Shown here one piece after another: positions 1-64,000 of a stretch of DNA of 64,000 nucleotides. Below the pieces are notes generated by a model that ran no database searches, was not told the DNA's origin, and saw only the letters and a program-made list of their open reading frames with translations. The DNA lies in assembly GCF_027923765.1 (NCBI RefSeq), contig NZ_AP026709.1:615501-679500 (forward strand), in the 5' to 3' direction. Source of the DNA: Pseudodesulfovibrio nedwellii (lineage in GTDB: Bacteria; Desulfobacterota; Desulfovibrionia; Desulfovibrionales; Desulfovibrionaceae). Position 1 is the first letter of the stretch. Each line of letters opens with the position of its first letter. Made by a program: the position numbers and the translations under genes.

Positions 1-280
1 ATCTTTCTGCTTCAAGGGTACGATCCTCAAAAGCAGGTGTCATTTCAATGATTTCAAGTGTTTTTGCTGGTGAATTGAGGTTTAAATACACTTGAGCCCG
101 TTTAAGGATTGCTTCAGGAGAGTCTTCTGCAGTTTCGGTTGCATATTCCTTTTCAAGGCGATCCCAAGCTCCATAGTGTTCAAGCCATTTTTGAAAGGTC
201 TGTTTTTGTGCCGCCAGGCTGTTGGTGCCTGGAATAAGCAAACAGACTATTAATGCGAAAAAGGAAAGCGAAAGTTTCAT
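1..280 (-). CDS. Exported protein, N-terminal part only
   Basis: Reading from the ATG at 280 towards the left edge gives 93 codons without a stop; the C-terminus lies outside the window. The first residues (MKLSLSFFALIVCLLIPG, then NSLAA) form a signal peptide. The mature part is helical and charged, with a phrase about repeat-like helices (AILKRAQVYLNLNSPAKTLE) that resembles a tetratricopeptide-type unit. A GAGGG Shine-Dalgarno sequence precedes the ATG. It could be the helical N-terminal domain of a periplasmic enzyme such as a lytic transglycosylase, but nothing visible proves that. The exported nature is well supported, the function is not known. Confidence 0.6.
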   Translation of the reverse strand, partial: MKLSLSFFALIVCLLIPGTNSLAAQKQTFQKWLEHYGAWDRLEKEYATETAEDSPEAILKRAQVYLNLNSPAKTLEIIEMTPAFEDRTLEAER

Positions 281-666
281 GGTCCCTCAAATGCCGTAAA
301 CGGCTTTTTATTGTCTTCGATCAGGCATTCTTATCAGTCTCGAAAAAAACTCTCAATGGTGAGTTAGTAGAAGTCGAACTTCCCGACGTAAAAAGGGTAT
401 GTCTGATTTTTATCGGAAGTTATGAAAGCTTATTTACCTTCTACTTGTTAAAAGTTTACATAATTTACATTATGAGACAAACGTGTAGTAAGCTGAAATA
501 AAGAGTTAATCTGCATTGTGTTCTGTTGCATGTCAGATCGTCGCTATTCGTCGGCTTATCAATAAGCCCGCCGAAACCGTTAAATGCCCTGTGAGTTAAT
601 TGGATGTGTTTTCTGATCTTGGGGTCGGTTTAATGAGAGAACATCGTTAGGGCTTGAATGAAGGCC
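281..666. other. Intergenic region, no gene recognised
   Basis: About 390 bases upstream of the left-edge gene and downstream of the YHS-like gene. It is AT-rich. An 82-codon plus-strand frame at 253-501 runs through it but has no Shine-Dalgarno sequence and a composition unlike a protein. No RNA gene or convincing promoter was found; the promoter of the left-edge gene presumably lies here. Confidence 0.5.
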
Positions 667-693
667 AAAAAAAAGACCCTGTCTAGGGCCTTT
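667..693 (-). terminator. Intrinsic terminator of the dapL-folK-YHS unit
   Basis: Arms at 672-679 and 686-693 pair completely on the minus strand if one G-U pair is counted (on the plus strand this is an A-C mismatch). Eight T residues follow on the minus strand (plus-strand A run 667-674). The strand asymmetry fits termination of the minus-strand genes ending at 719. Confidence 0.7.
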
Positions 694-718
694 CTCTTTA
701 TGTGATTCGTTGAGAGTT

Positions 719-997
719 TTATTCGTCGTCTTTTTCGATGGTCGTAGCTTGAATTTGTTTCAAGTATTTGTCCCGACATTCATAGGAACAGAACATGTGG
801 ACTTTGTCCCCTTCTCGAACTCGAATAGAACTATCCTTTTCAACATACGTACCGCAAACCGGGTCTTTGACCATTTCGCCGGAGGCCACTTTGTCCTTGA
901 TGACCTTTTCGCTTTGCATTTCCTTTTTTTTCTTGTCGCCCATGAAGAGCTTGTAAACAAGGAAAAGTGCTACGCCAATGACCAGGAATTTCAGCAT
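719..997 (-). CDS. Small membrane-anchored YHS/TRASH-like protein
   Basis: A 92-residue protein. Residues 1-19 are a hydrophobic N-terminal anchor, followed by a lysine-rich stretch. The rest carries the phrase MVKDPVCGTYV and then MFCSYECRDKY, giving a C...C-x3-C pattern typical of small YHS or TRASH-like metal-binding modules. This suggests a membrane-tethered domain that binds a metal ion; the substrate is unknown. It lies 24 bases after folK on the same strand and ends just before a terminator, so it is probably the last gene of the dapL-folK unit. Confidence 0.75.
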   Translation of the reverse strand: MLKFLVIGVALFLVYKLFMGDKKKKEMQSEKVIKDKVASGEMVKDPVCGTYVEKDSSIRVREGDKVHMFCSYECRDKYLKQIQATTIEKDDE

Positions 998-1021
998 GGT
1001 ATGTCTCTTTTATGTATTGGT

Positions 1022-1522
1022 TTAGGCTTTTTGCCAGATTTTACGATCTTCGAGCCGGTATTCAATAGCATCCAGGGCTTCATCGATGGTTGTTCCATCA
1101 GGAAACACGTAGTTTGGTGCGATTTCCTTGAGGGGTACGAGGACAAACGCCCTTTCTTTGGCTCGCGGATGCGGCAAAGTCAGGAAATCCATGTCCATGG
1201 TCACATCACCCCAGGCGACGATATCCATATCCAGCGGCCTAGGGCCACCCTTCACCGTTCTCTCACGTCCCATTTTTGCTTCAATAGCCGTACACGTGGA
1301 CATAAAGCCTTGTGGTGACCAAATTTCGGCATCAATTTCCAGTGCGATCATCTGGTTTGTGAACCACTGTTGATCCTTGACTTCGCCCTGAGGCTCAGTC
1401 TCGTAATATTCGGATACAGCCTTGAGACGTATCTCATCTCCATAGTCTTCAAGCTTAATCAAGGCCTCGTGAAGATTGTCTTCGGTGTCTCCAATGTTGG
1501 AGCCGAGGCTGACATAGCATAT
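1022..1522 (-). CDS. folK: 2-amino-4-hydroxy-6-hydroxymethyldihydropteridine pyrophosphokinase, unusual ATA start
   Basis: HPPK transfers pyrophosphate from ATP to 6-hydroxymethyl-dihydropterin in folate synthesis. Family signatures are present: the N-terminal YVSLGSNIGD strand and turn, the GPRPLDMDIVAWGD metal-binding motif and the HPRAKERAFVLVPL segment. The essential GSNxGD part lies upstream of the first usual start codon in frame (a TTG at 1462), and the frame has no ATG, GTG or TTG before an in-frame TGA at 1555. An ATA at 1522 overlaps the last base of the dapL stop (TAATA in place of the common TAATG) and would give a normal N-terminus, MCYVSLGSNIGD, and 166 residues. I chose it for that reason. 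A point mutation or sequencing error of ATG is the alternative. Confidence 0.85.
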   Translation of the reverse strand: MCYVSLGSNIGDTEDNLHEALIKLEDYGDEIRLKAVSEYYETEPQGEVKDQQWFTNQMIALEIDAEIWSPQGFMSTCTAIEAKMGRERTVKGGPRPLDMDIVAWGDVTMDMDFLTLPHPRAKERAFVLVPLKEIAPNYVFPDGTTIDEALDAIEYRLEDRKIWQKA

Positions 1523-2688
1523 TACAGTTTCGATATTCTGGATACCGCCTCCTCAAGCAGATCGTTATTCACAGTCAGGGAGATACGGAAATACCCTTCT
1601 CCCGGTGTTCCGAAACCATTGCCGGGTGTGAGTACAACGCCTGTCTGTTTCAGAACGTTCGTCACGAATTCCGACGATTTATTTCCATCAGGTACATTGC
1701 ACCACAAATAGAAGGAAGCGTCGGGGACGCGATGGTTTATGCCCACCTTGGTTAAAGCGGCACTTACCACGTCTCTGCGTTCCTTATAAATGGCGCGGAA
1801 TTTTTCAGCGTAGGGTTCGCCATTGCGAAGCGCTGCGATACCGGCTTCCTGAACAGCTTGGAAAATGCCTGAATCCACATTTTCTTTGATCTTGCCCAGG
1901 CCTGCGACCAGATCACTGTTACCTACGGCCATGCCGACACGCCAGCCGGTCATATTGTAGGTTTTGGACAGGGAATGAAATTCGATGCATACCTCTTTGG
2001 CATGTTCGCATTCCATGATTGAAATAGGACGATTGTTCGGATCGTAGTAAATTTCAGTGTAGGCGGCGTCAGAGATGACGATTACATTGAATTCACGGGC
2101 TTTTTCAATCAGTCGGTCATAAAATTCTTTGGTGGCCGTTGCGGCTGTCGGATTGTTTGGATAGCAAACGAAAATCATCTTGGCTTTCGCCCAAGTGTCG
2201 TTGCTAATTGCTTCCAGATCAACCAGATAGTCGTTTTCTTCCAGCAGCGGCAGATATTCCACTATGCCACCGGCAAATTCTGTTGCGACACCATAGACTG
2301 GATAATTGGGCGTAGCCACAAGAGCCAGGTCTCCGGGGTTAATATATGCCAGCGGGAAATGAGCGATGCCTTCTTTGGAGCCGATAAGGCTGACCACTTC
2401 GGTCTGAGCATCAAGGTCCACATCGAAACGTTGCTTGTACCAGTCTGCCACGGCCTGACGATAGGCAGGCATGCCTACATACGAAGGATACTGGTGGTTA
2501 ACGGGCTTTTTAGCTCCTTCATACAGAGCCTCGATGATGAAGTCCGGTGTCGGGAGATCTGGATCACCGATGCCCAAGCTGATGATATCCATGCCCTTGG
2601 CGGCCACTTCTGCTTTAGCCTTGTCGATGGCTGCGAAAAGATATGGGGGCAGCGTTGAAAGGCGGTCGGCCAATTTGAAATTAGACAT
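1522..2688 (-). CDS. dapL: LL-diaminopimelate aminotransferase
   Basis: A class I/II PLP-dependent aminotransferase of 388 residues that converts tetrahydrodipicolinate directly to LL-diaminopimelate for lysine and peptidoglycan. The N-terminus (LADRLSTLPPYLFAAIDKAK, then DIISLGIGDPDLPTP) matches the DapL type found in Desulfovibrio. Further landmarks are NPNNPTA-like CYPNNPTAA, the DAAYTEIYYD block and the PLP lysine in SLSKTYNMTGWRVG. The frame is open further upstream to 2754, but the ATG at 2688 has an AAGGAG Shine-Dalgarno sequence and a promoter overlaps the upstream codons. It fits with lysA at 11888 in the same pathway. Confidence 0.93.
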   Translation of the reverse strand: MSNFKLADRLSTLPPYLFAAIDKAKAEVAAKGMDIISLGIGDPDLPTPDFIIEALYEGAKKPVNHQYPSYVGMPAYRQAVADWYKQRFDVDLDAQTEVVSLIGSKEGIAHFPLAYINPGDLALVATPNYPVYGVATEFAGGIVEYLPLLEENDYLVDLEAISNDTWAKAKMIFVCYPNNPTAATATKEFYDRLIEKAREFNVIVISDAAYTEIYYDPNNRPISIMECEHAKEVCIEFHSLSKTYNMTGWRVGMAVGNSDLVAGLGKIKENVDSGIFQAVQEAGIAALRNGEPYAEKFRAIYKERRDVVSAALTKVGINHRVPDASFYLWCNVPDGNKSSEFVTNVLKQTGVVLTPGNGFGTPGEGYFRISLTVNNDLLEEAVSRISKL

Positions 2689-2725
2689 GTATGAATTCTC
2701 CTTAAATTTCTTCAATGCAAGCACT

Positions 2726-2754
2726 TTCATAATTGCGGCTTGACCCTGTGTCAA
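2726..2754 (-). promoter_or_regulatory. Sigma-70-type promoter of dapL
   Basis: On the minus strand TTGACA (2754-2749) is separated by 17 bases from TATGAA (2731-2726). A transcript start near 2719 would leave about 30 bases of leader before the dapL ATG at 2688. Confidence 0.6.
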
Positions 2755-2898
2755 TCCGAACTGTTGCGCTTTGGGCAGTCCCTTGGTAGCACCTCAAGAG
2801 TTAGAGTGCCGTTTATTTGTATCCAATGTTAGGGCTACTCTTATTTTTAGGATATCATCCAATACTTTAATTGTATCAAATATGATCTGGTCGTGATC

Positions 2899-3822
2899 AT
2901 GAATCGAAAAAAAAATGATAAATCAAGCAAAAACGTCAACCATCCATGGGTTGATCGTTATTTAGAATATGTTTTGATCGAAAAGGGGCTGTCAGAGAAC
3001 AGTGTGTCCGGTTACGCCGAGGATTTACATTCCTTGTTGGCCTTTCTGGATGACAAGTCCTTTTTATTAAAGGACCTTTCGGACAAAACATTGTTTCTTT
3101 ATTTGACATATCTACGGGCCAAGGGGTTGAAAAGTCGTTCTTTGGCTCGTCATTTGTCATCGCTCCGTGGTTTTTTTGCGTATGCCGTCAGTGAAAAGTG
3201 GTACAAAGAAGATCCTGGACATCTTTTGGAGAACCCCAAACTTCCAAAAAAACTTCCAGAATTTTTGACCAAAGAGGAAATATCCCGCCTACTCGCTCTA
3301 CCCGACTCCTCCACCAAGCTTGGAATGCGGGATAAAGTTATGCTTGAACTGCTGTATGCGGCGGGTTTGCGTGTTTCCGAACTTATTGAAATGAAAGTGT
3401 TGGATTTTGATCCTCAGGTGGGCATGCTTAGGGTCTTCGGAAAGGGAGCCAAGGAGCGTCTCATACCAATTCATTACACAGCACAAGACTATTTGAACCA
3501 TTATCTTGAATTCACCCGCCCTTCTTTTAAGCCGGTTGAGGATTTCATGTTCCTTAATCGCTCAGGCAAGGGATTAACTCGTCAAGGTGTATGGAAATTG
3601 ATCAAGAAATTTGCTACATTGGCAGAGATAAAGCGATCCATTTCTCCGCATACCTTCAGACATTCTTTTGCCACGCATCTTTTGGAAGGTGGCGCAGATT
3701 TGCGGACGGTACAATTGCTTTTGGGTCACGCTGATATCAGTGCTACGGAAATCTATACGCATGTGGAATCCAGCCGGTTGAAAATGCTGCATCAGCGATA
3801 CCATCCCCGTTCTTCAATGTGA
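2899..3822 (+). CDS. xerD: Site-specific tyrosine recombinase XerD/XerC type
   Basis: A 307-residue tyrosine recombinase that would act at the dif site to resolve chromosome dimers. The N-terminal SAM-like DNA-binding domain (about residues 15-105) is followed by the catalytic domain. The catalytic set is complete: Arg in AAGLRVSEL, Lys in GKGAKER, His-x-x-Arg in SPHTFRHSF, His in LLGHADIS and the nucleophile Tyr in EIYTHV. Length and layout fit chromosomal Xer proteins rather than phage or integron integrases, and no mobile-element genes surround it. A GTG at 2893 is an alternative start, and neither start has a strong Shine-Dalgarno sequence. XerC versus XerD is not settled by the sequence alone; it reads closer to XerD. 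Confidence 0.9.
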   Translation: MNRKKNDKSSKNVNHPWVDRYLEYVLIEKGLSENSVSGYAEDLHSLLAFLDDKSFLLKDLSDKTLFLYLTYLRAKGLKSRSLARHLSSLRGFFAYAVSEKWYKEDPGHLLENPKLPKKLPEFLTKEEISRLLALPDSSTKLGMRDKVMLELLYAAGLRVSELIEMKVLDFDPQVGMLRVFGKGAKERLIPIHYTAQDYLNHYLEFTRPSFKPVEDFMFLNRSGKGLTRQGVWKLIKKFATLAEIKRSISPHTFRHSFATHLLEGGADLRTVQLLLGHADISATEIYTHVESSRLKMLHQRYHPRSSM

Positions 3823-3845
3823 GTATGAGAATAAAGTGAAATAGA

Positions 3846-6533
3846 ATGAGTAAGAAACAACCGAAATTGTCCGCACCGACCGTTATTACGGGGCATGCCA
3901 ATGCGGATTTTGATGCTCTGGCTGCCATGGTCGCTGCCAGCAAGCTTTACCCTGATGCTGTTCTCATTTTTCCGGGTAGCCAAGAAACAAACCTGCGGAA
4001 TTTCTTCATTGAGAGCACTACTTATCTTTTTAATTTCAAAGCGTTCAAAGATATTGATCCTGCATCGGTAGAGCTACTTGTTGTTGTTGATACCCGTCAA
4101 CGTTCACGCATTCCGCATGTTCGTCCGGTGTTGGATAATCCCAATTTACGCATCCATTTATATGATCACCATCCCGATAGTGATGAGGATTTGCCCGCTG
4201 AAAAAAGTGTGGTGAAGTTCTGGGGGGCAACCACTTCAATTATTGTTGATGAGATTCGGGAACGAGGATTGACGTTGAACATGGAAGAAGCCACCCTTCT
4301 CGGCCTTGGTATCTATGAAGATACAGGGTCCTTTGCTTTTAACACAACGACTCCACATGATTTTAAGGCTGCGGGGTGGCTCAAACAACAAGGCATGGAC
4401 ATTGAGGCCGTGTCTGACCTTTTGTCACGGGAATTATCTGCAGCACAGGTGACTTATCTCGGTGAATTGCTCAAGAATGCGAAGACCTATGACATTCATG
4501 GTGTGGATGTCATTATCACGGAAATTTCCACGGACCGTTTTGTCCCTGACTTTGCGTTGTTGGTTCACAAGCTCATGGATATGGAAAAGATCAAGGTTGT
4601 TTTTGCTCTGGGCAGGATGGCTGATCGAATTCATGTCGTTTCTCGCTCACGCAATCCAGATGTTAATGTCGGGCAGATTTGTTCGTCGCTTGGAGGCGGT
4701 GGTCATGAGGCCGCAGCTTCGGCTACGGTCAAGGATAAAACCCTGGCTGAGTTGCGTGATGATCTGTTTGCATTGTTTTATTCTCAAATTAATCCTCAGA
4801 TCGTGGTGGATGGATTGATGTCCCGTCCGCCTGTGGTTATTGAGGGCGACAAGTCCATGGCGGACGCCGTGGAACTCATGACCCGCTACGGCCTCAAGGA
4901 TGTGCCGGTCGTTTCTGCCAATACGATGAAATGCATTGGTATTATGGGACATAAGACGGCAGATAAGGCTCTCTCCCACCATCTTGGCGATATCGGACTC
5001 AGTGAGTATATGACCCGCAAGTTCGAAACTGTTGAGGTCAAGACGGATCTGTATCGTGTGATGGAGATTATCTTGAGTAATCGTCAGCGTATGCTGCCGG
5101 TTGTTGACGGAGAAGAACTTGTCGGCGTTATTACTCGCACCGATTTAATGAATATGCTCATAGATGAGCCTGCACGTATTCCAGACTCATTGTTGCCGGA
5201 GAGGCGCAGAGAACGGAATATTGCCGCCCAAGTGAAAAATCGTCTCCCACAGAAGATGCTCAATCTGTTGAAATCTGCTGGCGACCTTGGTCATAAATTG
5301 GGGTGGGAGGTTTACGCCGTTGGCGGTTTCGTTCGAGATATTCTTCTTGGAAGGCCAAATTTTGATCTTGATTTGGTCGTCGAAGGCGATGGGATTGAAT
5401 TTGCGAGAAAATTTGCAAGTTTGTCAGGCGGTCGAGTCAAAGCACATTCCAAGTTTAAGACCGCTGTCGTTATCCTTGATGACGGTCAACGTGTTGATGT
5501 GGCGACAGCTCGTCTTGAATATTACGAATATCCCGCAGCCTTGCCCACGGTTGAACTGTCATCCATTAAAATGGATTTGTATCGGCGCGATTTTACAGTG
5601 AATGCCTTGGCGTTGCGGATTAACCCGGGACGGTTTGGGCAGCTCGTGGATTTTTTTGGGGCTGAACGGGATATCAGAAATCGAACCATTCGAGTTTTGC
5701 ATTCATTGAGTTTTGTAGAAGATCCGACCCGTATTCTTCGTGCCATCCGTTTTGAACGTCGTTTTGATTTTCAAATCGGTGGTCAGACCATGCGTCTGAT
5801 TAAAAATGCTTTGAATCTTGAGTTGTTCAGCAAACTTTCGGGCACTCGGGTCATGCATGAATTGCAATGGATCATGAACGAGGAAGACCCACTTGCTTGT
5901 TTTATAAGGATGCAGGAACTTGGGATTATGGCCGCAATTCATCCCTTACTCAAATTGACCAAGGATAAGGTCCAAATTTTGACTGAGCTGGGTAAGGTTC
6001 ATAATTGGTATAAACTCTTGTATCTGGAGCCTGAGATTACGTCCTGGAAGCTCTATATCCTTGGCATGACGATGGGAATCAAGCGAGAAGATATAGGTCA
6101 AGTTACGACCCGTCTACATTTTACCCGCAAGGAAGAAAAAGATTTCAAGCAGTTGCGTGACATGATTGGTGATGCACTCATGAAGCTTATGGGGTGGCGT
6201 GAAGGAAAGTCCAAACTGAGTCGTTTGTACTCGATTCTGCATCCCATTCCCGTAGAGGGCATTTTGTTCCTTATGGCTCGGAGTCGAAAAGAACATATTC
6301 GTCGGAATATTTCACAATATCTTGCACGTTTACGGTATGTTAAAATTGATGTGGATGGTAAGGATTTGTTGAATTTGGGGATAGAACCGGGGCCGATATA
6401 TACTATTATTCTTGATAGACTCATGCGGGCGAAGATTGATGGTCATGTGGAGACTCGAGAGGAGCAGTTGGAGATGGCAATAAAAATTTTCAAAGAAGAT
6501 CTAGTCCAAAATGGAGATTCTACTGAAAACTAG
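3846..6533 (+). CDS. DHH phosphoesterase - CBS pair - tRNA nucleotidyltransferase fusion
   Basis: An 895-residue multidomain protein. Residues about 10-165 form a DHH domain (GHANADFDALAAM, then LYDHHPDSDED), residues about 200-315 a DHHA1 domain ending in GGGGHEAAAS, residues about 320-455 two CBS domains, and residues about 480-890 a class II polyA polymerase/tRNA nucleotidyltransferase with the head motif VGGFVRDILLG and the DLDLVV catalytic aspartates, followed by the RNA-binding helices. This domain order is known from A-adding or CCA-adding enzymes of deltaproteobacteria and Aquifex-type bacteria. It probably matures or repairs tRNA 3' ends; the DHH part may act as a phosphodiesterase or nuclease and the CBS pair may sense adenine nucleotides. 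It starts 23 bases after xerD. Confidence 0.9.
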   Translation: MSKKQPKLSAPTVITGHANADFDALAAMVAASKLYPDAVLIFPGSQETNLRNFFIESTTYLFNFKAFKDIDPASVELLVVVDTRQRSRIPHVRPVLDNPNLRIHLYDHHPDSDEDLPAEKSVVKFWGATTSIIVDEIRERGLTLNMEEATLLGLGIYEDTGSFAFNTTTPHDFKAAGWLKQQGMDIEAVSDLLSRELSAAQVTYLGELLKNAKTYDIHGVDVIITEISTDRFVPDFALLVHKLMDMEKIKVVFALGRMADRIHVVSRSRNPDVNVGQICSSLGGGGHEAAASATVKDKTLAELRDDLFALFYSQINPQIVVDGLMSRPPVVIEGDKSMADAVELMTRYGLKDVPVVSANTMKCIGIMGHKTADKALSHHLGDIGLSEYMTRKFETVEVKTDLYRVMEIILSNRQRMLPVVDGEELVGVITRTDLMNMLIDEPARIPDSLLPERRRERNIAAQVKNRLPQKMLNLLKSAGDLGHKLGWEVYAVGGFVRDILLGRPNFDLDLVVEGDGIEFARKFASLSGGRVKAHSKFKTAVVILDDGQRVDVATARLEYYEYPAALPTVELSSIKMDLYRRDFTVNALALRINPGRFGQLVDFFGAERDIRNRTIRVLHSLSFVEDPTRILRAIRFERRFDFQIGGQTMRLIKNALNLELFSKLSGTRVMHELQWIMNEEDPLACFIRMQELGIMAAIHPLLKLTKDKVQILTELGKVHNWYKLLYLEPEITSWKLYILGMTMGIKREDIGQVTTRLHFTRKEEKDFKQLRDMIGDALMKLMGWREGKSKLSRLYSILHPIPVEGILFLMARSRKEHIRRNISQYLARLRYVKIDVDGKDLLNLGIEPGPIYTIILDRLMRAKIDGHVETREEQLEMAIKIFKEDLVQNGDSTEN

Positions 6534-6596
6534 TGTGTTTCGCGCTTGCCCTCTTGTGGCAAGCGGTGTAGAAAAATTTCAAATTTACGGTGTCTG

Positions 6597-6605
6597 TGAT
6601 ATGAT
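6597..6605 (+). promoter_or_regulatory. Extended -10 promoter before the HIT-lapAB genes
   Basis: TG-A-TATGAT forms an extended -10 element, 63 bases before the HIT gene. The matching -35 (6577-6582, TTTCAA) is poor, as is usual for extended -10 promoters. A hairpin without a T run (8-bp arms 6543-6550 and 6558-6565) sits upstream, just after the preceding gene. Confidence 0.45.
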
Positions 6606-6668
6606 ACCTCAATTAATGCTGTCAGGCTGTCTCATTGAGTATAGTCAAATGCAAGGGATAGAGATTAA

Positions 6669-7157
6669 ATGGAAGTGTTATGGGCGCCTTGGCGTCTGAA
6701 TTATATACTCGGCCCCAAACCGGACGAATGCGTTTTTTGTATTCCTGAAGATTCGTCCGAAGATGAAGAACGATGTATTTTGGCCAGAGGAAAACACTGC
6801 TTTGTTATTATGAACAAATTTCCATATAATAATGGTCATCTCATGGTAACACCGTATAGACATGTGAGTAATCTGACGGATTTGACGCTTGATGAATCCA
6901 ATGATTGCATGCTTTGGCTAAGATATTGTACAACTATTTTAGAAAAAGCTTTTAATCCTCAAGGGATAAATATGGGACTTAATCTTGGGGAAGCGGCAGG
7001 TGCCGGAATTGCTCAGCATTTACATTTTCAGATTGTCCCGCGTTGGAATGGAGACGCTTCATTCATCGCCGTTTTTGGGGAGACAACAGTCATCCCGGAA
7101 CACTTGAATTCAACTTACAGCACACTCAAGCCGCTGTTCGATGAAATAACTGTTTAA
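6669..7157 (+). CDS. HIT family hydrolase, Ap4A phosphorylase-like
   Basis: A 162-residue histidine-triad protein. The catalytic motif is GIAQHLHFQIVPRW, and the substrate-positioning segment NGHLMVTPYRHVS lies at about residues 56-68. An N-terminal Cys pair (CVFC) fits the zinc-binding form of this subgroup. Such proteins hydrolyse or phosphorolyse nucleotidyl compounds such as Ap4A in the cytoplasm. It begins 135 bases after the preceding gene and is followed by lapA after 10 bases, so it probably leads the HIT-lapA-lapB unit. The exact substrate cannot be read from the sequence. Confidence 0.9.
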   Translation: MEVLWAPWRLNYILGPKPDECVFCIPEDSSEDEERCILARGKHCFVIMNKFPYNNGHLMVTPYRHVSNLTDLTLDESNDCMLWLRYCTTILEKAFNPQGINMGLNLGEAAGAGIAQHLHFQIVPRWNGDASFIAVFGETTVIPEHLNSTYSTLKPLFDEITV

Positions 7158-7167
7158 GGAGATTTTC

Positions 7168-7527
7168 ATGCGTTTTATCAAAGTCCTGTTTCTGTTGGCT
7201 CTTTTTGTTTTTTCCATCCTTTTCTTCAGCCAGAATATTGAATCGTTGCAGCAGGAGTTGACGCTGATTTTGGATGTCCCCTATATTGCTACGTTGCACT
7301 CCATTCCCCTGCCGTTCAGCGTTTTGATTCTGACTGCATTTGTCGCCGGTTCCTCGCTGACCATGATCTATTTCATCGTTGACAAATTCCGTGCCTGTTC
7401 CAAGCTCAAGGAATGTCGTACTCGTATGGCTAGCCTTGAACAGGAACTCAACTCTTTACGCAATCTGCCTATCAGTGAAGGTCAACCTTACGCTGAGTCC
7501 AAGGAAAACGAAGAAGAGAACGTATAA
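7168..7527 (+). CDS. lapA: LapA family inner-membrane protein (DUF1049)
   Basis: A 119-residue protein with two transmembrane segments (about residues 3-21 and 47-70), then a short coiled-coil (KLKECRTRMASLEQELNSL) in the cytoplasm. This is the layout of LapA (YciS), which works with LapB in controlling lipopolysaccharide assembly in enterobacteria. An AAGGAG Shine-Dalgarno sequence precedes the ATG, and lapB follows after 8 bases. The pairing with lapB is the strongest argument for the name. Confidence 0.8.
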   Translation: MRFIKVLFLLALFVFSILFFSQNIESLQQELTLILDVPYIATLHSIPLPFSVLILTAFVAGSSLTMIYFIVDKFRACSKLKECRTRMASLEQELNSLRNLPISEGQPYAESKENEEENV

Positions 7528-7535
7528 GGATTCAT

Positions 7536-8687
7536 ATGGTTTGGCAATTTTTCAATCGCAAGAAGGCATCGACCTTCGACGAGAATGTCAGGGCTGCCCG
7601 TGAAGCTGGGGGTGGGATTTCCCTGCCTGTTCAGGATACCCGTGCGGCCATTGAGGAACTCAGCCAGGTTGTTAAAAATGACCCGGAAGCAGTTGAAATT
7701 TATCTCGCGCTGGGTAGCTTATACCGTTCGCAGGGTGAGATCGAAAGAGCCATTCAAATTCGAAATAGTCTTATTGTCAGACCTGGCCTTGATCGTAAGT
7801 TCAAGGCCAGGGCCTGGTTTGAATTGGGTCGTGATTTTAGACGTGCCGGTTTTCTTGATCGTGCTGATAAAGCCTTTCTGGAAGCTCGTTCGCTTGGTCA
7901 AGATCCGACCGCTATTCATCAGGAGATGGCCCGTTTGGCAGCAGAACGGGGCGACTTTGAAAAAGCTGCCGATTCATACGGGCAACTGAATCTTCCTTTG
8001 CCCCAGGCTCATTATCTTGTTCGTCTTGCTTTAGATCGTTTTTCTGAAGGCAATAATTCTCAGGCGCATAGGGCATTACGGCATGCCATCCGTGCCTACC
8101 CTGGAGCTGTCGAGGCTTGGCTTGAGCAAATAGTTCAGGCGTACAAGACAGGTAATGCAACCAAGGTCGCTGATATTCTGGGGCAAGCTCTTGAGCATGT
8201 CGCGCCAGATTTGCGCTTTGTGCTGTTTGAAGGTCTTTTCCTTGCAGCCAACCGTGCCGAAACAGCAAAACAGACTTCCTTTGGTGAAGAAAATGAGTGG
8301 TCGCGTGTCTGTAACGATGAAAAATTGGTCAATGCGATATTGCCGATTATCGAGAGACAGGACCCTGATGTCCTTCTGCTCTATTATGGGGCCATGTTCC
8401 TGCTCCGTCTCGAGGATTTGGAGAATGCACAGTCTTGGTTGGAAAAGGCATTGATGCTCCAATCTGACTTTTGGATGGCTCGACTTGAACTTTTCGAATT
8501 GTCTCGTAACGACCAGACGTTAACGCCTTTCTATAAGGAACAACTTTCGTTCTTTACTGGCCGAGCTCGTAAAGTGCGTCGTTTTTTCTGCCGTCGTTGC
8601 GGTTTGAAGCGGGATCAATTGTTTTTTAACTGTCCCCGTTGCCGAAGCTGGCACTCCATTGCTTTTCGCACGGATATTTCCGAATAA
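7536..8687 (+). CDS. lapB: Lipopolysaccharide assembly protein LapB-like, TPR plus rubredoxin-type metal domain
   Basis: A 383-residue protein with tetratricopeptide helices over most of its length (for example VEIYLALGSLYRSQGEIERA) and a C-terminal knuckle with CRRCG and CPRC pairs that resembles the rubredoxin-like metal site of LapB (YciM). In E. coli LapB adjusts LpxC turnover and so balances lipopolysaccharide and phospholipid synthesis. Here the N-terminus is short and not clearly a membrane helix, which differs from E. coli; LapA next door could supply the anchor. Its last codons precede the mutS GTG start by 23 bases. Confidence 0.82.
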   Translation: MVWQFFNRKKASTFDENVRAAREAGGGISLPVQDTRAAIEELSQVVKNDPEAVEIYLALGSLYRSQGEIERAIQIRNSLIVRPGLDRKFKARAWFELGRDFRRAGFLDRADKAFLEARSLGQDPTAIHQEMARLAAERGDFEKAADSYGQLNLPLPQAHYLVRLALDRFSEGNNSQAHRALRHAIRAYPGAVEAWLEQIVQAYKTGNATKVADILGQALEHVAPDLRFVLFEGLFLAANRAETAKQTSFGEENEWSRVCNDEKLVNAILPIIERQDPDVLLLYYGAMFLLRLEDLENAQSWLEKALMLQSDFWMARLELFELSRNDQTLTPFYKEQLSFFTGRARKVRRFFCRRCGLKRDQLFFNCPRCRSWHSIAFRTDISE

Positions 8688-8710
8688 AAATCCAACATTT
8701 CAGGTTTCAC

Positions 8711-11341
8711 GTGGCTAAGAAAAAACTGACGCCTATGCTTGAGCAGTACCTTCGTTTCAAGGAGGAAAATCCAGGCTGCCTTCTTTTCTTTCGTATGGGC
8801 GACTTTTATGAGTTGTTCTTCGAAGATGCTGAGATTGTGGCCAAAGCTGTTCAAATTACCTTGACCAGTCGTAACCCAAACGACGAAAATCCTATCCCTA
8901 TGTGCGGTATGCCCCATCATTCTGTGGAGCCTTATCTGAGTCAATTACTCGACAAGGGTTATAAGATCGCCATCTGTGATCAAGTGGAAAATCCCAAAGA
9001 AGCCGTAGGGTTGGTGAAACGGGATGTAACACGAGTCCTTACGCCGGGAACGGTTGTCGAGGATTCAAACCTCAAGTCCAAAGCAAACAATTATCTTGGT
9101 GCATTGTTTTGGGATGAGACCAAAGACGCGGGCGGTATTGCTTGGCTCGATTTTTCTACCGGCCAATGGTCTGGGCTGCATAGTCGCCGTGAGGTTGAGC
9201 TTTGGCAGTGGATGATAAAGATTAATCCCAGTGAGTTACTTCTCCCTCAAGGGAAAAAGGTGCCATCTCAATACAATGAATTGAGTGCACAGGTCACCAG
9301 TGTTGCACCGGGGGCTTATTTTGATCTGACAGCTTCAAAAAACAGAGTGCTAGAAATGCAGTCTGTTGCAGATTTCGAAAGTCTTGGGTTGAGTGGTAAA
9401 AACGAATTGACCCGTGCCTGTGGTGCACTTCTGACTTACCTTGAACAGACGCAGAAAGGCGATTTCGGGCACTTGGGTGAATTCAAGCCGTTGAATTTGA
9501 GTAAACATCTGCTTTTGGATGAAATTACCGAACGGAATCTCGAAATTTTCAGGCGTCTTGATGGGAAGACTGGACTTGGCACCCTGTGGCATGTGCTTGA
9601 TCGGACCATGACTCCCATGGGGGGCCGGCTGCTTGAAGCCCGTTTGCGTCAGCCTTGGCGACAGCTTTCTCCCATTGATAAGAATCTCGATTGTGTCACG
9701 TTTTTCTTTGAACGCGATCAACTTCGCTCTGATGTCCGACACGCATTGGATTCAGTCTATGATTTGGAACGTCTTTCCACTCGCATTTTTTTAGGACGTG
9801 CAAATCCTAAAGATTTTATTGCATTACAAAAAAGTCTTTCAATGTTGCCCGTTCTTCAAAGTTGTCTGAAAGAACAGGAACTTGAAGCAGCCCCCGAATT
9901 GCGTAAAATTTATCGAAAATGGGATGGCATGGATGACCTGACCGCCCTGCTTGAATCAGCCCTTGTGGACAGTCCTCCACCGGTCATCACAGATGGCGGA
10001 TTATTCAAGAAAGGGTATGATGCCGTTTTGGATGAGTTTATTGAGCTGAATGAACACGGTGAAGATAAACTGAGGAAATTGCACGAAAAAGAACTGTCTG
10101 CCAACGATATACCCAAGCTCAAGCTTGGATTCAACAAGGTCTTTGGTTATTTTTTCGAGGTCTCGAAGGCATATAAAGGGCAGGTGCCTGAACATTTTAT
10201 TCGTCGTCAGACTTTGGTAAACAGTGAGCGGTATATTACTCCTGAACTTAAGGAGATGGAGGACCGTATCCTTTCGGCCTCCGATGAACGTAAAAGTCTT
10301 GAGTACAAGTTATTTCAGGATTTACGTGAGCGTCTTGCCAAGGCAAGGGATCGTTTTTTGTTTATGGCCGACATTGTGGCTGCCCTGGATTATTGGCAAG
10401 GGTTGGCAGAAGCTGCTCGTGTCAACGAATGGAACCGCCCTCTTCTTCATGATGGTATGGAAATCGAGATTAAGGCAGGACGCCACCCTGTAGTGGAAGA
10501 AGCCATGGGGGCTTCCAATTATATTCCCGGCGATTTGAAGATGGATAAAGATCGACGTATCCTGCTCATTACCGGTCCGAATATGGCAGGTAAATCCACG
10601 GTACTCAGGCAGGTGGCTATCCTGACCATTATGGCCCAGATTGGTTCCTTTGTTCCAGCCAAGTCCGCACAACTCGGGTTGGCGGATCGTGTTTTTTCTC
10701 GTGTGGGAGCTTCGGATAATCTGGCGCAAGGACATTCCACATTTATGGTGGAAATGACTGAAACTGCTCGTATTCTTCGACAAGCGACTAAACGAAGTCT
10801 GGTTATTTTGGATGAAATCGGACGTGGTACCAGTACTTATGATGGCCTTTCACTCGCTTGGGCCGTGGTCGAAGAGCTTTCTTCTCGTGCCAGAGGTGGA
10901 ATTCGTACCTTGTTCGCCACTCATTACCATGAATTGACGAGTCTTGAAGGCAAGATTGAAGGGTTGCGTAATCTCAATATCGCGGTCAAGGAATGGAAAG
11001 GCGACATCGTCTTTTTACGTCGTCTTGTGCCTGGTCCTGCTGACAGAAGTTATGGTATCGAAGTGGCCCGACTGGCTGGAGTACCTCGTGGTGTCGTGGA
11101 ACGAGCGCGAGAAATCCTTGCGAAGCTCGAAGAAAAGTCGCAGGATAATCAATCGAAAGGGGCTGTTGAGCGGGCATCGCAGACTTTATTGCCGGGATTT
11201 GGTGCTCCTCCTATTGAAATTCCGGAGGAATTGGTCGAACATCCGATCATCACTCAACTCGTGGATCTCGACGTGGACGGCATGACACCCATTCAGGCTT
11301 TGATGTTGCTTAATCAATGGAAGGACATGATCAAGGAATAG
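8711..11341 (+). CDS. mutS: DNA mismatch repair protein MutS
   Basis: An 876-residue MutS. The mismatch-binding Phe-x-Glu lies in LFFRMGDFYELFFEDA near the N-terminus. Connector, lever, clamp and ATPase domains follow, with Walker A GPNMAGKST at about residue 622, Walker B LVILDEIGRGTST, and the C-terminal HhH-like tail. I chose the GTG at 8711 because it puts the family N-terminus (AKKKLTPMLEQYLRFKEENP) right after the start; the frame is open upstream but overlaps lapB. The protein recognises mispairs and recruits MutL, which is not in this window. Confidence 0.95.
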   Translation: MAKKKLTPMLEQYLRFKEENPGCLLFFRMGDFYELFFEDAEIVAKAVQITLTSRNPNDENPIPMCGMPHHSVEPYLSQLLDKGYKIAICDQVENPKEAVGLVKRDVTRVLTPGTVVEDSNLKSKANNYLGALFWDETKDAGGIAWLDFSTGQWSGLHSRREVELWQWMIKINPSELLLPQGKKVPSQYNELSAQVTSVAPGAYFDLTASKNRVLEMQSVADFESLGLSGKNELTRACGALLTYLEQTQKGDFGHLGEFKPLNLSKHLLLDEITERNLEIFRRLDGKTGLGTLWHVLDRTMTPMGGRLLEARLRQPWRQLSPIDKNLDCVTFFFERDQLRSDVRHALDSVYDLERLSTRIFLGRANPKDFIALQKSLSMLPVLQSCLKEQELEAAPELRKIYRKWDGMDDLTALLESALVDSPPPVITDGGLFKKGYDAVLDEFIELNEHGEDKLRKLHEKELSANDIPKLKLGFNKVFGYFFEVSKAYKGQVPEHFIRRQTLVNSERYITPELKEMEDRILSASDERKSLEYKLFQDLRERLAKARDRFLFMADIVAALDYWQGLAEAARVNEWNRPLLHDGMEIEIKAGRHPVVEEAMGASNYIPGDLKMDKDRRILLITGPNMAGKSTVLRQVAILTIMAQIGSFVPAKSAQLGLADRVFSRVGASDNLAQGHSTFMVEMTETARILRQATKRSLVILDEIGRGTSTYDGLSLAWAVVEELSSRARGGIRTLFATHYHELTSLEGKIEGLRNLNIAVKEWKGDIVFLRRLVPGPADRSYGIEVARLAGVPRGVVERAREILAKLEEKSQDNQSKGAVERASQTLLPGFGAPPIEIPEELVEHPIITQLVDLDVDGMTPIQALMLLNQWKDMIKE

Positions 11342-11346
11342 GATTT

Positions 11347-11793
11347 ATGCGTAAACAGATTGTTCATGCCACCTTACTTATTTTTGTGTTCGTATTGTTG
11401 TCCGGTTGCGCCCTGGGTCGCAAAGAATGGCCTTCATCTGTAAAGAGTGAAGACACTTTCAAATTGAAACTTATGGAAGGCGTCCGACAAGATGGATGTC
11501 TTATATTGCAGGTTGCGGTTACTGGATCTCCCAATCGTCTTTGGCGTGCGAGTATTCAGTATGAAGCCATTGGGACTGAGGAAGGCCAAGGGTGTGAAGG
11601 TTGTCCTTTTGTTCCCAGAAATGCAGTTCATTTTACCCGTGATCAGAAAGGCTTTAATCTGGCAGGTAATACGCTTCAACTGAGTATATGCGGTCTTGAA
11701 CCCGGAATAGATTATCGATTCAGGGTGGCTGGAAAAAGTGAGTTGTCTACCATGGCTATTGAATACACCGATGTCTTTGAAGCCTTACCGTAG
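11347..11793 (+). CDS. Predicted lipoprotein, unknown function
   Basis: A 148-residue protein with a lipoprotein signal peptide: positive N-terminus, hydrophobic core and lipobox LLSGC, with the acylated Cys near residue 20. The mature part is mostly beta-strand-like, with one extra Cys and a C-x2-C pair (CEGCPF) that could form a disulfide or bind metal. The end (GLEPGIDYRFRVAGKS) resembles a fibronectin type III strand pair. It begins 5 bases after mutS stops. I do not recognise a family with known function. Confidence 0.75.
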   Translation: MRKQIVHATLLIFVFVLLSGCALGRKEWPSSVKSEDTFKLKLMEGVRQDGCLILQVAVTGSPNRLWRASIQYEAIGTEEGQGCEGCPFVPRNAVHFTRDQKGFNLAGNTLQLSICGLEPGIDYRFRVAGKSELSTMAIEYTDVFEALP

Positions 11794-11887
11794 CTTTGAT
11801 TTTGTTTGATATGAGAAAAGTATTGGATGATACACAAAGATACAGCGTAGATATTCATCATATCATTTTTTAGGAGATAGAAGACAT

Positions 11888-13126
11888 ATGCATCATTTTG
11901 AATACCGAGACGGAATTTTATCCGCTGAAGAAGTCAGCGTCACCGCCCTTGCAGAAGAATATGGTACCCCACTGTACATTTATTCTGCTGCTACCCTTAG
12001 ACGCCATTTCAAAGCTTTTGATTCTGCTTTTAATGAGCTGGATCATTTGACCTGTTATTCCATCAAAGCCAATTCAAATTTGGCGGTTCTTAAATTGCTG
12101 GCCGCTGAAGGCGCTGGCATGGACATTGTTTCCGGCGGTGAATTGTATCGCGCACTGAAAGCTGGCGTCACCCCTGAAAAGATTGTTTATTCCGGCGTAG
12201 GAAAACGTGATTCTGAGATTCGTGAAGCTCTTGAAGCGGGAATTCTGATGTTTAACGTAGAATCCGTCGCGGAACTTAAAAGAATCAATACGGTTGCCAG
12301 CGATATGGGAATGACGGCCAAGGTCAGCTTTCGGATTAATCCGGATGTCGATCCGCAGACTCATCCATATATTTCAACGGGTATGCAGGAAAATAAATTT
12401 GGATTGGATATCGAGAATTCGCTGGCTGCCTACACACTGGCTGCCGAGTTGGAGAATGTTGAACCCGTGGGCATGGATTGTCATATTGGTTCTCAGCTCA
12501 CAAAAATCGATCCGTTTCTTGAAGCTTTAGATAAACTTTTGGATTTCAACGAAAAGCTGAAAGGACTTGGTATTAATATCAAGTACCTTGATCTTGGTGG
12601 TGGACTTGGGATTCCTTATGACAAGGAAGAACCGCCCCATCCTTCGGAATTTGGTAAAGCTTTGAGCGCAAAACTGAAAGGTTTGCCGTTGAAGGTCATT
12701 TTTGAACCTGGACGTGTCATTGCAGGCAATGCCGGTATCATGGTGACTCAGGTGGTTTATACCAAGTCCAACCCCACAAAGAATTTCTTGATTGTGGATG
12801 CTGCAATGAATGATTTGATTCGTCCGAGCTTATACGGTTCTTATCATCGTATTGGCGAAGTTGAACTTAAAGGCCGTCAACATCAACGTTTTGATGTCGT
12901 TGGTCCCATTTGTGAGTCCGGTGACTTCCTGGCCCGAGATCGTGAGCTGCCGACTGTGGATCAAGGAGAGCGTCTGGTGGTTTATTCTGCCGGAGCCTAT
13001 GGATTTACCATGGCCTCAAATTATAATACCCGTCCTCGTGCCTGCGAGTTGCTGGTGGACGGCAGCAACGTGACAGTTGCCAGAAAACGGGAAACATACG
13101 AAGATCTTATCGCAAATGAACTTTAG
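11888..13126 (+). CDS. lysA: Diaminopimelate decarboxylase
   Basis: A 412-residue fold type III PLP enzyme that makes L-lysine from meso-diaminopimelate. The PLP lysine is in CYSIKANSNLAVL, the glycine loop is LDLGGGLGIPY, and the phosphate and substrate segments FEPGRVIAGNAG and GPICESGDFLA are present. A GGAG-type Shine-Dalgarno sequence lies before the ATG. It is followed by a strong terminator, so it is probably transcribed alone or with the lipoprotein. Together with dapL at 1522 it covers two late steps of lysine synthesis. Confidence 0.96.
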   Translation: MHHFEYRDGILSAEEVSVTALAEEYGTPLYIYSAATLRRHFKAFDSAFNELDHLTCYSIKANSNLAVLKLLAAEGAGMDIVSGGELYRALKAGVTPEKIVYSGVGKRDSEIREALEAGILMFNVESVAELKRINTVASDMGMTAKVSFRINPDVDPQTHPYISTGMQENKFGLDIENSLAAYTLAAELENVEPVGMDCHIGSQLTKIDPFLEALDKLLDFNEKLKGLGINIKYLDLGGGLGIPYDKEEPPHPSEFGKALSAKLKGLPLKVIFEPGRVIAGNAGIMVTQVVYTKSNPTKNFLIVDAAMNDLIRPSLYGSYHRIGEVELKGRQHQRFDVVGPICESGDFLARDRELPTVDQGERLVVYSAGAYGFTMASNYNTRPRACELLVDGSNVTVARKRETYEDLIANEL

Positions 13127-13130
13127 TCAA

Positions 13131-13160
13131 AAGGCCGGGAGTTCGCTCCCGGCCTTTTTT
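13131..13160 (+). terminator. Intrinsic terminator after lysA
   Basis: Ten-base arms (13131-13140 and 13147-13156, AAGGCCGGGA and its complement), a 6-base loop and a T run. Spacing to the next gene is only 17 bases. Confidence 0.9.
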
Positions 13161-13176
13161 ATTTTCAGGATATATC

Positions 13177-13911
13177 ATGCCAAGACTTAATTCTTTTTAT
13201 CTGTCGCCTGACCTTTGGCCTTCCAAAGTTGGAGAACATGTTGCGCTGGAGGGACAGGAAGTGCGTCATATGGGCACAGTTCTCAGAACCGAGCCGGATC
13301 AGATGGTTCGACTTTTTGACGGACAAGGACATGACGGGCTTTTTTCTGTATGCGATATAAAAAAACGTCGAGCCTTGCTTGAGGCTGTTCAGTTAGAAGA
13401 TCATTCCCGACCTGCCAATGGAATAATTCTGGCCATCGGTTGGGGAAAATCCAAACGCAGGAATTATCTTTTAGAAAAAATGGTTGAACTCAAGGGATTT
13501 GGGGTAGTTTTTTGGCAGGCTACCCGGAGTCAGGGAGTTGTTCCGGCTTCCCCCAAAGATTCTTGGACAGACAAGAATATTCAGGCTGCAAAACAGTGCG
13601 GAGCACATTTCCTTCCAGAGTTGCAAACGCTTCCCGGGGGTGTTGACTCTCTGATTGCCATGGCCAAAAAATATGAGAATAGAGTTATTGCGTGGGAATC
13701 CGACGATATTACAACGCGTTTATCGCCAACCATGCTTGCAAATGGGCATACGCTTGTGGTCATCGGGCCGGAAGGTGGTTTTGAAGATCGTGAGGCTCAA
13801 AAATTAGTGGAAGCAGATTTTATCCCCGTTACGTTTGGAGATTCTATTTTGCGCTGGGAAACAGCCGCGACTTATTGTCTCAGTCTGGCCATGTTTGGTA
13901 CACAGGAATAG
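13177..13911 (+). CDS. rsmE: 16S rRNA (uracil(1498)-N(3))-methyltransferase
   Basis: A 244-residue SPOUT-class methyltransferase that methylates U1498 of 16S rRNA with SAM. The N-terminal PUA-like part (EVRHMGTVLRTEPDQMVRLFDGQGHDG) and the C-terminal trefoil-knot segment (VVIGPEGGFEDREAQKL, then LGDSILRWETAA-like FGDSILRWETAATY) are both clear. The ATG has an AGGA motif directly downstream of the lysA terminator. rarA follows within 2 bases. Confidence 0.93.
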   Translation: MPRLNSFYLSPDLWPSKVGEHVALEGQEVRHMGTVLRTEPDQMVRLFDGQGHDGLFSVCDIKKRRALLEAVQLEDHSRPANGIILAIGWGKSKRRNYLLEKMVELKGFGVVFWQATRSQGVVPASPKDSWTDKNIQAAKQCGAHFLPELQTLPGGVDSLIAMAKKYENRVIAWESDDITTRLSPTMLANGHTLVVIGPEGGFEDREAQKLVEADFIPVTFGDSILRWETAATYCLSLAMFGTQE

Positions 13912-13913
13912 TC

Positions 13914-15137
13914 ATGAAGCTTGAAATAGAAGATACACAACCTCTCGCTGATAGAATTCGCCCTACTTCATTGGATGACTTTGTCGGGCAAGGACATATT
14001 CGGAATCGAATTGAAGCTTTTTCCAAGTCCAAAAGAATGCCAAGTTTGTTATTGTTCGGGCCTCCCGGGTGTGGAAAATCAACATTGGCATTGTTGCTTG
14101 CCAAATTGACGGGCAAAAAATACCTGCGTGTAAGTGCACCGGAAGCCGGATTGACTGCTCTTCGCAAAAAGTTGCCGGGACAGGACATTCTTATTCTCGA
14201 TGAGCTGCATCGCTTTTCCAAGGCCCAACAAGATTTTTTCCTTCCCATTCTGGAAACCGGTGAAATTATTTTGCTGGCAACGACCACGGAAAATCCTTCT
14301 TTCAGCGTGACCCGTCAATTGTTGTCACGACTTCATGTCCTTCGACTTCGTCAATTGAGTCGCGAGGAGTTGGTTAATGTAAGTACTCGAGGCGCAGAAG
14401 AGCTCGGCGTTGATCTGGAAGAAGAAAGTCATAAAATGTTGGCTGCCATGGCTGGTGGTGATGCTCGTACCCTGCTCAATTTACTAGAATATACATCTGA
14501 ACTGCCCAAGGAAAAACGGTGCCCGGAATGTCTGCGTGATTCATTGCCGGAAATAGTTGTTCGTGGCGATCGGGATGGCGATTCGCACTATGAGTTGGTG
14601 TCTGCCCTTATCAAATCAATTCGTGGCAGTGACCCGGATGCGGCACTTTATTATTTGGCTTGTCTTATCGAAAGTGGCGAAGATCCGCGCTTTATCACCC
14701 GTCGTTTGATTATTTCATCCTCTGAAGATATTGGCCTTGGTGATCCGCACGCTTTGAGTCATGCCATGGCTTGTCATCAGGCTGTCGAGACCATCGGTAT
14801 GCCCGAAGGGTTTATTCCCATGTCGCAATTGACGGTTTACCTTGCTCTGGCTCCCAAGAGCAACTCGACATACGCCGCCTACCACACAGCCCAAAAAGAA
14901 GTGCGTGAAAACGGTCCCAAGCCAGTCCCTTTGCATTTAAGGAATGCAACCTCTTCCCTTCAACGAGAATGGGGATATGGACGTGGCTATCTTTATCCGC
15001 ATAATTTCCCGAAATCATGGGCTGATCAGGATTATCTCCCCAGCGAACTTGCCGGACGGAAATTTTATCATCCCAAAGATCAGGGCGAGGAGCCAAAGCT
15101 ACTGGCATGGTTAAAACAGTTTCGCAGAAGTCGTTGA
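13914..15137 (+). CDS. rarA: Replication-associated recombination protein A (RarA/MgsA ATPase)
   Basis: A 407-residue AAA+ ATPase of the clamp-loader-like RarA family, which acts at stalled replication forks. The N-terminal PLADRIRPTSLDDFVGQGH is typical. Walker A is GPPGCGKST (about residues 49-57), Walker B ILDELHRFSKAQQDFFLP, sensor 1 TTTENPSFSV, and the C-terminal tetramerisation region ends LPSELAGRKFYHPKDQGEE. The ATG at 13914 lies 2 bases after the rsmE stop with AGGA within rsmE, suggesting coupled translation. Confidence 0.95.
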   Translation: MKLEIEDTQPLADRIRPTSLDDFVGQGHIRNRIEAFSKSKRMPSLLLFGPPGCGKSTLALLLAKLTGKKYLRVSAPEAGLTALRKKLPGQDILILDELHRFSKAQQDFFLPILETGEIILLATTTENPSFSVTRQLLSRLHVLRLRQLSREELVNVSTRGAEELGVDLEEESHKMLAAMAGGDARTLLNLLEYTSELPKEKRCPECLRDSLPEIVVRGDRDGDSHYELVSALIKSIRGSDPDAALYYLACLIESGEDPRFITRRLIISSSEDIGLGDPHALSHAMACHQAVETIGMPEGFIPMSQLTVYLALAPKSNSTYAAYHTAQKEVRENGPKPVPLHLRNATSSLQREWGYGRGYLYPHNFPKSWADQDYLPSELAGRKFYHPKDQGEEPKLLAWLKQFRRSR

Positions 15138-15147
15138 TTTCTTAATG

Positions 15148-15184
15148 AAAAAGCCCTGTTCAATATATTGAGCAGGGCTTTTCT
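15148..15184. terminator. Bidirectional terminator between rarA and the glycosyltransferase genes
   Basis: Long hairpin with the outer arms AAAAGCCCTG and complement, extended inward by further pairs, with T runs on both strands. It serves rarA on the plus strand and the gene ending at 15205 on the minus strand. Confidence 0.85.
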
Positions 15185-15204
15185 TCATTCATTACTTTAA
15201 GTTT

Positions 15205-16488
15205 TTACAACCGGGATTTATACAGTTTTTGCCATTCATCCAAAAAAAGAAGTGCAGTGTCTAGATCGGAAAGTTTACCCTGCTGCTGCCGTACGGCCCA
15301 AACGAGATCATCGAAGGAAACATTTTCAGGAAGTCCTAATTGACCAAGCAAATTACGAATGTCCTTTTCTAATTCCGGTGGATAGTCGGCGGCAAACAGT
15401 GAGGAGGCAGACTTTGGTTTTGGCCATCCCGGAATACGGCTTGCCGTAAATTCCATGAGCGTACGCATGCGTTTTGTATAGGTATGCTCACGAAGCACTC
15501 GTGTACGACTTTTGGTTGCATATTCATTACGATCATCGGGATGATTCAGGAAATATTCTATTTTTTCGGTAAATTCCGATATGCTTGTAAATGTTGCCAA
15601 TTCATCGTCGTTGAAAGCGTCATTCATGAGACTACGTTTGTCCACTAATTGAAATGCGCCACAGGCCGCCAGTTCAAATGTGCGTGGATTGATAAAGTCT
15701 CCGCCTGTGACCAGTTCTTCTGTCTGGACACTGGAATGCAGGTTAAGGTTGATGGCAGTCGCGTTAAATATTTTAACGCAATCTTCTGATGAAATTCGTG
15801 CTCCTTTTAATTGTACCAGCGGTTCCAGTACATGGTCCCCTTCCCACTCTGTTCCCCATATTTTGAAGTCGAATTTGACCAACTCTCTGAAGGCGACCCT
15901 GCGGTTAGGATATCCTGCGCCCATGAATGAGATGTCAGAGCCGAATTTACGTTGTTCGACCGGTGATAAGTCTGACGGTTTGTGAAAACCTGGTTGGGCA
16001 GCAAGTGGCAGATAGAGCACATTGGGTTGTCCTATTGATGCAAGATCATCAAAAAAATGACCTTTTTGGATGACTGCGAAAATGTCATACAGAGGCGCAA
16101 ACGCCTTCCAATAAGTGAAAAGTCGATAATCTTCCACAAACCACATGGCCGTGACAACGCCATCTCGACGGAGTCTTTTGAGTGCCTGTCGATTGAGTGG
16201 AGCTTGAGCCATGGATAAAACCATGTCAGGTTCAAATGTTTCGACCTTGGCCAATACTGATTGGCTGACGACATTCAAGAAGGAGTTCTGTAAATAATCC
16301 AATCTGTCGGATGTCACCTTGAGGTTATTCAAAGAGTCGTATGCAGGATAAAAATCTGGTGCTTCAAACACTTCAACCAGATGTCCTTCCTCCTTAAGTG
16401 CTGATGCCACATATCGGCCAATGGAAAGAGAGCCGCCATATAAAGGCAGAATAACAAGTATGCGTAAGTTATCCATTGATTTATCCAT
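15205..16488 (-). CDS. CgeB-like glycosyltransferase
   Basis: A protein of 427 residues with a GT-B type layout. The N-terminus LRILVILPLYGGSLSIGRYVA is the first Rossmann strand with a Gly-rich turn; the second domain contains ISFMGAGYPNRR and the donor-binding-like NPRTFELAACGAFQLVD, the pattern shared with CgeB and related spore-coat or surface-glycan transferases. The last 70 residues form an extra helical extension. It overlaps the end of the family 9 glycosyltransferase gene by 8 bases (ATG within its last codons), so the two are co-translated. They probably glycosylate a surface structure; the acceptor is unknown. The ATG at 16476 is a possible later start. Confidence 0.8.
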   Translation of the reverse strand: MDKSMDNLRILVILPLYGGSLSIGRYVASALKEEGHLVEVFEAPDFYPAYDSLNNLKVTSDRLDYLQNSFLNVVSQSVLAKVETFEPDMVLSMAQAPLNRQALKRLRRDGVVTAMWFVEDYRLFTYWKAFAPLYDIFAVIQKGHFFDDLASIGQPNVLYLPLAAQPGFHKPSDLSPVEQRKFGSDISFMGAGYPNRRVAFRELVKFDFKIWGTEWEGDHVLEPLVQLKGARISSEDCVKIFNATAINLNLHSSVQTEELVTGGDFINPRTFELAACGAFQLVDKRSLMNDAFNDDELATFTSISEFTEKIEYFLNHPDDRNEYATKSRTRVLREHTYTKRMRTLMEFTASRIPGWPKPKSASSLFAADYPPELEKDIRNLLGQLGLPENVSFDDLVWAVRQQQGKLSDLDTALLFLDEWQKLYKSRL

Positions 16489-17731
16489 TATTCTCAAATT
16501 TTTGTATGGTCGTCATCCAGTCTTTTTCCCGATAGAATTCTTGAGCAAAAAAAAGCTCTTTTTCGAAGCATTCCGATTCTTCACCCGTGAGATATTGGTA
16601 AATGAAGTTTCTGAAAATAGTTCTTTGGCTATTGTCTTTGTCTACACCGGCAAACGGGATATAAATCTGCCCTAACGCATCGAAACCGGAGTTGAATCCG
16701 ATAAGTCTTTCAGGTGCGTGTTCATTTTTTTGTGTGACCAGAAAACGTTGAAATTTTGGCGAAGTAAAAGGAGAAATACATTTAACTTCATTATCACACG
16801 GCTTGGTTTCTAAACAGGGGAGACAGTTTGTCACAGCTTGATACACTGTGTGTCCCAAGCCATAAGGGCCTGTTTCAAAACACCATGCCGAAGACAGAAA
16901 AAATGCTGTAACCGGCGTTCCGAGGTGTGCGGCTAGATGCATGGTTCCCGTATCCGGTGTCAGCAGCATATCGAGTGAGCCGACAAGATCAACAAGATCT
17001 TTCCAGTTTGTCTTGCCTGCCAAATTTTTTGTTTTATTTTGAAGTGAAGATGGTAACTCTTTGAGAACAGCCTGCCCCGCTGCGTGCTCTGTCTTTCCGC
17101 CGAGCAGAACAATCGAGTCTGTTTTTTGGGAGGCTCCCAATGTTGCTGAAATGGTCGCAAGGAGTTGGGCTGGTAAAGAACGACGGGATTCGCGGCCAGC
17201 GAGGACAACACCAATACCTCCGCCTTTGGGAGTGGCTGGTGGATTAACTTTGGTTGGTGCGATCATATCCGGGCAATATCCCGCCCAGAAGTCTACGAGA
17301 TTTATGCCCAAACGTCGAAGATTAGACCAGCGCATGGCCATGGCTGGCCAAGTGCCCGTGATTTCCTGTCCGTTGTGCCAACAATACCCTGTCACTTTTA
17401 CCGGGTCGAACAATGCGGCCAATCGAAAATTAAGTCCTGAAAAATTAAGGTTATAGACGGTATTGAAATCAATCGTTTGTAGCTTGGCAAAAGCCTGTCG
17501 GTTCTCAACAAGCATTTTAAGGAGTACGGTTGAAGCATCCAGTCCGGTCCCATGCGCTGTAATCGAATGCACGACAACATCCGGATAAATTAATTGTGCC
17601 AGCGATTTTAGGGAAGTGTCCACGCATAGATGCACCACACCGTCGTTTCGTGCGGAAATGGTCGCAATAAGCCGTTTTGTTTGGATAAGATCTCCAAAAC
17701 GAGCCAACTGTATAACAAGATAATTTTTCAT
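16481..17731 (-). CDS. Glycosyltransferase family 9 (heptosyltransferase-like)
   Basis: A 416-residue protein related to ADP-heptose:LPS heptosyltransferases. It opens with the family signature YLVIQLARFGDLIQTKRL and carries the donor-site block DMLLTPDTGTMHLAAHLGTPVTAFF near residue 270. The remainder, including a Cys-rich segment (CLPCLETKPCDNEVKC) typical of this protein group in Desulfovibrionaceae, is less conserved. Upstream codons up to 17770 are open but the family N-terminus begins at the chosen ATG. It pairs with the CgeB-like gene and diverges from the precorrin-2 dehydrogenase gene. Confidence 0.85.
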   Translation of the reverse strand: MKNYLVIQLARFGDLIQTKRLIATISARNDGVVHLCVDTSLKSLAQLIYPDVVVHSITAHGTGLDASTVLLKMLVENRQAFAKLQTIDFNTVYNLNFSGLNFRLAALFDPVKVTGYCWHNGQEITGTWPAMAMRWSNLRRLGINLVDFWAGYCPDMIAPTKVNPPATPKGGGIGVVLAGRESRRSLPAQLLATISATLGASQKTDSIVLLGGKTEHAAGQAVLKELPSSLQNKTKNLAGKTNWKDLVDLVGSLDMLLTPDTGTMHLAAHLGTPVTAFFLSSAWCFETGPYGLGHTVYQAVTNCLPCLETKPCDNEVKCISPFTSPKFQRFLVTQKNEHAPERLIGFNSGFDALGQIYIPFAGVDKDNSQRTIFRNFIYQYLTGEESECFEKELFFAQEFYREKDWMTTIQKFENNG

Positions 17732-17835
17732 TCGTATTTTCACGGCGTCAAAAATGTATCGTAACTTCAATGATTATTGCAAGAACCGGGCAATTTCCCA
17801 TTTTACATGTTCCTGCGCATTGGTTATCAAGACGC

Positions 17836-18513
17836 ATGCGATATTATCCGATCTTCTTGAATCTGGAAAACAAAACGTGTCTTGTTGTTGGTGCAGGCGG
17901 GGTTGGCAAGCGGAAAATTCAGTCCCTGCTTGACTCTGGAGCCGGTCATGTGACCATCATCGACACCCGTAAAGCGGATGTCGAAATGGAATCAATCATG
18001 AGGCCGGACACTGTTACTTTTCAGTGTCGTGAATTTGTTGAGAGTGATCTTAGTGGCAAATTTTTAGTGATTGCCTGTACTTCATCTGAAGTGGTGAACC
18101 AGCGTATCAGCACACTCTGTGCGGATCGCAATATTTTGTGTAATGTCGTTGATCAGCCTGAAAAATGTAGTTTTATTGTTCCTGCTACCATTAAGCGTGG
18201 TGATCTGACTGTAGCCATTTCAACCGCAGGTCAAAGTCCTGCCATGACAAAACGCATCCGTAAGGATTTACAGGAACATTTTGGTAATGAATATGCTGCT
18301 CTCCTGACGCTTATGGGCCGCATTCGCCCGCTGATGCTTGGTCTTGAACAAGAGACAAAACAAAACACCGCGGTTTTCCGTTCTCTGGTCAATTCGGATT
18401 TGCTTATAGTAATAAAGAACAAGAACCTTGACGCTGCCAGGGAAATACTTAAAGAATCTTTGCCCGAACCGTTGTACGCCAACATCCCGGAGATGCTTGA
18501 TGGGCTTATTTGA
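17836..18513 (+). CDS. Precorrin-2 dehydrogenase (siroheme synthase N-terminal type)
   Basis: A 225-residue NAD-dependent dehydrogenase that oxidises precorrin-2 to sirohydrochlorin. The Rossmann motif is CLVVGAGGVGKRKIQSLL, followed by CNVVDQPEKCSFIVPA and ISTAGQSPAMTKRIRKDL, all family hallmarks. The methyltransferase half of CysG is absent. The frame is open upstream to 17770, but the family N-terminus is MRYYPIFLNLENKTCL. The product feeds siroheme and, in sulfate reducers, the siroheme-dependent heme route; siroheme is the cofactor of dissimilatory sulfite reductase. It overlaps the next gene by 14 bases. Confidence 0.9.
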   Translation: MRYYPIFLNLENKTCLVVGAGGVGKRKIQSLLDSGAGHVTIIDTRKADVEMESIMRPDTVTFQCREFVESDLSGKFLVIACTSSEVVNQRISTLCADRNILCNVVDQPEKCSFIVPATIKRGDLTVAISTAGQSPAMTKRIRKDLQEHFGNEYAALLTLMGRIRPLMLGLEQETKQNTAVFRSLVNSDLLIVIKNKNLDAAREILKESLPEPLYANIPEMLDGLI

Positions 18514-19312
18514 TACGCTCCATATTTTTATTATTGCACTGTATGCGCTTGGCACCGTGCTTTTTCTGACCGGTATTACTACCGCCAATGAAAAGCTCAA
18601 ACGGATTGCCATTTGGTTTGCTGTCGTTGGTTTTTCTTTGAATACCATTGACTTGGGAATAATCCTCATGAGTGATCCAGCCGCTCTCAGTGGTGGAACA
18701 TTTTATTTTAATATTTTGGCGTGGAGTGTCTTAGCCATTTACTTTTTCCTTTGGTGGCGATTGCGGCTTGAATTTTTGGCAATCACCGCCCTGCCTTTAG
18801 CTCTGCTTCTGTTCGTGGCATCCATGGCTTTGGGAGGCATCCGGGTGATCATGCCTCCACAGTTAACCGCATTGTTTTTTGGTTTGCATATAGGATCCCT
18901 CGTGCTGACTCTTGGGGCGCTCATGATGGCTCTCGGGGCTGGTATGGCTTTTATTTATTATAATCGAAAACTTAAAACCAAGGCCGGTCTTACCAGTATG
19001 GGAAGCACTGTGCCCTCTTTGGAAAAATTCGATACCGTAAACCGGTGGGCTGTAGCCATCGGATTTCCTTTGTATACATTGGGACTTTTTTCCACGTTTT
19101 TTTGGTACTGGATTGCACCCAACAAGGAATTTACCTGGGATATCATGAAAATCGGCTCCTTGGCCGTCTGGTTCCTTTATGCATTCCTTTTTCATCAACG
19201 AATTGTACTGGGCTGGCGTGGACGTAAACCTGCTATCCTTGCCATTTGGGTTTTTGTCGGCATGTGCATTTCCCTTATACATCACACCATCACTTTTCGA
19301 GTAATGCCATGA
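18500..19312 (+). CDS. CcsA/HemX-like cytochrome c assembly membrane protein
   Basis: A 270-residue integral membrane protein with about eight transmembrane helices. It belongs to the CcsA/ResC/HemX group (CytC_asm), but the full WGxFWxWD heme-handling motif of CcsA is only weakly present (TFFWYWIAPNKEFTWD). It lies between precorrin-2 dehydrogenase and hemA and overlaps both, by 14 and 4 bases, as HemX does in other bacteria. A role in heme delivery or in setting glutamyl-tRNA reductase levels is inference from that position. A GGAG motif precedes the ATG. Confidence 0.82.
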   Translation: MGLFDTLHIFIIALYALGTVLFLTGITTANEKLKRIAIWFAVVGFSLNTIDLGIILMSDPAALSGGTFYFNILAWSVLAIYFFLWWRLRLEFLAITALPLALLLFVASMALGGIRVIMPPQLTALFFGLHIGSLVLTLGALMMALGAGMAFIYYNRKLKTKAGLTSMGSTVPSLEKFDTVNRWAVAIGFPLYTLGLFSTFFWYWIAPNKEFTWDIMKIGSLAVWFLYAFLFHQRIVLGWRGRKPAILAIWVFVGMCISLIHHTITFRVMP

Positions 19313-20682
19313 ACAGACAAATCATTCTCATAGGACTCAATCACCGGACTGCCGGTGTTGATGTGCGTGAAAAATTCGCTTTGACCGATGTAGAGAACTT
19401 TGAGCAAGGGCTTATGGCCCACTGTCCAGTGCTCGAATGTATGGCCCTCTCTACTTGTAACCGGGTAGAGATCATCGCTGTTGCTAAAAATATTTCTAAG
19501 CGAGAGGTTGTTGATTCTGTAATTCAGTATTGGGCTGCTATCTGCAAAGGCGACCCCGCATTACTTTTGGATAATACCTACAATTATTCTAGGCTGGAGG
19601 CTGTGAAACACGTTTTTTCTGTCGCGAGTAGCCTAGATTCCATGGTTATGGGCGAGCCACAAATTCTCGGTCAGCTAAAAGATGCATACCGGGCTGCCGT
19701 GGCGAAAGGGACAGCAAAGACCATTGTTAACCGTTTGCTTCATAAATCTTTTTCCGTTGCCAAACGTATTCGCACCGAGACAGCCATTGCCTCCAGTGCC
19801 GTGTCCATCAGTTTTGCCGCTGTTGAATTGGCGCGCAAGATTTTTGGAGATCTGGAAGGCACCAAGGCCATGCTCGTAGGTGCTGGCGAAATGGCAGAAC
19901 TGGCCGCGACCCACTTACTGCGTAATGGTGTTCAGGATGTCATTATTGCCAACCGGACGTTTTCTCGTGCCAAAGAGTTGGCTGATAACCTTGGTGGCGA
20001 ACCTATTCAGATTGAAAACATGCCGGATCGTCTGCACGAAGTTGACATCGTTATTAGTTCTACAGGTTCCCCTGTTGCCGTAATCAAGGCCAAGGACGTC
20101 AAATCCGTACTTAAGCGACGTAAAAACAAACCCATGTTTTTCATCGACATCGCTGTGCCTCGTGATATTGACCCTGATGTCAACATTTTGGACAACGTAT
20201 ATCTTTATGACATTGATGACCTCAAAGAGGTTGTTGAAGACAACATGGCGCAACGTCATGAAGAAGCAGCCAAGGCCAGAACCGTTGTTGATCATGAAAC
20301 AGATACTTTTGGTAATTGGTTGCATTCGTTAAATCTTCAGCCGACTATTGTTGATTTGGTGGAAAAGACTGAAGACGTGGCGCATCGGGAATTGAACAAG
20401 ACATTGAAAAAAATTGGTCAGGTAGATGAACGGACGCGGAAGGCATTGGAAACACTTGTCCTTTCTGTGGCCCACAAATCTATGCATGAACCCATTTGTT
20501 TTTTAAAACGTCGGACACAAGAAGAAGGTTCAGCCGAACGATTTATCGATTTGGCACGACGTATGTTCAATTTGGACGATGAATCTATTCCGGCGGAAGC
20601 CCATCTTGATCGAAAGAGTAACACCTGCTCGGCAGAAGACATCAACGAGCTCATTAAAGCCTCAAAGAACAAGGAACAATAA
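19309..20682 (+). CDS. hemA: Glutamyl-tRNA reductase
   Basis: A 457-residue enzyme for the first committed step of tetrapyrrole synthesis: NADPH reduction of glutamyl-tRNA to glutamate-1-semialdehyde. The N-terminal GLNHRTAGVDVREKFAL, the catalytic cysteine in ALSTCNRVEI, SLDSMVMGEPQILGQLK, the nucleotide-binding segment AMLVGAGEMAELAATHLL and the C-terminal dimerisation helices are all present. The ATG overlaps the ccsA-like stop (ATGA), so the start at 19309 is firm and translation is coupled. Confidence 0.96.
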   Translation: MNRQIILIGLNHRTAGVDVREKFALTDVENFEQGLMAHCPVLECMALSTCNRVEIIAVAKNISKREVVDSVIQYWAAICKGDPALLLDNTYNYSRLEAVKHVFSVASSLDSMVMGEPQILGQLKDAYRAAVAKGTAKTIVNRLLHKSFSVAKRIRTETAIASSAVSISFAAVELARKIFGDLEGTKAMLVGAGEMAELAATHLLRNGVQDVIIANRTFSRAKELADNLGGEPIQIENMPDRLHEVDIVISSTGSPVAVIKAKDVKSVLKRRKNKPMFFIDIAVPRDIDPDVNILDNVYLYDIDDLKEVVEDNMAQRHEEAAKARTVVDHETDTFGNWLHSLNLQPTIVDLVEKTEDVAHRELNKTLKKIGQVDERTRKALETLVLSVAHKSMHEPICFLKRRTQEEGSAERFIDLARRMFNLDDESIPAEAHLDRKSNTCSAEDINELIKASKNKEQ

Positions 20683-21029
20683 TGCGTAGTTATCTAATAG
20701 AAGACCTGGTCGACAAGAATTATCAAGCTATTGTTGCCGCTTTTGAAGAACTGGGGTTCAGAGGACCTCTTGATGGCATTTATTACCTGCCCTTGCCTGT
20801 CGAGCTTTTGCAGCGTGAACAACAGGATCATCAGAAAGAATGTGGTCCGTATTTCATGGCTCTCGAATGTATTGAAAAAGAAGACGAGAACGCGTTGAAA
20901 TTAGAACTGTTGGTTCGCGGAAGACAAAAAATGCGTTGCTCATGCATCTCATACGCTACTCCTGATCAACGTGCTCACATGATTGAATATTTGGATCAGT
21001 TTATCGATGAACTGGAAGTTTCCGTATAG
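20682..21029 (+). CDS. Conserved protein of unknown function
   Basis: A 115-residue soluble protein, acidic, whose ATG overlaps the hemA stop (TAATG). It has two cysteines near the end (MRCSCIS). The placement between hemA and tilS and the tight coupling to hemA suggest a conserved gene of this bacterial family, but I recognise no domain. It could assist heme synthesis or be an unrelated operon passenger. Confidence 0.75.
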   Translation: MRSYLIEDLVDKNYQAIVAAFEELGFRGPLDGIYYLPLPVELLQREQQDHQKECGPYFMALECIEKEDENALKLELLVRGRQKMRCSCISYATPDQRAHMIEYLDQFIDELEVSV

Positions 21030-21031
21030 CC

Positions 21032-22042
21032 ATGTTTTCTGCGCCTGATAGTTTTCCTGAAACCCTTCAGAATCTTTTGCCTAAATGGGCGCATTTTTGT
21101 CTGTATATTGAAAAATTTATAAGTCGTGAACTGAAACAGGAACTTTCTGGAAAACATCTTCTTGTAGGTTTTTCCGGTGGTGTTGACTCTACTGCCCTGC
21201 TTCTTGTTCTTCACTATCTTTCTCAAAGAAATGATTTCCGACTAACTGCAGCCCATCTGAATCATCAACTACGCCCTGAGGCGGATGACGACGCTCAATG
21301 GTGTACATCGTTTTGTGACACTCTTGGTGTTGAGTGTGTGGTTGAATCCAAAAATATTGGGGATTTTGCTGAAAAACTCGGCGTTGGGATTGAAGAAGCT
21401 GGTCGGAATGCACGTTACGCTTTGTTTCAGAATGTGAAAAATGACACAGGCGCGGATTATGTCGCGTTGGGGCACCAATTGGATGACCTCAGCGAAGATG
21501 TTGTTATGCGTCTCATCCGGGGTACGGGATGGCCTGGACTATCAGGTATGGCGGGGTATGACCCTAATCGTTCGCTTATTCGTCCGTTGCTTATGATCCC
21601 AAAATCCACATTGATTGCTTTTGTTACCAAAACAGGTGTTATCTGGCGTGAAGATGCGTCAAATGCTGAATCAAACTGGACTCGTAACCGAGTCAGGAAC
21701 GAAATTCTTCCACTTATCCAAAAAGAAAATCCTAGTTTTTGGCAATCAGTGAGCCGTTTGTGGAAAATTGGTCGTATTGAGAAAGATTATTGGCAGTCGA
21801 TGACATTTTCCCCTTCGGAAACACTGGATAACGCTTTTCTGAAGACTGCCCACCAGGCGCTTCGTCTACGATTGTATAAATCATGTCTTGATCAACTTGG
21901 TTCAGGGCAAGTTTTAGCTGATTCATTGTTCAAGCTTGATGAAGCTTGGCAGGGAAAAAACGTTGGAGCGACCTTTCAGTTTCCCGGTGATAAAACTGCG
22001 ATAATCACCGCCGTAGGTGTCGTTTTTGACTGCACCCATTGA
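21032..22042 (+). CDS. tilS: tRNA(Ile)-lysidine synthase
   Basis: A 336-residue ATP-dependent ligase that converts C34 of the CAU-anticodon isoleucine tRNA to lysidine. The PP-loop is VGFSGGVDSTALL (about residues 45-57), followed by AAHLNHQLRPEA, ALGHQLDDLSEDVVMRLIRG and the WREDASNAESNWTRNRVRN segment. The last domain is short compared with the E. coli enzyme, as in many deltaproteobacteria. It begins 2 bases after the preceding gene. Confidence 0.93.
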   Translation: MFSAPDSFPETLQNLLPKWAHFCLYIEKFISRELKQELSGKHLLVGFSGGVDSTALLLVLHYLSQRNDFRLTAAHLNHQLRPEADDDAQWCTSFCDTLGVECVVESKNIGDFAEKLGVGIEEAGRNARYALFQNVKNDTGADYVALGHQLDDLSEDVVMRLIRGTGWPGLSGMAGYDPNRSLIRPLLMIPKSTLIAFVTKTGVIWREDASNAESNWTRNRVRNEILPLIQKENPSFWQSVSRLWKIGRIEKDYWQSMTFSPSETLDNAFLKTAHQALRLRLYKSCLDQLGSGQVLADSLFKLDEAWQGKNVGATFQFPGDKTAIITAVGVVFDCTH

Positions 22043-22065
22043 CTTCCGCAACTCCCCGGTATAAG
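22039..22065 (+). promoter_or_regulatory. Possible promoter of adk
   Basis: TTGACT overlapping the tilS stop and TATAAG are separated by only 15 bases, two fewer than ideal. The -10 is good, so a weak or regulated promoter is possible. Confidence 0.3.
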
Positions 22066-22141
22066 AGCATGTGATCTTTTGCACAATGTGCTGAGGCGTC
22101 ATGCAGGCGCTTCGTTTTCTTATCATCAGGAGGAGTTTATT

Positions 22142-22807
22142 ATGAATATTCTGATTTTCGGCCCTAACGGCTCCGGTAAAGGCACCCAGGGTACCCTGGC
22201 CAAAGACAAGTACGGTCTGGATCACATCGAATCCGGTGCCATTTTCCGCAAGCATATCGGCGGCGGCACCGAACTCGGCATGAAAGCCAAGGAATTCATC
22301 AACAAGGGCGAACTCGTTCCTGATGATATCACCATCCCTATGGTTTTGGATGTGTTGTCCAGCTCCAAGGACGGTTGGCTGCTCGACGGATTCCCCCGCT
22401 CTTTGGTTCAGGGCGAAAAGCTCTGGGAAGCTTTGCAGAAAGACGGTGAGAAGCTCGATTTCGTTATCGAAATCAAGCTGCCTCGTGAAATTGCAAAGGG
22501 CCGTATCATGGGTCGTCGTCTTTGCGAAAATAATCCGAATCATCCCAACAATGTCGGTATTTCGGTTATCGCTCCTGACGGCGACAAGTGCCGTGTTTGT
22601 GGCGGTGCCTTGTCCGCTCGTGAAGATGACCAAGACGAAGCTGCAATCGACGTACGTCACAACATCTACTACGATGAAGAGACCGGTACCATGGCTGCTT
22701 GCAACTTCTACAAGAACATGAAAGACGGTGGTTTCAAGTTCATCGAATTGAACGGTGAAGATTCCATCGACACTATCAAGGATTACTTGATGAGCCAGCT
22801 CGTCTAG
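22142..22807 (+). CDS. adk: Adenylate kinase with metal-binding LID domain
   Basis: A 221-residue enzyme that interconverts AMP, ADP and ATP. The P-loop is GPNGSGKGTQ, the AMP site is SGAIFR, and DGFPRS follows. The LID holds Cys128-x5-His134-x15-Cys150-x2-Cys153, the same ligand pattern and spacing reported for the zinc, cobalt or iron adenylate kinase of Desulfovibrio gigas. A strong AGGAGG Shine-Dalgarno sequence sets the start; codons upstream in frame are not part of the family. A terminator follows directly. Confidence 0.96.
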   Translation: MNILIFGPNGSGKGTQGTLAKDKYGLDHIESGAIFRKHIGGGTELGMKAKEFINKGELVPDDITIPMVLDVLSSSKDGWLLDGFPRSLVQGEKLWEALQKDGEKLDFVIEIKLPREIAKGRIMGRRLCENNPNHPNNVGISVIAPDGDKCRVCGGALSAREDDQDEAAIDVRHNIYYDEETGTMAACNFYKNMKDGGFKFIELNGEDSIDTIKDYLMSQLV

Positions 22808-22828
22808 TTCTATTTACAGAAAGATATT

Positions 22829-22862
22829 AAGCCTCTTCCATTATTATGGAAGAGGCTTTTTT
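22829..22862 (+). terminator. Intrinsic terminator after adk
   Basis: Thirteen-base perfect arms (22829-22841 and 22846-22858), loop TATT, then a T run. Confidence 0.92.
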
Positions 22863-23012
22863 ATATTTTATGGTGTACTTTTGCCTGACGCGATAAGCTC
22901 TTTTGATAACCATAGAAGAGAGCTATTTTCTGGGGTGACCTGTTTGATAATAAAGTTTTTATCTTGATTTCTTCTGGTCCATGAAGCGTGGTCATTTATG
23001 CATTATAAATAA

Positions 23013-23046
23013 AAAAAGGGAAGGACCATATGGCCCTTCCCTTTTT
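23013..23046. terminator. Bidirectional terminator after secF
   Basis: Arms AAAAAGGGAAGG and complement with a central ATAT loop. The one plus-strand A-C mismatch becomes a G-U pair on the minus strand, so it is best as the end of the secD-secF transcript. The stretch 22863-23012 between the two terminators holds no gene. Confidence 0.85.
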
Positions 23047-23066
23047 GTTTGTAGTGTATCGAAGAC

Positions 23067-24134
23067 TTATGCTTCAGCTTCCTGCAAGTCTGCGGCACCG
23101 GGACCGAATCCAAGCAGGATCGGGCTAGCGACAAAGATGGAGGAATAGGTACCCACACCTACGCCGATGAGCAGAGCCAAGGCAAAGTCATGGATAACGC
23201 TGCCGCCCAGTACGAACAGGCAGAAGACAACCAACAAGGTTGTTACTGATGTCATGATTGTACGCGACAGGGTCTGGTTTACAGCAGTGTTGATAATCGA
23301 GGCGAACGTGGTGTTGCCTTTGCGGGCATTATTGTTCTCACGGATACGGTCAAAGACAATAATGGTGTCATTGAGCGAATAACCGATGATGGTCAACAAT
23401 GCTGCGATGATGGTTAAATCGAATTCTTTACCAAGAATGGAAAAGATGCCGACTGTAATAGCCACGTCGTGTATGAGTGCTGCAACTGCGCCTAGAGCGT
23501 AATTAAGTTTCAAATACCAGCATAGTCCTACAGTGATAATGAGTGCTGCAATGATCAGCCACCCCATTTCAACACCGAGCAGACCTATGCCGTACACGCC
23601 AAAGCCTAAAGCCGCAGCCATGACGCCTGCAACGGTCCATCGTTGTTCAAAGCGACCGGAGATGTACACGGCAATAAGGAGAACTGCGTAGAACAGAGCC
23701 TCAAGAGCTTTTGTGCGTAAATCCGCGCCCACTTTTGGACCGACCATTTCGAGACGTTGTATCTCGAAATGAGCGCCATCAAGATTGTTTGATAAAGCAC
23801 TGGTTACCCTATTTCGCACCTCTTCTGAGGTGATATTAGAGCTCGATGTACGAATCAAGTATTCATGGTCGCCGTCCAGTCCGAGGGTCTGAACAACGAG
23901 GCCGGGCAATTCAACGCCACTCACGGCGTTTTTGACCATTTCTACATCAGTGTTTTTGTCGATCTTCACCTGGACGATCATGCCGCCTGCGAAGTCGATG
24001 CCATACTTCGGGCCACCCTTGATGAGAAGGGAGCCAAGGCCGGCCAGGATGATAACCGCTGAAATAGCGAAAGCGATCTTCCTGAGTCCGATGAAGTCTA
24101 TTTTGGTATCAGGTTTGATTATTTGAAGTCCCAT
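23067..24134 (-). CDS. secF: Protein translocase subunit SecF
   Basis: A 355-residue RND-type membrane protein that with SecD uses the proton or sodium gradient to complete secretion through SecYEG. Six transmembrane helices are visible, one near residue 20 and five in the C-terminal half. Landmarks are YGIDFAGGMIVQVK, the periplasmic P1 domain, IGYSLNDTIIVFDRIREN and the ending ILLGFGP. It begins 10 bases after secD stops, with the usual secD-secF order. Confidence 0.96.
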   Translation of the reverse strand: MGLQIIKPDTKIDFIGLRKIAFAISAVIILAGLGSLLIKGGPKYGIDFAGGMIVQVKIDKNTDVEMVKNAVSGVELPGLVVQTLGLDGDHEYLIRTSSSNITSEEVRNRVTSALSNNLDGAHFEIQRLEMVGPKVGADLRTKALEALFYAVLLIAVYISGRFEQRWTVAGVMAAALGFGVYGIGLLGVEMGWLIIAALIITVGLCWYLKLNYALGAVAALIHDVAITVGIFSILGKEFDLTIIAALLTIIGYSLNDTIIVFDRIRENNNARKGNTTFASIINTAVNQTLSRTIMTSVTTLLVVFCLFVLGGSVIHDFALALLIGVGVGTYSSIFVASPILLGFGPGAADLQEAEA

Positions 24135-24144
24135 TGTCTTCCCC

Positions 24145-25740
24145 TTAGATGCTCAGCTTGGCGCTATCGGAGCGGCTCTTTAAGTACAAGTCGAACAGGA
24201 TGCGCGACACGAAGATTGCCGTAAACATGGACGTTATGATGCCCAAGGTCAGTGTGACGGCGAAGCCGCGAACAGGTCCGGTACCAAATTGATAGAGGAT
24301 GACTGCCGCAATGACCGTCGTCACGTTAGCGTCGAGAATGGTCAGGGTCGCCCTGCCATATCCTTCTGCTACAGCCTGCGATGCGGACAGGCCGCGTCGC
24401 AGTTCCTCGCGGATGCGTTCGAAGATAATTACGTTTGCATCAACAGCCATACCGATTGTCAGAATGATACCGGCAATACCCGGTAGGGTCAGCGTGGCAC
24501 CGAAAGCTGCCAGTCCACCCATGATGAGCATGATATTAATGCAAAGCACAACGTCCGCTACCAGTCCGGCAAAGCCGTAGTAAATAGCCATGAAGCCAAG
24601 TACCATTGCCATGCCGATGAAAGCGGACATGATGCCGTTGTCGATGGATTCTTGTCCCAAAGATGGGCCAACGCTACGTTGTTCCAGAATTTCGACTGGA
24701 GCAGGCAGTGAACCGGCGCGAAGCACGACTGCGAGATCGCGGGCTTCTTCTCGGCTGAACTGACCGGTGATGGAAGCGCGTCCACCAGAGATACGTTCCT
24801 GAATGACTGGTGCGGAATACACCTTGCCGTCCAGAACAATGGCCATACGCTTGTTCACGTTGTCGGTCGTCAGGTTGGTGAAGATGGATCCACCGCGTGC
24901 ATTAAATGTAATAGAAACGTACGGAGCGTTCCAATTGTCAAGAAGCACCTTTGCATCGGTCACGTATTCACCGGTCAGGACCGCGTCACGTTTCAGAACG
25001 ATGGCAGATTCGGCGTAATCGCCGCTCGGTAATTTCTTGAGCAGAACGGAAAGTTCACGGCCGGGAGCAAGAATGCCCTGCTTGGCCTTGGCAATATCAG
25101 CAGTGTCGTCCACCATCTTGAATTCGAGATGAGCAGTCTGGCCGATGATTTTGATTGCGCGCTCAGGATCTTGCAAACCAGGCAACTGCACTTGAATGCG
25201 GTTATCCTGTTGTTTGCGAATGTCCGGTTCGGCAACGCCGAATTGGTCAATCCTGTTGCGAATGGTTTTGATCGCCTGTTCCATGGTCAGCTTTTCTATA
25301 TCACTACGATATTGTGGTGATATGGACAGGATGTATTCTTCCTTGCCGCCGTCCATGATCTTGGTATCTTCAATAGTGAACTGTGTGTAGTCAGTGATGA
25401 CTTTTTCGAATGCCTCTTTCTGTTCACTTTTGAGAAGCACGACTTCGATTTGCGATTCATTCAAAACGTTTGGACGCAGAACAAAGATTTCTTTGTCGCG
25501 AGCCACGGCTTTGAGGTCGTCGCCGAGTCGGGCGAGGTTGTTGTCCATGGCAGTATCCATATCCACTCCGAGAGTGAGATTGATACCACCTTTGAGGTCA
25601 AGGCCGAGGTTGATGGAGTCGCCTGGCAGAATTTTGCCTATTGCTGACTCCTTGAAGCCCGGTATGGACGGCAGCATGTAGGCCAATCCGAGGACCAGGA
25701 CGACGAGAGCTGTTACGGCTCTCCAACGCAAACTTTGCAT
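24145..25740 (-). CDS. secD: Protein translocase subunit SecD
   Basis: A 531-residue partner of SecF. The N-terminal helix is followed by LGLDLKGGINLTLGVD, a large periplasmic P1 region with IRNRIDQFGVAEPDI, and five C-terminal transmembrane helices with GMAVDANVIIFERIREELR. The ATG at 25740 has a GGGAG Shine-Dalgarno sequence; ten further codons upstream are open but not supported. It lies 130 bases after yajC. Confidence 0.96.
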   Translation of the reverse strand: MQSLRWRAVTALVVLVLGLAYMLPSIPGFKESAIGKILPGDSINLGLDLKGGINLTLGVDMDTAMDNNLARLGDDLKAVARDKEIFVLRPNVLNESQIEVVLLKSEQKEAFEKVITDYTQFTIEDTKIMDGGKEEYILSISPQYRSDIEKLTMEQAIKTIRNRIDQFGVAEPDIRKQQDNRIQVQLPGLQDPERAIKIIGQTAHLEFKMVDDTADIAKAKQGILAPGRELSVLLKKLPSGDYAESAIVLKRDAVLTGEYVTDAKVLLDNWNAPYVSITFNARGGSIFTNLTTDNVNKRMAIVLDGKVYSAPVIQERISGGRASITGQFSREEARDLAVVLRAGSLPAPVEILEQRSVGPSLGQESIDNGIMSAFIGMAMVLGFMAIYYGFAGLVADVVLCINIMLIMGGLAAFGATLTLPGIAGIILTIGMAVDANVIIFERIREELRRGLSASQAVAEGYGRATLTILDANVTTVIAAVILYQFGTGPVRGFAVTLTLGIITSMFTAIFVSRILFDLYLKSRSDSAKLSI

Positions 25741-25803
25741 GAAAACTCCCTTAATACGAACTAGTTGCAACCTCTTTGCACTACCCTTGCGATAAACACA
25801 AGT

Positions 25804-25840
25804 ACGGACCGGGCCACGGAAAAGTTGTGGTCCGGTCCGT
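25804..25840. other. Long intercistronic hairpin between yajC and secD
   Basis: Fourteen-base arms (25804-25817 and 25827-25840) around a 9-base loop, with one imperfect pair: A-C on the minus-strand transcript, G-U on the plus strand. There is no T run on either side, so it is not a standard terminator. It may be an mRNA processing or stability element that sets yajC and secDF levels differently. Confidence 0.6.
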
Positions 25841-25870
25841 TAGGGTGTCTCAAAAACTGGTTGCAAGAAC

Positions 25871-26221
25871 CTACTTTTTGTCAGCTGTCGGTACGCCGCC
25901 GTCTTTGTCGGCAACGAATCCGCGCTTAATAACGACATTAACGCCGGTTGCAATCTCAATGGTGAGATTGTCACCATCGATATTCACGATGGAGCCGAGG
26001 ATGCCGCCATTGGTCCATACCTTGTCACCCTTACTCAGGGCTTGGAGCATGGCCTTGTGCGTCTTCTGCTTTTTTTGCTGAGGGCGAATGAGCAGAAAGT
26101 AGAAAATGGCGAACATGAGGACCAGCATGGGCAGCGGGCCGCCGAGAAGGCCGCCCAGACCGCCTGCCTCGCCGCCGCCGGTGGGCGGAGCCATGGCATA
26201 TGCTACGGAATCGAAGAACAT
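25871..26221 (-). CDS. yajC: Sec translocon accessory subunit YajC
   Basis: A 116-residue protein with one transmembrane helix (PMLVLMFAIFYFLLIRPQQKK) preceded by a Gly-rich stretch, then the conserved small cytoplasmic domain (LSKGDKVWTNGGILGSIVNI). YajC associates with SecDF. A GGAGG Shine-Dalgarno sequence precedes the ATG. It starts 46 bases after the glutamate synthase cluster with no terminator in between. Confidence 0.94.
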   Translation of the reverse strand: MFFDSVAYAMAPPTGGGEAGGLGGLLGGPLPMLVLMFAIFYFLLIRPQQKKQKTHKAMLQALSKGDKVWTNGGILGSIVNIDGDNLTIEIATGVNVVIKRGFVADKDGGVPTADKK

Positions 26222-26267
26222 AGGTTCCTCCAGAAAAGGTTAATAATGTTGCAGTCTTCTGAGCTAT

Positions 26268-27029
26268 CTAACAGGGAACATACAGATTGCCGTACGGTCG
26301 ATGTGAGAACGGACGAATCTTCACAAAGTTCTCACTCATTATTTCCGTGCTGTCCAGCTTCAATTCGTTAGCGTAATCTTTAACTAAATCTTCAATAATT
26401 TTCAAATCTTCAGAATTCACGGGTTGAGCGTTCAAACCAGGACCGAGTTGATTCTCAGGAACGTCTCCGCGAATATAGATTACACCGCCATGCATTCCTG
26501 TGCCGAGACTTCGTCCCGCAACAGGCGCATCAGACTTATCAGAAAACATACCCAAGAGCAAAATAATTCCGCCAGCCATGTATTCTCCGAGGAAGTCCCC
26601 GGCCTTTCCGCCAACAACGATTTTTGGTTGGTGGTCAAGGTAGGCTTTCATATGAATTCCAACCCGGTAGCCAACATCACCCTTGATGAAAATTTCACCA
26701 CCACGCATTGCGTACCCGATGACATCGCCAGCAAGTCCTTCAATGATGATGCGACCATTATCCATAGTATTGCCGACACCATCTTGAGCATTGTTGTGAA
26801 TACGGAGTTTGGGACCACGCATAAATGCGCCCAAATCTTGCCCCGGAACGCCATAGACATCGAATGTCAGGTCCCCTTCCAAGGCCGTGGCAATATATCG
26901 TTGCCCGTTGCATTCCTTGAGCGTGAAATCAGTCACGCCACTTTTGATAAGCTCTCGAATTTCTTCGTTGAACTGCTTGTAATATGTTCGCCCTGCCGTG
27001 AGGGTCTTCTTTTTTCTTTTGGCTGTCAT
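26268..27029 (-). CDS. Glutamate synthase GXGXG-domain subunit (GltB domain 3-like)
   Basis: A 253-residue right-handed beta-helix protein matching the C-terminal domain of the large glutamate synthase subunit. The repeating glycine pattern is clear (GRIIIEGLAGDVIGYAMRGG, then KIVVGGKAGDFLGEYMAGG and GTGMHGGVIYIRG). In the split enzyme of archaea and some anaerobes this domain is a separate chain. It starts immediately after the amidotransferase gene stops (adjacent, no gap), so the two are translationally linked. Confidence 0.9.
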   Translation of the reverse strand: MTAKRKKKTLTAGRTYYKQFNEEIRELIKSGVTDFTLKECNGQRYIATALEGDLTFDVYGVPGQDLGAFMRGPKLRIHNNAQDGVGNTMDNGRIIIEGLAGDVIGYAMRGGEIFIKGDVGYRVGIHMKAYLDHQPKIVVGGKAGDFLGEYMAGGIILLLGMFSDKSDAPVAGRSLGTGMHGGVIYIRGDVPENQLGPGLNAQPVNSEDLKIIEDLVKDYANELKLDSTEIMSENFVKIRPFSHRPYGNLYVPC

Positions 27030-28127
27030 TTAATCCTCCAGATCCACGATGACGGGTTCGCCCGCCTTGGGCATCCAGACTCTATCCAGGTCGGGACAGA
27101 CATCACGCACTGCCGATTCTTCGGAAGACATGAAGACCATGTCATCTTTTTCAGCCACCAGAAGCGGTCTGAGTTTGATGCGGTCGTTAAGTCCCATGAG
27201 TCGGTTATTATCGGCGACCAGAATGGCAAAGGGACCGTTGAGCATACCTGGGCCGTAGGTGGCGCGAAGTGTGGTGTACAGTTCCTTGTCTTCGTCATCC
27301 ATACGCTCGATTTCGTCCCAGAAAGGCGGCGCAAAACATTTTGCCGTCATTTCCCAGGATAGACCGTGTTTACGGATGAGCATGTCCAATTCATAAGCCA
27401 CGACTTCGGTATCTGTCATCATGGTGCAGAGATAGTCGTGTTCGCATAGATATCGGCGATTAATACCATATGATGAAATCTCGCCGTTGTGGACAATAGA
27501 CCAGTTCAGAATGGTGAATGGATGTGCTCCTCCCCACCAGCCGGGGGTATTTGTCGGAAAACGGTTATGCCCGGTCCAGATATAAGCCGAGTATTCTTCC
27601 AGGCGGAAGAATTCAGCGATATCTTCAGGAAAGCCAACACCCTTGAATGCACCCATGTTCTTACCACTGGACACGACAAATGCGCCGGGAACAGTGGTGT
27701 TAATTTTCATGACCACGGCAACGATGTAATCTTCTTCCGGTAATTCCCAGAATTCGTTGTCCGGTTTTTCAGGGACAGTCACGAAATACCGATTGAACAT
27801 CGGCGGATTGGGAATAGCCAAGGTCCGTCGAGTGGGAATTGGTTCGTAATAATGCAGATCGAAGTATGTCTTGATCATTTCTTCTGAGCCCTTGATGGCC
27901 GCATCATCATCACACATCATGTGGAAGCAGTATTTGTCTGCATGGTCAGGGTAGATGCCATAGGCTGCAAATCCGCCGCCAAGGCCATTCCCACGATCAT
28001 GCATACAGGTCATGGCTTGAATGGGCATGTCGCCCGGAATCAATCCACGTTTCTTGTTGATGACGCCGAATATTCCACAACCGGAAATATCCTTTTCGAA
28101 ATCATAATATCTATCAGGCGCTTTCAT
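27030..28127 (-). CDS. Class II glutamine amidotransferase subunit of glutamate synthase
   Basis: A 365-residue Ntn-type glutaminase that releases ammonia from glutamine. The nucleophile is Cys17 in SGCGIFGVINK, so a 16-residue propeptide would be removed. Other landmarks are MHDRGNGLGGGFAAYG, the glutamine-site WTGHNRFPTNTPGWWGGAHPF and VHNGEISSYGINRRYL. It corresponds to GltB domain 1. It sits between the oxidoreductase and the GXGXG subunit. Confidence 0.92.
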   Translation of the reverse strand: MKAPDRYYDFEKDISGCGIFGVINKKRGLIPGDMPIQAMTCMHDRGNGLGGGFAAYGIYPDHADKYCFHMMCDDDAAIKGSEEMIKTYFDLHYYEPIPTRRTLAIPNPPMFNRYFVTVPEKPDNEFWELPEEDYIVAVVMKINTTVPGAFVVSSGKNMGAFKGVGFPEDIAEFFRLEEYSAYIWTGHNRFPTNTPGWWGGAHPFTILNWSIVHNGEISSYGINRRYLCEHDYLCTMMTDTEVVAYELDMLIRKHGLSWEMTAKCFAPPFWDEIERMDDEDKELYTTLRATYGPGMLNGPFAILVADNNRLMGLNDRIKLRPLLVAEKDDMVFMSSEESAVRDVCPDLDRVWMPKAGEPVIVDLED

Positions 28128-28151
28128 GTAATCCTCTCAGAAATCGCTAAC

Positions 28152-29426
28152 TTACGCTTTGGGGTTCCAAGTTTCCCGAAAGAAATCATCAGGCCACATC
28201 AGTACATCCGGCTCACCGGCCAAAAGTTGTTTCTTGGCCTCTTCAGGGATGGGCATTTGGAATTTGACAAAAGCTGTATACATGCCGGCCATGTCGATAT
28301 CACCCACCAGGACATAGCCCACCAAGTGGTCTTTTTGAAATACCAGTTTGCGGTAGCTCTTTTTCTTTTTGTCCAAAGTAATGGAAGCCGTATAGGACTC
28401 GTCATCTTCCGGCGGATTAACCGTCCCAACCGAAATAGTTGGCAGGCCATAGAACGAGATAGAGTTCATGGCTAAGGACCCTTTGAACTCGATGTCTGTG
28501 CCAGTCATGTTTTTACCGGCGCAGAAGCCTTGATTATATGCGTTTGTCCAGATGGGGATGACCCGATCGTCACCGAATAGCAAATCTTTGGCTTGAGCTA
28601 CATCGCCCGCCGCGAATATGCCGTCGGCACTGGTGCGCATATGGTCATCTACATGAATGCCTCGGTCCACTTCGATACCAGCGCTTTTTGCCAGCCCGTA
28701 GTTGGGGACAACACCGATGGCAATGACGACCACGTCGGTCTGCAAGAAATCGCCGTCAGTCAGATGGACACCTTTGAGCTTGCCGTCTGCATCTCGTTGA
28801 ATTTCCTTGGCAGAAACGCCGCAGCGAACGTTGAGACCGACTTCAGCAAGCCGTGAACCAGCCAGCGAAGCTGCGTTTTCATCAAACGCAAGACTCAATA
28901 TGCGGGGAGACAGTTCCAGAATGGTGACGTCAACACCACGATCAAACAGGGATTCACCGGCTTTCAGGCCAATAAGTCCACCACCGATGACAACCGCCCT
29001 TTTTATTTCCTTGGCTTTGGAAATAAGCGTCTGGGCGTGTTTCAGATTGGTGAAGTTATATACGTCGGTACCATCAGATCCCGGAATGGGAGGTGTAAAA
29101 GGGATACCGCCTGTGGCGATAAGCAGATTTTCGAATTCAATAGTCTCGCCTTTGTTCGTGGTTACGGTTTTGGCTTTGGTATCAATGCCGGTGACTGTTG
29201 TGCCAAGCTTGAGGGAGACTTTGCTTTTTTCATAGAATTCTTGAGGACGAAGAGCTAAACGGTCCGGACCGATCTTGCCTGCGAGCAGGTAGGAAATGAG
29301 AGGACGACCATATGCCGGGGAATCCTCGGCACCGATAATCAGGATCTCGTTGTCGGTATCTACCTTGCGGATACCCTCGATGGCACCGATGGAAGCGATG
29401 CCGTTACCAATGATGACGTATTTCAT
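28152..29426 (-). CDS. FAD/NAD(P)-dependent oxidoreductase of the glutamate synthase cluster
   Basis: A 424-residue pyridine nucleotide-disulfide oxidoreductase. The FAD motif is YVIIGNGIASIGAIEGIRK, the NAD motif AVVIGGGLIGLKAGESL, and the FAD-closing block is GIFAAGDVAQAKDLL. There is no redox-active Cys pair, so it resembles NADH oxidase or nitrite reductase-type modules. It probably passes electrons from NAD(P)H to the ferredoxin subunit, replacing GltD. It begins 9 bases after the ferredoxin gene. Confidence 0.88.
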   Translation of the reverse strand: MKYVIIGNGIASIGAIEGIRKVDTDNEILIIGAEDSPAYGRPLISYLLAGKIGPDRLALRPQEFYEKSKVSLKLGTTVTGIDTKAKTVTTNKGETIEFENLLIATGGIPFTPPIPGSDGTDVYNFTNLKHAQTLISKAKEIKRAVVIGGGLIGLKAGESLFDRGVDVTILELSPRILSLAFDENAASLAGSRLAEVGLNVRCGVSAKEIQRDADGKLKGVHLTDGDFLQTDVVVIAIGVVPNYGLAKSAGIEVDRGIHVDDHMRTSADGIFAAGDVAQAKDLLFGDDRVIPIWTNAYNQGFCAGKNMTGTDIEFKGSLAMNSISFYGLPTISVGTVNPPEDDESYTASITLDKKKKSYRKLVFQKDHLVGYVLVGDIDMAGMYTAFVKFQMPIPEEAKKQLLAGEPDVLMWPDDFFRETWNPKA

Positions 29427-29435
29427 GGTCGCTTC

Positions 29436-29882
29436 CTACCTTTCCTCGAATTTCAAGGCCTGATTGGGACATGCCTGCACACAGGCAGGACCTTCTTCAC
29501 GCCCTTCGCACAGGTCACATTTGACGATTTTGCTTTCCGTGGGGTGTCTGCGAATGGCTCCGTAAGGACATGCCATCAGGCAGGACCAGCAGCCGACGCA
29601 TTTATTCCGATCATATACAGTGCGTCCGGTCTCAGGGTCTTTGTATAAACCACCGGAAATACAGGCGGCTACACAAGACGGCTCGTCACAATGACGGCAG
29701 CTGATGGCAACACAAGTGTCACCTTTTTCAAAGACCTTTTTGCAAGGAGACAAGCCGTCTTTGCTCCGCTCTTCACGGTAGGCGACAATCAGATCTTTGG
29801 ATTTGGAATGCGCAGTGATGCAGGCCAACTCGCAGAGGTGGCAGCCAATACAGTAATCTTTATCCGGATAGACTCTTTTCAT
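29436..29882 (-). CDS. Polyferredoxin-like 4Fe-4S electron-transfer subunit
   Basis: A 148-residue protein with sixteen cysteines arranged for four 4Fe-4S clusters: CIGCHLCELAC, CRHCDEPSCVAAC, CVGCWSCLMACP and CDLCEGREEGPACVQACP. This is the HycB/DMSO reductase iron-sulfur type. Its place between the FMN subunit and the flavoprotein suggests it carries electrons within the split glutamate synthase. A GGAGG-like Shine-Dalgarno sequence precedes the ATG. Confidence 0.92.
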   Translation of the reverse strand: MKRVYPDKDYCIGCHLCELACITAHSKSKDLIVAYREERSKDGLSPCKKVFEKGDTCVAISCRHCDEPSCVAACISGGLYKDPETGRTVYDRNKCVGCWSCLMACPYGAIRRHPTESKIVKCDLCEGREEGPACVQACPNQALKFEER

Positions 29883-29894
29883 GGTGTCCTCCGC

Positions 29895-31553
29895 TTAACG
29901 CCCGGCATGCTTGATGCCGAGAATGTCGAGTTCAGTGTCGGAAAGACCTACACCGCGAAGCTTATCGCGGTTGCCGCGCAGGGATTCAATGGAGTTCAAC
30001 CCCATGCCGCCAAGCATTTCTTCAATTTCATGACCCCAGGCCCGAATCAGATTGGTCAATTTCTTGGCCGCAATATCCGGGTTCTGACGTTTGGACAATT
30101 TGGGATCGTTGGTAGCTATGCCCCATGGGCATTTGCCAGTGTAACAACGGCCGCAAATGGTACAGCCTACAGCGATCAAGGTCGCGGTGCCGATGTAAAC
30201 GGCGTCAGCACCAAGGGCGATAGCCTTAACAACATCACCGGAGCACCTGATACCGCCTGCCGCAACGATAGAGACATTGTTGCGAATTCCTTCATCACGC
30301 AGGCGTTGATCTACCTGTGCTAACGCCAGTTCGATGGGAATACCAACGTTGTCGCGAATCATTGCCGGGGCCGCGCCTGTTCCACCACGCATGCCGTCAA
30401 CTGTGATGATGTCCGCGCCCGCCCTGGCAATACCAGAGGCGATGGCCGCAACATTATGAACAGCGGCAATTTTAACGGAAACTGGAACCTTATATTCAGA
30501 GGCCTCCTTCAGCGCGTAAATGAGCTGAAGCAGATCTTCGATGGAATAGATATCGTGATGCGGTGCCGGAGAAATTGCATCTGAACCGATGGGGACCATT
30601 CTCGTTTCTGACACCATGTCATTAATCTTTTCACCAGGCAGATGGCCGCCGATACCAGGTTTTGCGCCCTGCCCTACTTTGATTTCGATACCTGCACCGG
30701 CTTTGAGATAATCAAGATGCACGCCGAAACGGCCGGACGCTACCTGCACGATGGTATTTTTGCCATATTTGTATAAAGACTTGTGCAAGCCTCCTTCGCC
30801 CGTATTGTAGGCTGTGCCGGTTGCTGTGGCGGCACGAGCCATTGCACGGTGAAGGTTGAAGTTGATAGCACCGAAGCTCATGGCAGCGAACATGATTGGT
30901 ATATCGAGTTCAAGCTGCGGTGTAAGTTTGGTGTTCAGCTTGGGTTTGCCGGTCTTTTTATCTGTTGTAATATTCAATTTTCTGGGCTTCGCGCCAAGAA
31001 ATGTTTTTAGTTCCATAGGCTCACGCAGTGGGTCAATGGACGGGTTGGTGACCTGACTGGCGTCGAGCAACATGCGATCCCAGTATACGGGAATATCTAC
31101 GGGTGACCCCATTCCAGCCAGCAGAACGCCACCTGTGTCAGCCTGTTTATATATATTCTGTAAGAATACGGGGCGCCACAGATTGTTGGTTCTGAAGTCA
31201 GAAGGCTTGTTAACGATGTTCAGGGCAGCTGTGGGGCACAAAGCCTCACAACGGTGACAGCCTATGCACTTGGTGTTGTCGTGCATAACTTTCTGTCGGG
31301 CTTCATCCCAATAATGGGCTTCATACGAACACTGACGGACGCACACCTTGCAATTTATGCACAGGTCTTTGTCCCGTTCAATACAAAACTCATGGTAGTT
31401 TTTGTTGATGGGCTGAAAAAGCAAGACTGGTACCTCTTTACGTTTGTTGCCAAAAAAGTCATCTCGCATCCAAGATGTTTGGAGCTCGGCTTTAAATTTT
31501 TCACAATTCGGGGAATATCGAGAGTCCTCCGAAGGAAAAATAGAAAACCACAA
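29895..31553 (-). CDS. Glutamate synthase FMN-domain subunit with N-terminal ferredoxin module
   Basis: Corresponds to GltB domain 2, where glutamate forms from 2-oxoglutarate and ammonia. An N-terminal module with two 4Fe-4S motifs (CINCKVCVRQC, CIGCHRCEALCP) precedes the FMN barrel (PIMFAAMSFGAIN, GEGGLHKSLYKYG, GQGAKPGIGGHLPGEKI, TVDGMRGGTGAAPAM). The 3Fe-4S cysteines are in GCTICGRCYTGKCPWG. The start is uncertain. The TTG at 31553 has AGGA nine bases upstream and reads as plausible protein, while the first ATG, at 31469, has no Shine-Dalgarno sequence. This is the first gene of the cluster. Confidence 0.92.
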   Translation of the reverse strand: MWFSIFPSEDSRYSPNCEKFKAELQTSWMRDDFFGNKRKEVPVLLFQPINKNYHEFCIERDKDLCINCKVCVRQCSYEAHYWDEARQKVMHDNTKCIGCHRCEALCPTAALNIVNKPSDFRTNNLWRPVFLQNIYKQADTGGVLLAGMGSPVDIPVYWDRMLLDASQVTNPSIDPLREPMELKTFLGAKPRKLNITTDKKTGKPKLNTKLTPQLELDIPIMFAAMSFGAINFNLHRAMARAATATGTAYNTGEGGLHKSLYKYGKNTIVQVASGRFGVHLDYLKAGAGIEIKVGQGAKPGIGGHLPGEKINDMVSETRMVPIGSDAISPAPHHDIYSIEDLLQLIYALKEASEYKVPVSVKIAAVHNVAAIASGIARAGADIITVDGMRGGTGAAPAMIRDNVGIPIELALAQVDQRLRDEGIRNNVSIVAAGGIRCSGDVVKAIALGADAVYIGTATLIAVGCTICGRCYTGKCPWGIATNDPKLSKRQNPDIAAKKLTNLIRAWGHEIEEMLGGMGLNSIESLRGNRDKLRGVGLSDTELDILGIKHAGR

Positions 31554-31700
31554 GTACCATTATCCTGTCAAGAGAAGTTTTAAACACTTGGAATCGTTGA
31601 TTTTGTAAATAAATGACAAAGTTAAAACAGGCTAGTGCAGTCTGAAATGGTACTCAAAGTTACAAAAATGAAGGGAAATGTGTGCATATCCTTTGCCTCC

Positions 31701-31730
31701 TTGACTTTGCGAGTGCCTCAACGTAAGAAT
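31701..31730 (+). promoter_or_regulatory. Candidate promoter for the Phe leader and symporter
   Basis: TTGACT at 31701-31706 with a weak -10 (TAAGAA at 17 bases or AAGAAT at 18 bases). A start about seven bases downstream would coincide with the leader ATG at 31737, making it leaderless. Otherwise transcription starts further upstream and TAAG serves as the ribosome-binding site. I cannot decide between these. Confidence 0.4.
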
Positions 31731-31736
31731 TGATTT

Positions 31737-31826
31737 ATGAACACGTACCCAAACCGCTTTAGCTTCTTTTTCTTTTTTAGCTTCCGCTTTTTTAGAAGCG
31801 CCTGCGGTCTTGGGGTGTATGTGTAA
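31737..31826 (+). CDS. Phenylalanine-rich leader peptide
   Basis: A 29-codon frame with ATG start and TAA stop. Codons 8 to 19 read FSFFFFFSFRFF: nine Phe codons of twelve, with both TTT and TTC used. This composition is that of the PheL and PheM leader peptides of enterobacteria, in which ribosome stalling at Phe codons senses charged phenylalanine tRNA. It is too short to be a normal protein and is followed by alternative RNA hairpins and a terminator. TAAG nine bases upstream could be its ribosome-binding site. The opposite strand has a 65-codon Lys/Glu/Ala-rich frame that I consider its shadow. Confidence 0.8.
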   Translation: MNTYPNRFSFFFFFSFRFFRSACGLGVYV

Positions 31827-31889
31827 CAACTAATTATTACATGACATCCACAACAAGGGCCGTAGGCGATAAGCTTACGGCCCTTTTCT
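31747..31889 (+). promoter_or_regulatory. Phe-type transcription attenuator (segments 1 to 4)
   Basis: Segment 1 (31747-31757, ACCCAAACCGC) pairs with segment 2 (31804-31816) over 11 base pairs with two single-base bulges. Segment 2 (31799-31811) can instead pair with segment 3 (31856-31868) over 13 consecutive pairs, three of them G-U. Segment 3 (31855-31867, AAGGGCCGTAGGC) pairs with segment 4 (31873-31885) over 13 base pairs with a GATAA loop, followed by TTCTATT: an intrinsic terminator. Segment 1 ends where the Phe run begins, so a ribosome stalled there would mask it, free segment 2 to hold segment 3, and allow read-through into the symporter genes. The leader stop (31824) lies 8 bases after segment 2, so a finishing ribosome would favour termination. 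Confidence 0.8.
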
Positions 31890-31939
31890 ATTGTGCCGCA
31901 AGCTTGATGCTACGGTCGAAACAACGAGGGGCATCCGTT

Positions 31940-32086
31940 ATGATGTTGGGTTTCGGGAGTGTTGAAATTGCATTGGCGTTTTGGTTAAGCATTGGTGCGA
32001 CGCTTTTGTGTGTAGTTTACGGAATTGTGAATTGGAACAATTCTGGCGATCCCACGACGACTGTTGAATCCGGGGAGGATAAGTAG
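31940..32086 (+). CDS. Symporter small accessory protein
   Basis: A 48-residue protein with one transmembrane helix (VEIALAFWLSIGATLLCVVYG) and a short charged tail. It matches the small subunits that lie directly before sodium:solute symporters in many bacteria. GAGGGG eight bases before the first ATG supports the start at 31940; the next ATG (31943) is possible. The symporter ATG follows the stop without any gap, so the pair is co-translated. It lies 50 bases after the attenuator terminator. Confidence 0.85.
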   Translation: MMLGFGSVEIALAFWLSIGATLLCVVYGIVNWNNSGDPTTTVESGEDK

Positions 32087-33694
32087 ATGGAAGGCAAACT
32101 CCTCGGAATTATTATCTATTTATGTGTCATATTTTATCTGGGGTATCGAGCCTGGAAAAACACAAAACAATCCACGGATTATATGCTTGCTGGCCGTGGC
32201 ATGAATCCTTTCGTCCTTGCCATGTCTTACGGAGCGACTTTTGTCTCAACTTCAGCCATCATTGGCTTTGGTGGAGTGTCCGGCATGTTTGGTATGTCAC
32301 TGCTTTGGCTCACCTTTTTGACGATTTTTGTGGGAATCTTTATCGCCATGGTCTTTTTTGGCAAACGTACACGGCGCATGGGGTTGGCTCTTGATTCTCA
32401 CACCTTTCCTGAACTCTTGGGAAGACGCTATAAGTCAAAATTCATTCAACAATTCTCAGGTGTTGTCATATTTGTTTTTATTCCGGTATACGCTGCCGCT
32501 GTTCTTATCGGTATTTGTCGGATGCTTGAGGTGGCATTTCCCGCTGTGAGTTATGGAGCATGGTTGCTTATCGTGACGGCGGTTGTCGCCATGTATGTCA
32601 TTACCGGTGGCCTTAAGGCCGTTATGTATACGGATGCCTTCCAAGGCACGATTATGGCGGTAATGATGCTTATTTTGATCGTCACCACCTACTCACTTCT
32701 CGGCGGTGTGACCGAAGCGCATCAGGCATTGACCGATATGATCAATCTGGTGCCTACCAAATTACAACAAGGTGGACTTGTCGGTTGGACAACGGGACCG
32801 CACTTGCAGTCTCCAATTGGTCTGACCATCTATACTACTATTATATATGGTGTCGGTATTGGTGTTTTGGCGCAGCCACAGCTGGCCATTCGATTCATGA
32901 CTGTACCGTCTGACCGCGAGTTAAACCGAGCTGTTGCCATCGGCGGTGTCTTCATTCTTTTGATGACCGGTGTCGCATTTCTTGCGGGCGCATTGTCCAA
33001 TGTTGTTTTCTATAAGGAGTTCGGCAAGATATCTATTGCCATGGCTGGCGGTAATTTTGATAAAATTATTCCTCTTTATATCGACAAGATTATGCCGGGT
33101 TGGTTTTCAGGCCTTTTCCTTGTCGCCATGTTTGCGGCAGCTATGTCCACCATGAGCTCCCAGTATCATGTAGGCGGCACCTCGCTATCCCGTGATTTTT
33201 TGGAACAGCACGTATCCATTGGCAATGGTGATTCTTCAATGAAACTTAATCGTTTGGGAGTGACTGTAGCCGTTATCGCCACCCTGATCTGGGCGTGGCT
33301 CCTGCCCGGTGGAGTTATTGCGCGTGCCACGGCCTTTTTCTTTGGTCTGTGCGCAGCATCTTTCTTGCCAATTTATGTCCTAGGCTTGTACTGGAAAGGC
33401 ATGACTAAAATTGGAGCCAAAATATCCATGGTCGGCGGTTTCGTCTTCTCCATGTTCTGGCTTTTGTTCATTCACCTCAAGGAAGCCGCACCAATTGGAT
33501 TGTGTCAGGCTTTGACCGGACAGGTGACCTTGGTGGCAAACACGTCAAAAGGTTCATGGATTTGGTTGCTTCAATGGGTTGACCCCAATGTTGTCGCCCT
33601 GCCCGTTTCGTTAGCTTTGGCAGTCGGCATAAGTCTTGCCACCCGACGAATGGAACAAAAACATCTTGATCTCTGCTGGGACGGTCTGTGCTAA
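32087..33694 (+). CDS. Sodium:solute symporter family transporter, predicted aromatic amino acid uptake
   Basis: A 535-residue integral membrane protein with about thirteen transmembrane helices and the LeuT-type SSS fold. Family features include YMLAGRGMNPFVLAMSYGATFVS-like N-terminal region (helix 1 and the sodium site), MYVITGGLKAVMYTDAFQG and MFAAAMSTMSSQYHVGGTSL. The family carries very diverse substrates (proline, pantothenate, acetate, sugars), so sequence alone does not give the cargo. The Phe attenuator immediately upstream predicts phenylalanine or a related compound; this is inference from regulation. GGGGAGG precedes the ATG. Confidence 0.9.
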   Translation: MEGKLLGIIIYLCVIFYLGYRAWKNTKQSTDYMLAGRGMNPFVLAMSYGATFVSTSAIIGFGGVSGMFGMSLLWLTFLTIFVGIFIAMVFFGKRTRRMGLALDSHTFPELLGRRYKSKFIQQFSGVVIFVFIPVYAAAVLIGICRMLEVAFPAVSYGAWLLIVTAVVAMYVITGGLKAVMYTDAFQGTIMAVMMLILIVTTYSLLGGVTEAHQALTDMINLVPTKLQQGGLVGWTTGPHLQSPIGLTIYTTIIYGVGIGVLAQPQLAIRFMTVPSDRELNRAVAIGGVFILLMTGVAFLAGALSNVVFYKEFGKISIAMAGGNFDKIIPLYIDKIMPGWFSGLFLVAMFAAAMSTMSSQYHVGGTSLSRDFLEQHVSIGNGDSSMKLNRLGVTVAVIATLIWAWLLPGGVIARATAFFFGLCAASFLPIYVLGLYWKGMTKIGAKISMVGGFVFSMFWLLFIHLKEAAPIGLCQALTGQVTLVANTSKGSWIWLLQWVDPNVVALPVSLALAVGISLATRRMEQKHLDLCWDGLC

Positions 33695-33719
33695 CTGTTT
33701 AATGTTAAAAGGAAAACAT

Positions 33720-33754
33720 GGGTGCCTGAAGAATCAAGCCGGCACCCTTTTTTT
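33720..33754 (+). terminator. Intrinsic terminator after the symporter
   Basis: Seven-base arms GGGTGCC and GGCACCC (33720-33726, 33741-33747) with a 14-base loop and a run of T. Confidence 0.88.
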
Positions 33755-33824
33755 ATGAGTAATTGACAGCCGCACGCATTGCGCACATAAAAAGCCATTC
33801 ACGAACAAAAGGATTAAAAAAAAT

Positions 33825-34283
33825 ATGAGAAAGATCGATGTAAACGTCAAATTCCTGCATCCCGTCTGGGAAGAAAATGAACTTGCCTATGCAACTGAAC
33901 ATTCTGCCGGACTTGATTTGCGCGCCTGTATTGATTCTGAGGACCTTGAAATCGGTCCCGGAGAAAAGGCTGCCATTCCTGCTGGGGTTGCCATTGAAAT
34001 CCGTGAACCGAGTATTGCCGGTTACGTTTTTTCACGCAGTGGCCTTGGTACTAAGGATGGCCTGACCGTTAGTCAGGGCGTTGGCGTTATTGATCCCGAT
34101 TATCGTGGTGAGATTAAAGTTTCTCTGTTGAATACTTCGGACAAGGTGCGACGAATCAAGCGCGGACAGCGCATCGCACAATTGGTATTCATGCCCATCT
34201 TTCAGGCTGCCATTCTTCCGGTCGACGAACTCGGCGATACGGATAGAGGAGCTGGTGGATTCGGGTCCACGGGAAAACATTAA
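33825..34283 (+). CDS. dut: Deoxyuridine 5'-triphosphate nucleotidohydrolase
   Basis: A 152-residue trimeric dUTPase that cleaves dUTP to dUMP and pyrophosphate. The five motifs are visible: AGLDLRA, RSGLGTKDGL, GVIDPDYRGEIKVSLLN, RGQRIAQLVF, and the C-terminal GAGGFGSTG that closes over the substrate. An AAGGA motif precedes the ATG. argD follows after 17 bases. Confidence 0.96.
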   Translation: MRKIDVNVKFLHPVWEENELAYATEHSAGLDLRACIDSEDLEIGPGEKAAIPAGVAIEIREPSIAGYVFSRSGLGTKDGLTVSQGVGVIDPDYRGEIKVSLLNTSDKVRRIKRGQRIAQLVFMPIFQAAILPVDELGDTDRGAGGFGSTGKH

Positions 34284-34300
34284 CTCAATAGAGAATAGAA

Positions 34301-35518
34301 ATGAGCAATAAATTTGATGAAATAGTAAAAAAAGAAAACGCCCTTCTCTGCAACACCTATGGCCGGTATCCGCTGGCTATTTCCAAGGCCAAAGATTGCA
34401 GGTTGTATGATCTTGATGGCAACGAGTATTATGATTTTCTGGCAGGCATCGCAGTATGCAGCCTTGGTCACAGCCGCGAGGATTTGGCAGAAGTCATGGC
34501 CGAACAAGCCAAAAAACTGGTTCATGTTTCCAATTTGTTTTATCAGGAGCCGCAACTAGAACTGGCTGAAAAACTTTTGAGCACATGCAATGCCGGAAAA
34601 GTCTTTTTCTGTAACTCTGGCGCAGAAGCTAACGAAGGAGCCATCAAGCTCGCTCGCAAGTACATGTGCACGGTCAAGAACGAAAATCGCTACGAAATCA
34701 TTACCTTGGAAAAGTCCTTTCATGGCAGGACGTTGTCCACCCTGACGGCGACAGGTCAAACAGGTCCAATCAAGGACGGTTTTTCTCCATTGCCTGAAGG
34801 ATTTATTACGGTTCCCTTTGGTAATGTAAATGCTTTACGTGGGGCTATTGGCAAGAATACGGCTGCAATAATGATTGAGATGGTCCAGGGAGAAGGCGGC
34901 GCTCGTCCTTTGTCGAGCGATTACGTCAATGATATCGTTCAGATATGCAAGGAAAACGGTATCCTTCTTATCGTTGACGAAATTCAGACAGGCGTCTGTC
35001 GGACTGGGAGAATGTGGGCGCACCAACATTACAACATCACGCCCGACATTTTTACTTCTGCCAAAGCTTTGGCCAATGGTCTGCCCATAGGTGCCATGCT
35101 GTGTACAGATGAGCTTGCCAAAGGCTTTACGCTAGGTTCTCATGGCACCACCTTTGGTGGCGGAGCTGTCGTGTCTGCTGTAGCAGCCAAAGTTCTGGAC
35201 ATCATGATCAACGAGAAAATGGCAGAACGCGCATGGGAAATGGGTGAATTTGCCGCAGCAGAAGCACAAAAGCTGAAAGCCAAGTATCCCGATAAAATTG
35301 CTGGAACCCGTGGTCTTGGATTGTTGTTCGGCATTGAACTGACTTTTAATGGTACGAATGTCTGGAAGGCATTGCTTGAGCATAAAATGGTTTGTAACCT
35401 CACTCAAGGGACCATTTTGCGTCTAGTGCCTCCTCTGACTATTACAAAAGAAGATATCACGGTTTTCATGAATGTTTTGGACACGATTCTTGAAACCGTT
35501 GAGATTGAGTCAGCTTGA
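34301..35518 (+). CDS. argD: Acetylornithine aminotransferase
   Basis: A 405-residue class III PLP aminotransferase. Landmarks are FLAGIAVCSLGHSR, FFCNSGAEANEGAIKLARK, FHGRTLSTLTATGQ, LLIVDEIQTGVCRTGRMWAHQH and the PLP lysine in TSAKALANGLPIGAM. In this group it makes N-acetylornithine in arginine synthesis, and some members also act as succinyldiaminopimelate aminotransferase; since dapL is present the latter role is less needed. No other arginine gene is nearby. Confidence 0.92.
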   Translation: MSNKFDEIVKKENALLCNTYGRYPLAISKAKDCRLYDLDGNEYYDFLAGIAVCSLGHSREDLAEVMAEQAKKLVHVSNLFYQEPQLELAEKLLSTCNAGKVFFCNSGAEANEGAIKLARKYMCTVKNENRYEIITLEKSFHGRTLSTLTATGQTGPIKDGFSPLPEGFITVPFGNVNALRGAIGKNTAAIMIEMVQGEGGARPLSSDYVNDIVQICKENGILLIVDEIQTGVCRTGRMWAHQHYNITPDIFTSAKALANGLPIGAMLCTDELAKGFTLGSHGTTFGGGAVVSAVAAKVLDIMINEKMAERAWEMGEFAAAEAQKLKAKYPDKIAGTRGLGLLFGIELTFNGTNVWKALLEHKMVCNLTQGTILRLVPPLTITKEDITVFMNVLDTILETVEIESA

Positions 35519-35563
35519 CCACTCATGGCGTAGAGCGTATCTTTTGCAAAGAGGTACAATGTC

Positions 35564-35776
35564 ATGAGTGGCGTCGCCCCCATAGGTTCGGTCAATGAGT
35601 ATCAGCCCCTTACCCGAGAGGATGAGCGGGAACGCATTGAGCCGGATAATCAGCCTCCTGTGCATGAAAAATCGACAGAAGCTGTGCAGGGAGCTATTCG
35701 TAAGCAGTCCGAAAATGAAACCATTTATGGATTCAAGTACACGGGCAGAGGCTCATTCATCGACAAGGTATTCTAA
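35564..35776 (+). CDS. Small conserved-looking protein of unknown function
   Basis: A 70-residue hydrophilic protein, probably partly disordered, with many charged residues in the centre and a more ordered-looking end (NETIYGFKYTGRGSFIDKVF). AGAGG lies about ten bases upstream of the ATG. No domain is recognised. It follows argD after 45 bases and is followed by a hairpin. Confidence 0.65.
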   Translation: MSGVAPIGSVNEYQPLTREDERERIEPDNQPPVHEKSTEAVQGAIRKQSENETIYGFKYTGRGSFIDKVF

Positions 35777-35804
35777 TTAATACCAACGAGAAAATACATC
35801 ATAT

Positions 35805-35830
35805 AAGGCCGGGACATGGTTCCCGGCCTT
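35805..35830 (+). terminator. Terminator-like hairpin before prmA
   Basis: Ten-base perfect arms (AAGGCCGGGA and complement) with a 6-base loop, but only TT follows. The arm sequence is the same as in the lysA terminator. Termination may be partial. Confidence 0.55.
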
Positions 35831-35860
35831 ACCATATGCAACCATTGGAGACACCACGAT

Positions 35861-36724
35861 ATGTCCACCCTTTTGAAGATTGAAATTGTCATTGCCGACG
35901 AACAGGCTGAAGAGGCCGAAGGATTCATATCCACCAGGGTTGCTCACGGGTGGGAAGAAGGCGAAGCTGAAAATGGTCGTCGAATGACAATCTTTCTTGA
36001 AGATCACCCGTCTGGAAAATTGATTGCACAGGATTTTCAGGCACAGTTTCCAGAAGCATCCGTGACCTTTTCGGAAGAAGAGCCGCAGGATTGGGTCATG
36101 GCATGGAAGGACTTTTTTACCCCTGTCACCTGCGGAGAAACTTTCAAGATTTTCCCACCGTGGCTCAATGAAGATGCAAAAAATGGAACCACACATATTG
36201 TTATTGAACCCAAAATGGCTTTTGGTACCGGTCATCACCCGACCACATCATTGTGTTTGGGGACGATTGGAACATTGGCAAAAGAAAAACACATCCATTC
36301 GGGACAAACTTTTCTCGATCTTGGAACCGGATCTGGTATCCTCGCCATCGGCTTAGCCAAGGCTGGTTTGACCGGTGTGGGCTTGGATATTGACCCGATT
36401 GCCATCCCATGCGCCGTTGAAAATGCAGAGATTAATGACGTTGCAGATTCTGTTGAGATGGCAGTTGGAACCATTGATTGCCTTGACGAAGATGTGAAAT
36501 TTGATCTGATTGTTGCCAACATTCTTTCTGGGCCGCTTATTGAAATTGCTTCAGACATCCTCGCTCATATTGCTCCCGGCGGTTCTCTTGTTCTCTCTGG
36601 AATTTTGGCCGAAAAGCAATCTGATGCCGTGGCCCAGGCTTATGACAGACGAGGAATAGGCATGCCGCAACGTTTTGTTGAAGGCGAATGGGTCTGCCTT
36701 GTCTGGGAAAACATCAAGAGATAG
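35861..36724 (+). CDS. prmA: Ribosomal protein L11 methyltransferase
   Basis: A 287-residue SAM-dependent methyltransferase that trimethylates L11. The N-terminal substrate domain is followed by KMAFGTGHHPTTSLCL, SAM motif FLDLGTGSGILAIGLAKAG, and VANILSGPLIEIA (the NPPY-like post-motif is here NIL, as usual for PrmA). A GGAG motif precedes the ATG. The next gene starts 5 bases after its stop. Confidence 0.93.
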   Translation: MSTLLKIEIVIADEQAEEAEGFISTRVAHGWEEGEAENGRRMTIFLEDHPSGKLIAQDFQAQFPEASVTFSEEEPQDWVMAWKDFFTPVTCGETFKIFPPWLNEDAKNGTTHIVIEPKMAFGTGHHPTTSLCLGTIGTLAKEKHIHSGQTFLDLGTGSGILAIGLAKAGLTGVGLDIDPIAIPCAVENAEINDVADSVEMAVGTIDCLDEDVKFDLIVANILSGPLIEIASDILAHIAPGGSLVLSGILAEKQSDAVAQAYDRRGIGMPQRFVEGEWVCLVWENIKR

Positions 36725-36729
36725 TGCCC

Positions 36730-37380
36730 ATGTCTCAAGCTGACACGATTTTAGGCATGTATGAAGCCATGCACGCTGCACTTGGCGATAGCGATTGGTG
36801 GCCCGGCGAAACACCTTTCGAAATTTCGATAGGGGCTATCCTGACACAGAATACGAACTGGACGAATGTTGAAAAGGCCATCGACAATCTCAAGAATGCT
36901 GACTTGCTGTCGCCTAAAGCGATGCATGATCTGGATATCCATGAATTGGCAGAATTGATTCGTCCGGCTGGATATTACAATATTAAGGCTCGTCGAATAT
37001 TTAATTTTCTTAAATTTCTGAAAAATGAAGTTTCTTACAATTTACTAGCATTAAAAGAATACTCTTTGGAAAATGTTCGTCCAAAAATACTCGGCGTCAA
37101 TGGAATTGGGCCGGAAACAGCCGATGCTATTCTTTTGTATGCACTTGATTTTCCAACCTTTGTTGTTGATGCGTACACAGCCCGGCTTGCCCACAGGCAT
37201 GGACTGGCTTTCGAAGGAATTGATTACCACGAGCTTCAATCTCTTTTCATGGACGTTTTGCCGCAAGATGTGGCAATGTACAATGAATACCACGCCCTTA
37301 TAGTCCGTATCGGCAAGGATTGGTGTAAAAAAAAACAAGGGCTGTGTGACACCTGCCCCCTGAAACACTTTTTAGAGTAA
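36730..37380 (+). CDS. Endonuclease III-like DNA glycosylase (MagIII-like, probably monofunctional)
   Basis: A 216-residue HhH-GPD protein for base excision repair. The catalytic Asp is Asp147 (FVVDAYTARL). The position of the Nth lysine nucleophile in the hairpin motif is Glu129 (NGIGPETADAILLYA), so it should act as a glycosylase without AP-lyase activity. The N-terminal part (WWPGETPF, then GAILTQNTNWTNVEKAI) is close to the 3-methyladenine glycosylase MagIII of Helicobacter. The C-terminus keeps three cysteines (WCKKKQGLCDTCPL) of the iron-sulfur site but lacks the fourth, so a cluster may be absent or have another ligand. Confidence 0.85.
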   Translation: MSQADTILGMYEAMHAALGDSDWWPGETPFEISIGAILTQNTNWTNVEKAIDNLKNADLLSPKAMHDLDIHELAELIRPAGYYNIKARRIFNFLKFLKNEVSYNLLALKEYSLENVRPKILGVNGIGPETADAILLYALDFPTFVVDAYTARLAHRHGLAFEGIDYHELQSLFMDVLPQDVAMYNEYHALIVRIGKDWCKKKQGLCDTCPLKHFLE

Positions 37381-37388
37381 CAGACTGA

Positions 37389-38495
37389 ATGTATAAGCAT
37401 TTCCTACTTATTCTCCTTATGACTTTACTCCTGACCGGCGTTATCTTTGCTCAAGATGAAGGTGATATGTTGCATGAATCATTGCAACAGGAGCACGAAC
37501 GTGCTGACGAGAATGAACAAAAAGTTCGTGATTTGACTCGGAAGGCCGGACGAATTTCAACCCGCCTTTCGGACATCGAACACGATGTGAAGTATTTGCA
37601 GGGAAAGATTCGCAAGCAGGAAAGATTTCTCAGCAAGATTAAAGAGAATGAACGCAAAGCTCGACAGGATCATTTTGCACTGGAAGAGGAAAAGCAACGG
37701 ATATCCCTTGAGCTTTCCGGCTTGATGCAAACCTTGTGGCCCGTCCATTTACAAAATGTGCGTGCGCGATTTGAAGGCGTGGACAGTTGGGCCATGTTTG
37801 ATCGTCGATTCAACTGGTTGGCTGAAATCTATGGTGCAACCAGTGATAAATTAAACGAAGCACATAAAAATTCTGAACAAATTGCCAAAAATCTTGAACA
37901 ACAACGACTTTTGGAAGTTGAGGCCGAAAAACAACTCGCCAGTATCAACAAAAACAAAGATCGTCTGTTGGGCAACAAATATTCACTTCGAAAAAATCTA
38001 AAAACGATTCGTAAACAACGACAGGACGTTGAAACAGAGTTGACAGATATTCTTTCGACGATTGAAGATCTCAAGTATCAGTTACAATCACAAAAAACAA
38101 AACGGTTTTCCTTATATAAACGCACCCTTCCCTGGCCTGTTCAAGGTCGGTTGGTGTCTGGTTTCAACCTCCGAGCAAAGCCACCGGTACGAGGATTGGT
38201 CATCAGGACTAAAGATGGTGCCAACGTTCAAGCTGTTTTTTGGGGTAAAGTGGTTCATAACGACACTTTGCGAGGTTTTGGGCATGTGGTGATTCTTTAT
38301 CATGGATATGATTACTACAGTCTTTATGCTTATTTAGCGGATACATTTGTCAGAAATGGACAAGAGGTTGAGAAAGATGAACCCTTGGGTACTGTTGGTT
38401 TTTATCCCAAGGCCGATGGGCCGGGATTGTATTTTGAATTGCGTTTTCATCAAAAACCAATTAATCCAAGAAATTGGTTAACAGCCTTAAAATGA
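37389..38495 (+). CDS. EnvC-like murein hydrolase activator, degenerate M23 domain
   Basis: A 368-residue periplasmic protein: signal peptide (about residues 1-21), long coiled coil (about residues 25-240), then a LytM/M23-like domain. The metal ligands of active M23 peptidases are missing: the first His-x3-Asp site reads VRGLVIRT and the HxH motif reads YFELRF. This fits EnvC and its relatives, which activate amidases during cell division rather than cut peptidoglycan. It leads a three-gene set with a C-terminal processing protease and a polysaccharide deacetylase. Confidence 0.88.
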   Translation: MYKHFLLILLMTLLLTGVIFAQDEGDMLHESLQQEHERADENEQKVRDLTRKAGRISTRLSDIEHDVKYLQGKIRKQERFLSKIKENERKARQDHFALEEEKQRISLELSGLMQTLWPVHLQNVRARFEGVDSWAMFDRRFNWLAEIYGATSDKLNEAHKNSEQIAKNLEQQRLLEVEAEKQLASINKNKDRLLGNKYSLRKNLKTIRKQRQDVETELTDILSTIEDLKYQLQSQKTKRFSLYKRTLPWPVQGRLVSGFNLRAKPPVRGLVIRTKDGANVQAVFWGKVVHNDTLRGFGHVVILYHGYDYYSLYAYLADTFVRNGQEVEKDEPLGTVGFYPKADGPGLYFELRFHQKPINPRNWLTALK

Positions 38496-38546
38496 TAATC
38501 GTTAACCCTTTATAATACTCAGGACTCCGTTTTTCGGGAGGCTTTC

Positions 38547-39833
38547 ATGCGCGTCACGCTTTGGATAGTTACATTTCTTCTTCTTTTTACCCTTACCATC
38601 GCCCCTGCGCCGTCTATGGCAGGCAGGGAAGATCATTTTGAGGCGCTTAAACGCTTCTCCCAAATTCTCGACCTGGTTGAAGGGCACTACGTAAAGCCGA
38701 TTTCCAAAAAGGAACTCATCGACAATTCCATCAAGGGAATGATCGAACAGCTGGACCCCCATTCTGCCTATCTGACTCCGGAAGATTTCAAGGAAATGCA
38801 GGTTGATACCGCTGGTAAATTTAGTGGCATCGGAATTGAAATCAGTCAGGAACAGGGCCGTATTCTTGTGGTCTCCCCTATTGAAGACACTCCTGCATAC
38901 AAGGCAGGCCTGCTTGCTGGCGATCTTATTCTTGAAATCAACGGTGAGTCGACTCAAGGTATGACATTGATGGACGCGGTAAAGCGGATTCGCGGAGAGA
39001 AAGGAACGACAGTTACCTTGCTCATTCTGCATAAGGAATCCAACAAACCCGTTGAAGTGCCTATCGTTCGTGGCACCATTCCCATCGTCAACGTCAAGAG
39101 CCAGTCTCTTGAAGACGGGTATTTATACCTACGTCTGACTAAGTTCCAAGAATCATCCACACGGAATCTGCGTGAAGAGATCGAAAAGTATCAGAAGAAT
39201 CACACCCTTAAAGGTATTGTTTTCGACTTGAGAAACAACCCTGGCGGTCTTCTTGGTCAGGCGGTTTCCGTCGCGGACACCTTTATTGAAGATGGTACCA
39301 TTGTTTACATTCAAGGCAAGGACAAGGCCAACCGTAAGGACTTCTATGCCACCAAGAATTCTAATGAAATCAAGGTGCCTCTTGTCACGCTGATCAACGC
39401 CGGTTCTGCTTCGGCTTCCGAGATCGTGGCTGGTGCGCTGCAAGATCACCACCGTTCTCTCATTGTTGGTGAAGGTTCCTTCGGCAAGGGCTCAGTACAA
39501 ACCATTATTCCCATGTCTGACGGTTCTGGCATCAAGCTGACAACCGCGTTGTACTACACTCCTAGCGGACGTTCCATTCAGGCTACAGGGATTGAACCTG
39601 ATCTTCGTATTCCTTTCGTGGCACCAAATAAGGATGACGATGCAGGAATGCGCGATAGGTTTACCCTTCGTGAAAAGGACTTGACCAGACATCTTGAGAA
39701 CGGCTCTAAGTCGTCCAAGAGCGGCAAGGATGCTGACGCTGAAAAGGCCAAGGATATGCTTGCTCGTGACAACCAGATTCGTATGGCTTTGGAATTGGTA
39801 AAAAGTCTGCCGAAACTGAGAGAAATCAGATAA
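38547..39833 (+). CDS. S41 family C-terminal processing peptidase
   Basis: A 428-residue exported serine protease with signal peptide (residues about 1-25), a PDZ domain (about 95-175) and the S41 catalytic domain. The Ser nucleophile lies in NAGSASASEIVAGAL and the Lys base in GEGSFGKGSVQT, the CtpA dyad. The C-terminus is an added Lys/Ser-rich segment. A GGGAGG motif precedes the ATG. It probably trims or degrades periplasmic proteins connected with the cell wall. Confidence 0.93.
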   Translation: MRVTLWIVTFLLLFTLTIAPAPSMAGREDHFEALKRFSQILDLVEGHYVKPISKKELIDNSIKGMIEQLDPHSAYLTPEDFKEMQVDTAGKFSGIGIEISQEQGRILVVSPIEDTPAYKAGLLAGDLILEINGESTQGMTLMDAVKRIRGEKGTTVTLLILHKESNKPVEVPIVRGTIPIVNVKSQSLEDGYLYLRLTKFQESSTRNLREEIEKYQKNHTLKGIVFDLRNNPGGLLGQAVSVADTFIEDGTIVYIQGKDKANRKDFYATKNSNEIKVPLVTLINAGSASASEIVAGALQDHHRSLIVGEGSFGKGSVQTIIPMSDGSGIKLTTALYYTPSGRSIQATGIEPDLRIPFVAPNKDDDAGMRDRFTLREKDLTRHLENGSKSSKSGKDADAEKAKDMLARDNQIRMALELVKSLPKLREIR

Positions 39834-39851
39834 ATAAGGAAGACCGTTCCC

Positions 39852-41102
39852 ATGGACGATAGCTCTTCTGAACAGACCGATAACAAGACCGGGCTCGATG
39901 GATTCTTGCAAAGGATCTATCGGCCCGGTCCTCTCGTTTTTCTTTTCACCGTCGCTTTTCTGGGACTTATTTCCTTTGGGTACTTCCTTGTGACAGAAGA
40001 GACTCCTCCGCCAGCGGTTTTGGCGTCAGCTCCGACTTCTAAAGTGCAACCAACAATCATTCCGGTCAAGCGGACTCCTGTGGTCAAAGAATACGAAGAA
40101 GAGACCGCCGAGATGGAAGATTTCGTCAAGCAGACAGATTTCGCTATCCTTGAAACATTGCGAGAACTTGCCGTTGCCATGAGTGACCTTGATTTGGTGG
40201 ACGTGGTGCTTCGTCAGCATGAAGGGCACAGCTATCATTATCAAGTGTTGCAACTCCCTAGAGTAAAAGACAGAAATAAATTTCTTGTAACCTTGAGAAG
40301 ACATATTTTTGAGCGTTTGCCTGACGCAATTCTTCTCGATAACGGGGATAACGAAGCCATTATTCGAATTAATGACCTCCCCACGCACCGGTTATTGTTG
40401 GAAGCGAAACCTGAAATTATTGTTCGCCCAGAAGCAAAAAAACCAAAATTGGCTATTGTTATAGATGACATTGGCGAGAATCACGCCGTCCTTAAAGGAT
40501 TGCTTGACCTTGATCTGCCTTTGACTTTTGCGGTCTGGCCTCATGCAAGCCATACAGAGGATTCCATTTCTCTCATCGGCTTAAAAAATCGTGATTTAAT
40601 TATCCATTTCCCCATGGAACCTAAGGGATATCCCAAAGTTAAACCGGGTGAAGACGCCCTTTTTGTTAATATGACCACAGCTCAAATTCAGCAGCAGATT
40701 GTTGAAAATTTGAGCAGAGTTCCGCAGGCTATAGGGGTCAACAATCACATGGGATCTCGTTTCACGGCTTTCTCTCCCGGAATGACGACCGCCTTGACAG
40801 AGTTCAAGCGACGTGGGTTATTCTTTTTGGACAGCATGACATCTGCCCAAAGCGTTGGTCGGCAGACCGCTCAAGACGTTGGAATACCCTTCTACAAACG
40901 TGACATCTTTTTGGATAACGTCAAGGACGTGAACGCCATTGTTCATCAACTCAAAAAAACTGAACGAGTAGCAGCCCGTCAAGGAACTGCCATTGCTATC
41001 GGACATCCATATAAAGAGACCTTGGCAGCTCTGAAACAATGGCAAGCAGATAGAAAACCATCGGTTCAAATCATTTCTCTTTCACAAATTTCACCGAAAT
41101 AA
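39852..41102 (+). CDS. Divergent polysaccharide deacetylase family protein
   Basis: A 416-residue protein with one N-terminal transmembrane helix (about residues 28-46), a linker and a C-terminal NodB-like domain. The domain shows AIVIDDIGENHAVLKGLLDLDLPLTFAVWPHAS, HFPMEPKGYPK, NNHMGSRFT and the end AIGHPYKETLAAL. These match the divergent deacetylase family (DUF610) that commonly follows envC and ctpA genes. The substrate is presumably a cell-wall or surface glycan. Confidence 0.9.
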   Translation: MDDSSSEQTDNKTGLDGFLQRIYRPGPLVFLFTVAFLGLISFGYFLVTEETPPPAVLASAPTSKVQPTIIPVKRTPVVKEYEEETAEMEDFVKQTDFAILETLRELAVAMSDLDLVDVVLRQHEGHSYHYQVLQLPRVKDRNKFLVTLRRHIFERLPDAILLDNGDNEAIIRINDLPTHRLLLEAKPEIIVRPEAKKPKLAIVIDDIGENHAVLKGLLDLDLPLTFAVWPHASHTEDSISLIGLKNRDLIIHFPMEPKGYPKVKPGEDALFVNMTTAQIQQQIVENLSRVPQAIGVNNHMGSRFTAFSPGMTTALTEFKRRGLFFLDSMTSAQSVGRQTAQDVGIPFYKRDIFLDNVKDVNAIVHQLKKTERVAARQGTAIAIGHPYKETLAALKQWQADRKPSVQIISLSQISPK

Positions 41103-41131
41103 GTCACTTTCCTAGCCTGCCTGCTTTTTTC

Positions 41132-41162
41132 AACAGGGAATATCTGTACGATGTTCCCTGTT
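41132..41162 (+). other. Hairpin after the deacetylase gene
   Basis: Nine-base arms AACAGGGAA and TTCCCTGTT with a 13-base loop. The T run lies before, not after, the stem, so it is a weak terminator at best. The rest of 41163-41376 is AT-rich with no gene seen. Confidence 0.4.
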
Positions 41163-41376
41163 AGCTTAATAGAAATATGTATTTTGTTTGATTGCTTTGA
41201 ATCCGCTGTTTTTATTGTTATATGTAGTGATGTTGATATTGATATTTGAAAAAATCATGTAATTCTCTAGAAAATTTCGACTGAATTTACGCCTTTTTAT
41301 TGCCTAATTTGGGACTCCCGTGTAAAAATGTATTTAAGCAATTATCCGTTTTGGTCGATAAGAGAGCATTGAACCC

Positions 41377-41390
41377 GGCCCGCTTTTTGC
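41377..41390 (+). promoter_or_regulatory. Sigma-54-type promoter of fliM
   Basis: GG at 41377-41378 and GC at 41389-41390 are exactly 10 bases apart, in the context CGGCCCGCTTTTTGCTA, which fits the -24/-12 consensus TGGCACG-N4-TTGCA at the invariant positions. A start near 41402 would leave a leader of about 70 bases with a small hairpin (CCGGCATAGCCGG). Flagellar genes of Desulfovibrio are commonly sigma-54 dependent. Confidence 0.6.
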
Positions 41391-41472
41391 TAACGTATTA
41401 AAGGTATTCAAATTTCCGGCATAGCCGGTGAAAAACGGGCCGAATATTCGGCAAAAATGAGGCTTTCTCCCA

Positions 41473-42450
41473 ATGAGCAAAATCCTCGAACAAGATGAAG
41501 TTGATGCCCTGCTCCGAGGTTTATCCGGTGGGGACGTCGAAACGGAAACCGAGATACCGGAGGACGATACCGGTGTTGTCGCATTTGATCTGGCCAATCA
41601 GGACAGAATCATTCGCGGTCGCATGCCCGTCCTTGAGATTGTCAACGATCGTTTCGCACGTCTGTGCACCAATGCGCTGGCTAATACCATGCGTAAACGT
41701 GTGGACATCAATCCCATCTCTATCGATATGTCCAAGTTCGGTGACTTCATGCGTTCTTTGCCGGTCCCGACGTCCATTTCCATTTTTAAGATGGACCCAC
41801 TTCGAGGAAATGCCCTGCTAGTGGTCGATTCCAGGCTTGTTTTTGCCTTAGTCGAAAACTTTTTTGGTGGTGCCGGTAGCCAACCTAAGGTTGAGGGCCG
41901 TGATTTTACGCCCATCGAACAGGCTATTGTCGAGCGTGTGGTGAAGATTGCTTTGGCAAATATGGAAGAATCGTGGAAGCCCGTGCATGAAGTCCATGTG
42001 GAAATGGTTCGTACCGAGGTTAATCCACAGTTCGCAGCCATTGTCCCCCCATCAGACGTTGTTATTGTCGTCACGTTTGAAGTTGAGTTGGAAAACGCCA
42101 TTGGTTCTCTCATTGTCTGTCTTCCTTATGCGACAATGGAACCTATCCGTTCGAAGTTGCATGCATCTTTCCAATCTGAACGTCTTGAAGTCGATCACGT
42201 TTGGATTAATCGTTTCAAAGAACGTCTCATGGAAACACCTGTCGAAATGGTCATTCGCATGGGACGGACTTCCATTAGTGGTCGTCAGTTGCTCTATCTT
42301 CAGGAAGGCGACATTATTCTTCTCGATACAGATGAAGATGAACTGTTGGAGGCTGAAGTCGAAGGAATTCGTAAGTTTCACGGCTTGCCCGGTCGCGTAA
42401 AGGGTAACAAGTCTTTTCAGGTGATCAAGGAAGAAGAAATCCGTTTCTAA
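41473..42450 (+). CDS. fliM: Flagellar motor switch protein FliM
   Basis: A 325-residue C-ring protein. The N-terminal CheY-binding motif is ILEQDEVDALLRGL, the middle domain carries FGDFMRSLPVPTSISIFKM and FFGGAG, and the C-terminal SpoA domain ends with GRQLLYLQEGDIILLD. It sets motor rotation direction with FliG and FliN. It stands alone here: no other flagellar gene adjoins, and it has its own promoter and terminator. Confidence 0.95.
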   Translation: MSKILEQDEVDALLRGLSGGDVETETEIPEDDTGVVAFDLANQDRIIRGRMPVLEIVNDRFARLCTNALANTMRKRVDINPISIDMSKFGDFMRSLPVPTSISIFKMDPLRGNALLVVDSRLVFALVENFFGGAGSQPKVEGRDFTPIEQAIVERVVKIALANMEESWKPVHEVHVEMVRTEVNPQFAAIVPPSDVVIVVTFEVELENAIGSLIVCLPYATMEPIRSKLHASFQSERLEVDHVWINRFKERLMETPVEMVIRMGRTSISGRQLLYLQEGDIILLDTDEDELLEAEVEGIRKFHGLPGRVKGNKSFQVIKEEEIRF

Positions 42451-42473
42451 TTTTCTACAAGAAGCTATTTATC

Positions 42474-42499
42474 GAGCCGCTCCATGCGGCTCTTTTTTT
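42474..42499 (+). terminator. Intrinsic terminator after fliM
   Basis: Seven-base arms GAGCCGC and GCGGCTC, loop TCCAT and seven T. Confidence 0.92.
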
Positions 42500-42581
42500 A
42501 TGATCAAAGACCGAAACACCTTGACTTTGCACCTTTCAATTGGTCAAAATTTGTCCTAATTTGAGAGAAGGAGCCTGTTTC

Positions 42582-43532
42582 ATGAAAAAGATTTTGTTGA
42601 TTTTGGCTGTGAGTCTATTGCTTGCCGCCACCGCATTCGCTGGTAAATCCTATGTTGTTTCCGTGACCCAGATTGTTGAACATCCGGCCTTGGATGCCAT
42701 GCGTAATGGTGTTGCTGATCGACTTAAAGAGAAAGGCATTGATGTCACATTCAATGTTCATATCGCCCAAGGTAATTCCGCCACCAACGTTCAAATCATT
42801 GGACAAATTATGGGCGAACAGCCTGATGTCGTCTTGGCCATCGCCACTCCCGGCGCACAGGCAGCTGCACAAAAAATTCATGATCGTCCTATAGTTTTTA
42901 CTGGTGTAACTGATCCGGTAGATGCAGGACTGGTCAAAGATCTGCAAAACAGTGATGGCAAAAATGTGACAGGCATGTCCGATTTTAGCCCCATGGACAA
43001 ACATGTGGCTTTAATTCAGGAAATTGTGCCTTCCACAAAGACTATCGGTGTCATTTATAACGCTGGCGAGCCTAATTCTGTGGCTCTCGTCAGTGCGCTC
43101 CGTGAAAATGTAGCCAAGGCTGGATTGAGCCTTGAAGAGGCCACTATTGCAAATTCAAGCGGCGTGTATCAGGCTGCCAAAAGCCTGATCGGGCGCTGTG
43201 ATGTAGTGTATATCCCGACTGACAATACGGCTATTTCTGCTTTGGAATCAGCCATCAAAGTCTGTACACAAAGTCAAGTTCCCCTGATTGTTGGAGATGT
43301 CGATTCCGTTGCTCGTGGTGCAATTGCTGCCGTGGCTGTCGACTATTATAAAATGGGATTGCAAACCGGTGATATGGTTGCCAAAATACTTGTGGACGGT
43401 GTGAAGCCTTCCGACATGCCAATCGAGTTCCTCAATGATCTCAAATTGCATGTGAACAAAAAGGCCGCAATTTCCATGGGCGTTACCCTGCCAGAATCTA
43501 CTATAAGCCGTGCAGCCAAGATTATTGAGTAG
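42582..43532 (+). CDS. ABC transporter substrate-binding protein (TrpX-like)
   Basis: A 316-residue periplasmic protein with a cleavable signal peptide (about residues 1-20, AFAGKS). The sequence (VTQIVEHPALDAMRNGV, then DVVLAIATPGAQAA, FTGVTDPVDAGLV and IPTDNTAISALESAI) matches the ABC_sub_bind family that includes the tryptophan-binding TrpX. The cargo could be an aromatic amino acid or another small organic compound. GAAGGAG precedes the ATG at 42582. A terminator before the permease gene suggests it is made in excess over the membrane parts. Confidence 0.88.
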   Translation: MKKILLILAVSLLLAATAFAGKSYVVSVTQIVEHPALDAMRNGVADRLKEKGIDVTFNVHIAQGNSATNVQIIGQIMGEQPDVVLAIATPGAQAAAQKIHDRPIVFTGVTDPVDAGLVKDLQNSDGKNVTGMSDFSPMDKHVALIQEIVPSTKTIGVIYNAGEPNSVALVSALRENVAKAGLSLEEATIANSSGVYQAAKSLIGRCDVVYIPTDNTAISALESAIKVCTQSQVPLIVGDVDSVARGAIAAVAVDYYKMGLQTGDMVAKILVDGVKPSDMPIEFLNDLKLHVNKKAAISMGVTLPESTISRAAKIIE

Positions 43533-43566
43533 CCTCGCATTTGCTTATTCTGTCTAATAAGTATAA

Positions 43567-43594
43567 AAGGCGCGTTGCTTAAACGCGCCTTTTT
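43567..43594 (+). terminator. Intra-operon terminator between binding protein and permease
   Basis: Ten-base arms AAGGCGCGTT and AACGCGCCTT with a 5-base loop and T run. Partial read-through would give less permease than binding protein. Confidence 0.85.
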
Positions 43595-43651
43595 CATTGT
43601 TTCGTCGAGGAAGTGTTTTCGCTTGATTCTCGACTAATTTAGGAAGCAAAT

Positions 43652-44551
43652 ATGACCAGTTATGCTTTTTTCGGTGCTTTGGAACAGGGATTCGCCTATG
43701 GCCTTATGGTCATTGGTGTCTATCTGACATTCCGAGTACTGGACTTTCCGGATCTCACGGTTGACGGTAGTCTTCCTCTTGGAGCCGCAGTTTCAGCCGT
43801 GGCTGTCACCTCAGGGTATTCCCCGTTTTTTGCTATTATGATGGCAGCCGGAGCGGGATTTCTTGCAGGAATGGTGACCGGTATACTCAATACAAAATTC
43901 AAAATTCTGCATCTGCTCGCCTCCATTCTAACCATGATCGCTCTTTATTCTGTTAATTTACGAATTATGGGTCGACCCAATATGGCCCTACTTGGACAAG
44001 ACACAGTGGTCGATTGGTTCATGGAGTTAACCGGATTACTTCCTTATTATTCTACCCCATTACTATTCTTCATCATTTGTTTGGTCGTTGTAATCATACT
44101 CATTTGGTTTTTGCATACAGAACAAGGCCTCACTTTTCTGGCTACTGGCAACAATATGCAGATGATTACGAGCCAGGGTGTCAACACTGATACCGTAATT
44201 ATCTTCGGTGTAGGCCTGTCCAACGCACTGGTCGCCACGTCCGGCGCATTAGTCGCTCAAAACCAGGGGGCAGCTGACGTTAATATGGGGGTGGGGACCA
44301 TCGTTGCCGGTTTGGCTTCGGTCATACTTGGTGAAACCATTTTCGGCGACAAGACCATTGGACGTGCTATCATTGCCGCCCTGCTCGGGTCCGCTTTGTA
44401 TCGTATAGCGATTGGTTTAGCCCTTGGTCTCAAACTTGGTTCTTTTTCCATTACTCCGAGCGATTTGAATTTAATCACAGCCCTTCTTGTTGTCGTGGCA
44501 TTGATCGCACCCAGAATGAAACGTAAAATTCTCGCCGGGAGGTCCAAATGA
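43652..44551 (+). CDS. ABC transporter permease (branched-chain/BPD type 2)
   Basis: A 299-residue permease with about nine transmembrane helices. Typical segments are FPDLTVDGSLPLGAAVSAV, TGILNTKFKILHLLASILTMIALYSVNLRIMG and IVAGLASVILGETIFGDKTIGRAI. It belongs with the TrpX-like binding protein and overlaps the ATPase gene by 4 bases (ATGA). Probably a homodimer in the inner membrane. Confidence 0.92.
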   Translation: MTSYAFFGALEQGFAYGLMVIGVYLTFRVLDFPDLTVDGSLPLGAAVSAVAVTSGYSPFFAIMMAAGAGFLAGMVTGILNTKFKILHLLASILTMIALYSVNLRIMGRPNMALLGQDTVVDWFMELTGLLPYYSTPLLFFIICLVVVIILIWFLHTEQGLTFLATGNNMQMITSQGVNTDTVIIFGVGLSNALVATSGALVAQNQGAADVNMGVGTIVAGLASVILGETIFGDKTIGRAIIAALLGSALYRIAIGLALGLKLGSFSITPSDLNLITALLVVVALIAPRMKRKILAGRSK

Positions 44552-45342
44552 TATCCATATCCGGCGTGAGCAAAGCCTTTAATAAAGGCGACGTTAATGA
44601 AGTGACAGCACTCAACGGTGTGAACCTTGAAGTGAAAGATGGTGACTTTATTACCATTATCGGTTCCAACGGTGCAGGAAAATCCACCTTCCTCAACGCT
44701 TTGGCTGGTTCATTTTTCATTGATTCCGGCAAGCTAATTCTCGATGACACAGATATTACTAAATGGCCTGAATACAAACGGGCTGGGCTTATAGGCAGAG
44801 TCTTTCAGGATCCACTGCTTGGCACCTGTGCAGAGGCGACGATTGAACAAAATCTCGCCATGGCCAACAAACGAGGATTATCTCGTGGATTGTCCAGAGG
44901 TGTCAAAAACAAGGATCGTGAATTCTTTAAGGAAAAGCTGGCTGTGCTTAGCTTGGGGCTTGAAGATCGTCTCAAAACGCACACAGGTTTACTGTCCGGT
45001 GGTCAAAGACAAGCCTTAACCATGCTTATGGCGACATTGGTCCGCCCTCGCCTGTTATTGCTGGATGAACATACAGCCGCCCTTGACCCCAAAACCGGCA
45101 GTATGGTTCTCGGTCTAACCGAAGAAATCGTTAGTTCACAAGGACTGACAACATTGATGGTGACACACAACATGAATCAGGCCATTGCCATGGGCAATCG
45201 GCTTATCATGTTTCATCGAGGTAAAATCATTTTGGATATCAGTGGGGAAGAAAAAACAAATCTCAAGGTCGAAGATCTGCTTCAGCGTTTCTCGAAGTTA
45301 CGCGGAGAAGAAGGCGTCTCCGACCGGATGCTGCTGAGCTAG
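44548..45342 (+). CDS. ABC transporter ATP-binding protein
   Basis: A 264-residue ATPase. Walker A is [14 protein letters not shown], the Q-loop lies in [12 protein letters not shown], the signature is [13 protein letters not shown], Walker B is [15 protein letters not shown] and the switch His is in [13 protein letters not shown]. Translation is coupled to the permease by a 4-base overlap. It powers the TrpX-like importer. Confidence 0.94.
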
Positions 45343-45372
45343 GGGTGTTCAGTACTGTCCTTTGGCAAGAAC

Positions 45373-45388
45373 TGGCATTTTTATGCCA
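45373..45388 (+). other. Inverted repeat upstream of ndk
   Basis: TGGCAT and ATGCCA flank TTTT, and a further TTGGCA lies eleven bases upstream. A TATAAA -10-like element follows at 45394-45399, without a good -35. It may be an operator or a weak terminator for the transporter operon. Confidence 0.3.
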
Positions 45389-45430
45389 ACCCGTATAAAA
45401 AAAATAACAACTGACAAGACGGAGGCTATT

Positions 45431-45853
45431 ATGGCTATCGAACAAACCTTTTCCATCATCAAGCCCGATGCAGTGGGTCGCGGTCTCATCGCTGAAATTC
45501 TGAAAATGATCACCGATTCCGGTCTGAAGATCAAAGGCATGAAAATGATGCACATGGATCGTGCCAAGGCTGAGGGCTTTTACGCCGTTCATAAGGAACG
45601 TCCTTTCTTCGGTGAACTGGTGGATTACATGATTTCCGGTCCCGTGGTTGTTACCTGTTTGGAAGGCGAAAATGCTATTGAAACATACCGTAACCTGATG
45701 GGCGCCACCAATCCGGCTGACGCTGCAGAAGGCACCATTCGTGCTGCTTACGGCGAAAACATCCAGAACAACTCCTGCCACGGTTCCGACGGTCCTGACA
45801 CCGCCAAGACCGAGGTGGCATACTTCTTTAACAACGACGAGCTGGTGGGATAA
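45431..45853 (+). CDS. ndk: Nucleoside diphosphate kinase
   Basis: A 140-residue kinase that equalises nucleoside triphosphate pools. The N-terminal [16 protein letters not shown] is standard, and the phosphorylated His lies in [10 protein letters not shown] (usually NAVHGSDS). GGAGG sets the ATG at 45431; upstream codons in frame are not conserved. The proC ATG overlaps its stop (TAATG). Confidence 0.96.
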
Positions 45854-46656
45854 TGACTCATACTATCGGGTTCATAGGCGTTGGCAATATGGGGACAGCC
45901 ATTCTCAAAGGGCTGACCTCGCGTGATGACATCAAACTGCATGGATTCGACCTGCACACGGATAATCTCGTCCGGGCTGGTAAAGAATATGGTCTTGTGG
46001 CGCAAAAAAGCGCTCTGGACCTCGCCAAGGCATGCGACTACATCATTGTGGCCGTCAAGCCGCAACACGCTGAACCCGTGATCAAGGAAATTGCGGCATC
46101 ATTGGATAGGTCCAAATGCCTTATTTCCATCTGTGCTGGGCTTTCTCTTGGAAAGTTCGAAGAATGGACTGAAAACCGATGTGCCGTGGTGCGGGTCATG
46201 CCCAACACCCCAGCACTGGTCAATGAAGGCGTGTCCGCCATTTGTTTGGACAATGCCAATCTGTCTGATGAGATGAGGGAATTCGTCCCGGCCATGTTCA
46301 AAGGAATCGGTCAGGCTCACATTTTACCGGAAAAACAATTTGATGCCTTTACCGGCGTCATTGGCTCCGGTCCGGCCTATGTCTTCTATTTTATGGAAGC
46401 AATGATTGAATCTGGTGTTGCTCTCGGCCTAACAAGGCCACAAGCTACACAGATGGTCGAAGGACTTTTCCTTGGTTCATCAAAACTGGCAGCAGAAAGT
46501 GATCTTTCCGTTACCCAGTTGCGTGAGATGGTTACATCACCTGCCGGCACAACGATTCGTGCGCTTATGCACTTTGATCGTCAGGCCGTTAAGGGAGACA
46601 TCATTGACGGTGTTTTCGAGTCATACTTTCGAAGTATCGAACTCGGCAAAAAATAA
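45853..46656 (+). CDS. proC: Pyrroline-5-carboxylate reductase
   Basis: A 267-residue NAD(P)H-dependent reductase for the last step of proline synthesis. The Rossmann motif is IGFIGVGNMGTAILKGL, followed by VAVKPQHAEPV, VVRVMPNTPALVNEG, the dimer segment FTGVIGSGPAYVFYFMEA and the C-terminal VTSPAGTTIRALMHFD. It is translationally coupled to ndk and followed by a terminator. Confidence 0.96.
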   Translation: MTHTIGFIGVGNMGTAILKGLTSRDDIKLHGFDLHTDNLVRAGKEYGLVAQKSALDLAKACDYIIVAVKPQHAEPVIKEIAASLDRSKCLISICAGLSLGKFEEWTENRCAVVRVMPNTPALVNEGVSAICLDNANLSDEMREFVPAMFKGIGQAHILPEKQFDAFTGVIGSGPAYVFYFMEAMIESGVALGLTRPQATQMVEGLFLGSSKLAAESDLSVTQLREMVTSPAGTTIRALMHFDRQAVKGDIIDGVFESYFRSIELGKK

Positions 46657-46688
46657 AAAAAGGGGCTTCATATGAAGCCCCTTTTTTT
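46655..46688. terminator. Bidirectional terminator between proC and cbiB
   Basis: Perfect 20-base palindrome (46662-46681) flanked by A and T runs, serving the convergent genes on both sides. Confidence 0.93.
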
Positions 46689-46704
46689 ATTTAAATTCAT
46701 AGAG

Positions 46705-47655
46705 TTAAAACGCTAGCGATAACATTCCAAGGACTGGAATGAATACCCAAGCCGCTATGGTTCCGGTCTTGTCGCACAGCCCGATTAAAGCACGAATCAT
46801 GGTTTTGTCCCACGGCTTATCGATAGGACCAAGTACAGGTTTGTCTTTGACTGTACCGAAATACACGGTTGGTCCACCCATTTGACCACCAATAAGCCAG
46901 GCAGCGGTAGCCATGGGCCATCCAGCATTAGGGCTTTCCATTTTTCTGGCATCTTTTTTGAAATGCTTTTTTGTCTCTTTTATATTCAAGCCGCGCAATT
47001 TACCCGCAATGATCATTAAATACGCTGTAATTCGTGCAGGCAACCACGCCAAAAGATCGTCTGTTTTGGCAGCGCCACGTCCAAGATCATTAAATCTCTC
47101 CGTGCGATATCCCCACATGGAATCCATGGTACTGACTGTCTTGTAAGCCCACAGTCCGCCGGGCCCAAACAGGCAGAGATAAAACAATGGAGCGACAAAA
47201 CCATCGTTGAGATTCTCGCTGACTGTTTCTGCGAGAGTGCGACGAATACCATTGGCGTCAAGTTCGCTTGTATCTCGACTTACCAACATGGCTATGGCTT
47301 TACGTGCTCCGACAATGTCACCGGATTCTAATACATGAAGAACTTTGCTGGATTCTTTGATCAAACAACCGAGAGCCAGTCCTGCGTATGAAAGGTACAA
47401 GCTTATAAGAACGCCAAGATATGGTATCACCGTGACTAATGCGACGATCCCCCAAGAGACTGAGGCGAAGAGAAGGACTGCGATCCAACCGGCTATACCA
47501 AGGTTGATTTTGACCTTACGGGCTGCATTTTCATAGAGATCAAGCCATTTCCCGATAAAACGTACGGGGTGTGGCAGTTTTTTGGGATCACCAAGTATGC
47601 TGTCCAGCATGACAGCCAAAGTGGGGATGATAAAAGCGGATGGGAATGTAGTCAT
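46705..47655 (-). CDS. cbiB: Adenosylcobinamide-phosphate synthase (CbiB/CobD type)
   Basis: A 316-residue membrane protein that attaches the aminopropanol arm in cobalamin synthesis. The conserved DSILGDPKKLPHPVRFIGKWL opens the protein; LVSRDTSELDANGIRRTLAETVSENLNDGFVAPLFY and TVSTMDSMWGYR are family blocks. The ATG at 47655 fits family length but has no Shine-Dalgarno sequence, because it lies directly after the T run of the rpoD terminator. A GTG at 47682 within the terminator stem, with GGGGAG upstream, would add nine residues. Confidence 0.9.
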   Translation of the reverse strand: MTTFPSAFIIPTLAVMLDSILGDPKKLPHPVRFIGKWLDLYENAARKVKINLGIAGWIAVLLFASVSWGIVALVTVIPYLGVLISLYLSYAGLALGCLIKESSKVLHVLESGDIVGARKAIAMLVSRDTSELDANGIRRTLAETVSENLNDGFVAPLFYLCLFGPGGLWAYKTVSTMDSMWGYRTERFNDLGRGAAKTDDLLAWLPARITAYLMIIAGKLRGLNIKETKKHFKKDARKMESPNAGWPMATAAWLIGGQMGGPTVYFGTVKDKPVLGPIDKPWDKTMIRALIGLCDKTGTIAAWVFIPVLGMLSLAF

Positions 47656-47661
47656 GATAAT

Positions 47662-47697
47662 AAAAAAGACCGGGAAGAGCACTCACTCTCCCCGGCC
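47662..47697 (-). terminator. Intrinsic terminator after rpoD
   Basis: Twelve-base arms on the minus strand, two of them G-U pairs, followed by six T (plus-strand A run 47662-47667). It ends the rpsU-rpoD operon and lies immediately before the cbiB start. Confidence 0.88.
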
Positions 47698-47706
47698 TGT
47701 AGTAGT

Positions 47707-49449
47707 TTAGTTTTCGAAGTAGGATCGTAGCAAAGCGCTTCGCACAGGATGGCGTAATTTGCGTAAAGCCTTGGCTTCGATCTGACGGATACGTTCACGG
47801 GTAACGTTGAAGAGCTTACCAACTTCCTCAAGGGTGTGGTCAGACTTTTCGCCAATACCGAAACGTTTTCTGAGCACCTGCTCCTCTCTCGGAGTCAGGT
47901 CGGATAAAACAGAGGCGATTTGCTCACCAAGCTTGGTGGAAACCACTTCTTCGGCAGGCGCAGTGGCCTTCTTGTCTTCAATGAAATCGCCCAGACTCGA
48001 ATCTTCCTCGTCTCCAATTGGAGTCTCAAGGGAAATGGGTTCCTTGGCAATCTTGAGAACTTTCTTAACCTTTTCAAGCGGATAATCCATACGCTCGGCG
48101 ATTTCTTCAGGGGAAGGATCGCGACCCAATTCCTGTACAAGGTAACGGGAGGTACGGATAAGCTTGTTGATGGTTTCAATCATATGCACCGGAATACGGA
48201 TGGTTCTGGCCTGATCCGCGATAGCGCGGGTAATGGCCTGACGAATCCACCATGTTGCATATGTGGAGAATTTGTAACCACGCTGGTATTCGAACTTGTC
48301 CACAGCCTTCATCAAACCAATGTTGCCTTCCTGAATGAGATCCAGGAACTGCAAACCACGGTTAGTGTATTTTTTAGCAATGGATACGACCAGACGCAGG
48401 TTGGCACGAATAAGTTCCTGCTTGGCCTGCAAGGCTGTACGGTTGCCGCTCTTGATACGCCACAGGACTTCTTCCAGGTCATGTACAGAATGACAGCACT
48501 TATCCTGAAGACGCTTCATGATCTCCAGTTTACCTGCCAACATTTCCTTAAAGGAAAAGAATTCTTCAACAGTCATGCCCAATCGGTCTGCAGCGACCAC
48601 GGGATTGACTTCGCGATCATCTACTTGCTTGAACAATTCTTCGATTTCGCTCTTGGTCATACCAACAGAAAGAATATAGGCGGAAAAGTCACGCTGACAG
48701 TTGTGCATCTGGCGAACATAATCGTTGACCGTTTCAATAATGCGATCAATGAGCGTCTTTTCCAGCTTGATATCGCGCAGTCGGGTGACGACCTCTTCCT
48801 TATATTTAAGAATATCTTTTTGAACGCCGTAAACACGCTTGTCCAAGCAGGCGCAATAGTCGAGCTTTTCGTAAATCTTGTGTTTCTTGTTGTAGAGCTC
48901 TTTGACCTCAGCGAGCAGGAAGATAACTCTTTGACGCTGGTTCATTTCATCTTCGGAAGGATCATCTTCCTCGATGGTTTTGACCACGTCTTTCAGCTTG
49001 ATACGTCCATCTTCAAGGTCTTCACCCACTGCGATGAGTTCTTCAACGGCAACAGGAACCTCAATCAGAGAGTACAGGACGTCCAGTTCGCCGTTTTCAA
49101 TCTTCTTGGCGATAACAACTTCGCCTTCACGATCCAAAAGGCCTACAGCGCCCATTTCGCGCAAATACATGCGCACAGGGTCTGTGCTTCGAGAGGCGTA
49201 TTCCGCAGAATCTTCCTCTTTTTCGTTTAAGGCCAGTTCCTTGTCAGGATTCATTTTTTTGTGAGTCTCTTCCGAGTCCACAATAGCAATGTCCATCTGT
49301 TCAAAGATGGCATGAATTTCTTCCAGCTGTTCCGGGGAGTTGTAGTCAGAAGGCAACGCCTTGCTTAACTCCTCGTATGTCAGGAATCCTTTTTTCTTAC
49401 CTGCTGCGATCAAAGATTTGATCTGTTGGATTTCCTTAATGTTGCTCAT
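47707..49449 (-). CDS. rpoD: RNA polymerase primary sigma factor RpoD
   Basis: A 580-residue sigma-70. Region 1.1 at the N-terminus ([22 protein letters not shown]), region 1.2 ([16 protein letters not shown]), the non-conserved insert, region 2 ([25 protein letters not shown], then [17 protein letters not shown]), region 3 and region 4 with the helix-turn-helix ([29 protein letters not shown]) are all present. AGGAGG lies close to two adjacent ATGs (49452, 49449); spacing favours the second. It overlaps the end of dnaG. Confidence 0.97.
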
Positions 49450-51190
49450 CATCCCTCCTGCGAGATTCTTTCAAGGCCAAGAGTTCCATTGCCCGATGGG
49501 TGTCGCCGTTCTGCTGCGCCTGGCGTATGGCCTCTGTGAGCTGCCGTTTGTTCATTTTGTCTTGCCCAAACGTAATTTTATTACAAATATGATTCCATTC
49601 GTCCAGTAAATCCCGGCCGGAAAGAATGTTGCTCCGCATTTCTTCGCGACACCTGTAGTAGAAGCCTTTTTCTTGTTCGTTCAGCAGGCTCGTTATATGG
49701 CCTGGCTGCGTATTTACAAGCTTCTCCCAAAGTGCTTTCGCCCAATCGGTGCGAAGAATACGGTCAAATCCTCTTTCTGCCAGATGGGACACGTAGTCCG
49801 GATACTGGATTGGAAACCGCAAAAAATACCGATCATCCGTATCATCTTTGCCGACTGCTATGCCTGCCTGCTGTCGCTGTTTGACTGGTTGACGTCGTTG
49901 AGGCTGCTGTTGCGTGTTGCGCGACGGTGACATTGCACCGGCATCGCGTCTGAAGTCAGCTTCCGACAAACCAAGCCCGCCAGCTAAACGGGGCAGGTAA
50001 TATGCCTTCAATGATGCGTCGGACAAATCCGACAAAAAACTTTTGGCCCACGCTATGATTTCCCTTGGGGCGAACTTATCCCTCAGGGTTGTCATGCAAA
50101 AATCAAGTCCGTCCGGGGCAGCAGACATGCACGCCTCGAAACCTTCGGCTCCCTTCGCCTGAAGCAGGCTGTCCACATCCTCCCCGTCAGGCATGAGAAC
50201 TACTTTACAGGCTACGCCTTGTAAGAGAATCATCCTGCTTGACTTAAGTGCGGCCTTACGTCCTGCTCCGTCACCGTCGAACACAAGGTCAACTCGTGAA
50301 CAAAAGCCAGTCAGTCGCTTCACTTGATCCGGTGTCAGGGCTGTGCCCAAAACGCCGCATGAATCGGTGTACCCGAACTGATGAAGCGATATTACATCCA
50401 TGTACCCTTCGGTCAAAATGGCCCGCTTGGAGCGGGTCATGGTGGACCGTGCCAAACTCAACCCGTACAAGTGATCGCCCTTCTTGTAGATAGGCGTATC
50501 CGAGCTATTTAAGTACTTGGGTTCTCCATCTGTAATTATTCTACCGCCAAAGGCAATAACCCGCCCTGATAAATTTTGAATAGGAAAGATCAATCTTCCA
50601 CGAAACCTATCGTAAATATTACCTTTATCGTTTTTTGATAAAAGTCCGGCTTCAACGCCTTCTTCGGAGGTTCTTCCTTTTGTCTTGAGAAAATGGTCCA
50701 AACCATGCCAATCATCAGGACTGTAACCAAGACCGAATTTTTCGATCATTTCCTGAGTCATGCCCCGATTCGTCAGGTATTTCATGGCGTGATTTCCGGC
50801 CGCCATGCGTAGGTTCCTTTGAAACCAATCACTGGACTCGAGATGCATGTCAATGAGCTTCTGTTTACGTGCTTTACGTTCCGCAGCATGCGGATCGCGA
50901 GGCACATTGGAAAGTTCAATCCCGGCTTCAGCGGCCAATTGTTCCAAAGATTCACGGAATTCAAGGCCATTGATACGCCCATAAAAATCAATAACGTCGC
51001 CCGAGGCCTGACATCCAAAACAATAGAAGAATCCTTCTTCGTCATTGACTGACATGGAAGGTTTAGTCTCCTGATGAAAAGGACAAGCCCCCATCCACCG
51101 GCCAGATACCGGTTTCAGGTCTACGTAACGGCGCACTATGTCCGAAATGTTGATACGGGCTTTAACAGCCTCAACACCGCTTCTGTCCAC
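49436..51190 (-). CDS. dnaG: DNA primase
   Basis: A 584-residue primase. The zinc ligands are Cys36, His39, Cys57 and Cys60 ([24 protein letters not shown]). The RNA polymerase core follows ([36 protein letters not shown], then the TOPRIM aspartates in [14 protein letters not shown]). The C-terminal helicase-binding part is less conserved. The start is a GTG six bases after GGAGG. It sits between mutS2 and rpoD. Confidence 0.95.
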
Positions 51191-51213
51191 CAGATGCCTC
51201 CAAACTCGAGCTA

Positions 51214-53511
51214 TTACTTGAGTTTCACTTCGGTCATACCGTCCCCGCCCCGATCTTCGGGTGCAAGGGAAAATTTTTCTACCGCAGGATAATATTTTAA
51301 AAATTCGTGGACTTCGCGTCGCAACGCTCCAGTTCCACGACCATGAACAATTTCAAGTTTTCCAGCGCTTTTGAGCAAAGCCCTGTCAATAGCTCGCTCC
51401 AATTCACTGATAGCTACATCTGATCGATTACCTCTGAGATCCACTTCAACAACGAGATCATCCGGAGTCGAGGCTGTCGCTTTTAACCCTTTGGATGTGG
51501 TCTTCTGTGTCTTGCCCGCCGGCCCAAGGTGTTCTGCCTTGACCCACATGGCGACACCATTGATATCGACTTTGGCTTGTTTTTTCTTTGCGTTAATCTC
51601 AAGCACGGTGCCAGTCTTGTTCCAAGCCAGATACGATACTTTTTTGCCCGGGACAATGTCTGCAAAGGAAAAGGCAGGAGCTTTTTTACGTTCAGTCCCT
51701 ATTTCTTCAATTTGCATGCGAACTTGTGCGAGTTTTTTTCGTGTCTCTTTTCGGCCTATTTTATTGGCTTGCCATTGCTTAACCACATCCTGGGCACTAT
51801 TTTGGATGTCGGCAAGCAATTTGGTGCGCTTCTTTTCGAAATTTGCTTCCAGTTTGACCCGTTTTTGTTCAATTTTGCCCCGTTCTTTCTCGATGGCATC
51901 CAGTTCATCTTCTTTTTTGACCGCCATTGCATTAAGACGATCCAGCACTGATGTGGTATCAGAGCCGTCCAAAAGGAGATACTTTTCTGCACGAGATAGA
52001 ATTTCGAGAGGCAATCCGTGTTCTTTGGCCACATCCAGAGCAATGGATGCACCAACCTGATCATAGGCCAATTTGAATAATGGCCTTTTGGTACCGGGAT
52101 CAAACAGCACGCTTGCGGCGCGAACGGATTCTTTAGACATGGCATAGGCTTTCAAGGCCGGGAAATGAGTGGCCGTAAAGGTCGTTGTTTCTCGTTCGAC
52201 CAAAGAATCAATGACAGCCTGAGCCAAAGCTGCCCCCTGTGTAGGGTCGGTGCCAGCGCCAAATTCATCAAGGATGAAAAGAGATTGGCTTCCTACCAGA
52301 TCCCATACTCGTTTCAAATATTGAATCTGTGCGGTAAAAGTGGACACGTTTTCTTCAAGGCTCTGTTCATCGCCCATGATGACAAAAATTTCAGACCAAA
52401 ATGGCAGTCGGCTGCCTTCTGCTGCAGGAACCGGCAAGCCGGCAAAGGTCATTAATCCTATAAGACCGACTGTCTTTAAACAAACAGTTTTACCACCAGC
52501 ATTACCACCACTGACGATCATCGCCTTTTGCCCTTCCAGCAATTCGATGCTGAGAGGCTGTACGGAGTCGTCTGTCAGGGCTAAAAGAGGGTGCCGAGCC
52601 TTGATCAGTTTGGGCGTCCCGTTTTCAACGACTTGAATTGTGCGTCCATTATATGACTGAGCAAGTTCAACTTTGGCCATGAGGACATCAAGAGACACAA
52701 GTCCTTGATAAGCCCCATAAACCTCTTGAAATTCGCTGCGAATAAGCCCGGTCAGGTACAGGAGGACTTTATATTCCTCTTCCCGTTCTTCCCGCTTCAA
52801 TTCCTGGAGTCTGTTATTGGTCTCAACAAGAAACATTGGTTCAAAATAGCAAGTTTCACCAGTCTGCGAATAATCGTGAATGATGCCCTTGGTTTTGTTC
52901 TTGTAGTTCGCTTTGATGGGCAGGACATATCGATCTGAGGAGACCGTCATGAATTCGTCCTGCATAGCCGAACTCATGTTTTGCTGAATAATAAAATCTT
53001 TGACCCGCTTAGTACATCGCTGATGGATAGAACGAATTTCCTGACGGACTGCTAACAAATCAGGTGAACTTTCGTCCTTGATCTGCCCTTCCACATCAAG
53101 ACATCTGCCTATACCGGAAACGGTTTTCTGAGGCCACGCATATGCGAATAAAGTTTCGGTGAGAGTATCCCACTCCCTTTCCTCAAATCGTTCAAGAGAT
53201 TCTCGAGCGGTTTTGGCCATTTCCAATATTACTTTAAGAGCAAAAAGCGCGTCTTGGTCGAGAACGGCTTTGTCACTTTCAAGGTGCGGAAATATGACAT
53301 CCATTTCAGGGAAAGGACGAAGTTTAAAACCGGATTCTCCAACCCAGGCCGTAGCCTGTTCAAAAAGGACTCCGGCAGTGCAAACCTCTTTAAAGGTAGT
53401 AAGTGGCCGGATTTCCAAACACGACGAAGCGCCGGGTTCGGAAACAGCGAAACCGGACAGCGCCCCGAGAATCTTGGGGAACTCCAATACGTGGAATGTT
53501 CTGGATTCCAT
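51214..53511 (-). CDS. Endonuclease MutS2
   Basis: A 765-residue MutS2. It lacks the mismatch-binding domain, has the core and clamp regions, the ATPase with Walker A SGGNAGGKTVCLKT and Walker B FILDEFGAGTDPTQGAAL, a long coiled coil (KKEDELDAIEKERGKIEQ) and a C-terminal Smr nuclease domain (VEVDLRGNRSDVAISELE, then IVHGRGTGALRREV). Known MutS2 proteins act on recombination intermediates or stalled ribosomes. It is placed between yqeY and dnaG. Confidence 0.94.
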   Translation of the reverse strand: MESRTFHVLEFPKILGALSGFAVSEPGASSCLEIRPLTTFKEVCTAGVLFEQATAWVGESGFKLRPFPEMDVIFPHLESDKAVLDQDALFALKVILEMAKTARESLERFEEREWDTLTETLFAYAWPQKTVSGIGRCLDVEGQIKDESSPDLLAVRQEIRSIHQRCTKRVKDFIIQQNMSSAMQDEFMTVSSDRYVLPIKANYKNKTKGIIHDYSQTGETCYFEPMFLVETNNRLQELKREEREEEYKVLLYLTGLIRSEFQEVYGAYQGLVSLDVLMAKVELAQSYNGRTIQVVENGTPKLIKARHPLLALTDDSVQPLSIELLEGQKAMIVSGGNAGGKTVCLKTVGLIGLMTFAGLPVPAAEGSRLPFWSEIFVIMGDEQSLEENVSTFTAQIQYLKRVWDLVGSQSLFILDEFGAGTDPTQGAALAQAVIDSLVERETTTFTATHFPALKAYAMSKESVRAASVLFDPGTKRPLFKLAYDQVGASIALDVAKEHGLPLEILSRAEKYLLLDGSDTTSVLDRLNAMAVKKEDELDAIEKERGKIEQKRVKLEANFEKKRTKLLADIQNSAQDVVKQWQANKIGRKETRKKLAQVRMQIEEIGTERKKAPAFSFADIVPGKKVSYLAWNKTGTVLEINAKKKQAKVDINGVAMWVKAEHLGPAGKTQKTTSKGLKATASTPDDLVVEVDLRGNRSDVAISELERAIDRALLKSAGKLEIVHGRGTGALRREVHEFLKYYPAVEKFSLAPEDRGGDGMTEVKLK

Positions 53512-53534
53512 CTGTGAGCCGTTTGGTTGGGAAG

Positions 53535-53981
53535 TTAGGAAAGCTTGGATTTGACCAGTCCGCTAGCTTTTTTGCCGTCAACCTGCCCCTTGTGCGCGCC
53601 GAGAACAGCTTGCATCACCTTGCCCATATCGGCCATGGAAGAGGCTCCGAGATCGGCAATGGCCTTCTCAATAGCTACTTCCAACTCTTCATCGGACAAT
53701 GATTGGGGGAGATACGAATCCAGGGCGACAAGTTCTTCGGCCTCAATCTTAGCCAAATCATCTCTGCCAGCCTTGGTGTATTGATCAAAGGAATCCTTGC
53801 GTTGCTTGACCTGCTTAGCAATGAGATCAAGAACGACATCGTCGGGAAGACCATCGGACCTTTCTTCGACCATGCGGTTTTTAATGGCCGTCTTGAGGTG
53901 TCTCAAGACGGCCACTTTTACCGTCGATTTAGCCTTGTAGGCCTCGATGTAGTCTTTGTCTATTTGTTGTGACAGACTCAT
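53535..53981 (-). CDS. GatB/YqeY domain-containing protein
   Basis: A 148-residue YqeY protein with the typical helical tail-domain fold (AVLRHLKTAIKNRMVEERSDGLPDD, VLDLIAKQVKQRKDS, YLPQSLSDEELEVAIEKAI and GKVMQAVLGAHKGQVDGK). The domain resembles the GatB tRNA-binding tail, but the role of the free protein is unsettled. It follows rpsU after 2 bases, a very common arrangement. Confidence 0.93.
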   Translation of the reverse strand: MSLSQQIDKDYIEAYKAKSTVKVAVLRHLKTAIKNRMVEERSDGLPDDVVLDLIAKQVKQRKDSFDQYTKAGRDDLAKIEAEELVALDSYLPQSLSDEELEVAIEKAIADLGASSMADMGKVMQAVLGAHKGQVDGKKASGLVKSKLS

Positions 53982-53983
53982 AA

Positions 53984-54184
53984 CTACATATTACGCATTT
54001 TGCGCATTTTTTTTGCAAGCCTTTTCTTAGCGGCAGCTTTCTTTTTCTTCTTCTGCACGCTGGGCTTTTCGTAGTGCTGACGTTTTTTCAGCTCGGACAA
54101 GATCCCGGCCTTCTCTACCTGCTTCTTGAAGCGACGCAGAGAGATGTCGAAATTGTCATTATCGTCAAAGTAAACACCCGGCAA
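53984..54184 (-). CDS. rpsU: 30S ribosomal protein S21
   Basis: A 66-residue basic protein ([20 protein letters not shown], then a Lys/Arg-rich tail). The start is a TTG, not ATG, but it follows a near-perfect GGAGGTGA Shine-Dalgarno sequence and gives the usual N-terminus. It heads the operon rpsU-yqeY-mutS2-dnaG-rpoD, a version of the macromolecular-synthesis operon. Its leader RNA can hide part of the ribosome-binding site. Confidence 0.95.
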
Positions 54185-54190
54185 AGTAAA

Positions 54191-54227
54191 TCACCTCCTC
54201 GGTGAACTGCCCGCGCCTTTGGCGGGC
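54191..54227 (-). promoter_or_regulatory. Leader hairpins at the rpsU ribosome-binding site
   Basis: On the minus strand a first stem pairs GCCCGC with GCGGGC (54222-54227, 54209-54214). A second pairs TCACC with GGTGA (54201-54205 and 54191-54195) around the loop GAGGA. The second stem holds part of the rpsU Shine-Dalgarno sequence, which could limit translation of S21 and the coupled genes. Confidence 0.5.
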
Positions 54228-54315
54228 GAGCGAAATAAGAGATACTACATATACGTATCAAAATTGGATTGCAATAGATAAATATAAAAATATCTCGCAT
54301 ACTCCGCAAAGACAA

Positions 54316-54343
54316 AGGCCTATCGATTTTTCTCGACAGGCCT
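54316..54343 (-). terminator. Terminator after hup and the small membrane protein
   Basis: Eleven-base arms (AGGCCT-x-TCGA) pair fully on the minus strand with one G-U; a modest T-rich stretch (TTGTCTTTG) follows. Confidence 0.6.
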
Positions 54344-54366
54344 AATTTGTCTAATAAAATCATATT

Positions 54367-54540
54367 TTAATGTTCAGCGTTTTTTGCATCTCGCATGGAC
54401 TGCAGGACTGTGACGGCCAGCGCAACACCAAGGACGCCGAGAACGACATAGAGGACGCCGAAAAATACGAAATGGTCGGGCATCCACCAGGGAAGGTCCT
54501 GAAAAAGCGGGCTATGAACGGTTTCACCATGAATCATCAT
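54367..54540 (-). CDS. Small single-span membrane protein, unknown
   Basis: A 57-residue frame with GGAG eight bases before its ATG. The centre is a transmembrane helix (VFFGVLYVVLGVLGVALAVTV, positions about 25-45), with Pro/Trp-rich residues before (DLPWWMPDHF) and a charged tail. It lies 15 bases after hup and before a terminator. No family is recognised. The good Shine-Dalgarno sequence and clean membrane helix argue that it is real. Confidence 0.7.
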   Translation of the reverse strand: MMIHGETVHSPLFQDLPWWMPDHFVFFGVLYVVLGVLGVALAVTVLQSMRDAKNAEH

Positions 54541-54555
54541 AGGGTTGTCTCCAAA

Positions 54556-54828
54556 TTATTTAACGGCGTCCTTGAGGATCTTACCGGGACGGAATTTGAC
54601 GACCTTGGTGGCCGGGATCTTGATTTCAGCGCCAGTGCGGGGATTACGGCCAACACGAGCTTTACGTTCTTCCACAACGAAAGTGCCGAAACCAGTCAGT
54701 GTCAGCTTGCCATCTTTGACCAAGGTACCTTCGACGGTATCCAGAAAAGCATTCAGAGCGCGCTCTGCATTCGCTTTGGTCAGGTTCGCCTTCTCCGCGA
54801 TTTTGACAACCAATTCAGCCTTTGTCAT
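54556..54828 (-). CDS. hup: HU family DNA-binding protein
   Basis: A 90-residue histone-like protein. N-terminal helices (MTKAELVVKIAEKANLTKANA) lead to the beta arms (LTGFGTFVVEERKARVGRNP, then TGAEIKIPATKVVKFRPGK), including the RNP tip that bends DNA. The lengths fit HU rather than IHF. GAGGAAGGA precedes the ATG. It has its own promoter upstream. Confidence 0.94.
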   Translation of the reverse strand: MTKAELVVKIAEKANLTKANAERALNAFLDTVEGTLVKDGKLTLTGFGTFVVEERKARVGRNPRTGAEIKIPATKVVKFRPGKILKDAVK

Positions 54829-54978
54829 CAGTCCTTCCTCCTCAATGAAATAATTCCTTTACGTATCTGGGTAAAAATGCGGACAGAGATGAAACTGTAC
54901 TCGCATCTTGTTTCCTTCAACAACTCACCCCTCCGGCTTTAAATGAACTTTCGGGCTGTGTCCAGTCCGGTCGCTCAA

Positions 54979-55007
54979 ATACTACGAAAAAACCTATGTC
55001 CTATCAA
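54979..55007 (-). promoter_or_regulatory. Sigma-70-type promoter of hup
   Basis: On the minus strand TTGATA (55007-55002) and TAGTAT (54984-54979) are 17 bases apart. The leader to the hup ATG is about 145 bases. A TTGACT further upstream (around 55060) could be a second promoter but lacks a clear -10. Confidence 0.55.
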
Positions 55008-55103
55008 GGTTTCGGGGTTTTTTAAACTCAGTGAATTTAATCAGAAACAGTATTTTCCCTCTCAAGTCAATAGGGAACGGCCTTTTTGTTGTGAAAAAAT
55101 GAA

Positions 55104-55886
55104 CTAAAGTCGTTCTGATAGGCTGGAAAACTGTTTTGGAGTCAAATTTTCAGGACGAACCTTTGGACTGACACCTTCTAATTCAAACCACTCTTCGATT
55201 GAATCATTCCATCGTTTTTTCAAAATGGTTGAAATTTGTTTTCTGCGTTGTTGGAAAAGGAGTTTAATCAACTCGGATAATTTTTTGGGATCAGCAGGCC
55301 ATTCCTCAACAGGAAGCGGGGCGAATCGAACGACAGCTGAATCAATTTTAGGTTGAGGTCGGAACACGGTGGGCGGTACTTTAAACAAATAAGTGGTAGT
55401 ACAATAATTCTTCACCCATGCAGTCAGCCCCCCAAACGCTTTGGTTCCCGGTTGTGCCGTCAAGCGATTTGCAACTTCATGCTGCACCATGAATACAGCC
55501 ATTTGTAGCGTATTCACCTTGCTGACAATATCCCAAATTAATTTTGAGCCGACATTGTATGGCAAGTTGCCAATGATTTTACACGGCCTTTCATTGAGCG
55601 ATTCCCAAGGGAATTTCAGAGCATCCATTTTGATGACTTCCAAATTTGGCCATCTCTCATCAAGGCGCAGCGCCAGTTCATCGTCCATTTCAAGAGCGAC
55701 AAGCTTGCTTGCATCCGTTTCCACGAGAAATTCCGTCAAGGCGCCCCGCCCTGGTCCAATTTCTATAATATAGTCATTTTCTGTCGGAACAATAGCATCC
55801 ACAATTTTACGGCAGATGTTTTGATCCTTGAGAAAGTTCTGGCCTAGACTTTTCTTGGCCCTGTGTTTTGGTCGTTCGTCAGACAT
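55104..55886 (-). CDS. rsmA: 16S rRNA (adenine(1518)-N(6)/adenine(1519)-N(6))-dimethyltransferase
   Basis: A 260-residue KsgA-type enzyme. The opening KKSLGQNFLKD, the SAM motif IIEIGPGRGALTEFLVE, LVALEMDDELALRLDE and the catalytic IGNLPYNVGSKLIWDI are present. It dimethylates two adenines near the 3' end of 16S rRNA, a late ribosome-assembly step. It diverges from apt, with a 113-base gap that should hold both promoters. No obvious terminator follows it before the hup promoter. Confidence 0.95.
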   Translation of the reverse strand: MSDERPKHRAKKSLGQNFLKDQNICRKIVDAIVPTENDYIIEIGPGRGALTEFLVETDASKLVALEMDDELALRLDERWPNLEVIKMDALKFPWESLNERPCKIIGNLPYNVGSKLIWDIVSKVNTLQMAVFMVQHEVANRLTAQPGTKAFGGLTAWVKNYCTTTYLFKVPPTVFRPQPKIDSAVVRFAPLPVEEWPADPKKLSELIKLLFQQRRKQISTILKKRWNDSIEEWFELEGVSPKVRPENLTPKQFSSLSERL

Positions 55887-55999
55887 TTATTTTCTCCGTG
55901 TGTCATGGATAGCGGAACACCATTTATCTGGCAACATCATTGACACCATATAAATTCAAAACGTATGAGTCTTCGTTATCTATTTTTTAGGAGGATTTT

Positions 56000-56518
56000 A
56001 TGAATTTACGCCATTATGTGAGAGACATTCCCGATTACCCCAAAAAAGGTATCACCTTTTACGATATAACTCCGATTCTCAGCAGTCCCGAAGCATTTCA
56101 ATATGTCATGGACCAACTTTATGAAAAGTACAAGAATTGCGGGGCAGATAAGATAGTGGCAGCCGATGCTCGTGGTTTTATATTCGGCGCACCATTGGCC
56201 TTGAGAATGGGTGTTCCGTTTATTCCTGTTCGTAAGCCCGGCAAGCTTCCTTTCAAGAACCGTTGCGTCACTTATGACCTTGAATACGGTTCAGACACTC
56301 TGTGCATGCACGTCGATGCCGTTGATCCGGGCGACAAAATTCTGATGATTGACGACCTGCTGGCGACCGGCGGTACAGCGGAAGGCATGGTACAACTTGT
56401 CAAAGAGGCAGGCGGAGAAATCGTCGGCTGTGGTTTTGTCATTCAACTCGGATTTCTTGATGGCGACAAGGTCATGAAAGCTGCTGGGGTTGATCACGAT
56501 TTTCTCATTGAAGTATAG
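56000..56518 (+). CDS. apt: Adenine phosphoribosyltransferase
   Basis: A 172-residue salvage enzyme that makes AMP from adenine and PRPP. Landmarks are DIPDYPKKGITFYDITPIL, VAADARGFIFGAPLA and the PRPP-binding ILMIDDLLATGGTAEGMV. AGGAGG precedes the ATG. It is followed after 14 bases by the MTA phosphorylase gene, whose product adenine it can recycle. Confidence 0.96.
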   Translation: MNLRHYVRDIPDYPKKGITFYDITPILSSPEAFQYVMDQLYEKYKNCGADKIVAADARGFIFGAPLALRMGVPFIPVRKPGKLPFKNRCVTYDLEYGSDTLCMHVDAVDPGDKILMIDDLLATGGTAEGMVQLVKEAGGEIVGCGFVIQLGFLDGDKVMKAAGVDHDFLIEV

Positions 56519-56532
56519 TATAAGGACACGTC

Positions 56533-57282
56533 ATGACCAAAATAGGCATCATCGGCGGGAGCGGACTGGATAACCCGGACCTCATGCAGGATGCACACGA
56601 TGTTGAAGTGGAGACTTCCTATGGTAGCCCCTCTGCCCCGCTCAAAATGGGAACCATTGCAGGAAAAAATGTCGTTCTGCTTGCACGACATGGTCGTGAG
56701 CACACGATTCCACCTACTTTCGTTAACTATCGCGCCAACATTCAAGCGTTAAAGGATGCTGGTTGCACTTTAATTCTTGCGACAACTGCCTGTGGATCCT
56801 TGCGTGCAGAGATTGACCGTGGACATCTTGTCATTCTTGATCAGTTCATTGATTTCACTCGCCGCCGCCCCGTTTCTTTTTACGAAGAATTCGAACCGCA
56901 TGGCGCTGTTCATACCGGTATGGCGGATCCTTTTGATAAGACATTGCGTGGTGTATTCAATCAGGCGTGCGATTCACTTGATCTCACACATCACAAGGCT
57001 GGCACTGTTATTACTATCGAAGGTTCCCGATTTTCCACTCGGGCTGAATCCAATATGTTTCGCATGTGGGGTGCCGATGTGATCAACATGTCTGTCGCAC
57101 CTGAATGTATACTCGCCAATGAGGCCGGTATTCCTTATGCCGCAGTAGCTATGTCCACTGATTACGATTGCTGGAAAACCGATGAAGCCCCCGTGACCTG
57201 GGAAGAAATTCTTGAAGTCTTTCAAGGAAATGTGGAAAAAGTTACCTCCCTGCTTGTCGAAGCCATTAAAAATATCGATTGA
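56533..57282 (+). CDS. mtnP: S-methyl-5'-thioadenosine phosphorylase
   Basis: A 249-residue phosphorylase that splits methylthioadenosine into adenine and methylthioribose-1-phosphate. The features are IGIIGGSGLDNPDL, phosphate-site ARHGREHTIPPTFVNYRANI, ITIEGSRFSTRAESNMFRMW and NMSVAPECILANEAGIPYAAV. The family includes inosine-preferring members, so the nucleoside is not certain, but placement between apt and an MTA/SAH deaminase favours MTA. The deaminase starts 5 bases later. Confidence 0.9.
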   Translation: MTKIGIIGGSGLDNPDLMQDAHDVEVETSYGSPSAPLKMGTIAGKNVVLLARHGREHTIPPTFVNYRANIQALKDAGCTLILATTACGSLRAEIDRGHLVILDQFIDFTRRRPVSFYEEFEPHGAVHTGMADPFDKTLRGVFNQACDSLDLTHHKAGTVITIEGSRFSTRAESNMFRMWGADVINMSVAPECILANEAGIPYAAVAMSTDYDCWKTDEAPVTWEEILEVFQGNVEKVTSLLVEAIKNID

Positions 57283-57287
57283 TTTTA

Positions 57288-58637
57288 ATGAATACCAATC
57301 AAATCACTGCGTCCGTTCCGACAAAATGCGACCTGCTTGTTCGGGCGGATGTTGTTGTTACACAGGATACGGACCGTCGGGTCATTACCAGTGCCGGCGT
57401 GGCTATCACTGATGGCCTTATCGTGGAAGTCGCCGGATATAATGAATTGGAAGCTAAATTTCAACCGACTCAACGGTTGGATATGGCTGGCAAGATGCTT
57501 TTGCCCGGACTTGTCAACGGACATACGCATTTACCCATGACGCTTTTCCGCGGCTATGCCGACGATCTTCCGCTCATGGAATGGCTCGAAGACCATATCT
57601 GGCCCGTGGAATTTCAATTAACTGATGAAATTCTTTCCATTGGTGCGGACATTGGGTGCTGTGAATTGATTAGGACTGGCTGCACAGCGTTCCTTAATGG
57701 TTATTTCCACGAGTATATCACAGGTGACGCGGCCAATGCAGCCGGGTTGCGAGCGGTTTTAGGCGAAGGTTTTTTTCATTTTCCTTCACCGCATTTCCCC
57801 ACGGCCAATGACTGTTGGGATACAATACGCACACTGGATGCCCGATATGACAAAAATTCACGAATTCGGACGGCTGTTACCCCCCACGCTGCGTTCACGG
57901 TAAATCCAGATGAATTGCAGGCCAGCTTTCAATTAGCTACCGATCTGGACATCCCGTGGCAAGTACATTTAGCGGAATCCCCTGTTGAAACAGCTGTCTG
58001 TCTCGAAAAGCATGGCAAGCGTCCTGTGGAACTCCTCCGTTCTCTCAACTTGTTGACGCCACGAACCACCCTTCATCATTGTGTTGACGTAACAGATGAT
58101 GAAATCACGGCCCTCGCAGAAAACGGCGTGAATGTTGTCCACAACCCGGCTTCCAATCTCAAGTTGTGTTCAGGTCTTTCACCAGTGCAAAAAATGGTGG
58201 ATGCTGGTGTAACGGTCGGCTTGGGAACAGATGGCGCTTCGAGCAACAATCAACTTAATATGTTTCGAGATATGGCTTTGGCAGCTTTGATCGGCAAAGT
58301 TCGTCATGAGGACGCCTCGGCAGTAAACGCACAAACCGCTCTTGATATGGCGACTGTCAACTCAGCCCGCTGTCTCGGTTGGCCTGAACTTGGACGTATC
58401 GAAAAGGGGTGCCCTGCGGACATGATAGCACTTGATTTAGGCAGTCCAAATCTTATGCCAATGTTCTCGCCGGTTTCACATGCCGTGTATGCTGCAACAG
58501 GCATGGAAGTGTGCATGACCATGGTCGCTGGAGAAATTCTCTATCTTTATGGAGATTTCAGAACTATCGACGTGCAAGCCTTGCGAGACAACGCTTTTAG
58601 TGCGGTTGAGTGGGTTCGAACTAAGGCGAAAAAATAA
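57288..58637 (+). CDS. 5-methylthioadenosine/S-adenosylhomocysteine deaminase-type amidohydrolase
   Basis: A 449-residue metal-dependent amidohydrolase. Metal and catalytic residues are seen in LLPGLVNGHTHLPMTLFRGYADDL, QVHLAESPVET, LHHCVDVTDDE and GLGTDGASSNNQLNMF. The MtaD/TrzN-like group deaminates methylthioadenosine, SAH or related adenosyl compounds. The ATG at 57288 is chosen over a TTG at 57279. Together with apt and mtnP it forms a small adenosyl-salvage operon that deals with by-products of SAM use. Confidence 0.9.
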   Translation: MNTNQITASVPTKCDLLVRADVVVTQDTDRRVITSAGVAITDGLIVEVAGYNELEAKFQPTQRLDMAGKMLLPGLVNGHTHLPMTLFRGYADDLPLMEWLEDHIWPVEFQLTDEILSIGADIGCCELIRTGCTAFLNGYFHEYITGDAANAAGLRAVLGEGFFHFPSPHFPTANDCWDTIRTLDARYDKNSRIRTAVTPHAAFTVNPDELQASFQLATDLDIPWQVHLAESPVETAVCLEKHGKRPVELLRSLNLLTPRTTLHHCVDVTDDEITALAENGVNVVHNPASNLKLCSGLSPVQKMVDAGVTVGLGTDGASSNNQLNMFRDMALAALIGKVRHEDASAVNAQTALDMATVNSARCLGWPELGRIEKGCPADMIALDLGSPNLMPMFSPVSHAVYAATGMEVCMTMVAGEILYLYGDFRTIDVQALRDNAFSAVEWVRTKAKK

Positions 58638-58656
58638 AAAAAATGTCGTAAAAAAC

Positions 58657-58686
58657 TTGACAACACCCACTCTGGGTGCATATCGA
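58657..58686 (+). promoter_or_regulatory. Promoter with internal inverted repeat, PxxKW gene
   Basis: TTGACA at 58657-58662 is followed by TATCGA 18 bases later. Within the spacer CACCCA and TGGGTG (58664-58669, 58673-58678) form a perfect inverted repeat with a 3-base centre, the position of a classic operator. No T run follows, so it is not a terminator. Confidence 0.5.
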
Positions 58687-58766
58687 ATTCTGCTCTTGCA
58701 TTAATATGAAATTTTTATGCCGCTGGCATCCCGTGAGCCGCATTATTTTTAGGAGGAAGGCACCAA

Positions 58767-59054
58767 ATGGCTAAAAAGAAAGTTACCGTTTCCCTGGAAG
58801 GCGCTGTCATGACCGATGCAGGTCTGACCTACAAGGGCGTTATTATGGAAACCATTGATGAGAAATGTGAAGGTTGTGAACGTATTGTCTCCTTTGAAGA
58901 CAAAAAGTACTGCCCGACCTACGCACAGCCCGCAACCAAGTGGAGCAAAGGCGTCTGCAACTTCGCCACTCACGCCCGCGCAGATGTTGACAAGGCCGGT
59001 AAGGTCAAGGTCAACCCGTTGAAGGCTTCCAAGCGCGCTGCTCGCGGCCGCTAG
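58767..59054 (+). CDS. PxxKW family cysteine-rich protein
   Basis: A 95-residue protein with Cys in EKCEGCERIV, KKYCPTYAQP and GVCNF, and the PATKW motif that gives the family its name. The family is common in Desulfovibrionaceae and related anaerobes, and the four cysteines probably bind a metal or a cluster. AGGAGGAAGG precedes the ATG. It has its own promoter and strong terminator, which suggests a separately regulated, well expressed gene. The function is unknown. Confidence 0.9.
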   Translation: MAKKKVTVSLEGAVMTDAGLTYKGVIMETIDEKCEGCERIVSFEDKKYCPTYAQPATKWSKGVCNFATHARADVDKAGKVKVNPLKASKRAARGR

Positions 59055-59068
59055 GCTAAAGTTTTTAA

Positions 59069-59099
59069 AAAAGGCGGGGCAAGTCCCCGCCTTTTTTTT
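59069..59099 (+). terminator. Intrinsic terminator after the PxxKW gene
   Basis: Eleven-base arms (AAAAGGCGGGG and complement), a 5-base loop and eight T. Confidence 0.93.
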
Positions 59100-59154
59100 G
59101 TTTGTATGAATTGTTTTTTGGGTTATTTTATTGAAAATAAACCGGAGGCCCCAC

Positions 59155-60378
59155 ATGGATGCTCTCTTTTCCGAACTGGACAAACAGTCTGAAGCAGTTG
59201 TCGAACTGCAAACCAAGCTTACTGCTATTCCCGCCCTTGGACCGATGAATGGTGGTGACGGTGAAAAAGACAAAGCTGACTTTCTGATCGCTCATCTTAA
59301 ATCCATGGGTATTGAAGATATTCGCGAGTATAATGCCCCAGCCAAGGACGTTTCCTGCGGTTACCGTCCAAACGTTGCGGCAATCATCCCCGGTAAAAAT
59401 ACGGAAAAGACCTTGTGGGTCATCTCGCATATCGACATCGTCCCTCCGGGCGACTTGGCTCTGTGGGATACTGATCCCTACACGTTAGTTCGTGATGGAG
59501 ATAAAATCATTGGGCGAGGCGTTGAAGACAATCAGCAGGGTATTGTTTCTTCGCTCCTGACGGCTCAAGCTTTGCTTGATCTAAAAGTTACCCCAGAAGT
59601 TAACTACGGTATTATCTTCGTGGCAGACGAAGAAACCGGCAGCGGCTTTGGTTTGGAATATCTGGTTAAGGAACATGAAGAAATATTCGCCAAAGATGAT
59701 CTTTTCCTGGTTCCCGACTTTGGTGAACCGACTTCCGAAATGGTTGAAGTCGCAGAAAAGTCCATGTTTTGGCTCAAGGTTATTGTTGAGGGCAAGCAGT
59801 GCCACGCATCTACCCCATATCAGGGTGTGAACTCTTTGGTTGCTGCTTCAGACTTTATTCTTCGTATTAAGGAACTTGAAAGCATCTACGATGCCGAGAA
59901 CCCTATTTACGACCCGCCCTGCTCCACGTTCCAGCCCACAATGAAAGAGGCAAACGTGGCCAATATCAACACTCTTCCAGGCCGTGATGTTTTTTACATT
60001 GATAGCCGCGTCATGCCTGAATATGACGTCGAAGAAATCCTGAAGACTATCCGTGACTTTGGTTCTGAAGTGGAAAAAACACATGGCGTGACCATTTCCT
60101 ATGAGACCGTTCAGGCCGAACAGGCAGCTCCTGCCACACCAGTCGACAGCGAAATTGCGGTCAAGACTATTAAATCCATCAAAAAGATTTATAACAACAA
60201 TCCTCGTACTGTTGGCGTCGGCGGTGGTACTGTTGCTGCATTCCTGCGCCGTAAAGAATATCAGGCCGTTGTCTGGGCCACTTTGAACCATTGCGCACAC
60301 CAGCCCAATGAGTGGGCTTCTATAAAAAATACTATCAATGACGCCAAAGTCATTGGTGATATCCTCTTGTCTAAATAG
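59155..60378 (+). CDS. M20 family metallo-hydrolase
   Basis: A 407-residue di-zinc hydrolase of the ArgE/DapE/PepV group. The metal motifs are [44 protein letters not shown], and the dimerisation domain starts near [19 protein letters not shown] precedes the ATG at 59155. It could be a peptidase, a diaminopimelate-type desuccinylase or a deacylase; with dapL present DapE is not required. The exact substrate is open. Confidence 0.88.
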
Positions 60379-60395
60379 ACGGATGCAAAAAGCAA

Positions 60396-62279
60396 ATGCA
60401 GCGTAAAGCCCCATTTCCGAATCAATTCGATCTCATTGTCGTGGGAGCGGGTCATGCTGGCTGTGAAGCCGCCATGGCCGCTGCCCGACTTGGACTTAAA
60501 ACGCTCCTTTTGACTATCAATGCCGACCGCATTGGTCATTTGTCCTGCAATCCTGCCATCGGAGGGTTGGCCAAAGGACATATGGTCAAAGAAATTGATG
60601 CCCTTGGTGGTATGATAGGGTTATGGGCAGATGCCGCCGGTATCCAGTTCCGCATCTTGAATACCCGCAAGGGGCCTGCCGTTCGGTCCAGCCGTGCACA
60701 GATTGACCGCGTTGAATATATGCGTGTGGTCCAAAAATCCATTTTTGCTCAGGATAATCTGTGGGTGTTTCAGGACATCGGTGCTGCTGTGCTCACTAAA
60801 GACGGCCACGCTTGTGGAGTCCGCACAGAATTAGATGAAGTATTACCTTCCCGTTCCGTGCTTCTCACGACCGGAACATTCCTGCGTGGCCTTATGCACA
60901 TTGGTTTGGAAAACATCAAAGGCGGTCGCATGGGCGATCCGGCCTCGAATCAGCTGTCAGACAACCTGCGTGAACTTGGCTTCGAATTGGGACGCCTTAA
61001 GACCGGCACCACGCCAAGACTCTTGAAAGATTCTATTAATTTCGATGTCATGCAGATACAGCCGGGCGATGATCCGCCGGTTCCATTCAGCTTCCGCAAT
61101 AAGACTGTGCCTATGCCACAGGTTCCGTGCTACCTGACCTACACTAATGAAAAGGCGCACGAAGCGATTCGTTCCGGTTTTGACCGCTCCCCGATGTTCA
61201 CCGGTATTATCGAAGGCACTGGCGCACGCTATTGTCCGTCCATTGAAGATAAGGTTGCCCGCTTTCCAGAAAAGGATCGTCATCAGATTTTTGTAGAGCC
61301 AGAGGGACTGGACAGTCCCGAAATGTATCCAAGCGGCATCCCCACCAGTCTGCCTTTTGATGTGCAGAAAAAAATGGTTGCCGCTATTGTCGGGTTGGAA
61401 AATGCGCAAATTGTTCGCCCTGGCTATGCCATTGAGTATGATTTTTTACCGCCTACGCAGCTTAAGCCAACGCTTGAAACGAAGAATATTTCAGGTTTGT
61501 ATTTCGCTGGACAGATCAACGGCACTTCCGGGTATGAAGAAGCCGCTGCGCAAGGTTTTTGGGCCGCGGTTAACGCTGCCAATAAACTTCTTGGCCGTGA
61601 TCCCTTCCTGCTTTCTCGCGATCAGGCCTACATGGCTGTACTTGTGGATGACCTTGTCACCAAAGGTACAGAAGAGCCGTATCGCATGTTTACCTCCCGC
61701 GCCGAACATAGACTTTTACTTCGGGAAGGCAATGCGGATGAACGATTAACCTCCATTGGTCGTGATCTTGGTCTTGTTGACGACGATCATTGGGCAATCT
61801 ATTCTGCCAAGCAGGAACAACTTCAATCCACATTGGAAGCTTTGCGGTCCATCCGTATTCGTCCTGACGCACCGACTCGTGCAATCATGCAGGATATCGG
61901 CGCCTCGGTTCCAGGAAAAGCTGTCGAGTTGGCAGCTCTGTTGCGTCAACCACAAATGACCATTGAACAGTTGGAAGTATTTTATCCGGCCATTGCCGAT
62001 TTGGATGAAGTGGTCCTGCGTGAAGCAGAGACTCAGGTTCGCTATGAGGGATATCTTGTTAAACAGGCAGACCTTGTTGCCAAGTTCAAGACTATGGAAA
62101 ATGTTTCTCTGCCGTCTGATCTTGATTATACTGTCGTTTCAGGTTTGACACGTGAAGTAGTGGAAAAATTGTCTTCAGTTCAGCCAGTGACCTTGGGGCA
62201 GGCCGGTCGTATATCCGGCATCACACCCGCCGCCCTGACCTGTCTTGAAGTCCATCTCAAAAAAATCGGCCTCTTGTAA
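60396..62279 (+). CDS. mnmG: tRNA uridine-5-carboxymethylaminomethyl modification enzyme MnmG
   Basis: A 627-residue FAD protein (GidA) that with MnmE modifies U34 of several tRNAs. The FAD motif is [21 protein letters not shown], followed by [40 protein letters not shown] and [14 protein letters not shown]. The C-terminal helices end with [19 protein letters not shown]. It follows the M20 gene after 17 bases. MnmE is not in the window. Confidence 0.96.
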
Positions 62280-62300
62280 CCAAAGCGTTGGTTCGTTGTA

Positions 62301-62329
62301 TTGACAGTGAGTGACTCTCTGTCTAAATA
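62301..62329 (+). promoter_or_regulatory. Promoter of the CorC-like gene
   Basis: TTGACA and TAAATA are 17 bases apart just after mnmG. This promoter occupies the codons of the longest possible CorC frame and supports the later start at 62412. Confidence 0.5.
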
Positions 62330-62411
62330 TAAAGAATACGATGAACTGACGCAGTTGCGTAATTTCATCAACAATTTAACGAATTGCCAACCCACCTCAA
62401 GGAGTCTGATC

Positions 62412-63233
62412 TTGGACGAAGGATCTGACAGTCGGTTTTTTACTATTTTTAAAAAACTATTCGGCACAAACGGCCAGCAGCTTGAAGAGCACATCCTCGA
62501 AGCCAAAGCGGACGGAGAGCTTGAAAGCGATGAAGTTTCCATGCTGCTCAACGTTTTGGAACTTGATGAAAAGCAAGTCAAAGAAATCATGGTTCCACGC
62601 ACGGACATGGTTTGTGCCGAAATCGGCAGTACGGTAAAAGACGTCGCCGACCTCATTGCCAATCAAGGCGCTCATTCCCGTATCCCCATATTTCGAGAAA
62701 CAAAAGACCATATTTTTGGACTGGTCCATGCTAAAGATCTTTTAGAGCCACTTTTGCAAGGATTGGACAATACGTCTGTGGACGGCCTTATGCGTCCAGC
62801 TTTCTTTGTCCATGAAGAAAAGCCTTTGGATGAAGTCCTCGCTATTCTTAAACAGGAAAAGCTCCACATGGCTATCGTGCAGGATGAGTACGGTGGAACA
62901 TCTGGCATGGTCACCATGGAAGATGTGCTCGAAGAAATTGTCGGCGAAATTGCTGATGAATATGATCAGGAACGTCCCATAGAAATCCAGGAACTTCCTG
63001 ATGGAGCGTACATTGTCTCTGGCCGTGTTCCTCTGGATGAAATCAGTGAACGGTGCTCTCTGGATCTTGAAAGCGAAGAAGTGGATTCTATCGGTGGATA
63101 TATTGCCGACATGGCAGGTCGTATCCCCGAGCAAGGAGAGTTCTACACTTTCGACAATCGACGGTTTACGGTCCTTGAAGCCGATGAACGACAAATCTGG
63201 TCTATTAGAATCGAACCTCTCGTACAAGAGTAA
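62412..63233 (+). CDS. CorC/HlyC-type CBS-domain protein
   Basis: A 273-residue protein with a short acidic N-terminus, two CBS domains (about residues 60-180: KEIMVPRTDMVCAEIGSTV, HSRIPIFRETKDHIFGLVHAKDLL, VQDEYGGTSGMVTMEDVLEEIVGEI) and a CorC_HlyC transporter-associated domain (about 195-270). Relatives affect magnesium and cobalt efflux. I chose the TTG at 62412 because AAGGAG lies seven bases upstream and the length then fits CorC; the frame is open to 62301. lnt follows 3 bases later, the same neighbour as ybeX-lnt in E. coli. Confidence 0.88.
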   Translation: MDEGSDSRFFTIFKKLFGTNGQQLEEHILEAKADGELESDEVSMLLNVLELDEKQVKEIMVPRTDMVCAEIGSTVKDVADLIANQGAHSRIPIFRETKDHIFGLVHAKDLLEPLLQGLDNTSVDGLMRPAFFVHEEKPLDEVLAILKQEKLHMAIVQDEYGGTSGMVTMEDVLEEIVGEIADEYDQERPIEIQELPDGAYIVSGRVPLDEISERCSLDLESEEVDSIGGYIADMAGRIPEQGEFYTFDNRRFTVLEADERQIWSIRIEPLVQE

Positions 63234-63236
63234 GCT

Positions 63237-64000
63237 GTGTTAACACTGGTCCTTATCGCTACTGTCGGGGCGTGGATAGGCTTTGCCAACCCCGTGTTTC
63301 ATTTTCCCCTGGCCGCATTGGCCTTTCCTCTCGGGCTTGCCTGGATTGGTTTTCGCGCTACATCTTGGAAAAAAGCCCTTAAATACGGTTGGTTCGCTGG
63401 GACATTGGCTGCCACAGGTTGTTATTACTGGATGGTTATTCCTGTCCAGATCTACGGAGGGTTGCCATGGTTCATCGCCCTACCCTGTCCGATTTTGCTC
63501 GCCGCATCCATAAGTCTCTACTTTGGCTTATTTTCAGTGGGCATGTATTACGCGGGCAAACAGATTGACGGCATCCCCCTGTGTTTGTTGGCTGGTTTCT
63601 CTTGGGCATCCATGGAAATGCTTATGGGAACGTTGTTTTCCGGCTTCCCCTGGATTAATTTATCTTCCGCATTCGCCTCGTGGCCATTTGCCATTCAAAG
63701 CGCGTCTGTGCTTGGAGCATATGGGCTTTCCGGGGTTTTCGCGATGCTGGCCGTGGCATTATTGCTCTACAGCACATACAAAAGTACTCTATGGCTTGCT
63801 GTAGGCTTAACCCTTTGTCTGACAGTATTTGGTGTCTACAGAGTAACAACTTTTGATACCGGCACACCGGATTTCCCAATTTCACTGATTCAAGGAAATG
63901 TTGACCAGGGAAAAAAATGGGCGCCCTCGTATCAAGCCGCTACTGTAAAGAAATACAGTAAGTTGACTTTGGAGGCGATGCGAGATCATAAGTCTGTTTT
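63237..64000 (+). CDS. lnt: Apolipoprotein N-acyltransferase, N-terminal part
   Basis: An open frame from a GTG at 63237 to the right edge (254 codons). Several transmembrane helices occupy about residues 1-195. The segment FPWINLSSAFASWPFAIQ, then SVLGAYGLSG, is typical of Lnt, and the nitrilase-like domain begins with ISLIQGNVDQGKKWAP. Lnt adds the third acyl chain to lipoproteins in the inner membrane. The catalytic Glu-Lys-Cys lie outside the window. Confidence 0.9.
   Translation, partial: MLTLVLIATVGAWIGFANPVFHFPLAALAFPLGLAWIGFRATSWKKALKYGWFAGTLAATGCYYWMVIPVQIYGGLPWFIALPCPILLAASISLYFGLFSVGMYYAGKQIDGIPLCLLAGFSWASMEMLMGTLFSGFPWINLSSAFASWPFAIQSASVLGAYGLSGVFAMLAVALLLYSTYKSTLWLAVGLTLCLTVFGVYRVTTFDTGTPDFPISLIQGNVDQGKKWAPSYQAATVKKYSKLTLEAMRDHKSV

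Follow-up and report, generated by a model that had tools for sequence, protein, structure and literature searches.

What does a short open reading frame crowded with phenylalanine codons do upstream of a sodium:solute symporter (SSF) gene in Pseudodesulfovibrio nedwellii? The locus lies in a 64,000-nucleotide stretch of DNA, which we analysed as a whole (the window), from a genome that consists of a single contig of 3.76 Mb. The order in the window is leader ORF, antiterminator, terminator, small accessory gene and SSF symporter. We consider it very likely that this arrangement is a classical ribosome-mediated transcription attenuator, which senses charged tRNA-Phe and controls the accessory gene together with the symporter. 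The features on which this reading is built are the following:

31701..31706, plus strand: -35 element TTGACT, 36 nt before the leader ATG (promoter-like scan)
31725..31730, plus strand: -10-like element AAGAAT after an 18-nt spacer, ending 6 nt before the ATG
31737..31826, plus strand: leader peptide ORF, 29 codons with 9 Phe (translation; conserved in relatives)
31748..31766, plus strand: segment 1, which pairs with 31795-31814 (fold)
31758..31793, plus strand: Phe codon run, codons 8-19, the sensor (translation, footprint scan)
31799..31811, plus strand: segment 2, the 5' arm of the antiterminator (fold, covariation)
31813..31818, plus strand: 5' arm of the inner antiterminator helix, which pairs with 31844-31849 (fold)
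31844..31849, plus strand: 3' arm of the inner antiterminator helix (fold)
31855..31868, plus strand: segment 3, common to antiterminator and terminator (folds, covariation)
31873..31885, plus strand: segment 4, the 3' arm of the terminator (fold, covariation)
31884..31889, plus strand: T-rich tail of the intrinsic terminator (sequence)
31940..32086, plus strand: symporter small accessory protein, start at 31940 or 31943 (NF045580, 53.6 bits, cut-off 35)
32087..33694, plus strand: sodium:solute symporter (SSF, PF00474), 535 aa, the regulated gene (171.3 bits, cut-off 22.8)

Divergent from the leader and upstream of it (28152-31553, minus strand) is a cluster encoding a glutamate-synthase-domain protein, a ferredoxin-like protein and a pyridine-nucleotide oxidoreductase. 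A search of the window against Rfam release 15 gave no match at or above the gathering score.

Translation of 31737-31826 yields MNTYPNRFSFFFFFSFRFFRSACGLGVYV, with phenylalanine at codons 8, 10-14, 16, 18 and 19. The accessory gene has its own Shine-Dalgarno sequence, GAGGGG, at 31926-31931. A longer ORF at 31841-32086 was rejected as the accessory gene, being too long and overlapping the terminator; NF045580 matches it only from residue 35, which places the start of the protein at 31940 or 31943. Read directly from the sequence, the antiterminator 2:3 joins 31799-31811 with 31856-31868 in 13 pairs, three of them G-U. The computed fold contains 12 of these pairs plus the inner helix (31813-31818/31844-31849) and has an energy of -33.1 kcal/mol (z -4.9, none of 200 shuffles as good). 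By eye, the inner pairing is similar in many relatives, e.g. AUCGGU/ACCGAU in low-GC genomes of genus g21. The terminator 3:4 (31855-31885) has 13 pairs and a loop of 5, followed by T-rich sequence, and the fragment 31835-31893 folds at -25.0 (z -6.6, 0/200 shuffles as stable). An earlier, sequence-only reading of this DNA had described most of this anatomy. Its 29-codon leader with nine Phe in codons 8-19, its 13-bp antiterminator with three G-U pairs, its 13-bp terminator with T run and its downstream pair of transporter and small subunit are all borne out, the last by PF00474 and NF045580 above their cut-offs. Its claim that 2:3 and 3:4 exclude each other also holds, as segment 3 takes part in both by folding and by covariation. 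For 1:2 it had proposed 11 bp with two bulges; the partners are the same (CCCAA/ACCGC with GCGGU/UUGGG, and GCUUC with GAAGC) and the pair count differs a little, the pairing folding as 10 + 6 pairs.

The antiterminator was folded in 58 leader rows, on stretches excised by motif, which favours them; the median z was -4.4 (range -2.4 to -6.5), and in no row did more than 5 of 200 shuffles reach the same stability. Covariation was assessed on an alignment of 44 rows (A2). Here 86.9% of the cells of 2:3 are paired, compared with 34.6-41.3% when the helix is slid, and six pairs have changed on both sides, in 28 cells. For 3:4, 91.4% of cells are paired against 23.4-55.9% when slid, and eight pairs have changed on both sides, in 48 cells. 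Out of 500 shuffles, those reaching the observed value for 2:3 numbered 0 for cells paired, 3 for both-side pairs, 1 for such cells, 30 for further pair types and 1 for the covariation score; the corresponding numbers for 3:4 were 0, 30, 0, 418 and 0. The further pair types were reached by 418 shuffles and thus give the terminator no support. Both helices covary, and some of the shuffle controls on pair counts are not clearly beaten.

The position of the helices relative to the codon run was analysed by sliding a ribosome along the leader, with a footprint that we set at 16 nt upstream and 13 nt downstream of the A-site codon. In the window, 2:3 is allowed with the A-site at codons 2-19, blocked at codons 20-28 and at 0.02 at codon 29; by a stricter measure the last permissive codon is 18. 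The last 2:3-permissive position falls on the last Phe codons, in keeping with the earlier suggestion that the spacing suits attenuation. Phe, Tyr and mixed leaders behave alike: in 94 of 102 the last codon that permits the antiterminator is at most two codons from the last aromatic codon, and in eight this geometry is missed (the set holds 104 leaders, two rows of which were not parsed). The leader stop lies 13 nt past the end of segment 2. With the footprint used, a ribosome standing there masks no more than the 3' half of this segment, and 2:3 can still form (0.89). The trp attenuator differs in this respect; there, a ribosome at the leader stop does not let 2:3 form.

A pure equilibrium account of the switch was rejected. 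Once the RNA is complete, 3:4 is favoured wherever the ribosome stands; as long as segment 4 has not emerged, 2:3 is favoured, even with no ribosome present. Thermodynamics by itself thus leaves the outcome undecided, and the switch must be kinetic. This account is based on folding at successive RNA lengths rather than on kinetic simulation. In such folds of the growing RNA, with no ribosome or with one at the stop, upstream bases keep segment 2 paired up to about 31864, whereas with a ribosome at Phe 12 the 2:3 helix already begins at 31860. For termination with the ribosome at the stop, this upstream pairing of segment 2 is the sole argument. We propose that the decision is kinetic and that 1:2 re-forming behind the ribosome, besides masking at the stop, may secure termination.

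The order of events would then be as follows. RNA polymerase would start at the leader AUG or a few bases from it, and a ribosome would load on the leaderless end. When charged tRNA-Phe is low, the ribosome would stall within codons 8-19, covering segment 1 and leaving segment 2 free. Segment 2 would pair with segment 3 as it emerges, the 3:4 terminator would be prevented and the symporter genes would be transcribed. With phenylalanine plentiful, the ribosome would proceed over segment 2 (codons 20-29), or depart and allow 1:2 to re-form; with segment 2 masked or held in 1:2, 3:4 would form and transcription would stop near 31889.

The element is conserved with the gene it precedes. A symporter ortholog (E <= 1e-100) is present in 32 of 36 Pseudodesulfovibrio genomes. 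A Phe leader stands before 28 of the 30 genus loci listed, and the other two (L029 and L031) end too soon upstream; one of the 28 (L005) is from the same species as the window, and in one relative of the genus the symporter is 100% identical. For a search independent of the codons we used R1, a covariance model that spans segments 2-4, leaves out the Phe codons and was trained on 44 of the 58 rows. Two genomes (G003 and G010) carry a Phe leader and an R1 match before one symporter copy each (L262 and L261), and the second copy of G010 (L260) has neither. Counted by genome, a Phe leader precedes at least one ortholog in 30 of 30 genus genomes with upstream DNA present. Relatives were also where the sequence-only reading could have failed, and there the stems covary, and close relatives retain both the Phe run and the alternative pairings.

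Symporter matches at E <= 1e-120 were found in 49 of 199 Desulfovibrionaceae genomes (34 outside the genus). Among these 34, 25 have a Phe leader followed by a terminator upstream of one or more copies, comprising 12/12 genomes with a match in g7 (probably Maridesulfovibrio), 3/3 in g13 and 10/10 in g21. The remaining nine, from eight genera, have no such leader in the 600 bases upstream of the ortholog and no R1 match on the strand of the gene (best 24.8 bits, antisense). Control by this element is therefore not universal for the transporter family.

In g21, eight genomes have two symporter matches. Six of them carry a Phe leader before copy one (e.g. FFFAFFGFRGIQACG) and a Tyr leader before copy two (YFYAYYGYRVIKTCG), each with its own terminator; in G160 both copies have Phe leaders, and in G055 copy two lacks its own leader. 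In a tree of 41 rows the Tyr copies form a single group (support 94/98), corresponding to one change, and adjoin the Phe copies of the same genomes within a 20-row clade of 13 Phe copies, 6 Tyr copies and 1 without leader. The simplest reading would be one duplication in the g21 lineage plus one change of the codon run. In A2, all five Tyr rows have A-U in place of G-C at one pair of the 2:3 core (columns 6 and 86). Ahead of the Tyr-leader symporter, L085, L087, L088 and L091 have TATCGAA/TTCGATA-like motifs (e.g. tatcgaacttgaca), which overlap or adjoin the promoter-like hexamer and are perhaps a repressor site.

Of all the observations, these tandem copies hint most strongly that aromatic amino acids may be the cargo of the transporters and that the substrate can be read from the codon run. 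No substrate model reaches its cut-off for the symporter, the nearest named families, all below, being those for proline and pantothenate. Solved structures include only distant SSF relatives (best E 7.9e-17) with no substrate indicated, and the named homologs among the best 120 of 6293 have only generic symporter names. Judged from its leader, the symporter probably imports phenylalanine, and the paralog with the Tyr leader would take up tyrosine. Alternatively, the attenuator might be real and the symporter import a precursor or relative of phenylalanine, such as phenylacetate, phenylpyruvate or another aromatic acid. SSF proteins carry very different solutes and some anaerobes make phenylalanine from arylacetates, and no substrate model reaches its cut-off here. 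We regard this as unlikely, as amino-acid uptake is the simplest explanation of tandem paralogs with one Phe and one Tyr leader and the nearest NCBIfam model, although far below its cut-off (192.4 bits, cut-off 515.5), is the proline symporter PutP (TIGR02121). Uptake of phenylalanine itself is our preferred reading.

The RNA element is not confined to symporters. R1 finds three strong sites in the host genome, the window site (E 1.1e-18), G000:C1:3477616-3477722 (9.0e-10) and G000:C1:1021094-1021179 (9.8e-9); the next match is at 8.3e-5. Both other sites precede a gene for 2-amino-3,7-dideoxy-D-threo-hept-6-ulosonate (ADTH) synthase, which opens the alternative route to dehydroquinate. The leader at 3477616-3477722 (L158) has the mixed run FSNFTFWYWY and heads a set of aromatic genes in which the ORFs tested encode ADTH synthase, DHQ synthase II, prephenate dehydratase, EPSP synthase, trpE and trpD; one 276-aa ORF in the run had no match at 1e-40. 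The leader at 1021094-1021179 (L079) has Phe and one Tyr (RFFFFFSFYF), and the next ORFs tested behind its ADTH synthase are not aromatic-pathway genes. The host genome accordingly has one ADTH synthase under a Phe leader and another, with a Phe/Tyr/Trp leader, at the head of an aromatic supraoperon, somewhat as in E. coli, whose DAHP synthases differ in their regulation. The two Pseudodesulfovibrio genomes without a symporter ortholog that we looked at, G012 and G028, have two R1 matches among those listed, compared with three or four in the others, and the one match examined from each precedes ADTH synthase.

At E <= 1e-5, R1 matches occur in 162 of 199 genomes of the family (35 of 44 genera) and in 250 of 297 genomes of the class, including five further families of the order; some of the matches weaker than 1e-7 will be false. 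We chose 50 of the R1 matches listed by hand for spread over genera, one symporter copy (L173) among them. An aromatic-rich leader, with at least five aromatic codons in a 12-codon window, was found at all 50, compared with 0 of 27 weak matches from the own genome, three of which reach four aromatics, and 2.75% of 4000 random positions; for matches and controls alike, the leader was taken to be the candidate ORF with the highest content of aromatic codons. As the window element is kept in the genus relatives examined and R1 leads to aromatic leaders outside its own training set in 50/50 cases, it is more than chance. At least 47 of the 50 precede ADTH synthase, judged by the protein start GKxxRxER; L173 precedes the symporter, and L165 and L170 were left unassigned by this motif because another frame was taken.

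Leaders before ADTH synthase have pure-Phe or mixed Phe/Tyr/Trp runs. Five genomes with two such leaders (G000, G031, G077, G094 and G198) have one that is mixed and one that is pure or nearly pure Phe. G197 has a mixed leader (L210; L245 is likewise a mixed leader before ADTH synthase) and a Tyr-rich one with SYYYYG (L223). The latter, AGSYYYYGL at G197:C117:40551-40651, also precedes ADTH synthase, which suggests a Tyr-controlled isozyme beside the mixed-leader one. Among 20 further loci examined, L224, L230, L231 and L233 (R1 E 1.1e-7 to 6.6e-6) are without an aromatic-rich leader. L232 is the opposite strand of the G031 symporter match. After this examination the 'fourth' R1 matches of G004, G015 and G031 were rejected as new members. 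L222 (G053:C4:85728-85818) has an R1 match and a leader ORF with only WW before an ORF with a TrpE-like start, and is perhaps a Trp member. Overall, this is one family of RNA elements: the RNA part is conserved, and the codon run varies with the downstream gene. The earlier reading of a Phe attenuator is supported and was, if anything, too narrow, given the same element before ADTH-synthase genes and a Tyr version before the tandem paralog.

Nascent-peptide arrest, known from TnaC and the erm leaders, would place the sensor elsewhere, with the C-terminal part of the leader, RSACGLGV, stalling the ribosome itself, with or without a ligand. The peptide ACGLGV is indeed well kept in the genus and present in many aro leaders. 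We nevertheless rejected this explanation as very improbable: RSACGLGV is coded by segment 2, whose reading frame differs between clades while the RNA is kept, and the sensor codons (F, Y or F/Y/W) change with the gene behind. The reading frame through segment 2 in 55 symporter leaders is frame 1 for 43, frame 0 for nine, all of them from g7, and frame 2 for two, L032 and L033, with one leader unmatched by the motif; among 49 aro leaders the frames 1/0/2 count 39/2/4, with 4 unmatched. Frame 0 gives SPVVWRC and similar peptides (Maridesulfovibrio-type), and frame 2 gives SLRSDG and SLWLEG (L032, L033). Comparison of the frames indicates that segment 2 is conserved as RNA and not as peptide, and we return to the attenuator that senses charged tRNA-Phe.

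Where this attenuator's transcript begins was addressed by a promoter-like scan. It gives four sites against a shuffle mean of 3.4, so such sites are no commoner than in shuffles, and an alternative -10-like hexamer, TAAGAA, is present at 31724-31729 with a spacer of 17. We also analysed a set of 104 leaders, from which three near-duplicate rows (L066, L069 and L074) were omitted. A TTGACA-like hexamer (at least 5/6) starts at -35 to -38 of the ATG in 83/104, or 89/104 when the outer ATG is used for six Tyr leaders that were counted from the inner ATG; from the outer ATG their hexamer is at -36 or -37. The best promoter-like pair includes a TTGACA-like hexamer, at any position, in 100/104 upstream stretches and in 19.8% of shuffled stretches; in 81 leaders the end of its -10-like hexamer falls 5-10 nt upstream of the ATG. 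Shine-Dalgarno sequences of five bases precede 11 of 104 leaders as against 66 of 74 downstream genes; for four bases the counts are 26/104 and 72/74. As the -10-like element of the window lies so near the ATG (6 nt), we predict a leaderless or almost leaderless mRNA that starts at the AUG or within a few bases of it. The leaderless start would be a conserved geometric feature of the family. Neshat et al. are said to have described C. glutamicum attenuators as leaderless in 2014.

A short, nearly leaderless transcript of about 150 nt, as predicted here, could also serve chiefly as a trans-acting RNA or peptide, with attenuation secondary. The precedent is S. meliloti trpL, whose attenuator transcript starts with the ATG of the leader ORF and whose RNA and peptide are reported to have further functions in trans (PMC7298713); it differs from the present family in coding for Trp rather than Phe/Tyr and in its target, a biosynthesis gene. 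We give this possibility little credence, since in the cases examined the element stands directly upstream of an aromatic-pathway or symporter gene.

An ordinary intrinsic terminator beside a chance T-rich stretch, without regulation, was rejected as least probable of all: T-rich stretches are indeed common, a five-Phe-codon pattern having 23 matches in the host genome and the reversed control pattern 26, but codons, spacing and both alternative helices are conserved, a Tyr version exists, and the second and third copies in the genome precede aromatic-biosynthesis genes.

The preferred reading, attenuation by a ribosome that senses charged tRNA-Phe, has well-known counterparts. Enterobacterial pheA and pheST have a Phe-rich leader peptide, mutually exclusive antiterminator and terminator, and sensing of charged tRNA-Phe. 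The window element resembles them in its Phe-rich leader and in its exclusive antiterminator and intrinsic terminator. It differs in its target, a symporter instead of biosynthesis or tRNA-synthetase genes, and in its start, which is predicted to be leaderless. In Desulfovibrio vulgaris, a predicted attenuator from the Merino database was listed before the supraoperon aroA'-aroB'-aroQ-pheA-aroF-tyrA-[trp] in 2005 (PMC1173090, Table 7); for this attenuator the available text of that source gives no leader peptide, codons, homology to other attenuators or transporter. The gene order is similar to that of L158 in the host genome, and by analogy the D. vulgaris attenuator very probably represents the aro branch of the present family. 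C. glutamicum aroF has a leader with Phe-Tyr-Phe (PMC4046766). It shares with the family the aromatic codons before the first aromatic-pathway enzyme, but belongs to another phylum, precedes a DAHP rather than an ADTH synthase and involves no transporter. The uORFC-13-1 motif of Acholeplasma aroF combines a Phe-coding uORF with a following terminator (PMC8632094); it differs in lineage and gene and is described there as having 'at least one' Phe codon, not a long run.

In a literature search at the level of titles and abstracts, with most subscription journals outside it, we found no attenuator before such a symporter and no Tyr version, nor anything on an SSF phenylalanine transporter, on the accessory protein by name, or on classical attenuation joining phenylalanine, tyrosine and a transporter. 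The sequence-only reading had called the system undescribed; within the literature searched this stands for the symporter, and for the aro operon of D. vulgaris there is the attenuator listed in 2005 (PMC1173090). The mechanism is known; by this search, the target, the recoding and the spread are new.

For the order Desulfovibrionales as a whole we lean towards one homologous, re-codable attenuator, in which the RNA logic would be fixed and the codon run would name the amino acid that is sensed. Upstream of the complete aromatic operon the run would be Phe/Tyr/Trp together, and additional ADTH-synthase isozymes would have Phe alone or Tyr alone. SSF symporters would have Phe, or Tyr where a tandem duplicate had been recoded. 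Read in this way, the codon run would label the substrate, these symporters would become the first of the sodium:solute type with phenylalanine and with tyrosine as substrates, and the leaderless mRNA that carries the sensor ORF would have its start fixed by the promoter. The leader codon run would offer a testable route, from sequence alone, to the substrates of orphan transporters and isozymes. The Tyr leaders appear to be a natural case of sensor re-specification after gene duplication, with the codons exchanged and the RNA switch kept, and aromatic attenuation would extend across an order whose members reach dehydroquinate by the alternative (ADTH) route.
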